Position numbers and translations under genes: made by a program
Shown here: positions 1 to 39,770 of the stretch, one piece after another
How positions within the stretch are numbered: position 1 is the stretch's first letter
How the letters are laid out: each line of letters opens with the position of its first letter
The notes under the pieces: generated by a model
Seen by the model: the letters and a program-made list of their open reading frames with translations, nothing else
Databases searched by the model: none
Told to the model about the DNA's origin: nothing
Source: Catenovulum agarivorans DS-2
GTDB lineage: Bacteria > Pseudomonadota > Gammaproteobacteria > Enterobacterales > Alteromonadaceae
Length of the DNA: 39,770 nt
Direction: 5' to 3'
Assembly: GCF_000568405.1 (NCBI RefSeq)
Contig: NZ_ARZY01000041.1
Coordinates: 1-39,770, forward strand

Positions 1-60
1 TTAACTACTTGGCTTTTGTCTGTGTTAACCATCTCGCGTTTCCAGCTGGGCAAGCGCAAG

Positions 61-289
61 TTAAGTTTGTTTTATTGAATATTTGGCGGTTGTTAAGCTG
101 TTTGCTTGTTGTATTTTAGTGAGTGTGTTTTGCAGTTGCTTGATGGCCGGTTGTAAGGTTTGTTGTTCACCAACTGAGCCCCAAGCTTGTGCTTTGTGTG
201 CGGCGATAATACGTTTACTGGCTTTGCGCTTGGAAATCAACGGCGATAAATTGGTTTTGGTGTGAATAGTCTGGCTTGTAGTTGGCCAT
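61..289 (-). pseudogene. IS1182-family-like transposase 5' remnant
   Basis: Reading leftward from an ATG at 289, the first ~19 codons give MANYKPDYSHQNQFIAVDF, which resembles the N-terminus of IS1182-family (DUF772-type) transposases as I remember them. The frame then hits a stop after about 25 codons. A shifted frame from about codon 20 stays open to a TAA at 61-63, but its residues are not recognisable as the next part of the transposase. I infer a decayed insertion-sequence end with a deletion or frameshift. No terminal inverted repeat could be identified. The identification rests on the N-terminal similarity only. Confidence 0.45.
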
Positions 290-434
290 GATTATGAGGT
301 GTTGGTGAATAAGTGTTATTAGATCATATGGGGTCTGGCAACTCAATGTTTCTTTTGGGCAAATTACAGATTAAACTGATTTAATTTATTAAAGCTTAGA
401 TTGGAGTTTTTCTACAGTCTCGTTTTATATTTTT

Positions 435-704
435 CTAATGATCGTCGTAATGTCCACCAATGGCGAAAATATAAATATATTCATCATCGAATTTATAGAT
501 TAACCGATCTTTTTGTGAAATCCGCTTTGACCATAGTCCTGATAAGTTATGTTTTAATGGCTCAGGCTTTCCTAACCCTGAACTAGGATCGGCACGCAGC
601 ATTTCTATAAGTATTTTGCATAAAGCTTTATGTAATTTTTTATCTTTTTCTCTCAATTGCTCGTAGGTGAGCCACGTTTTACCCTCAAAGATTAGTGATC
701 TCAT
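435..704 (-). CDS. yoeB: YoeB-type toxin, mRNA interferase
   Basis: An 89-residue RelE-superfamily toxin. YoeB cleaves mRNA in the ribosomal A site and is neutralised by YefM. The central block GKPEPLKHNLSGLWSKRI is the family hallmark. The catalytic Glu (in KPEPL), Arg (in KDRLIY) and the C-terminal His-Tyr (GGHYDDH) expected from E. coli YoeB are all present, so the toxin looks intact. It is slightly longer than the E. coli protein (84 residues) because of a few extra C-terminal residues. Its start lies inside the end of the antitoxin gene (20-bp overlap), the usual coupled arrangement. Confidence 0.93.
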   Translation of the reverse strand: MRSLIFEGKTWLTYEQLREKDKKLHKALCKILIEMLRADPSSGLGKPEPLKHNLSGLWSKRISQKDRLIYKFDDEYIYIFAIGGHYDDH

Positions 705-957
705 CTAATTGCTCTTGTGTTGGTTTATAGCCTTTATTGTTTGTATGCGTTTTCATTGAGTCGGCAATTTGTTGCATTAAGCTGTTACTTTGCAATACAT
801 GCAAAGTTTCTTGCTCTCGCTCCCAATCATCAGCACTCATCACAATAAAGTCGTCACCTGCACGTCTTGTTACTTTTAAAGGTTCATGATCGCTGACGGT
901 TTGTTCAACATATGATTTTAAGTTGTCTCTAAATTGGTTTACGCTTATGCTGTTCAT
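685..957 (-). CDS. yefM: YefM-type antitoxin
   Basis: A 90-residue Phd/YefM-family antitoxin that binds and inhibits YoeB and represses its own promoter. The N-terminal DNA-binding fold is seen as MNSISVNQFRDNLKSYV, followed by the family segment EPLKVTRRAGDDFIVMSADD. The C-terminal part is charged and probably disordered, to wrap the toxin. The open frame continues upstream to 1032, but the conserved N-terminus begins at the ATG at 957 and the upstream codons overlap the operator-like palindromes, so 957 is chosen. It is the first gene of the yefM-yoeB operon. Confidence 0.93.
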   Translation of the reverse strand: MNSISVNQFRDNLKSYVEQTVSDHEPLKVTRRAGDDFIVMSADDWEREQETLHVLQSNSLMQQIADSMKTHTNNKGYKPTQEQLDEITNL

Positions 958-973
958 AGTTAATTCACTTTTA

Positions 974-1001
974 TGTACGGTAATGTCGTACATTGTAGTA
1001 C
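974..1001 (-). promoter_or_regulatory. Operator-like palindromes upstream of yefM
   Basis: The arms TGTAC (974-978) and GTACA (988-992) form an inverted repeat, and another GTAC lies at 998-1001. YefM/YoeB complexes are known to autoregulate through palindromes with a TGTACA core just upstream of yefM, so this is the expected operator. The assignment is by position and motif only. Confidence 0.55.
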
Positions 1002-1035
1002 AAAAAATATAACAAGCCAATTCAAAGGACAAAAA

Positions 1036-1105
1036 ACAGGCGGTTTTGCTCCTTCGTTGCTTATTTTAGCCAAGTCTTTATGCGCCGCTCATGGCAGGCG
1101 TTAGC
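1036..1105. other. Weak attC-like (integron recombination site) sequence
   Basis: The right end GGCAGGCGTTAG (1093-1104) looks like the R' end of an integron attC site. On the left, AACAGGCGG (1036-1044) offers AAC plus GCGG, which can pair with CCGC at 1084-1087. The full 7-bp R'' complement is missing, so the site would be degenerate. Two toxin-antitoxin modules nearby fit an old cassette array, but no integrase is in the window. Low confidence. Confidence 0.22.
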
Positions 1106-1198
1106 CTTAACACGACGAACTAACTTTCATTGAGAGCGTTAATGAATAGAGCAATATCATTCTTACAAAGTGCTTCAAGTGGCAGAGCGGTGCTAATC

Positions 1199-1398
1199 TG
1201 TAATGGTCAACTTTTCCTATAGAAATTCTAAGCGGCATTTTTCATTTCAATATATTAACGCTGAAGCTCAAACGAAAACTGGTTGGTATCCAAAATTATT
1301 TTTGCCTACCAGATAACAGTCAAAGCATTAGCAGGATATATAACTTTGTACTGCACAGCTTATACACATGGCTAAACAGGCGCAGCCAAAGACATAGT
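1199..1398 (+). repeat. Direct repeat copy A (group II intron maturase fragment)
   Basis: This 200-bp stretch recurs at 2273-2471 in the same orientation, with roughly 15 differences and one single-base deletion counted by eye. Both copies start at TGTAATGGTCAAC and stay alike up to GACATAGT. Copy A continues into the rest of the intron, while copy B switches to unrelated sequence. The pair brackets higBA. Confidence 0.9.
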
Positions 1399-1518
1399 TT
1401 TAACTGGCGTGGGTTTAAAGATATGCTAGGATATATTTCAAATAAAACCACTACGGGTCAGCAAACGCGTGATTACAGTAGATTGGTATTAGGGGCTTGT
1501 GATTTACACGGGCAGTGA
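1204..1518 (+). pseudogene. Group II intron reverse transcriptase/maturase, 3' remnant
   Basis: One frame is open from 1204 to a TGA at 1516-1518. From about 1261 it encodes the C-terminal maturase (X) domain of LtrA-type intron-encoded proteins: KLVGIQNYF, then a loop, then YTWLNRRSQRHSFNWRGF, the last matching the WLNRRSQRxSxNWxGF signature. The reverse transcriptase domain and the start codon are missing, so no functional protein is made. The intron's RNA 3' end follows directly downstream, as expected. A second, more decayed copy lies beyond higBA. Confidence 0.85.
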
Positions 1519-1528
1519 TTTTAACGAA

Positions 1529-1606
1529 GAGCCGGATGCGGTGTTATTTTTAACATTAGGGCACGTCCGGATCTGTATGGGGCGGCTCAGTAATGGGTCG
1601 TTCTAC
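1529..1606 (+). ncRNA. Group II intron 3' end: domains V and VI
   Basis: Domain V: GAGCCGGA (1529-1536) pairs with TCCGGATC (1566-1573) with one mismatch, TGC pairs with GCA (1561-1563), and the expected two-base CG bulge separates the helices. The apical part is longer than the usual ~34-nt domain V. Domain VI: GGGGCGGCTCA (1579-1589) and TGGGTCGTTCT (1594-1604) pair throughout if G-U pairs are allowed, closed by a GTAA tetraloop. The intron 3' end should fall a few bases after 1604. It lies 10 bases after the maturase stop codon. The intron is 5'-truncated and cannot self-splice. Confidence 0.75.
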
Positions 1607-1666
1607 CATGACTACGTCTGAATATTCCTCTAGCTTTTTGTCACCTTAAGGGTTACACTTATCCTA

Positions 1667-1945
1667 ATGATAAAGAGTTTCATTCATAAAGGCCTAGAAA
1701 AGTTTTATGCGACCGGTAAAACTGCCGGAATACAAAAAAAGCATGAAAAGAAAATTCGTTTAATTTTGGCTAACTTAGATCAGGCCGAAATACCTGACGA
1801 TATGGACTTGCCGGGCTTATTTATGCATAAACTTAAAGGCGATAGAAAAGATATATGGTCTGTTCGAGTAAGTGGTAACTGGCGAATTACATACCGCTTT
1901 ACCGGACGGGATGTTGAAATAGTAAATTATGAGGATTATCACTAA
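1667..1945 (+). CDS. higB: HigB-type toxin, mRNA interferase
   Basis: A 92-residue RelE-superfamily toxin of the HigB (plasmid-maintenance killer) type, which cuts mRNA on translating ribosomes. Family features are the N-terminal [13 protein letters not shown], the [32 protein letters not shown] core and the C-terminal [10 protein letters not shown]. It precedes its antitoxin, the inverted toxin-first order typical of higBA, and the stop overlaps the higA start by one base (TAATG). Appears intact. Its upstream promoter would lie just after the group II intron remnant. Confidence 0.92.
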
Positions 1946-2241
1946 TGTCTATGCATAATCCAGCTCATCCAGGCGAGATTCTTAAAGAATTGGTCATTGA
2001 GCCTATGGGAGTCACGATAACTGATGTAGCTAAACATTTAGATGTTAGTCGTAAGACGCTATCGAAAGTGTTAAACGCTAAAGGCTCAATTACTCCAGAG
2101 ATGGCGGTTAGATTGGAGCTTGTTTTTGGAAAGCCCTCTGCCGATCATTGGTTAAGGCTTCAGAATGCATTTGATCTTTGGCAAATGAGGCAAGCCCAAA
2201 GCACCTTACATGTATCTCCATATAACTTGCAATTGGCGTAG
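1945..2241 (+). CDS. higA: HigA-type antitoxin, XRE-family HTH
   Basis: A 98-residue HigA antitoxin. It begins with the family signature [18 protein letters not shown] and carries a helix-turn-helix at about residues 24-60 ([20 protein letters not shown]). The C-terminal part NAFDLWQ is also typical. It neutralises HigB and represses the higBA promoter. Translation is coupled to higB by the one-base overlap. The module is flanked on both sides by direct repeats from a group II intron. Confidence 0.93.
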
Positions 2242-2272
2242 TAGACGTATAATCGGGTAGCCGAGGGTATCT

Positions 2273-2471
2273 TGTAATGGTCAACTTTTGCTGTAGAAAT
2301 TCTAAGCGGCATTTTTCATTTCAATATATTAATGCTGAAGCTCAAACGAAAATGGTTGCTATCCAAAATTATTTTGGCCTACCAGATATTAGTAAAAGCA
2401 TCAGCAGGATATATAACTTTGTGCTGCACAGCTTTTACAAATGACTAAACAGGCTCAGCCAAAGACATAGT
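2273..2471 (+). pseudogene. Direct repeat copy B: decayed group II intron maturase fragment
   Basis: The second copy of the 200-bp repeat. A one-base deletion near 2352 shifts the frame. Past it, the maturase text can be read again (NYFGLPDISKSISRIYNF), then an in-frame TGA replaces the Trp of WLNRRSQR. The fragment ends abruptly after GACATAGT at 2471, without intron domains V and VI. The following bases belong to a short yoeB-like stretch and then the EAL gene end. Confidence 0.8.
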
Positions 2472-2487
2472 CCTGATAAGTTAATGT

Positions 2488-3678
2488 TCAGGCAATGGCC
2501 TTTTGCCATTTTTTTATCCATTCTATCAATTGTGCTGCAGGCATTGGTTTTGCGATATAGTAGCCTTGTAAAATGTCAGCGTTTAGATAACACGCCATAT
2601 TCCAATGTTCAATACTTTCAATGCCTTCTAAAACAATCGACATGTTTAAACGTTTTGCCATACTGGTCATTGACTCAAGTGTGGCGCGGGCACTTTCGTC
2701 GGTTGTTGCTTGTTGGACAAATGTTTTATCTATTTTCATTTCCGAAAAAGGTAAATCTATTAGTCGTTCAACTGATGAATAGCCCGTGCCAAAATCGTCT
2801 ATGGATAGTTTCACTCCGCGCATTGATAATCGGGCTAATACTTCTAGCATATCTGCTTGTTGTTCAATTACGCTTGATTCGGTGATTTCTAACACAAGGT
2901 TTGTTGGTGGCAATTGGTAACAGTTAAGTAGTTCAAAAATCATATCTGGTAGGTGCTTTTCTACCAACAGGGTGGCTGAAATATTCAGTGATACACTTAA
3001 GCTTATTCCGTCGTCTCGCAAACTCGATATTTGTTTGAGCACTTGATCAAGTTGTTTGTATGTTAGGTCTTTAATCAGTGAGTTGTGTTCTAATTCCATT
3101 ATAAAGCTGTCCGGAAAAACCAGCCCTTTGGTTGGATGGTTTAACCGCGCAAGTGCTTCAATGCCCACAAGCTTTTTGGTTTTATTGCAAATTAATGGTT
3201 GGTAGTGTAAATCGAATTGGTGTTGGTCTAATGCTCGAATCAGTTCATATATTTTAAGCTTTTCTACATTGGCTCTGTGCGTTGGCTGTTTTTGCTGGGC
3301 CGCTTTTTTTATCATGCTAACAACTGCATGCTCGGTTATAGGCTTAGCAATACTTCCGACTAAGTCAAGTTTGCATGCTCGGGCTAGTTGTTCTACCGAT
3401 TTAATGGTTTTTACTGACATTGAGCTAACTATAACCAAACGGCCTTTAAAATTTTTGCTTTGTAGTAGTCGGATAAATTCAACACCGTCTATATTGGGTA
3501 AATTTAGGTCACTAAAAATGATGTCTACAAGGTTATTTTCTACATAATTTAGGGCTTGGTTGGCATCAGAAAAGGCGTTAACTTGAGCAATACCAGCACT
3601 TTTTAACACTTGGATCATTAAAGCTGTAATAGAGGGGCTATCGTCTAATATCACGGCGTTCCATTGCAATTTGCTCAT
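2488..3678 (-). CDS. Response regulator with EAL c-di-GMP phosphodiesterase domain
   Basis: A 396-residue cytoplasmic protein. Residues ~5-125 are a receiver domain: acidic pair DD in LDDSPS, phospho-acceptor D57 in FSDLNLP, conserved S/T in VSSM and Lys in SIAKP. Residues ~145-390 are an EAL domain: E174 in GIEALARL, Asn in SLNIS, Glu in LEITESS, IDDFGTGYSS, Lys in KIDKTF, EGIES and QGYYIAKP. All catalytic positions look intact, so it should hydrolyse c-di-GMP under control of an unknown histidine kinase. The start has a good ribosome site (AAGGAG). It diverges from the GGDEF gene next door, which suggests opposing control of one c-di-GMP pool. Confidence 0.92.
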   Translation of the reverse strand: MSKLQWNAVILDDSPSITALMIQVLKSAGIAQVNAFSDANQALNYVENNLVDIIFSDLNLPNIDGVEFIRLLQSKNFKGRLVIVSSMSVKTIKSVEQLARACKLDLVGSIAKPITEHAVVSMIKKAAQQKQPTHRANVEKLKIYELIRALDQHQFDLHYQPLICNKTKKLVGIEALARLNHPTKGLVFPDSFIMELEHNSLIKDLTYKQLDQVLKQISSLRDDGISLSVSLNISATLLVEKHLPDMIFELLNCYQLPPTNLVLEITESSVIEQQADMLEVLARLSMRGVKLSIDDFGTGYSSVERLIDLPFSEMKIDKTFVQQATTDESARATLESMTSMAKRLNMSIVLEGIESIEHWNMACYLNADILQGYYIAKPMPAAQLIEWIKKWQKAIA

Positions 3679-3842
3679 CGCGTCACTCCTTGTGTTTTAG
3701 TCATCTATAGTTTAGCTGTTTTTTTAGCCGCGACAAGTGCTATTTAACGGATGTGACTTAGTCGTCTGGTTTAGTTTGTTAGCGGCCTAGTTGCTGTTAT
3801 CATTACGGACCATAACTTGTGAATAAGCATATTTAAATAATA

Positions 3843-5279
3843 ATGAACACTAAAAATAGGGCATTAACCCTAGTATCAATTTTTTTACTTGTTGGGTTTG
3901 TTGCGGTAAGTGCCTTGAGTTATTGGTCGGCTAGGCAGTCGTTATCTGAACAAGTTATATCTGAGGTGGTTCCGTTAACAGGTGTCAGTATATATTCGAA
4001 AATTAAAGAAAGATTAATGGCACCTATTCAGATTTCTGCACTGATGGCTCAAGACACTTTTGTGCATGACTGGGTGAATGAAGGCGAGTTGCAGCCGTCG
4101 AGAATGCAGCGTTATCTAGCCGAAATTCAGCAGCGAAACAATGCGGTAACCAGTTTTTTTGTTTCTGATAAAACCTTAAATTATTATCACCCGAATGGCG
4201 TGTTAAAACAGGTTGATAAATCTCATCCGCAAGATAAGTGGTATTTCGCAGTTAAGCAAAGTAAACAAGATTATGTGGTTAATATTGATTTAGATACGCG
4301 CGATTTACAGTCGTTTACTGTATTTATCAATTACAAGGTGGTGGATTCTGACGGTCAATATTTGGGCGCTATTGGTATTGGTTTGTCGGTTGATTCTGTT
4401 ACCCAGTTATTAGATGAAAATAACCCGCATCAGCAATTTTTTATTTTCTTTGCTGACAAACAAGGTGAGGTGATGCTCAAGGGGCAAAACGTAATCGCTA
4501 ATCCTATCAATCACATGTCTGACATTACCGGCTTAGCGCAGCATCAACAGGCATTGTTGAGTCGCGAAAAAATGGTCATGCAGTTTAATTTGAACGGCCA
4601 AATTGCCCATATTAACAGCCGGTATATTCCAGAACTTGGTTGGTATTTAATGATAATGCATACAGAAAAACCATGGGATAGCCGTATTGTTAAACCGTTA
4701 TTGTTTAACTTGTTAATTGGTTTTAGCGTGTCAATATTAGTCATTGCTGTGGTGTTTTATACGTTAAAACGCTACCAACGCGAGTTAGAGAAAATGGCCG
4801 TAACCGATAAATTAACTGGGGTGGCGAATCGGCACGGGTTTGAGCATATAGTCAAGCGCATGTTTGCCAACGCTAAAACAAAACCTGTCTGCTCTGCAAT
4901 TTTGTTTGATTTAGATGACTTCAAACAAATTAACGATAGTTACACGCATTTGGCTGGCGATAGGGTAATTTGTGATGCGGTTGCTTTGGTAGAGGATGTT
5001 TATGGTCGTGTTGATACGTTAGCAAGGTGGGGTGGGGAAGAGTTTATTCTCGTATTGCCCAACGTAAATTTACCGCAGGCATTAAAGATAGCAGAAGATA
5101 TACGGCAGAAGTTTGCCAATAGTCGCAGTCTATTTAATCAACAGTCTATTACATTTACTGCAAGTTTTGGCGTGGTACAGCAGCAGCCGGGTGAAGATCT
5201 TGATAGGTTTTTACTTAGGTTAGATCAAGCCCTGTATCAAGCTAAACAGTCAGGTAAAAATGTTGTTTATTCACAGTAG
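3843..5279 (+). CDS. Membrane Cache-GGDEF diguanylate cyclase
   Basis: A 478-residue inner-membrane protein. A transmembrane helix at ~8-28 is followed by a periplasmic Cache-like sensor domain (~35-275), a second helix at ~283-305 and a GGDEF domain (~315-478). The active-site motif is WGGEEF (about residues 395-400), an active variant of GGDEF, with [10 protein letters not shown] and [11 protein letters not shown] upstream. The usual inhibitory RxxD site is GRVD here, so the Arg is replaced by Gly and product feedback inhibition may be lost. It should make c-di-GMP in response to a periplasmic ligand. Its 3' end overlaps the convergent hybrid kinase gene by 13 bp. Confidence 0.92.
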
Positions 5280-7783
5280 TGGTCGATGCATTTTTGTAAT
5301 TCTGAAAAGTTAAAAGGTTTAGTGACATATGCATCCATACCTGCGTCTAAACATCTTTTTTCATTTTGACTGGTTACATCTGCGGTTAATGCGATGATGG
5401 GCGTGGGTTTACAGTTTGTTGTTTGTTCAATCGCTCTAATTTCATGGGTTGCGGTGTAACCGTCGATGCCTGGCAACATGCAGTCCATTAAAATCAGCAA
5501 ATAACGTTCAGGTTGGTACATTTTTACCGCTTGTTCGCCATCTTGCGCCCACTCAACAGTGTAACCTTGGCTCGTTAGGTATTGTTCGGCGACTAAATAG
5601 TTTATGTCATTGTCTTCCACTATTAAAATATCTTTGTTGTTTGTGGGCTGAGGTGGCTGCTCGTCAGTTATATCTGGTGTTTCTGTTTCGTGTTCATATC
5701 CTTCAATGCTCAAGCACAAAGATTGCAGTAGCTTTTTACCGAGAATGGGCTTTTGAATATGTAATACGTTAAGCTCTTGGCACTCGGAATATACTTCCTC
5801 AGAGTCGACTGAGGTTATAAGGATTGCATGACAGTGCGCTGGTAAGCGTTCTTTTATTTTTCGGTATAAAGATAACCCGTCTAGTTCGGGCATGGCGTAA
5901 TCTAACAGTAAAAAGTCGCAATCGATATGACTTTGTTGTTCTAACCAACTGAGTAGTTCAACTGGCGCAACAAAATTATGATGTTGAATATGCCACTGGT
6001 CGCAAAAACCATTTAATACTCTATGGTTTTCCGCTATATCATCAATAATTATCGCGGTTGTATTGTGTAAAGCTTCGGGTGCGATATGGTGGTGAGCTTG
6101 TTGTTCAACGGGTAACTCTAGTTCAAAATAAAATGTACTACCTTTATCTTTTTCGGAAGTAACGTGTAAACGCCCTCCCATCAAGGTAACCAATTTTTGA
6201 CACAAGGCTAAACCTAAGCCTGTGCCACCATATTTTCGAGTTGTTGAGCTGTCTGCTTGCTCAAATGCGCTAAAAATATTTTGTTGCTGTTCGCTTGTTA
6301 AGCCTATACCTGTATCTGTTACGCTAAATTTAATCTGTGCGTGTTGCTCTGTGCTTTGTGGTAGTACTTTGGCGCTAACTGTTACACAACCAGATTCGGT
6401 AAATTTGATTGCGTTAGAGATGAGGTTACCCAATACTTGGCCAATGCGAATATCATCTGCCAATACTTGCATATTGGCTATTTCAGATGCATCAATAATG
6501 ATTTCTATACCTTTTTTAGTTGCGTTGGCTCGGTGTGCCAAAACAATATCTGCAACAATGTCTTGCAATTCGGTTAGACTGGGGTGAATTTCTAATTTGC
6601 GTGCTTCTATCTTAGAAAAATCGAGAATGTCGTTAATAATGCCCATTAACAAACGACCTGAGTTTTCAATGGTCTTTAGTTTGTCCTTCTGCTCTTGGTT
6701 GAGCTTGCTAGACGCCAGCAATTGCGCCATACCTAATACGCCGTTTAGAGGTGTACGAATTTCGTGGCTCATATTGGCCAGAAATTCGCTCTTGGCATGG
6801 CTTGCCTGCTCTGCTTGTTGTTTGGCTTTGATAACTTGATTATGCTGGCGCTCTATCATCTGCGACAGCTTTTTTGAAAAGACCACAGCACCACTTCCGA
6901 ACAATACTATGCTAATGAGCGTTATTACTAATACGTAAAGTGTGAGTTCTGATATATTTTGATTGATCACTGTTGTTGGAATCAGCCCAACAAATTTCCA
7001 TCCCAAATAGGGAGATTTATATTCAACTGCAAAATAGCTTTGGTCAGCTGAAATGGTATTTTCCATGTATTCAAAAACGTTGTTTGGGTTGCGAGTATCT
7101 GCCAATATTCTGCCAGTATGCTCAATAACAACAAGCTCTCCTTGTTCGCCAAACTCCGCTTTCGATAGCATTTTAGTAAAGTCGTCTAGTGTTATGTCGA
7201 GCCCAATTACCCCTACATCATTATTTTGACTATCCTTAATTAAACGAACCGTTGAAATAAGCATGGTGTTATCGGCCGCCCAATAATATGCCGGTGCTCG
7301 AATAATTTGCCCATTGGCCTGTTTCGCTGAGGTATACCATGGGCGGGTACGTGGGTCATAGTTGTCTGTTGTTGGGCCTTCAGGCCATTGAACATAGCCC
7401 CCTTGTTCAGTCCCGAAGTAGAGGTAGTTTAAATTTGGGTAGTGTTGGGCAATTTGGCTGAATTTATCAAACAATTGCTGTTCTTTAGGGTTACTTGCGC
7501 TTGGCTGCATTTGAGTGGCAGCTAAGTGCATATAGCTGCTGACATATTCAGCATTCTTAATAAACTCAGGTTGAGTACTAATGAGGCTAAGTTGATTTTC
7601 ATAAAGTTTGAACATCAAGGTAATAGCATTGTCGATTTGGCGAACCTCACCGTAAAATCGGCTTTCAAAAGCATTTTTGGCGTGAGTTCTAACTTCTGAA
7701 ATGGTGAAAACGAAGTTTGCAAATAAAGGGATGGTGACGGCACATAAAAATGCCAATACTAATTTTACCCGTAACTGTTGCAT
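5267..7783 (-). CDS. Cache-domain hybrid sensor histidine kinase with two receiver domains
   Basis: An 838-residue inner-membrane sensor. Order: helix ~8-30, periplasmic double-Cache domain ~35-275 with the RPWY...A and later Y and D positions that resemble the amino-acid-binding dCache motif, helix ~278-302, HisKA with H340 in [11 protein letters not shown], HATPase with [16 protein letters not shown] and GTGLGLALC, a receiver with D628 (LLLDYAMP), and a second receiver with D767 (LMDCMLPG) and Lys in VTKPF. There is no HPt domain in the protein, so a separate phosphotransfer protein must be elsewhere. The REC-EAL protein nearby is a possible final target (inference). Confidence 0.92.
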
Positions 7784-7925
7784 TATGACCTTAGATCAAC
7801 ACAATACTTTGAATGTTTATAACTATAGCCACCTGTTTCGCTCAGTGCCATTTTATTCGAGTGGTTTAGTGGAAAAGTTTAAGAATAAACTATACTTAGT
7901 CCACTGTTTGTAATTGGCGTTATTT

Positions 7926-10388
7926 ATGTTTTCACCTAGGTTAAAGCCTAAATATCTAGTGCGTTGTATTAGCTTGGCGTTTCTGACAGTGCATTACAAC
8001 GCATTCGGCGAAGAGTCGCATCTTGACCCTCAAGTACAAGCGATAGAAGTCATTCGTGTAACATCAACTAAACGCACTCAAAACATGCAAAGTGTACCGA
8101 TTGCGCTACAAGTACTTACTGAGCAGACGTTAGATGAACTCAAGCTGAGTAATTTAGATGCGCTTAATTTATATTTACCTAACGTTAGCGTTGCAACTAG
8201 AGGACCTGGTCAAGCAGACATTTTTATGCGTGGTATGGCCATTCAGCCTATTGCTGTTATGCTTTCTGGCGCACAAGGGGCAATGCCCAATGTAGCTGTA
8301 TATCTAGATGAGCAACCCGTGACTGCACCCGGTCGAAATATTGATGTATATACACATGATTTAGCAAGGGTTGAGGTACTCGCTGGGCCGCAAGGTACTT
8401 TATTTGGCGGTAGTTCGCAGGCCGGTACTGTTCGTTATATTAGTAATAAACCACAAAAAGATAGCTTTGATGCTAACGTTAGTGCTGACTTAGCAACAAC
8501 CAAAAATGGCAGTCATAGCCACACTGTTCAAGCCATGCTAAATATCCCTTTGGCTGACTCTTTTGCATTTCGTATATCCGCATACGATGTATTGCAAGGT
8601 GGATATATCGACAATACCCATGGTGTTTTTTCGATAGATCCAAAAGTAAATGATAAGTCTGCGCTGGAGATTGAAGGGGCAAGTTTTCAAAACGCGGATA
8701 ATCGATTGCTAGTTGAAGACAATTTTAACCAGAGTGTTTACCGTGGTTATAGAGCCGCGGCGCAATACTGGATTGAAGATAATTGGCGTTTATTGTTGCA
8801 GCACAACGCCCAACAAATTGAGGCCGATGGCGTATTTGATATGGACCCACAAGTTGGCGATCTTGAAGTTGAGCGGTATTTTCCTGACCAATTAGAAGAT
8901 GAATTCACTCAAAGCGCACTCACTATGTCAGGTAGATTAGAAGCGTTACAACTTTTGTATACAGGCTCAGTGTTGTCGCGCCAAGTCAATCAGTCGATTG
9001 ATTATACTGGCTACAATAATACCAGTGCATATGTTGCGTATTATACTTGTACTTACAGTAACCCTAACTACATTGTAAATTACAATATACCTGCAAGCTT
9101 TATTACCGAAAACAGGCAGTGCAAAGACCCAACTAAAGGTTTTGTCGGCAAACAGTCGCATGATAAAAAAACACATGAATTCAGATTGGTTTATGACCAA
9201 AGTGCGAATTATACCGCGGTAGTTGGGATGTATTTTGATAAATTCACTTTAGAAACTCAAGATGACTATGTATATGTGGCTGCGCCTGAGTTAGGGTTTG
9301 CGCCGAATGCGCCAATTTCAACTGCAAATAGTATTGATCCGAACACTAGGCCAGCGGGGGTAACCTTTTTCAATGATGTCACGCGTAGAGAATCGCAACG
9401 AGCCTTGTTTGCTGAAGTCACTTTGGCACTAGCCCCTAAGTTATCAGCGACAATTGGCGCGCGAAAATACACCATTGAAAGTGATTTAACGGGTTCATCT
9501 AATTTTGCTGATGGTATTTTTCAAGGGTCGGTTAATACAGATAGAGGTCGCGACTATGATGTGTCGGGTGGACATTCTAAACAGCCATTAACGCAATCGG
9601 ATAGTATCTATAAATTTAATCTAAATTATCAATGGCAAAACAATAAATTGATTTATGCCACTTATTCTGAAGGTTTTAGACCGGGCGGTTTTAACCGAGG
9701 TGGTGGCATACAATCGGCCAATCCTGAATTTCCGAATGTTGCTACAACCTATGACACAGACGATGCCACAAACTATGAATTGGGGTTAAAATCGAGTTGG
9801 TTAAACAATCGTATGCGTTTAAACGCGAATGCTTACCGCATTAATTGGCACAACATGCAGGTTTCTAGATTCGATCCACAAAATGTGTCTATTTTAACCT
9901 TTATTGAAAATGCGGCTGACTCAACAATAACTGGGTTAGAAACCGATTTAGCTTGGCAAGTGACAGACTATTGGCAATTGCACACGGCTGTAGCTGTGAT
10001 TAATAGCAAACTGACTAACATTAAAGCCCGCGCGATAGAGCTTGTACCTGAAGGTAGTGAGTTACCTTTAACACCTAAGATTAAGGGAAATATTCGGAGT
10101 CAGTATAGTTGGCCTCTCGGCCAGCACTGGGTTGATTGGCATGTGTCATGGATTTACTCGCATAGTGCATGGAGCTCTTTGGTGGCTGAGCAAAGAGAAC
10201 AGCAAGACGGCTATCATATAGTAAATACTTCTGTTAGTTTAGAAGCGCAATCTTGGCAAGCTCAGTTGTATATCAATAATCTGACTGATGAAAGGGCAGA
10301 GCTGTTTATTAACGACCAAGACGACATTCGTCGAGTCACGGTTAATCGGCCGCTGACATTGGGCGTAAAAGTAAAATATCGTTTTTGA
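7926..10388 (+). CDS. TonB-dependent outer-membrane receptor
   Basis: An 820-residue protein. A signal peptide (residues ~1-27), a TonB-box-like IEVIRVTSTKR, a plug domain (SVPIALQVLTEQTL, then LNLYLPNVSV, VEVLAGPQGTLFGGSSQAG) and a long beta-barrel ending in the C-terminal Phe of KVKYRF. Such receptors use TonB energy to import iron complexes, vitamins, glycans or other bulky ligands; the ligand cannot be told from the sequence. I prefer the ATG at 7926, although a TTG at 7914 in frame is possible; neither has a clear ribosome site. The downstream TPR-sulfotransferase follows almost directly, so the two are probably one operon. Confidence 0.93.
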   Translation: MFSPRLKPKYLVRCISLAFLTVHYNAFGEESHLDPQVQAIEVIRVTSTKRTQNMQSVPIALQVLTEQTLDELKLSNLDALNLYLPNVSVATRGPGQADIFMRGMAIQPIAVMLSGAQGAMPNVAVYLDEQPVTAPGRNIDVYTHDLARVEVLAGPQGTLFGGSSQAGTVRYISNKPQKDSFDANVSADLATTKNGSHSHTVQAMLNIPLADSFAFRISAYDVLQGGYIDNTHGVFSIDPKVNDKSALEIEGASFQNADNRLLVEDNFNQSVYRGYRAAAQYWIEDNWRLLLQHNAQQIEADGVFDMDPQVGDLEVERYFPDQLEDEFTQSALTMSGRLEALQLLYTGSVLSRQVNQSIDYTGYNNTSAYVAYYTCTYSNPNYIVNYNIPASFITENRQCKDPTKGFVGKQSHDKKTHEFRLVYDQSANYTAVVGMYFDKFTLETQDDYVYVAAPELGFAPNAPISTANSIDPNTRPAGVTFFNDVTRRESQRALFAEVTLALAPKLSATIGARKYTIESDLTGSSNFADGIFQGSVNTDRGRDYDVSGGHSKQPLTQSDSIYKFNLNYQWQNNKLIYATYSEGFRPGGFNRGGGIQSANPEFPNVATTYDTDDATNYELGLKSSWLNNRMRLNANAYRINWHNMQVSRFDPQNVSILTFIENAADSTITGLETDLAWQVTDYWQLHTAVAVINSKLTNIKARAIELVPEGSELPLTPKIKGNIRSQYSWPLGQHWVDWHVSWIYSHSAWSSLVAEQREQQDGYHIVNTSVSLEAQSWQAQLYINNLTDERAELFINDQDDIRRVTVNRPLTLGVKVKYRF

Positions 10389-10396
10389 GAATTTTT

Positions 10397-12340
10397 ATGC
10401 TGCAACAGATTCAAGCATTGGTTAAAAGTGGCGACATATTAACTGCTTGGCAACACCTTCAACGGATAAAGCAAGACGAATTGGACGAGCAGACATTGTA
10501 CTTGTCAGCCGTGTGTAATCGCTACTTAAATAATCCGACTTGCGCTTTAAATTATTTAGATTCGTTGCTCAAGTTAGACCCGACACACGCACGAGCTTAT
10601 CAAGAGCAAGGTTATAATTTGTTATTGTTAAACAAAGCAAACGATGCGTTAAAAGCGCTAAACAAAGCCGTGAAGTTGAACCCAAGTTTAACCGCCGCTT
10701 GGTGCAAGCTCGCAGAAATTTATACACATAATCAGCAAACACAGTTAGCTGACAACGCACGCGCCAATGCAGTGTATTATCAATCGTTACCTTTACATAT
10801 TCGCAGCGGCTACTCAAAACTGTACGATGGTGATATAGCGCAAGCTCAGCGCTTATGCCAAACCTATTTGCAGCATCAACCGGATCACCCAGATGCTATG
10901 CGATTACTTGCGCAGGTTGCCCAGTATAATGGCCACAATGACAAAGCGGAGTTTATATTAGACAGTGCAAGACTAATTTCGCCAGGCAACTTGTTTGTGC
11001 AATATGATTTGACGATTGTCTATCAAAACCGACAAAAATTTGTAGAGGCATACGAGCTCGCGTCTAGTCTAGTTAAAGCTGCACCAGAGAGTATAAGTTT
11101 TATGTTGTGTTGCGCCAATCAAGCAGCTGCGGTTAACCAATATGCTGAAGCTGAGCGCATGTACTTGCAAGTACTTTCTCAACTTGAAAAGAGCAGTGTT
11201 GATTATTCTGAAGTGGCGATCGCGTTAGGCCATTTATATAAAATGCTGGGCAAGACTGCACAAGCAATTGACTATTATAAACAAGCCTACATTAATAACC
11301 TTGATTGCACAGATGCGTTTTGGAGTTTAGCCAATTTAAAAAACTATCAATTTACCCAAGGTGAATTTCAGTTGATGCTGCAAACGCTTGAGCTTGGTTA
11401 TTTAAGCAAACAACAACAGTGTTTATTGTCATTCGCTTTGGCTCATGCTTTTGAAGCGAAAAAAAACTATCAACGTGCGGCCTGTTTTTATCAAAGTGCA
11501 AATCATTTGCGCTTATCTGAGCTTAACTACAACAACCAAAAACATGTTGAAGATATTATTAACCAACAATGTATTTACCCTGAATCGTTATTTTTAAATT
11601 CGCCTGCAAGTGCAAAGGCCACTGCAACGCCAATATTTATCGTTGGCTTGCCCAGAGCTGGCAGTACTTTGTTGGAGCAAATCTTAGCTTCTCATTCTAA
11701 AGTCTGTGCAACGATGGAATTGCCATACATAATGCAAATGGCATATCAACTAGAGAAACAAGCCGCTGAGTCTAATGCTGAGCTAACTAGTTATATTGCC
11801 AGTTTGAGCGAGGGGGACAAACAACAGCTCGGCCAAACCTATTTGCAAAAAACAGCGATTTATCGTGATGGCTCTGACTATTTTATTGACAAAATGCCGA
11901 ATAATTTTAAGCATGTGGGGTTAATTAAATTAATTCTACCGCAAGCAAAAATTATTGATGTGCGGCGAAACCTGCAAGATGCCTGTATGGCGAATTACAA
12001 ACAATATTATGCCCAAGGGCAGCACTTTAGCTATCACTTAAAACACTGTGCAAATTTTTATCGCGGCTATCAAACCTTGATGGATTATTGGCAAAGCTTG
12101 TTCAAACAAGATTTACTCACGCTAGAATACGAGCATTTGGTTGCTCAGCCACAACAAAGTATTTCGCAGATTGTCGAAATGCTTGGTATTGAGTTTGAAC
12201 CGACTATGCTGCACTTTTATCAAACAGAACGAGCGGTTAAAACACCAAGCTCAGAGCAAGTTAGACAGCCACTTTATCACTCTAGTATTAATGCTTGGCA
12301 AAATTTTGCTTTGTATTTGCCTGAACTGAATAACCTATAA
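10397..12340 (+). CDS. TPR-repeat sulfotransferase family protein
   Basis: A 647-residue protein. About the first 380 residues are tetratricopeptide repeats (for example AYQEQGYNLLLLNKANDALK and AIALGHLYKMLGKTAQAIDYY). The C-terminal ~240 residues are a sulfotransferase domain with the PAPS 5'-phosphosulfate loop FIVGLPRAGSTLLEQIL (around residue 415-430) and the later KMPNNFKHVGLI and IIDVRRNLQDACMANY segments. No signal peptide is visible, so it is likely cytoplasmic and may transfer sulfate from PAPS to an unknown acceptor. The ATG at 10397 has GAGA upstream; a TTG at 10385 overlapping the receptor stop is the alternative. The TonB receptor plus TPR-sulfotransferase pairing recurs in marine bacteria, with unknown purpose. 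Confidence 0.88.
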   Translation: MLQQIQALVKSGDILTAWQHLQRIKQDELDEQTLYLSAVCNRYLNNPTCALNYLDSLLKLDPTHARAYQEQGYNLLLLNKANDALKALNKAVKLNPSLTAAWCKLAEIYTHNQQTQLADNARANAVYYQSLPLHIRSGYSKLYDGDIAQAQRLCQTYLQHQPDHPDAMRLLAQVAQYNGHNDKAEFILDSARLISPGNLFVQYDLTIVYQNRQKFVEAYELASSLVKAAPESISFMLCCANQAAAVNQYAEAERMYLQVLSQLEKSSVDYSEVAIALGHLYKMLGKTAQAIDYYKQAYINNLDCTDAFWSLANLKNYQFTQGEFQLMLQTLELGYLSKQQQCLLSFALAHAFEAKKNYQRAACFYQSANHLRLSELNYNNQKHVEDIINQQCIYPESLFLNSPASAKATATPIFIVGLPRAGSTLLEQILASHSKVCATMELPYIMQMAYQLEKQAAESNAELTSYIASLSEGDKQQLGQTYLQKTAIYRDGSDYFIDKMPNNFKHVGLIKLILPQAKIIDVRRNLQDACMANYKQYYAQGQHFSYHLKHCANFYRGYQTLMDYWQSLFKQDLLTLEYEHLVAQPQQSISQIVEMLGIEFEPTMLHFYQTERAVKTPSSEQVRQPLYHSSINAWQNFALYLPELNNL

Positions 12341-12411
12341 CTTTTGTCTGACAATTTGATTTTGTGTTAAATTGTTTTGACTGAGGATAGTCCTAGAAAA
12401 CATTTATTTTT

Positions 12412-12435
12412 AGGTGTTACTAAACAAAAACACCT
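12412..12435 (+). other. Hairpin downstream of the sulfotransferase gene
   Basis: AGGTGTT (12412-12418) and AACACCT (12429-12435) form a perfect 7-bp stem with a 10-base loop. No T-run follows, so it is a weak terminator candidate at best. Confidence 0.3.
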
Positions 12436-12507
12436 CTTATCTTATTGTTATTTATTTTTATTTTAAAATTGTCTTACATTGTGTGTTGTTTTGTTTGTTT
12501 TTATTGC

Positions 12508-12535
12508 TTGATCAATTTTGAATTTTTGTTATAAA
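12508..12535 (+). promoter_or_regulatory. Candidate sigma-70 promoter of the alginate lyase genes
   Basis: TTGATC (12508-12513) and TATAAA (12530-12535) are separated by 16 bases in a very AT-rich intergenic region (12341-12578). They lie about 45 bases before the TTG start of the first PL7 gene. No obvious operator palindrome was seen beside it. Confidence 0.45.
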
Positions 12536-12578
12536 TTGTTGCTGTGGTAATACGAAAATTTAACCAAGAGGTTTTTCC

Positions 12579-14027
12579 TTGAGCAGCTTCAAATTAAACA
12601 TGTGTTTGTTATCTTGCCTTAGCAGTATGTTGTTGGCTTGTGGGTCAAGCAATGTTCAGCATGAAAATAGTAATAGCACTTCGAATGAACAAAATACGGG
12701 GGTGCATTGTAGTCGTTTAATTGAATTGCCTATTGTTGCTGCATCTGACGATGGCAGTCACGATGACTATGAACCAAATAAAAGCATTGATGGTGATTTA
12801 GCAAGCGCTTCTCGTTGGTCTTCGGATGGGGTGGGCAAATACATCATTTTCGATTTAGCTGAAGTTGTCAAAATTAAGCAGCTACAAGTTTTGTGGTTTG
12901 AAGGGGATAGCCGAAATTATTATTTTGATATTGATATCTCACACGATAAAGCACAATGGACTTCCGTGTTAGTCAGCGGTCAATCTAGTGGCTCGCAAGC
13001 TGGGTATGAGTTAATAGATATTGATGATACAGATGGGCGCTATGTTCGGATTACAGGCCAAGGCAATTCAGTTGATGCTTGGAATAGCATTGTCGAAAGC
13101 CAAATTTGGGGGTGTTTAGAAGGTGATAAAACACCGACGTCAGAACCAACACCTGTACCAACTCCAGAATTTAATTTAGATGCCAATTTGCCCCCATCAG
13201 GTAATTTTGATTTGCAAGATTGGACCTTAGGCGTACCAGTTGATAACAACAATGACGGTAAGTCTGACACAATTAAAGAAAATGAACTCGCTAATGGATA
13301 TGTGCATTCTGACTGGTTTTATACTGCGGCAGATGGTGGCATGGTTTTTAAAGCACCAATAGACGCGCCTAAAACGTCAACTAACACCAGTTACACCCGT
13401 TCTGAGTTACGAGAAATGTTACGCCGTGGCGACAGCAGTATTAAAACTCAAGGGATCAACCAAAACAACTGGATATTTTCTAGCTATTCACCTGCTGAAC
13501 AAGCAAAAGCTGGTGGGGTTGATGGTGAGCTAACCGCAACATTGAAAGTTGACCATGTCACAACAACTGGCTCTAGCGGCCAAGTTGGCCGCGTAATTGT
13601 TGGGCAAATTCATGCAAAAGACGATGAACCAGCACGCTTGTATTATCGCTTGTTACCAGGCCACAGCAAGGGGTCAATTTATCTAGCGCACGAGCCAACT
13701 AATGGTAACAGTGAGCAATGGTACAACATGATTGGCACGCGCTCTAACTCTGCAGCCGAACCTGCTGACGGCATTGCTTTAGGAGAGGTATTTAGTTACT
13801 CGATTAAAGTAACTGGACATATGCTGACAGTAACCATATATCGAGATGGCAAAGCAGATGTTGTCCAAACTGTCGATATGAGCGATAGCGGTTTTCACAC
13901 AGGAACCGACCAATATATGTATTTTAAAGCGGGCGTCTACAACCAAAACAATAGTGGCGACCCGAATGATTTTGTGCAGGCGACATTTTATCGGTTGCAC
14001 AATACTCATAGTGGTTACGATCACTAG
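12579..14027 (+). CDS. PL7 alginate lyase, lipoprotein with CBM32-like domain
   Basis: A 482-residue lipoprotein. The start is TTG, supported by AAGAGG seven bases upstream and by the signal peptide, whose lipobox LLAC puts the lipidated Cys at residue 21 (+2 Gly, so outer-membrane sorting is expected). Residues ~45-178 are an F5/8-type (CBM32-like) domain, followed by a Thr/Pro linker, then the PL7 alginate lyase domain (~195-480). The three PL7 motifs are seen: RSELREML, GQIH and YFKAGVYNQ, carrying the catalytic Arg, Gln, His and Tyr. QIH is usually associated with activity on guluronate-containing blocks. It would cut alginate by beta-elimination at the cell surface. A second PL7 gene follows after 53 bases. 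Confidence 0.93.
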   Translation: MSSFKLNMCLLSCLSSMLLACGSSNVQHENSNSTSNEQNTGVHCSRLIELPIVAASDDGSHDDYEPNKSIDGDLASASRWSSDGVGKYIIFDLAEVVKIKQLQVLWFEGDSRNYYFDIDISHDKAQWTSVLVSGQSSGSQAGYELIDIDDTDGRYVRITGQGNSVDAWNSIVESQIWGCLEGDKTPTSEPTPVPTPEFNLDANLPPSGNFDLQDWTLGVPVDNNNDGKSDTIKENELANGYVHSDWFYTAADGGMVFKAPIDAPKTSTNTSYTRSELREMLRRGDSSIKTQGINQNNWIFSSYSPAEQAKAGGVDGELTATLKVDHVTTTGSSGQVGRVIVGQIHAKDDEPARLYYRLLPGHSKGSIYLAHEPTNGNSEQWYNMIGTRSNSAAEPADGIALGEVFSYSIKVTGHMLTVTIYRDGKADVVQTVDMSDSGFHTGTDQYMYFKAGVYNQNNSGDPNDFVQATFYRLHNTHSGYDH

Positions 14028-14080
14028 CTAGTTGAAATACTAGCAATTGATAAACACTCACACACAACAAAGGAAATAAC

Positions 14081-15751
14081 ATGAAAAAAGCGAATAAAAA
14101 GGTCGTTTTGTCGGCATTGTATTTATCTTTAGCTGCAGCTGGGTTTAGCGCTAATACACACGCAGCAACGCCGTCTTCGGTAACAGATAATGGTAATGAT
14201 GGCAACGTAGCGGCTAATACAATTGATGATGACCCAACATTTTCTACCCGTTGGTCGGCAAATGGCAATGATGGCAGCCAATGGGTTCGATATGATTTTG
14301 GGTCAGCGGTTAGCTTATCTGCGTTAAAAATTGCCTTTTACAAAGGGGATCAGCGTCAAACGTATTTCAGAATTCAAAGTTCAACCAATGGTTCAAGTTG
14401 GTCGACTGTCGTTGACAAAAGCAGTGCGGGTAGTTCAGGTTCGACTACGGGTTTAGAAACTTTCAACTTCCCAGCAAGTGTTTCAGCCCGGTATTTCCGT
14501 ATTCAAGGTTTTGGTAACACTTCAAATACTTGGAACAGTATTACTGATGTTGAGTTTGTTGATGGCGGTTCGACAGGTGGCGGAACAACCAATGTTCCTG
14601 GCTTAATTCAAGCTGAAGATTACAACGATTATTCCGACACAACCTCTGGCAACACAGGTGGACAATATCGTACTGATGATGTTGATGTGCAAGCAACTTC
14701 AGATACTGGTGGCGGTTACAATGTCGGTTGGATTAAAGCGGGCGAGTGGTTGGAATACCCAATTTCAGTTTCAAGTGCAGGCACATATACAGCGGACATT
14801 CGTGTTGCGTCCTCTCGATCTACTGGCGCGTTTAATGTATTGGTAGATGGTAGCACTAAAGACAGTGTTGCTGTAGGTCACACTGGAGGCTGGCAAAGCT
14901 GGACAACTAAAAGCGTAAATTTAGGTAACTTGTCGGCTGGCAATCACACTATTCGAATTAACGTAACAGGGAGCGATTTCAACATAAATTGGATTGATGT
15001 TAAAAAACAAGCTTCTAGCTCAACTGGTTTTGATTGGGATGGCTGGAAAGTAACCTTGCCGGTAAATGGTGATACTTGGTACAACAATGGCAACACCAGT
15101 AGCGCTGCAGAAATTCAACCTGCTGGCTGTACCGATGATATATTCGATGACAACTTAAATATTGATTATTTCTGGTCTGATTCAGAAGGTATTCATTTTA
15201 GAGTGCCAATGAATCTTGATGGTAAAACGCCAAATACCTCGTATATCCGTTCTGAATTGCGTGAGTTGTATAACTGGACACCATGTGGCTCAACAAGTGA
15301 GGCTAACTGGTCGTACGGCGGTAATCACACGTTAACCGCTAAAGTACGTATTGATGATTACAACCCAAGTGGTACCAAAGTTGTAGTTGGCCAAATTCAT
15401 GGTCACGACATTAAATACGCGACAATTAAACTACATTGGGAAGGGGACAGTAAGCCGGTACGTGTAATTTACAATGCCTCGCCTAATAGCTCGACGCCAA
15501 ATAATGTCTATTTAGGATATGTAGACTCGTCTGATTTCTGGGAATATTCCATCAAAATGACTAATTCTGGTATTGAATTGTCAGCTGGTGGGGTAACTGA
15601 AACCATTACTTTTGGTAATGAGCTAAGCAATGATTGGAAAGATGCTGATTTCTACTTTAAAGCTGGTTTGTACCCTCAACAAAAACCAGATTCAAGCTCG
15701 TCAGAAGTATATGAAGCAACCTTTAAAGATGTGGTTGTAACGCACGATTAA
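14081..15751 (+). CDS. Secreted PL7 alginate lyase with CBM32- and CBM6-like domains
   Basis: A 556-residue exported enzyme. A type I signal peptide (about residues 1-29, ending THAA) is followed by an F5/8/CBM32-like domain (~30-163) homologous to that of the preceding lyase, a Gly/Thr linker, a CBM6-like domain (~172-308; IQAEDYNDY, GYNVGWIKAGEWLEY, NINWIDVKK) and the PL7 domain (~312-556). Catalytic motifs RSELREL, GQIHGH and YFKAGLYPQ are present. CBM6 binds various polysaccharides; the ligand here is unknown. A good ribosome site (AAAGGAAATAAC then ATG) and the short spacing suggest an operon with the upstream lyase. The strong terminator follows it. Confidence 0.93.
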   Translation: MKKANKKVVLSALYLSLAAAGFSANTHAATPSSVTDNGNDGNVAANTIDDDPTFSTRWSANGNDGSQWVRYDFGSAVSLSALKIAFYKGDQRQTYFRIQSSTNGSSWSTVVDKSSAGSSGSTTGLETFNFPASVSARYFRIQGFGNTSNTWNSITDVEFVDGGSTGGGTTNVPGLIQAEDYNDYSDTTSGNTGGQYRTDDVDVQATSDTGGGYNVGWIKAGEWLEYPISVSSAGTYTADIRVASSRSTGAFNVLVDGSTKDSVAVGHTGGWQSWTTKSVNLGNLSAGNHTIRINVTGSDFNINWIDVKKQASSSTGFDWDGWKVTLPVNGDTWYNNGNTSSAAEIQPAGCTDDIFDDNLNIDYFWSDSEGIHFRVPMNLDGKTPNTSYIRSELRELYNWTPCGSTSEANWSYGGNHTLTAKVRIDDYNPSGTKVVVGQIHGHDIKYATIKLHWEGDSKPVRVIYNASPNSSTPNNVYLGYVDSSDFWEYSIKMTNSGIELSAGGVTETITFGNELSNDWKDADFYFKAGLYPQQKPDSSSSEVYEATFKDVVVTHD

Positions 15752-15779
15752 TACAAGTTTGTGTCATGTGTAAGCCCAA

Positions 15780-15813
15780 AGCCACTAAGCAGCAATGTTT
15801 AGTGGCTTTTTTT
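15780..15813 (+). terminator. Rho-independent terminator of the PL7 operon
   Basis: AGCCACTAA (15780-15788) pairs with TTAGTGGCT (15799-15807), followed by a run of T up to 15813. It lies just after the second alginate lyase. Confidence 0.85.
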
Positions 15814-15816
15814 GTT

Positions 15817-15855
15817 AAAAAAGCCAACGCATTAAATTTCCATTTAAAGGTTGGC
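15817..15855 (-). terminator. Rho-independent terminator of the mannitol operon
   Basis: GCCAAC (15823-15828) pairs with GTTGGC (15850-15855), with an inner TTAAAT/ATTTAA stem. Read on the minus strand it is followed by six T (the complement of 15817-15822). It ends the transcript that finishes with the fructokinase gene. Confidence 0.7.
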
Positions 15856-15882
15856 AAACACATAGGAAATCGGTGAGTAAAA

Positions 15883-16803
15883 CTAAGCTTTTGGATTAAT
15901 AAAGCTTAGAATCTGCTCGGTGGTTAAGTTTGGCGTGGCGCCTGAATTTTGGGCAATTAGTGCGCCTACAGCACAGGCAAAGTCGACTGCGTATTGTGGG
16001 TTGTCCTGTACGCAAAGTTGATAGAGCAATGCACCTAAAAAGCCGTCACCTGCACCAACTGTGTCGACAACCTTTGCTTTAAAACCTGAATTGTAATAGT
16101 TACAGCCGTCGATTTTTAATATTGCTCCATGGCTACCTTTGGTTACACATAGGTTTTGTGTGTTGGTTTGCTCGGCAATAAATTCTAAGCATTGTTCTAA
16201 AGAGTTATAAACACAACCCATTTCTTCAGCGATTAAAAACAGCTCATCGTCATTTAATTTTATAAAGTCAGCATGCTGCATCCACTCAACAACTTGGCTG
16301 ATTTTATAGTGTGGTTCGCGTAAATTGACGTCGAATACCTTAAATTTGGCATGAGGGAGCAACGCACTTAACGTATCAAACGACACAGCAGAGCGGCCAA
16401 CCAAACTACCAAAAATAAATAGGTCCGATTCTTTAACCGCATTCAATGCTTCGTTGGTCAGTTGAATATTATCCCATGCACTGTCTTCAACAATGGTATA
16501 GGTTGCACTCCCACGGCTATTCAACTCCACCAAAACTTCACTGGTTGCTTTATCATCGTTGACCTGAATAAGCCCTGTATTTAATTTGTGTTGTTTAAGT
16601 AGGCTCAAAATCGAGCCTCCTAGAGGATCATTGCCAACGCTGCTAATCAGCTGGCTGTTTAATCCAAGAGATTTTAAGCGCCAGCACACGTTTAGTGGCG
16701 CACCGCCTAATCGCTTGTCTTGACCAAAACAATCCCATAAGACCTCTCCAAAGCAGGTAATCAATATTTCATCTGCAGGTGTAGTGATAAGTTGCTTGGT
16801 CAT
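15883..16803 (-). CDS. Fructokinase, PfkB (ribokinase) family
   Basis: A 306-residue cytoplasmic sugar kinase. Family signatures are the N-terminal CFGEVLWDCFG and LGGAPLNVCWRLKSLG, and the C-terminal DTVGAGDGFLGALL with catalytic D253. It sits four bases after mannitol 2-dehydrogenase, whose product is fructose, so it most likely makes fructose-6-phosphate from ATP and fructose. This is the last gene of the HAD phosphatase, permease, dehydrogenase, kinase operon. A ribokinase-like kinase for another sugar is possible from sequence alone, but the context favours fructose. Confidence 0.9.
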   Translation of the reverse strand: MTKQLITTPADEILITCFGEVLWDCFGQDKRLGGAPLNVCWRLKSLGLNSQLISSVGNDPLGGSILSLLKQHKLNTGLIQVNDDKATSEVLVELNSRGSATYTIVEDSAWDNIQLTNEALNAVKESDLFIFGSLVGRSAVSFDTLSALLPHAKFKVFDVNLREPHYKISQVVEWMQHADFIKLNDDELFLIAEEMGCVYNSLEQCLEFIAEQTNTQNLCVTKGSHGAILKIDGCNYYNSGFKAKVVDTVGAGDGFLGALLYQLCVQDNPQYAVDFACAVGALIAQNSGATPNLTTEQILSFINPKA

Positions 16804-16807
16804 CGTA

Positions 16808-18325
16808 TTACTCCATGTGATTCAGTTGGTTTTGCATCAAGGCTTTAACGCTTGCTTTAGCTGTGTATACGTCATGTACTGCTTGGATGTATGCATTGAC
16901 GAAGTGATCATTTTTTACAATATCACCAAATACACTGGTCAACTTTAAAAATGACAACACGTCTGCATTCGTGCCCCTAGCTGCAAGTGTTAATTGTGCA
17001 GTCATTTCGTCTTGTATGTTAATTTTATTGCCGAGTTTATCGACTTGTTTGTCACAGGTATAACACCAAGCCGCAATCACTAATGCTGCTAGTGTTACAT
17101 TCTGCTTATTCTGGCTGTTTTCGACTGCTGCTTCCAAGATAAACTTCGGAATTTTGGCAGAGCTTTCCGAACAAATTCGGCCAACACTGTCTTGGATATT
17201 TGGGTTGGCAAAACGTGCTAAAACGGTTTTTTTATATTCGGTTAAATCAATTCCCGGCACAGGCTCTAAAGTTGCTGTGGCTTCTTTGTCTAGGTAAGCT
17301 AATAAAAATTGGCTAAAGGTTGCATCAGCGACACAATCATTTATTGTCGCAAAACCCTCTAATGCACCCAGTATTCCTAGCACGGAGTGGCCAGCGTTAA
17401 GTAAACGCAATTTCATTTTTTCGTATGGACTTACATTATCAACAAATTGTGCGCCGACTAAATCCCAATTGGGTCGACCTTGGGCAAACTTGTCTTCAAT
17501 AACCCATTGCATAAAGGGTTCACAAGTAATTGGCCATTCATCAGCTACGCCTAGTTGTTCAACGTATTGAATGTCTTCACCCGTTGTTTGTGGGGTGATG
17601 CGGTCAACCATTGAATTTGGAAAAGTAACATGCTCGGTAACCCATTGAGCTAACTCAGCATCTAACTTTTGTATAAAGCTAAGAAGCATTTTTTTTGCAA
17701 CATCACCATTATGTTGCACATTGTCGCAGGATAAAATAGTCACACCTGGCAAGTTATTGTCGCGACGACGCTTTAAGCCTGCCGCTAGATAACCAAAAGC
17801 GGTTACAGGATCTGCTGGATGGGCTAAATCATGCTGCACGTCTGGATTTTCAAAATTAAACGTACCATCAGCTGGGTTAACATTGTAACCACCTTCAGTA
17901 ATGGTAAGTGAAATGATTTTAGTTTGCGCAGCAGCCAGTTTATCAATCGCTTGTTGTTTGTTGCCAGGTGCTAAAATAAATTCAACTAAAGAGCCTATAA
18001 TTTGGTGTTCCACTTTACCATCTGGGTGGCGCACCAATAAGGTATATAAGCCATCTTGTTGATTGAGTACTTGGCTTAAATGTCTGTTTGCTTCAAATAA
18101 ACCAATACCGCAGATACCCCACTGATTATTGTTCGCCAATTTAAGTAGCTCATTGCAATATACAGCTTGGTGAGCACGGTGGAAGCCGCCCACACCAATG
18201 TGGACGATTCCAGCTTCAACTGCGCTGCGGTCATAGTTGGGTGTGTCTACAAAGCTAGGCACTTGTGCCAAGGTTTGATTGCTTAAGGTTAAAGCACTTT
18301 CATTTGGTAATTTATTAACGTTCAT
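16808..18325 (-). CDS. Mannitol 2-dehydrogenase (long-chain polyol dehydrogenase)
   Basis: A 505-residue NAD(P)-dependent enzyme of the mannitol dehydrogenase family, oxidising D-mannitol to D-fructose. The N-terminal nucleotide-binding motif is GVGGFHRAHQAVY. Further family signatures are LSCDNVQHNG, PNSMVDRITP and KLRLLNAGHS. In the last, K305, N310 and H313 have the spacing of the catalytic Lys, Asn and His of the Pseudomonas enzyme. Arabinitol or fructuronate dehydrogenases are related, but length and the fructokinase neighbour favour mannitol. Mannitol is a main storage polyol of brown algae, which also explains the alginate lyases nearby. 33 bases separate it from the permease gene. Confidence 0.92.
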   Translation of the reverse strand: MNVNKLPNESALTLSNQTLAQVPSFVDTPNYDRSAVEAGIVHIGVGGFHRAHQAVYCNELLKLANNNQWGICGIGLFEANRHLSQVLNQQDGLYTLLVRHPDGKVEHQIIGSLVEFILAPGNKQQAIDKLAAAQTKIISLTITEGGYNVNPADGTFNFENPDVQHDLAHPADPVTAFGYLAAGLKRRRDNNLPGVTILSCDNVQHNGDVAKKMLLSFIQKLDAELAQWVTEHVTFPNSMVDRITPQTTGEDIQYVEQLGVADEWPITCEPFMQWVIEDKFAQGRPNWDLVGAQFVDNVSPYEKMKLRLLNAGHSVLGILGALEGFATINDCVADATFSQFLLAYLDKEATATLEPVPGIDLTEYKKTVLARFANPNIQDSVGRICSESSAKIPKFILEAAVENSQNKQNVTLAALVIAAWCYTCDKQVDKLGNKINIQDEMTAQLTLAARGTNADVLSFLKLTSVFGDIVKNDHFVNAYIQAVHDVYTAKASVKALMQNQLNHME

Positions 18326-18358
18326 AACAATAATTCTCTAGCAGTAGGGTTTTAAAAT

Positions 18359-20074
18359 TTAGGCGTTCAGGCTTTTTTGGCGCTTGAGTGACCAATACGC
18401 GGTAACAAAATAAACAACCGTGCCTATGATGCAGTAGAGCTCAAACTGAGTTTTATTTTCCTGGTAGCTAGCGATATCAGGACTGGCAAACATCACTAGA
18501 CAAGCAAAGTAACTAATGATAGCTAATGCTACAGCTGAGGTGTAATTTAGTACTTTGCTGAACATTGATGTATCTACAACATATTTACTTTCAGTTTCAG
18601 CTTGTTTTTGCTGGAATTTTTCAATTTTGCTTTGCAGCGCTGCTTCAGCTTGTTGCTGCTCATGATAATCTTTATCTGCACCATATTTTTTAGCCAATAA
18701 GGTGTAAGTGACTATGGTGAAAATCCAAGTTGGAATAAACAAGTAGTAGAATGACATAACATCTAGTGCATTTAAGCCAAAACCAAAGGCTAGGGCTAAT
18801 CCCCAACTAGCGATTGCTGGTGTGCTATGAGTGAGTTGTTGATACTTAGCCCAATAGCGGGTGAAGCCTAGTTTTGGAAACAATACGTGTTCAGCAAATA
18901 CAATACCGCCAACAGGCACAACTAATAGACCAGCGTAGGTTAGCAGCGGTAACATTTGCGTAAATACAAATGGGAAACATGCAATTATCACAGTGGCAAT
19001 ACCAACTACAAATGTGGTTTTTTCTCTAGAATGATTGGTAAATATTGACTGAGCTGCTAAGCCTGCACGGTATAGGTTTGCATTTGCAGTTGTCCAACCC
19101 GCAATAATGATAATTACAAAACCGGTAATACCAAGTGCGTGATAAGCAACATCACCTGGGTCTAGGTGTGAAATACTGGTTTGTAACAAAACCGCGGTAC
19201 CAGCGCCCATAATACCAGCTGCGATCCACGCCAAATAATGACCAAAAAACATACCAACACCTGACAACATGCCGTAACGTTTCTTTTTAGCAAAGCGGAA
19301 GATTGCCATATCAATTAAACCAAAGTGGGTAATTGAGTTAGCAGCCCAAGCGAAACCGATAACTTCAAGTAAACCAATGCCTGGTTCGCCATGACTATTG
19401 ATGCCTGTCCATATTGAGGCGTCGCCAATCGCTAAGAAATCTTGCCAACTGGTTACTTCGGTTTGACCTAACACGTGATTAGAAAGGGCTGGGAAAAGTG
19501 CAAAAGAACCGGCAATAAAAATCACAAATAACCAAGGAGCACAAATTTTTGAGAAATCAGCAACTGTTGAAAAACCAAACATGGCGACTAATACAACAAT
19601 GGAACCCACTGCTAGCACTATGGCGACAAACCACATACTTGATGGATACCAGTTTAATTGTGCAGGAATGTCGAATAGAAACCGCACTGCAGTGGAAGAG
19701 ACGGTTATCATCGCGGCGGAAATGACGGTAAAGATGACCACATTGGCCCAATTGTACAGCTTGGTCATTGAATCGCCGGCAATCTTATTCAGGTAGTTAT
19801 ATAAACTCAAGCGAGTTTCTACGGCAATTGGTGCGGTTAACAATGCCCAAGATAACATTGCTAAAATGTTACCGATAAATAGGCCAAGAATAATATCTAT
19901 TGTTGAAGCACCTAATGCAACAAAGGTCGCTCCAATAACAAATTCGGTGGCGGCGACATGTTCACCAGCGTATAAACCTGCGAAATGTTTCCAGCCATGT
20001 AGCTTATGTTTTGCAACTGGGAGTTGCTCTTCGTTAACTTGCTCAAGTGATTGAGTATTTGGGTTTCCAGTCAT
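18359..20074 (-). CDS. NCS1-family (cytosine/purine permease-like) transporter in a mannitol operon
   Basis: A 571-residue inner-membrane permease with about 12 hydrophobic segments. Family features are the N-terminal GEHVAATEFVIGATFVALGAS and the motif AGWTTANANLYRAGLA, typical of nucleobase:cation symporter-1 proteins. A hydrophilic, Gln/Lys-rich loop (about residues 450-485) and further helices end the protein. NCS1 members usually move purines, pyrimidines or allantoin with H+ or Na+. Here the operon holds only polyol genes and no other sugar transporter, so it may carry mannitol (inference). The ATG at 20074 has AAAGGTGA upstream; a GTG at 20083 lies inside that ribosome site and is not preferred. 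It follows the HAD phosphatase gene by about 24 bases. Confidence 0.9.
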   Translation of the reverse strand: MTGNPNTQSLEQVNEEQLPVAKHKLHGWKHFAGLYAGEHVAATEFVIGATFVALGASTIDIILGLFIGNILAMLSWALLTAPIAVETRLSLYNYLNKIAGDSMTKLYNWANVVIFTVISAAMITVSSTAVRFLFDIPAQLNWYPSSMWFVAIVLAVGSIVVLVAMFGFSTVADFSKICAPWLFVIFIAGSFALFPALSNHVLGQTEVTSWQDFLAIGDASIWTGINSHGEPGIGLLEVIGFAWAANSITHFGLIDMAIFRFAKKKRYGMLSGVGMFFGHYLAWIAAGIMGAGTAVLLQTSISHLDPGDVAYHALGITGFVIIIIAGWTTANANLYRAGLAAQSIFTNHSREKTTFVVGIATVIIACFPFVFTQMLPLLTYAGLLVVPVGGIVFAEHVLFPKLGFTRYWAKYQQLTHSTPAIASWGLALAFGFGLNALDVMSFYYLFIPTWIFTIVTYTLLAKKYGADKDYHEQQQAEAALQSKIEKFQQKQAETESKYVVDTSMFSKVLNYTSAVALAIISYFACLVMFASPDIASYQENKTQFELYCIIGTVVYFVTAYWSLKRQKSLNA

Positions 20075-20098
20075 GGTATTCACCTTTGTCTGTACTAT

Positions 20099-20806
20099 CT
20101 AGTTTAGGTTTAGCAGTTTTTCTGCATTATTTTGTTTTTTAAAAAGTGGTTGATACATCTGTTGTAAACTGTGCCAGTTGTTAAGTTGACGCACGCTGCC
20201 ATCAAGGATAATTTCTGGGGCAGAAGGGCCAGTTAAGTGCTGCCCACCTTGATAATGCAGGGCTTGCATGTTGGCCGCTGATGCTGCTGCCAAACCTGCT
20301 GTGCTGTCTTCTATTACCAAGCATTTATCTGCAGGTACTTGCATTTGCTTTGCCGCAAATAAAAATAAATCTGGAGCGGGTTTACCGTGTTTAACTTGTG
20401 AGGCTGTATATACATTTTTAGCAAAAGCATCGGTTAGCCCAACCAATTTTAAACAATAAGCTGCACGCAAAGGCGCACTGCTAGTCGCAATGCAGTAATT
20501 TACAGACAGTTTGTTAAGCATCTGCTTAAAACCAACCGTTGTTTTTAATTCAGTTGCAAACTGGTTGAATAAGGCTTCGCGGTATTCGTATTCAAATGCG
20601 TTGTTAAGTGACACGCCAAATACTCGATAGACACTGTCTTTCATGCTATCAAAGCTGCGGCCTAAGTAATGTTCCAATACGTAGGCTACATCTATTTCAA
20701 TTCCAATTAGTTTAAATTGTTCGACCAACACAGTTGCGCTGATAATCTCGCTATCAACCACCACGCCATCAAAATCAAAAATTATTAGCTGTATATCTTT
20801 TGGCAT
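20099..20806 (-). CDS. HAD-family sugar phosphatase (beta-phosphoglucomutase-like), operon leader
   Basis: A 235-residue cytoplasmic HAD hydrolase. Motif I is FDFDGVVVDSE (nucleophile D11, acid/base D13), motif II is IATSS, the Lys motif is KHGKPAPD, and motif IV is VIEDS. A helical cap follows motif I. The subfamily contains small-sugar phosphatases of the YieH/YfbT sort. In this operon it may hydrolyse a stray phosphate such as mannitol-1-phosphate or fructose-1-phosphate (inference). A paralogue with the same motifs lies at 22093-22773. The ATG at 20806 with GAGA upstream is preferred over the adjoining GTG. It is the first gene of the mannitol operon. Confidence 0.88.
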   Translation of the reverse strand: MPKDIQLIIFDFDGVVVDSEIISATVLVEQFKLIGIEIDVAYVLEHYLGRSFDSMKDSVYRVFGVSLNNAFEYEYREALFNQFATELKTTVGFKQMLNKLSVNYCIATSSAPLRAAYCLKLVGLTDAFAKNVYTASQVKHGKPAPDLFLFAAKQMQVPADKCLVIEDSTAGLAAASAANMQALHYQGGQHLTGPSAPEIILDGSVRQLNNWHSLQQMYQPLFKKQNNAEKLLNLN

Positions 20807-20846
20807 CACATTCTCACAAAATTAAACTGGGCAATTGCTCTCAATG

Positions 20847-20881
20847 TGGTCATATTCTCAGATTTGTTGATAATTTGTCAA
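20847..20881 (-). promoter_or_regulatory. Paired operator-like motifs and promoter of the mannitol operon
   Basis: TGGTCATATTCTCA (20847-20860) and TGATAATTTGTCA (20868-20880) are two copies of a motif found upstream of the other units of this locus, 21 bases apart. On the minus strand, a perfect -35 box TTGACA (complement of 20876-20881) overlaps the second motif and the -10 region falls on the first. Binding of a regulator here would block the promoter. The rest of the 313-base gap (20810-21122) is AT-rich, with only the hairpin noted at 21069. Confidence 0.6.
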
Positions 20882-21068
20882 ATACAATGTGAATATTTTT
20901 TAAACTTTTTTACACATATGTCCGTTGAGTTAATCAAAAATGTTGATAAATAAGGTAAAAAAAATCTAGAGAAAAATAAAAAGAGAGCGCTGTTTATGAA
21001 CAGAAAGGATGTATCAGCGAGTAATTGAGTTGTCGAGGACTTAAATATTGAATTGAGCTTTAGCTCTT

Positions 21069-21103
21069 GGTTTGGGCGTATGCTTGTGTTTTTAGCCCAA
21101 ACC
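21069..21103 (-). terminator. Hairpin after the SorC regulator gene
   Basis: GGTTTGGGC (21069-21077) and GCCCAAACC (21095-21103) form a perfect 9-bp stem just downstream of the SorC stop. There is no clear T-run after it on the minus strand, so it may be a weak or Rho-assisted terminator. Confidence 0.4.
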
Positions 21104-21122
21104 GGCTACTTGAAGATTGTCG

Positions 21123-22082
21123 TTAGCAAGATGCTAATAATTGTGTTGCGGTAAATTCATTGGTGACTAAAGAGTTGATTAAACGTCCATTTAGCGCCGC
21201 TTTAATTGCGGTGATTTTTTTCGACCCAGCTGCAATACCATATACGGGGTTGTCGGTTTGTGGGTACAAAGGAGAACTCACCACGCGTTCATTAATACTA
21301 TTTTGTAATATTTGTCCCTTTTCATTGTACAGCCAGCTGATGATCTCTCCTGCTGCGCCATCATCAATGGCCTGTTGTAGTTCTTGTTGTTGAATGAACC
21401 CATCGATTAACAAGGGAGGGTTATCGGAAATTTGCCCAATGCCAACAAAAGTCGCATCTGCTTGTTTGATTAACTCAAAAATACTTTTGACCGAAAATAA
21501 ACTGTGCAAAATGAGCTTCTCTTGTTCTGAGCTGGCAATAACAGGCAGTGGCATTGGGTAATGTTTCGCTTTAACTCGGTTTGCCATGCTAACAACAATA
21601 TCAAAGTCGGACGCTGAGCCATCTCGCATCATATTGCCGAGTAAAGACACTATTTTATGTTGTGGGCAATGCATAGATGGTAGTTCATCAACCATGCCTT
21701 TTAATGCCCGACCTGTCCCGAAAGCCAGGGTGCAGGGCGTATTTGATTTTAAATAGCGTTCTAGGATCTTGGCCGAGGCTTGAGCCAAACCAATTCCATC
21801 GTCTGGCGCTGCTGGATCGCTCGGTACTATCTCACATTCAATTAAGTTGTATTTCTGCTTTAGCTGCTCGGCTAATTCCATACATGCGCTAATAGGGTGA
21901 TCTAACCTAACTTGTATTAATCCTTCGTTGACCGCTAGTGCAACTAACCTTTGGGCGGATTGACGTGACACTTCTAGCTTTTGCGCTATTTCGTCTTGGG
22001 TATTTTTGCCAACGTAATAAAGCCATGCAGCTCTGGCTGCGTCTTCAAGTCGTTTTAATTCTGAAGTTGATTTAGTTGTCAT
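21123..22082 (-). CDS. SorC-family sugar-sensing transcriptional regulator
   Basis: A 319-residue regulator. An N-terminal helix-turn-helix lies around residues 27-55 (GKNTQDEIAQKLEVSRQSAQ), and the C-terminal ~260 residues are the sugar-phosphate-binding SorC domain (LAFGTGRALKGMVDELP, IVSLLGNM, FVGIGQI, VYGIAAGSKK). SorC proteins sense phosphorylated sugars or polyols and control nearby catabolic genes. It is 10 bases after the second HAD phosphatase gene, so the two form an operon, and AGGAAG precedes the ATG. It is the natural candidate for binding the repeated TGGTCAT-type motifs of the locus. Whether it represses or activates cannot be seen. Confidence 0.92.
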   Translation of the reverse strand: MTTKSTSELKRLEDAARAAWLYYVGKNTQDEIAQKLEVSRQSAQRLVALAVNEGLIQVRLDHPISACMELAEQLKQKYNLIECEIVPSDPAAPDDGIGLAQASAKILERYLKSNTPCTLAFGTGRALKGMVDELPSMHCPQHKIVSLLGNMMRDGSASDFDIVVSMANRVKAKHYPMPLPVIASSEQEKLILHSLFSVKSIFELIKQADATFVGIGQISDNPPLLIDGFIQQQELQQAIDDGAAGEIISWLYNEKGQILQNSINERVVSSPLYPQTDNPVYGIAAGSKKITAIKAALNGRLINSLVTNEFTATQLLASC

Positions 22083-22092
22083 AGTCTTCCTA

Positions 22093-22773
22093 CTATTGCT
22101 TAAATTCTTGGGTGAATAACTGGGGATACATGTCGATAAATTCCCGCCAGCAGCTTATTTGAGTGATTTTATTGTCAGCCTGCTGTGTTTTTTGGTTTAT
22201 TAAATGCCCACCACCACGATAATTTATAACTTGCATATTTGCGGCTTGCCCTGCTTGTACGCCAGGTTGACTATCTTCGATGACCATACATAGATCAGCT
22301 GCAACGCCCATCTGCTTTGCGGCATGTAAAAATAAGTCCGGCGCTGGTTTGCCATGCTCAACTTCACTTGCGGTAAAGACGTTTCTTTTAAATTGCTCTG
22401 CGAGACCAATTTGCAGTAATGAGCCTTGCACTCTCTTTGGACTACTACTGGTTGCGATACAATATTGACAATTCAGTTGAGCTAGCATGGTTGAAAATCC
22501 AGGCGTTTCAGCGAGTTGTGTCTGGAATTCTGCTAATAACTTTGTACGGTACTCTTGTTCGAAGTTATCGGGTAGTTGTACTGAAAAGTTATCTTCAATG
22601 TGTTGATGTACAGTCGGGAAACTGCGACCTAAAAAATGCTTCATTACATATTGGCGGTCTACTTTAACACCGTACAGACAAAGATGAGCGATTAACACGC
22701 GTGCACTGATAATCTCGCTGTCTATTACCACACCATCACAGTCAAAAATAACTAATTCAATCTTGTCTTGCAT
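22093..22773 (-). CDS. HAD-family sugar phosphatase, paralogue of the 20099 gene
   Basis: A 226-residue HAD hydrolase with motif I FDCDGVVIDSE (D11, D13), IATSS, KPAPD and VIEDS. It clearly aligns with the phosphatase at 20099-20806 along its length. GAGG precedes the ATG. It leads the operon with the SorC regulator, while its paralogue leads the mannitol operon. The two may act on different sugar phosphates, or one may remove the ligand that SorC senses, but neither can be shown from sequence. Confidence 0.87.
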   Translation of the reverse strand: MQDKIELVIFDCDGVVIDSEIISARVLIAHLCLYGVKVDRQYVMKHFLGRSFPTVHQHIEDNFSVQLPDNFEQEYRTKLLAEFQTQLAETPGFSTMLAQLNCQYCIATSSSPKRVQGSLLQIGLAEQFKRNVFTASEVEHGKPAPDLFLHAAKQMGVAADLCMVIEDSQPGVQAGQAANMQVINYRGGGHLINQKTQQADNKITQISCWREFIDMYPQLFTQEFKQ

Positions 22774-22907
22774 TCACAACCTCATCAGCCACATGAGCAT
22801 AAGCCCTTTATATGGGCATGTTCTTACGATGAGTCGCTGATGTCAATTTAAATCCTTTTTTGCCGGGCAACAGCGAGATCAACTGTCAGCGTGAAAACTT
22901 GATGAAT

Positions 22908-22940
22908 TGGTCATTTGCCATTTTTGTGGTCATTTGTTCT
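22908..22940. promoter_or_regulatory. Paired operator-like motifs between HAD/SorC and porin genes
   Basis: TGGTCATTTGCCA (22908-22920) and TGGTCATTTGTTCT (22927-22940) are direct repeats 19 bases apart. A perfect minus-strand -35 box TTGACA lies at the complement of 22841-22846, without a clear -10, and may serve the HAD-SorC operon. The intergenic region (22774-23162) also holds the next motif pair at 23059. Confidence 0.6.
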
Positions 22941-23058
22941 GTTTTGGTTTTATAAATAATGTGTGTTTTAAGTTTATGATTTTTATTGAAATGTGTTTAT
23001 TTTGTTAAAGTTTGTGCTGCTTTTTTGTTTGAATTAGGTTGATCAATTAAATAAAATA

Positions 23059-23091
23059 TGGTCATATGCCCATATGGTGAGCAAATGATTA
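23059..23091. promoter_or_regulatory. Operator-like motifs upstream of the porin gene
   Basis: TGGTCATATGCCCA (23059-23072) is a near-palindrome centred on CATATG. An inverted copy follows: the reverse complement of 23078-23091 is TAATCATTTGCTCA. The centres are about 19 bases apart. A TTGATC box near 23039-23044 would put the -10 region on the first motif. Confidence 0.6.
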
Positions 23092-23162
23092 TTTCTAGAA
23101 CGCATATATTCTGGATAAATAACACCTTTAAAAAACCGTCGATAAACTAAGAGGATTCAATA

Positions 23163-24512
23163 ATGCAAAACGATACGACTTTGAGTTTGAATAAGCCGCT
23201 TAATAAAGCCACAAAACTGCAACTAGGTATGTTGCTCGCGACATCTATAGCGTCGCTTGCCCCCGCATATTCGCATGCAGATGATTCAAATACCTTTTTC
23301 GACGGACGCATGCAGGTTAACTTTTTGGCGATGCAGAATTATCAGGCTATTCAGGCAAAGACCGGCGCGTATCGCCCAGCAGATGAAGTGCAAGCAGATG
23401 GATTTGGCCGCTTGAGAGTTAATTTACAATTAAAGTTTAATATTACCGAGCATATTGTTGCCGATGTCGATATTGCCGAAGAACCAAACGACTTTGGCAA
23501 CAATGGGGATCGTGATTTCTCGTTTCACCAAGATTTTGCTGGCATCGAGTTTGACGTACTCGGGTTAACAAACAGGGTTAAAAATGGCAAGGATTTAACC
23601 CTGCGAATAGGTAATATTGGCGCTTCACCTTTTCAGTTTAAAGGCTTTCAGGACGGCGCAGATAACCAAGGCAATGCGTTGATTGGTAATGGCATTACCG
23701 ATTACGCAACTGCTGAAAATGGCATTCAGCTTAGCTATAGTCAAACATACACTGGCGGGGTAATTCGTGCTTACAATCTTGCTGGACATATGACGACTTC
23801 AAGTTTTGGTGAAGCTTTTCAGCAAGGGCGGGGCTACAACTATAGATTGCAGGGTAGTTTAGAATTCGATGGTGGTTTTAAAACAGGTGTTAGCTTATTT
23901 AAAGCAAATCAAGATGGTCAACTTAACTTTGTTGATGGAATTGCCAGCTTAGATGGCGTGACGACAACTAACTATCGTTTTGGTGATGGCGAAAACTATA
24001 ATTTTTCAGCGTCTGCATCAAGTGAGCGAGATACACATGTCGGGGCTTTGCCGGGCATTAATCAATCGATTGTGCAACTGAATTTAGCCTATCAACCGAC
24101 TGAACAAACAAGCTTAATTTTTATGTTGGGCCGCTCCGCTGACGATTACACATTTGCCGATACCGCAGGAAATGCAGTCGCTGGTATTACGTATTCTGGA
24201 TCAGCGGAAGATTCAAACCAAGTTATAAAAGGCGATAGCTCTGTTGATTATTGGGTGGTGGAAGCACAACAATATTTAGTGCCGAAAAAATTCTACTTAG
24301 CTGCGAGATATTCAGCCGCTGAGAATACCTCTGATTTAATTGAGCAAGTCGATAATGAAGTAACGCGTATACAAGTTGCTGCAGGCTACTGGATTAATCA
24401 TAGAACATTATGGAAGTTTGAATATGTAGACCAAGAAGAAGGCGTTAATTCTGGTGGACAAATTGGCCAAGGATTTAAAGGGTTTACGTCAGAACTTTCG
24501 GTTAAGTTTTAG
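23163..24512 (+). CDS. Outer-membrane porin-like beta-barrel protein of the mannitol locus
   Basis: A 449-residue exported protein. A long signal peptide ends near residue 40 (AYSHADD) and is followed by alternating beta-strand segments and a C-terminal Phe (ELSVKF), as in outer-membrane barrels. AGAGGA lies seven bases before the ATG. I do not recognise a named porin family with certainty. The operator-like motifs upstream match those of the mannitol operon, so it is likely a substrate-specific channel for the polyol or a related small sugar (inference). Confidence 0.8.
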   Translation: MQNDTTLSLNKPLNKATKLQLGMLLATSIASLAPAYSHADDSNTFFDGRMQVNFLAMQNYQAIQAKTGAYRPADEVQADGFGRLRVNLQLKFNITEHIVADVDIAEEPNDFGNNGDRDFSFHQDFAGIEFDVLGLTNRVKNGKDLTLRIGNIGASPFQFKGFQDGADNQGNALIGNGITDYATAENGIQLSYSQTYTGGVIRAYNLAGHMTTSSFGEAFQQGRGYNYRLQGSLEFDGGFKTGVSLFKANQDGQLNFVDGIASLDGVTTTNYRFGDGENYNFSASASSERDTHVGALPGINQSIVQLNLAYQPTEQTSLIFMLGRSADDYTFADTAGNAVAGITYSGSAEDSNQVIKGDSSVDYWVVEAQQYLVPKKFYLAARYSAAENTSDLIEQVDNEVTRIQVAAGYWINHRTLWKFEYVDQEEGVNSGGQIGQGFKGFTSELSVKF

Positions 24513-24522
24513 TCAATCTATG

Positions 24523-24557
24523 GGTTGGATAGCGGCTAAGATAGACGCTATCCAACC
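24523..24557. other. Strong hairpin between convergent genes
   Basis: GGTTGGATAGCG (24523-24534) pairs perfectly with CGCTATCCAACC (24546-24557), a 12-bp stem with an 11-base loop. It sits between the porin and the convergent spermidine-synthase-like gene. No T-run follows on either strand, so it could slow polymerase or protect the transcript ends rather than terminate by itself. Confidence 0.5.
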
Positions 24558-24579
24558 GATAAACTGACTCTCTAAACTG

Positions 24580-25476
24580 TTACTTCAACAAGTTTGCTGG
24601 TGAATATTCGTCGGTTAGAACTCGCGCGTTAACGTCCCAATCAACTATGCTTGATACCGCTTCAAACAATACATTTGTATCTAACCCATAGCTGGTGAGT
24701 TGGCGATTTAATTGTGCTGATAGGCTCTTGGTTAAGCTGAAATTGTCACAATTACAGGCAAAGATAACCCGGTTACCTTTTGTGGGTGCTTTAAAAATAT
24801 CGAGTTGGTTAAATACTTTTTGATAAGTAACGGATTCATGATCGTATAAATCACTGGTACTGAAAGTATTGGCGGATAACAGTCCATTTGTCGATAAAAG
24901 CCGTTTACATTCAGCTAAAAATTCTTCTGTCATTAAATGTTCAGGTATGTAGTCGCCATTGAACGCATCGAGAATTATCCAATCAAACTGCTGTTTTTGC
25001 AGTAAAGCGCGTTTTACAAATACACGAGCATCTTTAATTTCACTTTTTATTTGTGCATTTTCTTGGTAGCCGAAATAAGCTTTGGCAAGCTTAACCACTG
25101 CAGGGTCGATATCTACAGACACGATTTCGCTTGTTGGTGATACCTGATGAATGACATTCGCGAGCGTACCACCGCCTAAACCTAATATTAGCACTCGTTT
25201 CGGTGCAGGGTTATGTGCTAGCCCCAAAAGTGTGCCTTGCACATATTCAAACACTAATTTGTTTGGCTGCTTTAAGTTAATACAGGCTTGATTACTCACT
25301 TTTTTACGCCTTGTTTCAAAGCGCATACAGCGAATGCCTTTATCTTCGGTAATAACGATATTGCGGTATATAGAACGTTCTTTATGTATTTTTTCAAGTG
25401 CGAAGCCGCTTGAGTTAGCGAATAAGTTGGCTGCGGCGAACAAGATTAAACCAATTGTATATTGAGTTATTTGCAT
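24580..25476 (-). CDS. Spermidine-synthase-like methyltransferase-fold protein, exported or anchored
   Basis: A 298-residue protein with a hydrophobic N-terminus (residues ~8-25) that looks like a signal or anchor. It has a Rossmann-like core with VLILGLGGGTLANV, the acidic VDIDPAVV loop and DAFNGDYIPEHL. This is the fold of spermidine synthase, but the catalytic polyamine-synthase motif (D-S/T-x-D-P) is replaced by DAFNGDY, so true aminopropyl transfer is doubtful. The membrane protein encoded three bases upstream is probably its partner. In many genomes both parts are one fused polypeptide. Confidence 0.75.
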   Translation of the reverse strand: MQITQYTIGLILFAAANLFANSSGFALEKIHKERSIYRNIVITEDKGIRCMRFETRRKKVSNQACINLKQPNKLVFEYVQGTLLGLAHNPAPKRVLILGLGGGTLANVIHQVSPTSEIVSVDIDPAVVKLAKAYFGYQENAQIKSEIKDARVFVKRALLQKQQFDWIILDAFNGDYIPEHLMTEEFLAECKRLLSTNGLLSANTFSTSDLYDHESVTYQKVFNQLDIFKAPTKGNRVIFACNCDNFSLTKSLSAQLNRQLTSYGLDTNVLFEAVSSIVDWDVNARVLTDEYSPANLLK

Positions 25477-25479
25477 GTT

Positions 25480-26115
25480 TTACTCGCTCACGACTGAGTT
25501 ATTTGAAAAGACTGGAGTGTTTTTATTACTTAGGACATGAGTTGTAAAGGCAAGCGCAGCACAACTGGTCAATATCCCAAAGATAAACCAAAGAATCTGA
25601 CTAACTTCCATCCATAACACTAAATAAAAAGAGGTCATTATGGTGCCAATGGCACTGCCTAACGTTGAAACAAAATACAAAAATCCAGCGGTTTGACCAG
25701 ACGAGTGCGTTGAAACTGTTAGCAGACGCACTGAGTAGGGGGATATCATGCCCATAACCACACTGGGTATCAGAAAAACTAGGGTCGCAGCAACTAACGA
25801 ACCATAACGAGGATCTTCAATCCATGCGAAGACTAACTCGAATAAAAACTCTGAATAAAATATACTCGGCAAAATGGCGACAGCGGCAATGCCAAAGATA
25901 CAGGCAAACTTTGCCAAATTCGGTTTGTTTACCGATAGCTTGCCACCAGTTAGATAACCCAATGACAATGCCAACATAAAGACGGTGATAATACTCCCCC
26001 ACACATAAACGCTGCTGCCAAAGTAGGGGGCTAGCATGCGCCCACCTAATAATTCAAAAGACATGATTGAAAATCCAGCGCTAAACGCCAGAAGGATGAC
26101 GATGAGTTTTTGCAT
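25480..26115 (-). CDS. Membrane partner of the spermidine-synthase-like protein
   Basis: A 211-residue inner-membrane protein with about six hydrophobic helices. It begins MQKLIVILLAFSAGFSIMSF and carries the ELLGGRMLAPYFGSSVYVWG stretch characteristic of the membrane half of SpeE-like fusion proteins. The stop is three bases before the next gene's ATG, giving a tight two-gene operon. The fusion's membrane half is here a separate gene. Function unknown. Confidence 0.78.
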   Translation of the reverse strand: MQKLIVILLAFSAGFSIMSFELLGGRMLAPYFGSSVYVWGSIITVFMLALSLGYLTGGKLSVNKPNLAKFACIFGIAAVAILPSIFYSEFLFELVFAWIEDPRYGSLVAATLVFLIPSVVMGMISPYSVRLLTVSTHSSGQTAGFLYFVSTLGSAIGTIMTSFYLVLWMEVSQILWFIFGILTSCAALAFTTHVLSNKNTPVFSNNSVVSE

Positions 26116-26301
26116 AATTGCTCAGATATATTTGTAATTTATTCGCTTGAGTGGCTGGTAAATTAACTTGAAATTAACCTTTGTGCAAATATTGGAACGA
26201 GTAATTGTCGCGACATTAAAGGCGAAAACACTGGGGGCCGCTTGCATCTGGAGTAATCGCGTCTAAATTTAGATAATGGTCTAATTTAAATTTAACTGCT
26301 C

Positions 26302-28044
26302 ATGGATAAGTTAAGTTCGTTGATACAAAATTTGCTACAAGATGGGCTTAGTGAACCAGTGCGCTTTAGTGGTTTTTTGAATAGTCAACCTGAATTAAGT
26401 GAAACTATTGAACTGCCTTTTGCTATTGTTGCAATTGATAAAGATGAAGCGAACGACGAATATAACTTGACTGGTTTTTCGTTTTTAACCGACGATAGTG
26501 TCGTGACGAATCGACTTGCGGTAAAAACGGACGAAATGAGTGATTGGCCATTACTGCATTCGTTGATAGAAAATTTACCAAAGCAGCTTGAGGTTAATAG
26601 CAAAGATTGGCCGGCCGGCATTGTTGAGCAATTCTGGTCTGGCGCTTTGTACTTAAACACTTTGGTGATAGAGCAAAGTTTAGTTGGTTTTATATTAAGC
26701 CTTCAGCAACTAGAGCAAGTTTTGACTGCTGAAAAATTCAAACAAATTAGTCAAACTGTTTCGTGGTTATTGTTGAACCGGCAACGTCATTTACAACTAA
26801 AAACCCAAATGAAAGCTTACCAGCAAGTCATTGATTTAATGCCTCAGCGGGTATTTTGGAAAAATAGAAAGTCAGTTTATATGGGCTCGAATCATGCGTT
26901 TGCCAAGGATGCGGGTTTTGAGTCACCTCACGAATTAGTGGGTTTAACCGACTATGACTTCTTCCCAGAGCAAGCCGAGCTCTATCGCGGTGATGACGCC
27001 AAAACAATGAATGAGCGCATCCACTTAATTAATTTTGAAGAACCGCAAACGCATAAGTCTGGTGAGACTATTTGGTTACGTACTTCTAAACGGCCAATTG
27101 TTAGCCCAACAGATCAGGTAGTTGGTATAGTTGGTACTTACGACGATATTTCACAATTAAAGCAAGTACAGCATGATTTGCACCAAGCCAATGAGCAACT
27201 AGAACAAAGAGTTGAAGAACGCACTAAAGCTCTGACCGAAAGTAATGAACGTTTGCTTACAACCTTATCTGATTTACGGCAAGCCCAACAGCATTTAATT
27301 GAAAGTGAAAAAATGGCTGCATTAGGCGGTTTAGTCGCCGGAATTGCACATGAAGTGAACACACCAATTGGCATTTCAGTTACCGCGGCTAGCCATATAA
27401 TTGAGTTAGTTGAAGATTTATCTAAACAAATGCAAGGTGGCACGTTGAGCAAAAAGTCGTTTGCAACCTGTATGAATAATTTAGCCAATGCTTCATCTAT
27501 GGTGTTAAAAAATTTATCCAGAGCTTCTGAGCAAATTAGTAACTTCAAATTAGTGGCAGTCGACCAATCTCACGATGAGCAACGCAAGGTTGAGCTTGCT
27601 AAATACATAGATCATGTATTGGATACATTAACACCCATAGTAAAACGCCATCATATTCAAATTATTACTGCTATATCAGATGACATTAGCATTCAAACCT
27701 ACCCAGGGGCATTAGCGCAGATTGTCTCAAACCTAGTGGAAAATGCGATTAAACATGCGTTTCCAAGCGACAATTTAGGCATTATTGCGATATGCGTACA
27801 TGCGCTGGGCGAACAACATATTGAAATTACTTTTAGTGACGACGGTGTCGGCATGTGTGACGATACCCGCAAGAAAATTTTTGAACCTTTTTATACAACC
27901 AAACGGGGAGATGGGGGCTCAGGCTTAGGTATGCACATAGTGTACAACTTGGTTACGCAAAAACTTAGAGGGGAGATAAGTTGCCAAAGTATTCAAGGTT
28001 GCGGTACACAATTTAAATTAGTGTTACCGGGTTACCTTGGCTGA
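26302..28044 (+). CDS. Soluble PAS-domain sensor histidine kinase
   Basis: A 580-residue protein without an evident transmembrane segment. The N-terminal ~170 residues may be a GAF-like domain, followed by a PAS domain (~175-285, with VIDLMPQRVFWKN and GLTDYDFFPE), a coiled coil (~285-335), HisKA with H350 in GIAHEVNTPIGI, and HATPase with N-box VSNLVENAIKHAF, DDGVGM and GSGLGMHIVYN. It should autophosphorylate on H350. No receiver or response regulator gene adjoins it, so its partner is elsewhere. The 3' end overlaps the convergent binding-protein gene by 21 bp. Confidence 0.9.
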   Translation: MDKLSSLIQNLLQDGLSEPVRFSGFLNSQPELSETIELPFAIVAIDKDEANDEYNLTGFSFLTDDSVVTNRLAVKTDEMSDWPLLHSLIENLPKQLEVNSKDWPAGIVEQFWSGALYLNTLVIEQSLVGFILSLQQLEQVLTAEKFKQISQTVSWLLLNRQRHLQLKTQMKAYQQVIDLMPQRVFWKNRKSVYMGSNHAFAKDAGFESPHELVGLTDYDFFPEQAELYRGDDAKTMNERIHLINFEEPQTHKSGETIWLRTSKRPIVSPTDQVVGIVGTYDDISQLKQVQHDLHQANEQLEQRVEERTKALTESNERLLTTLSDLRQAQQHLIESEKMAALGGLVAGIAHEVNTPIGISVTAASHIIELVEDLSKQMQGGTLSKKSFATCMNNLANASSMVLKNLSRASEQISNFKLVAVDQSHDEQRKVELAKYIDHVLDTLTPIVKRHHIQIITAISDDISIQTYPGALAQIVSNLVENAIKHAFPSDNLGIIAICVHALGEQHIEITFSDDGVGMCDDTRKKIFEPFYTTKRGDGGSGLGMHIVYNLVTQKLRGEISCQSIQGCGTQFKLVLPGYLG

Positions 28045-28905
28045 ATCATTTGCACTCACCAAGTATTTTAGTAATTCAGTCGTCGCCATATCATTTTGTT
28101 TAATAAAAGGGTTGTCGAGTTCAATAACCTTTCGCTTCGCTATGTTTGCGTATTTAATAGTATCTTTTATCATTTGAGAGTTAACCAATTTTTGGTAGTA
28201 GCTGCCATCAGCCAATGCTTTTTTCATGCCCGAGTCTAATAATTCATACAGAGCTTGGTTGTTTTTGTGAACATAAAAATATAATGCTGAGGGGTACACT
28301 AGCAGAATATTGGGCTCTACCGCCATCTGTAAATCAGGCCTGACGGCTAGTTCTTTCCATGGCTCATGTACCGCTAAAGCAATGTAATCAAAGCGCTTGG
28401 CATGTAGCATCTTCCATAATTTACGAGCTTGAGTAGACTTTTCAACTTTTAACCCTGCGTTTTCTAGTACGCGGGTATCGCCCCAAAAAGCACCTTGTCC
28501 AACCGTAAATGAAGTTAAATCTTCTAGGCTATTAACATTTTTGAACCTAGCTTCTTCACCTTGGCGGATCACAAGAATTCGATATCCACCTAGCCCTCTA
28601 AAAATAGGTTGGGCAACTTCTTGCAAATGCTCTACATAGTGACCGCCAGCGCTGCCCCATTTTAAGCTCAAACGTTTTTCTATCACATAATGGACTTTAC
28701 GTGCTTCGGTAAGTGTTTCGCTTAGTTCGTCGAAACACACTGATTTGTTGACTTTACTCAGTGATAATTTTAGTAGCTCAACCACCAACTCATCTTTGCT
28801 GTTTTCTTGAAGAGGGTGGGTAACTTGGATGTCACACGCCATCAGTTGGCTGGTTGCGATTGCACTGAGAAAGAGGCTGCAAATTATTTTATGAATAAAG
28901 CTCAT
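28024..28905 (-). CDS. Orphan periplasmic solute-binding-like protein
   Basis: A 293-residue protein with an N-terminal signal peptide (to about residue 23, SQLMAC). The body resembles the ABC amino-acid-type solute-binding (SBP_bac_3-like) fold, with SLEDLTSFTVGQGAFWGD as the hinge region, but the similarity is only moderate. No transporter permease or ATPase genes are near, so it may be a sensor accessory rather than a transport component. Ligand unknown. It converges with the PAS kinase gene and overlaps it by 21 bp. Confidence 0.7.
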   Translation of the reverse strand: MSFIHKIICSLFLSAIATSQLMACDIQVTHPLQENSKDELVVELLKLSLSKVNKSVCFDELSETLTEARKVHYVIEKRLSLKWGSAGGHYVEHLQEVAQPIFRGLGGYRILVIRQGEEARFKNVNSLEDLTSFTVGQGAFWGDTRVLENAGLKVEKSTQARKLWKMLHAKRFDYIALAVHEPWKELAVRPDLQMAVEPNILLVYPSALYFYVHKNNQALYELLDSGMKKALADGSYYQKLVNSQMIKDTIKYANIAKRKVIELDNPFIKQNDMATTELLKYLVSANDSAKVTR

Positions 28906-29036
28906 GGCGTTAACTATTTACCGCGTTTGCATAAAGCTTAGCAGTAAATTTACCTTGTCTCTAACTTTTAGTTGATGACAGCAAGAATCTGACATTTTTG
29001 GATAATAAGTCGCATATTTTTCTAATTTAACCTGCC

Positions 29037-29042
29037 TATAAT
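29037..29042 (+). promoter_or_regulatory. Candidate -10 box of the P450 operon
   Basis: A consensus TATAAT lies at 29037-29042, about 64 bases before the P450 start. No good -35 box is seen at 17 bases' spacing, so activation by another protein is possible. Confidence 0.4.
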
Positions 29043-29105
29043 GGTTACAGTTATTTAACAAATTCCATGTCTGACGACAACAGGCATTTGATTAGGGTGA
29101 GTTTG

Positions 29106-30269
29106 ATGAAAAAAAGTGAATTTTCAGATCCGTTTGAACAAGCGAGAAATGAGCAGGGTATTGGGCATATGAATGACCAAGATGATCCTGTGACTATGGT
29201 GCTTGGACTAAAAGATGTACGTAAATGTGCACACAATTGGAAAACCTTTCAGTCTGGTGCTAAGCCAGGCCGCATTGTGGTTCCGTCTGAGGTGAACATT
29301 CGTGATACACGACAAATTCCTTTTGAAGTTGATCCACCTGAACACGGTGATTATCGAGCGATAGTTGAACCTTGGTTTAAACGCCCATTAGAAGACGAAT
29401 ACCGAGCGAAACTGCGAACTCAAATTGAGTCTTTAGTTGACGAAGTATTGACCAAAGATGATATCGAGGTTGTTGGTGAGTTTTCACTTAAGTTGCAGTC
29501 TCGCGCATTAACTTTGTTGTTAAACATTCCTTATGAAGAGTCGGAAGTTTGGATTGGCTGGGGCACCCATGTATTTAGAAGCGAAGGGGTTGCGTTGGAC
29601 GGTGATAAAGCGGCTATTTTGTACGATTACATTGACGAACAAATTGATCGAGCACAAGCAAACCCAGGCGACGACTTATATTCAGTGTTGTTAAATTCTG
29701 AGATCAACGGCCGGAAACTCAGCAAAGAAGAAGTAAAAGGTGTGATGATCTTAACTTTTGCAGGTGGACGTGACACTGTCATCAATGCTGTAACCAACTC
29801 TATTGCATATTTTGCTGAGCATCCGCAAGCTTTATCGCGATTGCGCGATGAACCAGAAATAACCAATAGAGCGGTTGAAGAGCTTATCCGCTATTTCTCT
29901 CCATTAACTCATATGGGACGCGTCGCCACAGAAGACACAAAAGTCTGTCCGCATGGACATGATGTCAAGGCGGATAGCCGTATCTCGCTGTGCTGGGCTT
30001 CTGCAAACCGTGATGAGAAAGTTTTCGAAAACCCCAATGAAGTGGTGTTAGACCGAAAAGTTAACCCACATGTAGCATTTGGCTTTAGCCATCATAATTG
30101 TTTGGGAGCAACTCACGCTCGACAAATTATGCATATTTTATTGGAGACGCTCGCAGCTAAAGTAGGCTCGATTGAGATTCTTGATGCTAAAGAAAACATT
30201 GAAGATTTAGACCAATTTAAACGTAAAGTTGGTTTTGACAGTATTAACGTGAAATTTAATCCAAGATAA
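29106..30269 (+). CDS. Cytochrome P450, probable 6-O-methyl-galactose demethylase
   Basis: A 387-residue soluble bacterial P450. The I-helix motif is AGGRDT, the K-helix ExxR is EELIR and the heme-binding loop is FGFSHHNCLGATHAR with Cys332 as heme thiolate. Ferredoxin and reductase genes follow at once, giving a complete class I electron chain. In marine agar/porphyran degraders, such P450 cassettes remove the methyl group from 6-O-methyl-D-galactose, releasing formaldehyde. The agarase genes downstream fit that job, but the substrate is inferred. The start at 29106 has AGGGTGAG upstream; an ATG at 29067 in frame has no ribosome site and is rejected. Confidence 0.9.
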   Translation: MKKSEFSDPFEQARNEQGIGHMNDQDDPVTMVLGLKDVRKCAHNWKTFQSGAKPGRIVVPSEVNIRDTRQIPFEVDPPEHGDYRAIVEPWFKRPLEDEYRAKLRTQIESLVDEVLTKDDIEVVGEFSLKLQSRALTLLLNIPYEESEVWIGWGTHVFRSEGVALDGDKAAILYDYIDEQIDRAQANPGDDLYSVLLNSEINGRKLSKEEVKGVMILTFAGGRDTVINAVTNSIAYFAEHPQALSRLRDEPEITNRAVEELIRYFSPLTHMGRVATEDTKVCPHGHDVKADSRISLCWASANRDEKVFENPNEVVLDRKVNPHVAFGFSHHNCLGATHARQIMHILLETLAAKVGSIEILDAKENIEDLDQFKRKVGFDSINVKFNPR

Positions 30270-30283
30270 GTGGTAGGTGACTC

Positions 30284-30592
30284 ATGGCTAAAATTATTTT
30301 TATTACAAGCGACAGTGAAAAAGTTGAATTAGAGGCAGATTCGGGCTCAGTAATGGAGCTTGCCGTACAAAATGGTGTACAAGGGATAGACGGCGATTGC
30401 GGTGGTGTATGTTCGTGTGCGACCTGTCATGTGCATGTAGCGCCTGAACATTTTGATAAAACGGGTCCTGCTAGTGAAATTGAGCAAGACATGCTTGAGC
30501 TAGATGATGATGCAAACGAATACAGCCGTTTATGTTGTCAAATTGAAGTAACAGACGCCCTCGACGGTGTAGTGTTACACGTTGCTAAATAA
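30284..30592 (+). CDS. [2Fe-2S] ferredoxin, adrenodoxin/putidaredoxin type
   Basis: A 102-residue electron carrier. C39, C45 and C48 (in DCGGVCSCATCHVHV) plus C84 or C85 (in RLCCQIEV) give the C-x5-C-x2-C...C cluster ligation of adrenodoxin-type ferredoxins; the extra C43 is not needed. It carries electrons from the reductase encoded next to it to the P450. It begins 14 bases after the P450 gene, with GGTAGGTGA as ribosome site. Confidence 0.95.
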   Translation: MAKIIFITSDSEKVELEADSGSVMELAVQNGVQGIDGDCGGVCSCATCHVHVAPEHFDKTGPASEIEQDMLELDDDANEYSRLCCQIEVTDALDGVVLHVAK

Positions 30593-30624
30593 GATTGATT
30601 AAGATTTAAAGGGGTAGTCAGGTT

Positions 30625-31860
30625 ATGGCAGAAAATCAAACATGTGTTGTGATTGGGGCAAGTCATGCTGGGGTTAATTTTGCATTTGCATTAAGAAAAG
30701 CAGGCTGGCAGGGCAATATTAAGTTGTTTGATGCAGACCCAACCTTGCCTTACCACAGGCCTCCTTTATCGAAAGCTTATTTAACCAGTGCAGATGCTAT
30801 TGATAAAAATTTGCTTAAAGCGGCTGATACTTATCAGAAAGAACAAATTGAACTTAACCTTGGGGTTAAAGTTGGTAGCATTGAGCGCAGCGCACAAGTT
30901 GTGCAATTACAAAATGGTGAGCAAGTTGCGTATGACAAGTTAGTGATTGCAACGGGTGCTCGGCCGTTTATTCCACCGATTGAAGGCATTGAATCTGCCG
31001 AGCAGTTATTTCCATTACGCACAGCAGAAGATGTTGAAAATATTCGCCAAGCGTTTGAGCAATCTGAGCAAAAACGCGTGGTGATTATCGGCGGCGGTTA
31101 TATTGGGCTTGAAACAGCAGCCTCACTGAAAAAGCTCGGCGCTCAGGTAACAGTTTTGGAAAGAGAGCCGCGTATTTTAGCGCGAGTTACGGCACCTTAC
31201 ATGTCAGACTTTTTCCAAGAGTTGCATGCTAAAAACGGCGTCGCCGTTGAAACTAACAAAAATGTGGTACGTATCGAACGTGCCAATCAACAGAATTTTG
31301 TACAATGCGACGATGGGACTGATTATCCAGCTGATATAATTATTGTCGGTGTGGGTATTCGAGTGAACAGTGAAATCGCGATGGAAGCGGGCTTAGAGAT
31401 TGACAACGGTATTAAAGTTAATGGTCAAGCGCAAACCAGTGATGAACATATCTACGCAATTGGTGATTGTACTTATCACTTCAACCCTCACTACCAAAGA
31501 TTTATCCGATTGGAGTCTGTACAAAACGCAGTAGACCAAGCAAAAGTCGCAGCTGCGGCTATATGTGGCAAAGAAGTTAATTACGATACCTTGCCTTGGT
31601 TTTGGTCAGATCAGTACGATGTAAAACTACAAATGGTTGGTTTGTCGCAAGGTTACAATGAAATATTAATTCGTAAAGAAGCCGAAGAACACAAATTCTC
31701 TGTGTGGTATTTCAAAGACGATGAGTTGTTGGCAGTAGATGCCGTCAATAATGCTAAAGCTTATGTTGTTGCCACTAAATTTATTAAGTCTGGTGAGATC
31801 ATTAATAAAACTAAGCTAGTTGATAGCAATATTGAGTTTAAACCTGCCAATTTACTTTAA
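30625..31860 (+). CDS. FAD-dependent ferredoxin reductase (putidaredoxin-reductase-like)
   Basis: A 411-residue flavoprotein. The FAD-binding start VVIGASHAGVNFAFALRKAG, the central NAD(P)-binding motif VVIIGGGYIGLETAASLKKLG and the late IYAIGDCTYH are seen in family order. It passes electrons from NAD(P)H to the [2Fe-2S] ferredoxin and so to the P450. AAAGGGG precedes the ATG by about 10 bases. It is the last gene of the three-gene operon and ends 20 bases before the convergent binding-protein gene. Confidence 0.94.
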   Translation: MAENQTCVVIGASHAGVNFAFALRKAGWQGNIKLFDADPTLPYHRPPLSKAYLTSADAIDKNLLKAADTYQKEQIELNLGVKVGSIERSAQVVQLQNGEQVAYDKLVIATGARPFIPPIEGIESAEQLFPLRTAEDVENIRQAFEQSEQKRVVIIGGGYIGLETAASLKKLGAQVTVLEREPRILARVTAPYMSDFFQELHAKNGVAVETNKNVVRIERANQQNFVQCDDGTDYPADIIIVGVGIRVNSEIAMEAGLEIDNGIKVNGQAQTSDEHIYAIGDCTYHFNPHYQRFIRLESVQNAVDQAKVAAAAICGKEVNYDTLPWFWSDQYDVKLQMVGLSQGYNEILIRKEAEEHKFSVWYFKDDELLAVDAVNNAKAYVVATKFIKSGEIINKTKLVDSNIEFKPANLL

Positions 31861-31877
31861 ATAAGCTTACTGTAAGG

Positions 31878-31903
31878 GGATCAATCTGGATACAGATCGA
31901 TCC
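31878..31903. terminator. Shared hairpin overlapping a convergent gene end
   Basis: GGATCAATCTG (31878-31888) pairs with CAGATCGATCC (31893-31903) with one mismatch and a GATA tetraloop. It covers the last codons of the convergent binding-protein gene (stop at 31881-31883 on the minus strand), so it could end transcripts from both sides. No T-run is visible. Confidence 0.45.
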
Positions 31904-32780
31904 TCGATTCAATATTTTTCCGAATCTTTTCTGTTGGGTATAGCATTAAATCAATATCTCCTTGTTGTTGGAGTAATGCCAGCCCTTTTTGCAGTGCATC
32001 AAATACAGTTTTACCACGCGGGTGGCTTTTGGAAATGGCAAAATGTCGAGAAATGGGGAAGGTGAATTTTACGCCATTTATCGGAACCAACTGCACATCA
32101 TCACATGGAAATGTGGTTTGATTTGGACCAACCATCACTAACTCACCAATAAAAAGTTGTGCTCGGCCAGCTTTTATCATTCGGCACAACGCACTATCGT
32201 GCGAAGAGTTGACCGCGGGTAGTTGCAGTTTCTCTAGCATGGCCCAGTCGTGCCACCATTGCCGAGATGACAGTATATGATAGCCACGCAGTGTATGTAA
32301 GATGAGTCTTTTGCTAGCTGAATGCGGTAATCCCATTAATTTATGTTCAATTTGTTGTTTGTATTCTGGCGTTGTAAATAACCCTTTGATGAACTGGCCA
32401 CGTGGAAAAACAGCATCGGTTAAATAAAAGGTATTTGTATCTACGTCTGTTTGCCAAATAGTGGTAGCAGACATGACGACATTGCCTTTTTCTGCTTCGA
32501 TAATTGCACGAGCATAATTAGGGGTATTTAAAAACTTAAATTGAAAATCTAACTGACTATAACTTAAGGCTTTGCAGATAACCAAAAGCTCCAGTGAAAG
32601 TCGGTATGCACTTGGGTGCAGATAGTTGTCGAAGGTTTGACAATCTGTGTTGCCAACCATTTGCTGGAACTTTTGCCGCTGGTCGGAATTAACCGCAATG
32701 TCGACAGAAATAGCTTTAGCCAAACTTGCTGGCATAACAAACGCTGCCAACACGAACAAGCTTATTTTCAGTACTGACAC
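31881..32780 (-). CDS. Orphan periplasmic solute-binding-like protein
   Basis: A 299-residue exported protein with a signal peptide (to about residue 23, LAKA). It starts with GTG, supported by GGAG seven bases upstream. The body resembles periplasmic binding proteins but shows no strong signature that I recognise. No transporter genes accompany it. It lies between the P450 operon and the agarase, and its ligand and role are unknown. A second orphan protein of similar kind is at 28024-28905. Confidence 0.65.
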   Translation of the reverse strand: MSVLKISLFVLAAFVMPASLAKAISVDIAVNSDQRQKFQQMVGNTDCQTFDNYLHPSAYRLSLELLVICKALSYSQLDFQFKFLNTPNYARAIIEAEKGNVVMSATTIWQTDVDTNTFYLTDAVFPRGQFIKGLFTTPEYKQQIEHKLMGLPHSASKRLILHTLRGYHILSSRQWWHDWAMLEKLQLPAVNSSHDSALCRMIKAGRAQLFIGELVMVGPNQTTFPCDDVQLVPINGVKFTFPISRHFAISKSHPRGKTVFDALQKGLALLQQQGDIDLMLYPTEKIRKNIESRIDLYPD

Positions 32781-32832
32781 TAAGTGCTCCGGTATATTTA
32801 GTTTATAAGGGCTTTGGTTAAGTATAGAGCAT

Positions 32833-32867
32833 AAAAAAAAAGCCGCTTAACTTTGTATTAAGCGGCT
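32833..32867 (-). terminator. Rho-independent terminator of the GH50 gene
   Basis: AGCCGCTTAA (32841-32850) and TTAAGCGGCT (32858-32867) form a 10-bp stem. Read on the minus strand, a run of nine T follows (the complement of 32833-32841). Confidence 0.85.
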
Positions 32868-32898
32868 TTTAAATTAAATGTTAGCTTATGCTTTATGG

Positions 32899-35280
32899 CT
32901 ACTTATTTTGTTTTAAGTGACCATAGCGACGTTCGTATAGCTCTGTGTGCAGTTCTCTAGCTGCTTTGACCATAGCATTGTATGGAATATCAGTTACTGA
33001 TACAAAACCAACATTATAGTTTTCACCATCATATGCACGACCAGTAATTGGCGAGTCTAGGTATTGGAACCAGTGTGCACCAATGAAGTAGTCGTTGTCG
33101 ATAATTGAGCGCATATAATCTTTGTACATACGGGCTCTATCTTCTTGATTAGCCGCGTGAATCAAACCAGGGTGGAAGAAACCTGAAGCGGTTGTGCCCA
33201 TATGGAATTCACCAATGACGGTTGGCATATCCATTTCTTCTAAGAATTTCCATTTGTTTTGAGTTAACCCTTCTTTGTATAAATTAAAGCTGACAACATC
33301 AACATATTTTGCAGCTGCTTTAACCACAGGTTTCGGCATACCCCAGTCAGCAAAACGAACGCCCATGTACATATGGTTAGGCATGTATTTAGCTAATGCT
33401 TCATCAACAATACGGAAGTATTCAGCAGCATAGTTGTATAACAATTGCTCGTAATCAGCGATTTGTGTTGCATTGTTTACATCAAGTTTGCTGTTGATTT
33501 TTCCTTGTTGGAAAGCGTCCCAAGAGGCAACATTGGTTCCCCAAGCTTTATTTAGTTTACTGATTGAGCCGTATTTAGCTTTCATAGTGTCAGTAAACAT
33601 ATTTTTAGTTGGCGAATCATTACCGTCACGCGTTAATGTGTGAATAACAATTCCTAACTCAGATACTTTAGATTCTGGACGACCCCAGCTTTTTTCGTTG
33701 TCAATGAATACACCAACACACCAAGGGCTGCCTTTGACTTCGTTGGCAATTGTTTTAACTGTAATATCAGCTCGTTCAGCAAATAACGGGTCGAATGGAT
33801 CTGGTAAACCACCCCAGAAATCGTTACCACTTGAAACTTGTTTGAAGTCACCAATAATCCAGCCGTTGGCAAAGTAAGGAATACGATTATTTTGATAATA
33901 CATAGGGTCAATCCAGTTACCGAACGAAGTGAAACCCCAGCTCAGCATGCGATCAACCGTTACTTTAGACCAATCTTTTAAGTATGAATAAGGTGTCGTT
34001 TCACCATATTTGCGTTCTAAGTTTGCCATATAGAAGCTAAATACTTCACCACGCTCTAATGGACCCGAGTGTGCACCACGGCGATAACCATAGCTGCTGG
34101 CTAACGGATCATCATAGTCTGGCAACCATTCGAACATATTCTTACGAGTTTCAGAGACTAAATGGCGCGTTGGAATCGCAGACGGTGGTGGTGGATTCAA
34201 CCCTTGTGAATCTTCAGGGGTTACTTCGTCTGCAGTTCTTTGGTTGATTGCAGTTTGGTCAAAATCATAACCAGTCAAAGTAGTCGCGTTTGACATACGT
34301 ACGTTATCTATACCTGTTGTGAAATATAAATAACCTTCAGGGTCAACTAAGCTCCATTTACCACCCACTTTTTCGGTGCGGAAGTATCCAGTAGCTTCAA
34401 GTCTAGGGCCATCTTTCCAACCACTAAATTTGGTCCGGTCAGATATTTTTTTGCCTCCTTGTAGTTCTGCAAGTTCTTTTTCTTTAACTGCAAGCAATTC
34501 AGCCTCAGAGTGAATTTTCTCTTCGTATTCCATACGAGAAGGTTGGCCGAATTTATCTACGATATCCACAAGATAGTCAGGATCCATCTTAGGGTTTGGC
34601 ATTACTCGAACATTGTCAATTGTCACTTCTTTATTGTGAAGATTATATTGCACACTTAACGAGATCTTCGTGATGCCCGATGTGTCGAGGTTTTTATTAC
34701 CCCACATCCAAATAAATTGAACTTGGTCGTCACCTTCATTCCAAGTGGGTGGGTTAGAACGTAAACCTGAGCTTAAATTAAGCTCAACATTTTCACCGTG
34801 TTTATTTTTTGGACTGACTAAATCATGGCCAGCCATCTTTGAGTAATAGGTTTTAGCATCTTCTCCAACTGGCACGTTTACACTGCGGGTATACACTTGA
34901 CCGTTTTTGTCGAATACGTTCAAAAATAGTTGAGTGGAATACTGCCCAACATTTGAAATATCAAATGCAATGCTAAAGCTTTCGTATTCGCTCCAATCCC
35001 AAGGTTGGGCTGGGGTAAATTCAATAGAGGTCCATTCATGTGCTTTAGAATTAAATTTCACATTGAGCGCTTGGTCACCAGAGGTTGCACCTTGCTTTAC
35101 AATGCTTGCAGTTGCATTAGCTACTTTTACTTCAACAGGTACGGCTGAGTTTTCAAAGTCGAATAATACTTTATCCGGTTTGGTTTCAACTTGGCCTTGA
35201 GTATTGCCATCACTTGATTGGCAGGCAGCTAAGCCGATGCCCAGTAACGGAATCGCAGCTATTTTACTTCTGATTTTCAT
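32899..35280 (-). CDS. GH50 beta-agarase, lipoprotein
   Basis: A 793-residue lipoprotein; the lipobox LAAC puts the lipidated Cys at residue 20. A beta-rich carbohydrate-binding-like N-terminal domain (~35-230) precedes the catalytic (beta/alpha)8 domain (~290-790). Catalytic Glu529 (in FIDNEKSWG) and Glu691 (in VIGEFHMGT) have nearly the spacing of the Glu534/Glu695 pair of the Saccharophagus GH50 agarase Aga50D. It should release short neoagaro-oligosaccharides such as neoagarobiose, the substrate of the GH117 enzyme next door. AAAAGGTGA precedes the ATG. Divergent from GH117. Confidence 0.92.
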   Translation of the reverse strand: MKIRSKIAAIPLLGIGLAACQSSDGNTQGQVETKPDKVLFDFENSAVPVEVKVANATASIVKQGATSGDQALNVKFNSKAHEWTSIEFTPAQPWDWSEYESFSIAFDISNVGQYSTQLFLNVFDKNGQVYTRSVNVPVGEDAKTYYSKMAGHDLVSPKNKHGENVELNLSSGLRSNPPTWNEGDDQVQFIWMWGNKNLDTSGITKISLSVQYNLHNKEVTIDNVRVMPNPKMDPDYLVDIVDKFGQPSRMEYEEKIHSEAELLAVKEKELAELQGGKKISDRTKFSGWKDGPRLEATGYFRTEKVGGKWSLVDPEGYLYFTTGIDNVRMSNATTLTGYDFDQTAINQRTADEVTPEDSQGLNPPPPSAIPTRHLVSETRKNMFEWLPDYDDPLASSYGYRRGAHSGPLERGEVFSFYMANLERKYGETTPYSYLKDWSKVTVDRMLSWGFTSFGNWIDPMYYQNNRIPYFANGWIIGDFKQVSSGNDFWGGLPDPFDPLFAERADITVKTIANEVKGSPWCVGVFIDNEKSWGRPESKVSELGIVIHTLTRDGNDSPTKNMFTDTMKAKYGSISKLNKAWGTNVASWDAFQQGKINSKLDVNNATQIADYEQLLYNYAAEYFRIVDEALAKYMPNHMYMGVRFADWGMPKPVVKAAAKYVDVVSFNLYKEGLTQNKWKFLEEMDMPTVIGEFHMGTTASGFFHPGLIHAANQEDRARMYKDYMRSIIDNDYFIGAHWFQYLDSPITGRAYDGENYNVGFVSVTDIPYNAMVKAARELHTELYERRYGHLKQNK

Positions 35281-35484
35281 CTAATCACCTTTTAAATTGG
35301 CTGATTTACAATTGTTTCGTTGTTTTATGTAGATAGTTAACAAAATGTTTTGTCATAAGTAAAGTAGATCTATAGATTTTTAGCAACTAATTTTTTAGTT
35401 TTTAACTATAGTTGGTTCTATTAAAAAGTCTAAAATTCAAATTAGATTAATAAAAACATATTGTTAGAAATTGGCGCTCGGTTA

Positions 35485-35542
35485 TGGTTTAAACCAATTA
35501 ATTAAAATAATTGTTAACAATATACCATTTGTGCGCTATAGT
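35485..35542 (+). promoter_or_regulatory. GH117 promoter with upstream palindrome
   Basis: TTAACA (35514-35519) and TATAGT (35537-35542) are 17 bases apart, each one base from consensus. A perfect 12-bp palindrome TGGTTTAAACCA (35485-35496) sits just upstream of the -35 box and is a candidate operator. The remaining GH50-GH117 gap (35281-35593) is AT-rich with no gene. Confidence 0.6.
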
Positions 35543-35593
35543 GCAATTTATTGTGAATATTTAATATATGCCTATTCAGTTGAGGGTCATAAT

Positions 35594-36673
35594 ATGTCTG
35601 AAAAAAAGTTAAGTTTAGCCAGTAAACGTGCGATTGAACGTGGTTATGATAACAAAGATTCTTCTTGGTTAATTGAATTTGATGTAGAGCCACTACAAGG
35701 TGACTTTGAATTTCAAGAGGGCGTCATTCGCAGAGATCCAACTGCTGTTATCTTGGTCGATGGCTTATACCATGTGTGGTATACCAAAGGTGAAGGGGAA
35801 ACCGTTGGTTTTGGTTCAGACAATCCAGAAGACAAAGTATTTCCTTGGGACTTAACCGAAGTTTGGCATGCAACCTCTACAGATGGTTATACATGGAAAG
35901 AACAGGGCAGAGCGATAGGTCGTGGTGAACCAGGACGTTTTGATGACAGAGCGGTGTTTACTCCAGAGGTGTTAGCTCACGATGGCAAATTTTATTTGGT
36001 CTATCAAACGGTGCAATTCCCTTATACTAACCGCCAATATGAAGAAATTGCGATTGCATGGGCAGATTCGCCGTTTGGACCTTGGAATAAGTCAGACGCA
36101 CCAATTTTAAGCCCTTCCAAAGACGGTGAATGGCAAGGTGATGAAGACAATCGTTTTAAAGTTAAATCGAAAGGCAGTTTTGATAGTCACAAAGTACATG
36201 ATCCTTGTTTAATGGTGTTAAACAACAAATTTTATCTTTATTACAAAGGTGAAACCATGGGCGAGGGGATGAATTTTGGTGGTCGTGAAATTAAACATGG
36301 TGTGGCAATTGCTGACAATGTTTTAGGCCCGTATGTAAAATCCGAGTACAACCCAATTTCCAATTCAGGCCATGAAGTGGCTGTATGGAATTACAAAGGT
36401 GGCATTGCGTCACTTATCACCACTGACGGTCCAGAAAAAAATACCATTCAATGGGCACCAGACGGAATTAATTTTGAAATTATGTCGCACATCAAGGGCG
36501 CACCTGAAGCATTGGGGATTTTTCGTGATCCCGAAGGCAAAGAAATTGAAGCACCTGGTTTAGAATGGGGTTTATGTCATAAATATGATGACAGCTGGAA
36601 TTGGAACTATATTTGTCGCTATCGTATAAAGCGCCAAATACTTGATGCTGGCACTTTCCAAAATAGTAACTAA
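35594..36673 (+). CDS. GH117 3,6-anhydro-alpha-L-galactosidase (neoagarobiose hydrolase)
   Basis: A 359-residue enzyme with a five-bladed propeller-type fold. It cleaves neoagarobiose to 3,6-anhydro-L-galactose and D-galactose. D48 (RRDPTAV), D203 (VHDPC) and the H260-E261 pair (SGHEV) match, with the same spacing, the catalytic D90, D245, H302 and E303 of BpGH117. No signal peptide is present, so it acts in the cytoplasm. The open frame extends 41 codons upstream, but GAGGG lies before the ATG at 35594 and the promoter -10 box lies within the longer frame, so 35594 is the start. Confidence 0.93.
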
Positions 36674-36704
36674 ATTAAACTAATACATAGATATTTTTAT
36701 CATT

Positions 36705-36732
36705 CACATATAAACATTGTTGTTTGTATGTG
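36705..36732. other. Inverted repeat downstream of GH117
   Basis: CACATATAAACA (36705-36716) and TGTTTGTATGTG (36721-36732) form a 12-bp stem with one T-G pair and a 4-base loop. It could be a weak terminator or an operator in the GH117-kinase gap. No strong T-run follows. Confidence 0.4.
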
Positions 36733-36770
36733 GTATCTTGTTTGTTTAGATATGTTCCCAATTAACAGGG

Positions 36771-36782
36771 TGTATGCATACA
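36771..36782. promoter_or_regulatory. 12-bp perfect palindrome before the kinase gene
   Basis: TGTATGCATACA is a perfect palindrome ending 15 bases before the ATG of the KDG-type kinase gene. Its position fits an operator for a GntR- or LacI-type repressor, but no regulator gene is in this part of the window. Confidence 0.4.
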
Positions 36783-36797
36783 TAAGGTAGTTTAGTT

Positions 36798-37724
36798 ATG
36801 ACAGGTTTATTGGTTGTTGGCGAGGGTATGGTTGAATTTAAGCAATCAGAAAATGGCCAACTGATGCAAAAATTTGCGGGCGATACTTTAAATGCAGGTA
36901 TCTACGCTAAGCGCTGGTCGCCAAATACTCAAGTGGGTTATTTTTCGGCGCTCGGTTCAGATATGTTTAGCGATAAAATGCGTGAGTATTTAGCTTCTGA
37001 AAACATTTCGGCTGACGCTGTTTACCAAACGGATTCTGCCAATATTGGTATTTACGCGATTCAAACTGATGAACACGGAGAGCGTTCTTTTACTTATTGG
37101 CGTAAAGATTCTGCTGCGACGCAAATGGTTGATTTATTGTTGGCTGCGGGTGGTGCAGATCAGTTACCAGCAGCCGACATCATATTTTTCAGCGGTATTT
37201 CGTTGGCAATTTTATCTGACGAAAACAAAGGTCGGTTACTTGATATATTGGCCCAGGCAAAAGCAAATGGCAGTAAGATTGCGTTCGATCCCAACTATCG
37301 ACCACGCATGTGGCGTGATCAATCTCATGCAATCGAGTGGATTGAAAAAGCCTACAAGTTATCAGATATCGCTTTACCAGGTTTAGACGAACATCAAGAT
37401 TTGTTTGAACAACAAACTGTAGAAGCAGTTAAAAACTATATGTTGCAACTTGGCGTAAGCGAGTTTGTGATTAAAGCGGGTAAACAAGGGGTATATGGTT
37501 ATACCGCAGAGCATAGTGCATGTCATGTTCCATTTAACCCAGCACCAAAACAGCTTGATTCAACGGCTGCAGGCGACTCTTTCGCTGGCACTTATTTGGT
37601 ATCTCGGGTTAATGGTCAAAGTGTTTTATCGGCCATAGAAAACGCGGATAAAGTTGCGCGTGAGGTTGTTCAACACCCAGGCGCAATTATGGATATTGAG
37701 TTATATAACAAAGCTTTTAAGTAG
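36798..37724 (+). CDS. 2-keto-3-deoxy-sugar-acid kinase (KDG kinase-like), PfkB family
   Basis: A 308-residue sugar kinase. The start LLVVGEGMVEFKQ, the segment KIAFDPNYRPRMW and the C-terminal DSTAAGDSFAGTYL with catalytic D260 are typical of 2-dehydro-3-deoxygluconokinases. In agar degraders, this reaction phosphorylates 2-keto-3-deoxy-galactonate (or -gluconate), formed from 3,6-anhydro-L-galactose released by GH117. The position 124 bases after the GH117 gene supports that role. In alginate users the same kinase also handles KDG from alginate, so it could serve both routes. Confidence 0.88.
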   Translation: MTGLLVVGEGMVEFKQSENGQLMQKFAGDTLNAGIYAKRWSPNTQVGYFSALGSDMFSDKMREYLASENISADAVYQTDSANIGIYAIQTDEHGERSFTYWRKDSAATQMVDLLLAAGGADQLPAADIIFFSGISLAILSDENKGRLLDILAQAKANGSKIAFDPNYRPRMWRDQSHAIEWIEKAYKLSDIALPGLDEHQDLFEQQTVEAVKNYMLQLGVSEFVIKAGKQGVYGYTAEHSACHVPFNPAPKQLDSTAAGDSFAGTYLVSRVNGQSVLSAIENADKVAREVVQHPGAIMDIELYNKAFK

Positions 37725-37807
37725 CTAGCTACTTTTATAGACGGTTTAGTAGTCGTGCTCTTGTAATGAGCAATATAGCAAGGACGCTTTTTTTAATGCT
37801 GATCAAT

Positions 37808-37842
37808 AAACCCGCATTTGAGTATTCATATGCGGGTTTTTT
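37808..37842. terminator. Bidirectional Rho-independent terminator
   Basis: AACCCGCAT (37809-37817) pairs with ATGCGGGTT (37830-37838), followed by a T-run to 37842. Read on the minus strand, TTTATTG follows, so it may also end the fbp transcript. It lies between the kinase and fbp. Confidence 0.8.
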
Positions 37843-37852
37843 AGTTCAAGTG

Positions 37853-38818
37853 CTAGAGTGTTTTGAGCAAGTAATCAACTTCCTCTTTTGAACCTGTGAT
37901 AACAGGGACTCGTTGGTGCAATTCACTTGGTTGTATATCTAAAATTCTATCCGTACCAGTAGAGGCTAAGCCGTCAGCTTGTTCTACTAACATCGCCATT
38001 GGATTTGCTTCGTAGAGCAAGCGTAATTTTCCTGGTTTAGTTGGCTCATCTGTATTGGCTGGATATAAGAAGATGCCACCACGCGATAATATTCTGTGTA
38101 CATCACCCACCATAGCGCCATTCCAGCGCATATTAAATTGTCGCTCTCTGCTACCTTCTGTGCCAGCTTGAAGCTCACTAATATAGTCTTTAATGGGTTG
38201 ATCCCAACGGTGGAAGTTCGACATATTAATTGAGAATTCGCTAGTTTGTGCTGGAATTGATAGTTCTGCTTTGGTTAGCAGGTAACCGCCATGCGTTCTA
38301 TCTAATGTGTATTGGCGAGTTGGACCGCCTGTTGTCATCACTAAGAGTGTTGAAGGGCCATACAGTACATAACCTGCGCACACTTGGTTTTTACCTGGCT
38401 GAGAAAATTGTAAGGGTGAATCGGCCGCAACATCATCTCTTGCAGGGTAGATTGTAAAAATAGTGCCGATTTGACCATTGATGTCAATGTTAGACGAACC
38501 ATCTAACGGATCGAATGCCACGATGTAAGGCGCGCCGTCTTGCCCTTTAACCACATCGTCTTCTTCTTCTGATGCGATAGCTCGAACATCTGGTGATGAT
38601 AACAACATGTCTTTAAGTAACTGGTTAGACAGTACATCGAGCTTTTTTTGCGTTTCACCCTGAATGTTTTCATCTAAGGTTGAGCCTAAAACACCACTGA
38701 GTGCGCCTTGATTGACACGAAAAGCAATTTCTTTACTTGCTGCCAATATGGTACGAATTAGCATGATGAGCTCTAAGGGTACGTTGTCTGCACGTAACGT
38801 TGGTATTAGTCGTTGCAT
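37853..38818 (-). CDS. fbp: Fructose-1,6-bisphosphatase, class I
   Basis: A 321-residue cytoplasmic enzyme hydrolysing fructose-1,6-bisphosphate to fructose-6-phosphate in gluconeogenesis. The metal-binding motif [13 protein letters not shown] and the acidic ASEEEDD stretch mark the class I family, as do the [16 protein letters not shown] and GGIFLYPAN segments. Gluconeogenesis is needed when growing on ketodeoxy acids and C3 products from algal sugars. The aldolase gene lies four bases upstream on the same strand, so the two are a transcription unit. Confidence 0.96.
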
Positions 38819-38821
38819 TTA

Positions 38822-39770
38822 TTATTCTCCTGCGTATCTGTTTAGGCAGTTTAATTCGGCAAAACATCGTTGCAGGCGAGCAGACATAGATTCTTCTGCT
38901 TTGCGCAACCAAACTCTTGGATCATAGTATTTTTTATTAGGCTTATCTTCACCATCAGGATTGCCAATTTGCTCTTGTAAATAACCTTGGTTAGCATTGT
39001 AATAGTTATGAATACCTTGCCAAGTTGCCCATTGGGTGTCGGTATCGATATTCATTTTAACCACACCATACTCAATTGCTTCGGTTATCTCTGCTTGCGA
39101 AGAACCTGAGCCTCCATGAAAAACAAAATTTAAACTATTGGTTGGCAGATCAAATTTTTCGCTAACAAACACTTGTGAATTTTTTAAGATTACTGGCGTC
39201 AGTTTAACGTTACCGGGTTTGTAAACACCATGCACATTGCCAAATGATGCTGCAATCGTAAAGTTGTGGCTAATCGCAGACAGCTTTTCGTAAGCATATG
39301 CTACATCTTCAGGTTGGGTGTAAAGCGCACTGCTGTCGATTCCAGTGTTATCTACACCATCTTCTTCTCCACCCGTGCAGCCCAATTCAATCTCTAATGT
39401 CATGCCCATTTTGTTCATGCGCTCAAAGTAGCGAGCGCAGGTTTCAATGTTTTCTTCCAACGATTCTTCTGACAAGTCAAGCATATGCGAACTAAACAGC
39501 GGTTTGCCTGTTTTTTCAAAGTGAGATTCGTTGGCATCCAACAAGCCGTCAATCCACGGCAGCAATTTTTTAGCAGCATGGTCTGTATGTAAGATAACAG
39601 GTACACCATAAGCTTCAGCTACGGTATGGATGTAATGAGCAGCTGCTACACCGCCTAACACTGCATTTCCATGCCCCTGATAACTGTCTAGTTTGATACT
39701 TTTACCTGCAAAAAAGCCTGCACCACCATAGGATAACTGAATGATGATTGGTGATTGAACGGCGGCAGCC
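38822..39770 (-). CDS. fba: Class II fructose-bisphosphate aldolase, FbaA type (partial at window end)
   Basis: The gene runs off the right edge; about 316 C-terminal codons are present and the N-terminus is outside. It is very close to E. coli FbaA: zinc-binding HTDH, the LLPWIDGLLDA and PLFSSHMLDLSEESLEEN segments, ELGCTGGEEDGVDN, GNVHGVYKPGNV, FVFHGGSGS and VVKMNIDTDTQWATW. It interconverts fructose-1,6-bisphosphate with dihydroxyacetone phosphate and glyceraldehyde-3-phosphate, and is co-directional with fbp with a three-base gap. Confidence 0.96.
   Translation of the reverse strand, partial: AAAVQSPIIIQLSYGGAGFFAGKSIKLDSYQGHGNAVLGGVAAAHYIHTVAEAYGVPVILHTDHAAKKLLPWIDGLLDANESHFEKTGKPLFSSHMLDLSEESLEENIETCARYFERMNKMGMTLEIELGCTGGEEDGVDNTGIDSSALYTQPEDVAYAYEKLSAISHNFTIAASFGNVHGVYKPGNVKLTPVILKNSQVFVSEKFDLPTNSLNFVFHGGSGSSQAEITEAIEYGVVKMNIDTDTQWATWQGIHNYYNANQGYLQEQIGNPDGEDKPNKKYYDPRVWLRKAEESMSARLQRCFAELNCLNRYAGE

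What the first reader, a model, noticed from the sequence alone, without database searches (positions are those of the whole stretch)
20847..23091. A repeated paired operator motif links porin, permease, dehydrogenase and regulator into one polyol regulon
A motif close to TGGTCATWTGYYCA occurs six times in the three control regions of the mannitol locus: 20847, 20868, 22908, 22927, 23059 and (inverted) 23078. Each region holds two copies about 19-21 bases apart, two turns of the helix, as expected for cooperative binding. In the mannitol operon promoter they overlap the -35 and -10 boxes. A SorC-family regulator is encoded in the middle. I saw the motif nowhere else in the window. The SorC binding is inferred.
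Basis: partly seen in the sequence, partly recalled or inferred. Interest (0 to 1): 0.72.

Follow-up and report, generated by a model that had tools for sequence, protein, structure and literature searches.

The report
Mannitol repressor's paired DNA sites
In a bacterium that also carries alginate lyases, a sugar-sensing repressor probably switches a mannitol-use gene set on and off by sitting on pairs of mirror-image DNA sites built into the promoters; this is a well-supported new example of a known kind of switch.

Summary
The core idea holds; details need correcting. Relatives show the real element: two 14-bp palindromes (TGRGCATATGCYCA) 19 bp apart. A model trained only on relatives finds four places in the 4.57-Mb genome up to E=10, all in this locus: 20828, 21054, 22794, 23059. 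Pair 22908/22927 is weak but correctly spaced. In 277 genomes outside the training set, the element is in 33 of 48 with this SorC protein and 1 of 229 without; 45 of 46 such sites lie near the permease or sorC genes. Site 1 usually contains the -10 box, 17-18 bp after a -35 box, so repression by a SorC tetramer is the best reading. Binding is not shown. A mannitol pathway with its own regulator (mtlRII/MtlR2) was already predicted in Shewanella frigidimarina. New member of a known kind.

The parts
20828..20860 (-). Operator pair of the HADa-permease-mannitol dehydrogenase-kinase operon: site 1 TGAGAATATGACCA (20860-20847), site 2 AGAGCAATTGCCCA (20841-20828), 19 bp apart
   Evidence: relatives-only matrix score 30.2, top pair in the window; relatives-only model E=0.008 in own genome
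20852..20881 (-).
   Evidence: sequence; -35 at the same or adjacent offset in relatives
22794..22826 (-).
   Evidence: score 29.0; model E=0.022; pairs before HAD-sorC in relatives
22818..22846 (-). Predicted promoter of HADb-sorC: -35 TTGACA (22846-22841), 17 bp, -10 GAACAT (22823-22818)
   Evidence: sequence; offset as in relatives
23059..23091 (+). Operator pair of the porin gene: TGGTCATATGCCCA and TGAGCAAATGATTA
   Evidence: score 28.5; model E=0.005; a pair before the porin gene in the nearest relative G193 too (L119:7391)
23039..23067 (+). Predicted weak promoter of the porin gene: TTGATC (23039-23044), 17 bp, TCATAT (23062-23067)
   Evidence: sequence; -35 matches 4 of 6
21054..21086 (.). 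Fourth pair, between the sorC 3' end and HADa, with no -35 box at the usual offset: possible auxiliary operator
   Evidence: score 23.9; model E=0.038; no -35 box
22908..22940 (.).
   Evidence: score 14.1 at 19 bp; about 0.001 expected by chance in 390 bp; not found by the model; no third pair between porin and HADb in G193; flanks printed
21123..22082 (-). SorC-family regulator (319 aa), SorC/DeoR-LsrR type
   Evidence: Pfam Sugar-bind 9.4e-63; DeoR and LsrR NCBIfam models match below their cut-offs; PDB LsrR, DeoR, SorC
22093..22773 (-). HAD-family sugar phosphatase-like protein HADb, first gene of the sorC operon
   Evidence: Pfam, NCBIfam below cut-offs of the named phosphatases
20099..20809 (-). 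HAD-family paralogue HADa, first gene of the catabolic operon
   Evidence: Pfam, NCBIfam below cut-offs of the named phosphatases
18359..20083 (-). Membrane protein with many predicted long helices, presumed polyol permease; no Pfam, NCBIfam or PDB sequence match
   Evidence: low-confidence model; homologues at 64% identity or more in 57 genomes, all with this SorC
16808..18325 (-). Mannitol 2-dehydrogenase family enzyme
   Evidence: Pfam Mannitol_dh; closest solved structure 1lj8, mannitol dehydrogenase, E=1.8e-124
15883..16803 (-). PfkB-family sugar kinase, probable fructokinase
   Evidence: Pfam 5.6e-45; best NCBIfam model fructokinase, below its cut-off
23163..24512 (+).
   Evidence: homologues with a pair within 500 bp upstream in 10 relative loci

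Best explanation
The locus is a mannitol (polyol) utilisation regulon under a SorC-family repressor encoded in its middle. The operator is a 33-bp element: two 14-bp palindromes (TGRGCATATGCYCA) exactly 19 bp apart, fitting one SorC tetramer (dimer of dimers). At three promoters (HADb-sorC, HADa-permease-dehydrogenase-kinase, porin) site 1 contains the -10 hexamer, 17-18 bp after a -35 box, and site 2 would cover roughly +4 to +17 if transcription starts about 7 bp after the -10 box. The bound tetramer would therefore block RNA polymerase and repress all three units, its own gene included, until a pathway sugar phosphate (fructose-6-phosphate or a hexitol phosphate, not tested) binds and releases it. 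Shown here: the element, its spacing, its restriction to this locus in the genome, its co-occurrence with SorC, its targets in relatives and the promoter geometry. Inferred: binding by SorC, repression, inducer, and mannitol as substrate.
For: Relatives-only model finds just four places in 4.57 Mb at E<=10, all within 2.3 kb of each other in this locus. A scan that allowed spacings 17-24 in 21 SorC-selected loci plus the window gave 24 of 24 pairs scoring >=25/28 at exactly 19 bp. In 277 genomes not used in training: element in 33 of 48 SorC+ and 1 of 229 SorC- genomes at E<=0.01. 45 of 46 such sites lie <1.3 kb upstream of the permease gene (24) or within 9 kb of sorC (21); 16 of them are on another contig than sorC (12) or at least 674 kb from it (4), so the link is not mere neighbourhood. 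36 of 49 pairs have a -35 box (>=5/6) 20 or 21 bp before site 1, against 0.8% per position in a control at other offsets. Site 1 position 5 is A in 33 of 36 where site 2 has C in 36 of 36: the palindrome yields to the -10 box. Residues SRQSAQR, at the start of the predicted third helix, are invariant in 14 sequences (window and 13 homologues of 52-83% identity). SorC-family DeoR and CggR bind as tetramers to paired half-operators; repeats are 20 bp (CggR) and 22 bp (DeoR) apart in the sequences printed in PMC11229326 (passages; measured).
Against: 15 of 48 held-out SorC+ genomes have no match at E<=0.01 (10 at E<=0.1, 7 of these in one genus, g25), so the motif drifts or the search misses weak sites (only 18 candidates per genome were scored). 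12 of 328 SorC- genomes match at E<=0.1, fewer than the roughly 33 expected by chance at that cut-off. Genomes are related, so counts are not independent. Loci L120-L131, L137 and L138 were chosen because the model matched them, so their 19-bp spacing is no independent evidence. One element (L123) precedes a LysR-family gene with no known link. 13 of 49 pairs have no good -35 box; the porin -35 box is poor (TTGATC), and sites 22813 and 23078 are poor palindromes. No binding, expression or growth data; Shewanella frigidimarina with the predicted pathway did not grow on mannitol (PMC2996990, passage).
Confidence: 0.87

Rival explanations
1. The pairs are bound by another transcription factor encoded elsewhere, and SorC is only a neighbour.
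For: No binding data; SorC and its targets are often neighbours, so proximity alone could mislead.
Against: Element and SorC co-occur across genomes (33 of 48 against 1 of 229), also when the targets are on other contigs or at least 674 kb away (16 of 46 sites). Paired palindromes fit the known SorC tetramer. The putative recognition helix start is invariant in 14 sequences.
Confidence: 0.06
2. SorC acts as an activator, or as both activator and repressor, at these sites rather than as a simple repressor.
For: Some SorC-family proteins have been described as activators (recalled, no call). Pair 21054 has no -35 box at the usual place, nor does 22908 show one.
Against: At the promoters, site 1 contains the -10 box and site 2 lies just downstream of it, where a bound protein would block polymerase.
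Confidence: 0.1
3. The repeats are promoter-like sequence without a regulator: conserved -35/-10 boxes plus chance palindromes.
For: Site 1 overlaps the -10 box, and the regions are A+T-rich.
Against: Site 2 lies outside the promoter boxes and is just as conserved (G4 and C5 in 36 of 36); spacing is fixed at 19 bp; the element is nearly absent from genomes without SorC.
Confidence: 0.02
4. The regulated substrate is another polyol (for example D-arabinitol or sorbitol) rather than mannitol.
For: The dehydrogenase also matches fructuronate reductase and arabinitol dehydrogenase models below their cut-offs; 10 of 67 SorC+ genomes have no permease at 64% identity or more, and the SorC locus of G193 has an ABC transporter.
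Against: Closest solved relative is a mannitol dehydrogenase (1lj8, E=1.8e-124), with a fructokinase-like kinase beside it; alginate lyase genes next door suggest a brown-algal diet, in which mannitol is common (established knowledge).
Confidence: 0.18

Closest known systems
MtlR2 / mtlRII mannitol regulon of Shewanella frigidimarina (PMC2996990 and PMC3223726; table rows and passages seen)
   Same: Mannitol pathway predicted in one genome with five genes, among them newly assigned mtlRII (regulation), mtlP (transport), mtlZII (enzyme) and mtlX (auxiliary); predicted DNA sites and logos are said to be in its Figure 3. The Shewanella electrodiphila locus found here (L051) also has five genes: HAD, SorC, permease, dehydrogenase, kinase.
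   Different: The passages seen do not state the regulator's family or motif (they say that pathways not under LacI-family proteins are under GntR and DeoR families); the figure and supplementary files were not seen, and no S. frigidimarina sequence was compared. Identity is likely but not proven. Porin control, the fixed 19-bp pairing and the promoter overlap did not appear in those passages.
DeoR of Bacillus subtilis (SorC/DeoR subfamily), structure 8r7y
   Same: Homologous along nearly the whole protein; repressor tetramer on two half-operators overlapping a promoter (PMC11229326, passages).
   Different: Different operator sequence (TTGAACA type) and wider repeat distance (22 bp); different regulated pathway.
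CggR of Bacillus subtilis
   Same: Two palindromic half-operators bound by one tetramer; repeats 20 bp apart.
   Different: Winged HTH subfamily; its operator lies downstream of the start (+32 to +77) and acts on glycolysis genes.
LsrR of Escherichia coli and SorC of Klebsiella pneumoniae
   Same: Closest solved full-length relatives of this protein together with DeoR (4go1/4l5i, 2w48).
   Different: About 25-29% identity in the fold search; they control other genes, and their operator sequences were not compared here.
D-arabinitol regulator of Klebsiella pneumoniae (DalR, name recalled; a paper on these genes is in the reference list of PMC11229326)
   Same: Recalled as a SorC-family regulator of a polyol operon whose dehydrogenase belongs to the same broad enzyme family.
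   Different: Not compared by sequence here.

Membership tests
SorC-family transcriptional regulator | C-terminal SorC sugar-binding domain (Pfam PF04198) | tested here: met
   9.4e-63, residues 63-317
SorC-family transcriptional regulator | N-terminal helix-turn-helix of the short DeoR/LsrR type | tested here: met
   Match to DeoR DNA-binding domain chain 7bhy and to full-length LsrR and DeoR; predicted model matches 4go1, 4l5i, 8r7y, 2w48
SorC-family transcriptional regulator | Binds paired half-operators as a tetramer | tested here: inconclusive
   Paired palindromes at fixed 19 bp found in sequence; oligomer state and binding not tested
SorC-family transcriptional regulator | Released by a phosphorylated sugar | not testable with these tools
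   Needs a binding assay
MtlR2 (mtlRII) mannitol regulon of Shewanella | Five genes with one regulator, one transporter, a new enzyme and an auxiliary gene | tested here: inconclusive
   Roles fit L051 and, with a second HAD gene and a porin added, the window against the table row of PMC2996990; no S. frigidimarina sequence compared
MtlR2 (mtlRII) mannitol regulon of Shewanella | Same regulator family and same DNA motif | not tested
   Neither was stated in the passages seen; the figure logo and supplementary files were not seen
DeoR (NCBIfam NF053881) or LsrR (NF011947) equivalog | Score above the curated cut-off | tested here: not met
   155.9 of 420 bits and 128.6 of 486 bits: homologue, not the same regulator

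The most novel reading that the evidence does not exclude
The operator is fused with the promoter in a fixed design: the palindrome half nearest the -35 box gives up one conserved base (C to A at position 5) so that the same bases serve as -10 box and repressor site, while the two promoter-free pairs (21054 and 22908) act as auxiliary operators that loop the three promoters of the locus together. The locus would then be a multi-operator switch, not three independent ones.
Probability: 0.2. Interest if true: 0.45.

Novelty: new member of a known kind. Interest (0 to 1): 0.3.

Why it matters
It gives a precise, testable operator (two 14-bp palindromes 19 bp apart) for a SorC-family regulator present in 67 of the 395 family genomes examined, and predicts its targets even when they lie far from the regulator gene. 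It ties an unnamed membrane protein family (no Pfam, NCBIfam or PDB sequence match) and a porin to polyol uptake, which would matter for how such bacteria use brown-algal carbon. The family architecture itself is known.

Tried and rejected
Naming the permease family: no match in Pfam, NCBIfam or PDB sequences, and the predicted model was too poor (mean pLDDT 55) for a fold search, which I did not run; 'NCS' in my script labels is recalled, not shown. Paper searches for a SorC regulator of mannitol gave no listing that I took to be direct (listings seen, and only in this library); the Shewanella precedent came from PMC3223726 (listed) and PMC2996990 (fetched by a DOI that I recalled). PMC5343134 gave one passage on mannitol in the HexR regulon, not used. 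Genomes that hold the permease without SorC, wanted as a negative control, did not exist in the set: all 57 genomes with a permease at 64% identity or more have this SorC. The own-genome paralogue at 45% (C11:2643-4262) has no model match near it. A second A+T-rich element before the -35 boxes was tested after the fact and left as a side note. Check that the two training loci from named records (L051, L052) do not recur among the held-out loci read: no nucleotide match.
Full report
WHAT IS THERE. The window is one whole contig (C41) of a 4.57-Mb, 143-contig genome. It belongs to the same genus as handle G050, whose contig C1 has the same length as the Gayadomonas joobiniege pG7 record, 769,523 bases. 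The locus reads: kinase (15883-16803), mannitol dehydrogenase family (16808-18325), membrane protein (18359-20083), HADa (20099-20809), SorC regulator (21123-22082), HADb (22093-22773), all on the minus strand, then the porin on the plus strand (23163-24512). Two alginate lyase genes precede it.

CHECK OF THE OBSERVATION. The six sequences exist, but the 14-mer as written is not specific. A scan of 21 relative loci plus the window that allowed spacings of 17 to 24 bp and scored only a consensus gave 49 pairs against 10.2 in shuffles; all 24 pairs scoring 25 or more of 28 had a spacing of exactly 19 bp. Of the 21 loci, L061, L068 and L069 had no pair at that score. I wrote that consensus after seeing the first loci, so the score threshold is not blind; the spacing was not imposed.

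HELD-OUT TEST ON THE WINDOW. A matrix from 37 sites in relatives only, made symmetric, ranks 23059, 22794, 20847, 20828 and 21054 as the five best of all positions in the window. The four best pairs at any spacing from 14 to 30 are 20828, 22794, 23059 and 21054, all at 19 bp, with scores of 30.2, 29.0, 28.5 and 23.9. A 33-position sequence model from 20 relative pairs, both strands, searched in the own genome with a cut-off of E=10, returned eight rows that are these four places and nothing else; the tool scored the best 150 of 1679 first-look candidates. The pair 22908/22927 scores only 14.1 and is not found by the model, but is the only further pair at 19 bp in the window with that score; about 0.001 are expected in 390 bp from the rate at other spacings.

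CO-OCCURRENCE. In 395 family genomes the regulator (50% identity or more) is in 67, and 49 of these have a model match at E<=0.01, against 1 of 328 others. Four genomes with weaker SorC homologues only (25-34%) were counted as without. The first 118 genomes supplied all training sites except two from named records (L051, L052), so the fair count is the 277 genomes outside them: 33 of 48 against 1 of 229 at E<=0.01, and 38 of 48 against 9 of 229 at E<=0.1. Relatedness makes Fisher values too optimistic. Of the 48, 15 lack a match at E<=0.01; of the 10 that also lack one at E<=0.1, seven are in genus g25.

TARGETS. All 46 held-out sites at E<=0.01 listed were compared with gene positions: 24 lie less than 1.3 kb upstream of the permease gene, 21 lie within 9 kb of sorC, one (G300, no SorC) lies at neither. 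For the 21, the gene downstream was read only in the loci. Sixteen of the permease sites are on a different contig from sorC (12) or at least 674 kb away on the same one (4), so the regulon seems to work in trans. Stretches read around model matches away from sorC, from both genome sets and none of them training sites, show the pair before permease-dehydrogenase, HAD-permease or porin genes (L120-L122, L124-L130, and L137); exceptions are L123 (a LysR-family gene) and L131 and L138 from SorC-negative genomes. In the nearest relative (G193, SorC 83% identical) the porin gene is followed by ABC-transporter genes and stands opposite HADb-sorC, with a pair before each, and HAD-permease lies 979 kb away with its own pair.

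PROMOTER GEOMETRY. Of 49 pairs in the loci read, 46 lie within 500 bp of a regulon gene start. A TTGACA box (5 of 6 or better) stands 20 or 21 bp before site 1 in 36 of 49 (30 and 6; offsets 19-22 and both strands were tried), against 0.8% per position in a control over offsets 25-60 (28 of 3528). This puts the -10 hexamer at positions 4-9 of site 1: GAATAT in 17, GATTAT in 11 of 36. Site 1 has A at position 5 in 33 of 36, where site 2 has C in 36 of 36. In the window: TTGACA-18-GAATAT (HADa), TTGACA-17-GAACAT (HADb), TTGATC-17-TCATAT (porin; too weak to be among the 36).

THE REGULATOR. Sugar-binding domain at 9.4e-63; closest solved proteins LsrR, DeoR and SorC by sequence and by predicted fold. 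The stretch SRQSAQR is invariant in 14 sequences, window included. PMC11229326 (passages) reports that DeoR and CggR bind DNA as a dimer of dimers on two half-operators; the printed operators have repeats 20 bp (CggR) and 22 bp (DeoR) apart. A 19-bp pair fits that design.

WHAT IS KNOWN. PMC2996990 (table rows, figure legends and passages) predicts a five-gene mannitol pathway in one Shewanella genome, with mtlRII (regulation), mtlP (transport), mtlZII (enzyme) and mtlX (auxiliary) newly assigned; PMC3223726 (table row) lists MtlR2 in S. frigidimarina only. The Shewanella electrodiphila locus (L051) has five matching roles and the same 19-bp pair over a TTGACA-17-GAATAT promoter. I think these are the same regulator, but the text seen does not name its family. 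The first paper also reports that S. frigidimarina did not grow on mannitol.

VERDICT. It works like, and by sequence belongs to, the SorC family; the system is a new member of a known kind.

Noticed in passing
18359-20083: The presumed permease has no Pfam match at E<=10, no PDB sequence match at E<=1 and no NCBIfam match at E<=0.001, though homologues at 64% identity or more are in 57 genomes, all with this SorC; a paralogue at 45% is in the same genome (C11:2643-4262). It may be an undescribed polyol transporter family.
   Followed up: partly
20099-20809 and 22093-22773: Two HAD phosphatase paralogues head the two minus-strand operons, and 20 of the 21 loci have a HAD homologue close to sorC; it may destroy a phosphorylated inducer or clear a hexitol phosphate.
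   Followed up: no
L055:10454-10505, L057:10541-10592, L059:10768-10819: Three palindromes in a row at 19-bp steps instead of two, as if a further dimer could be added.
   Followed up: no
upstream of the -35 boxes in 39 pairs: An A+T-rich element resembling TTTGTTAACAAA stands about 15-27 bp before many -35 boxes (23 of 39 at 9 of 12 or better anywhere in 60 bp, 5.3 expected in shuffles); pattern chosen after seeing the data. Could be an UP element or a second regulator.
   Followed up: partly
L123:3984-4016 (G117): A good operator pair stands before a LysR-family regulator gene, a possible extra regulon member.
   Followed up: partly
12579-15751: Two alginate lyases (PF08787) with carbohydrate-binding or F5/8-type domains next to the mannitol locus, consistent with a brown-algal diet; no model match there.
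   Followed up: partly
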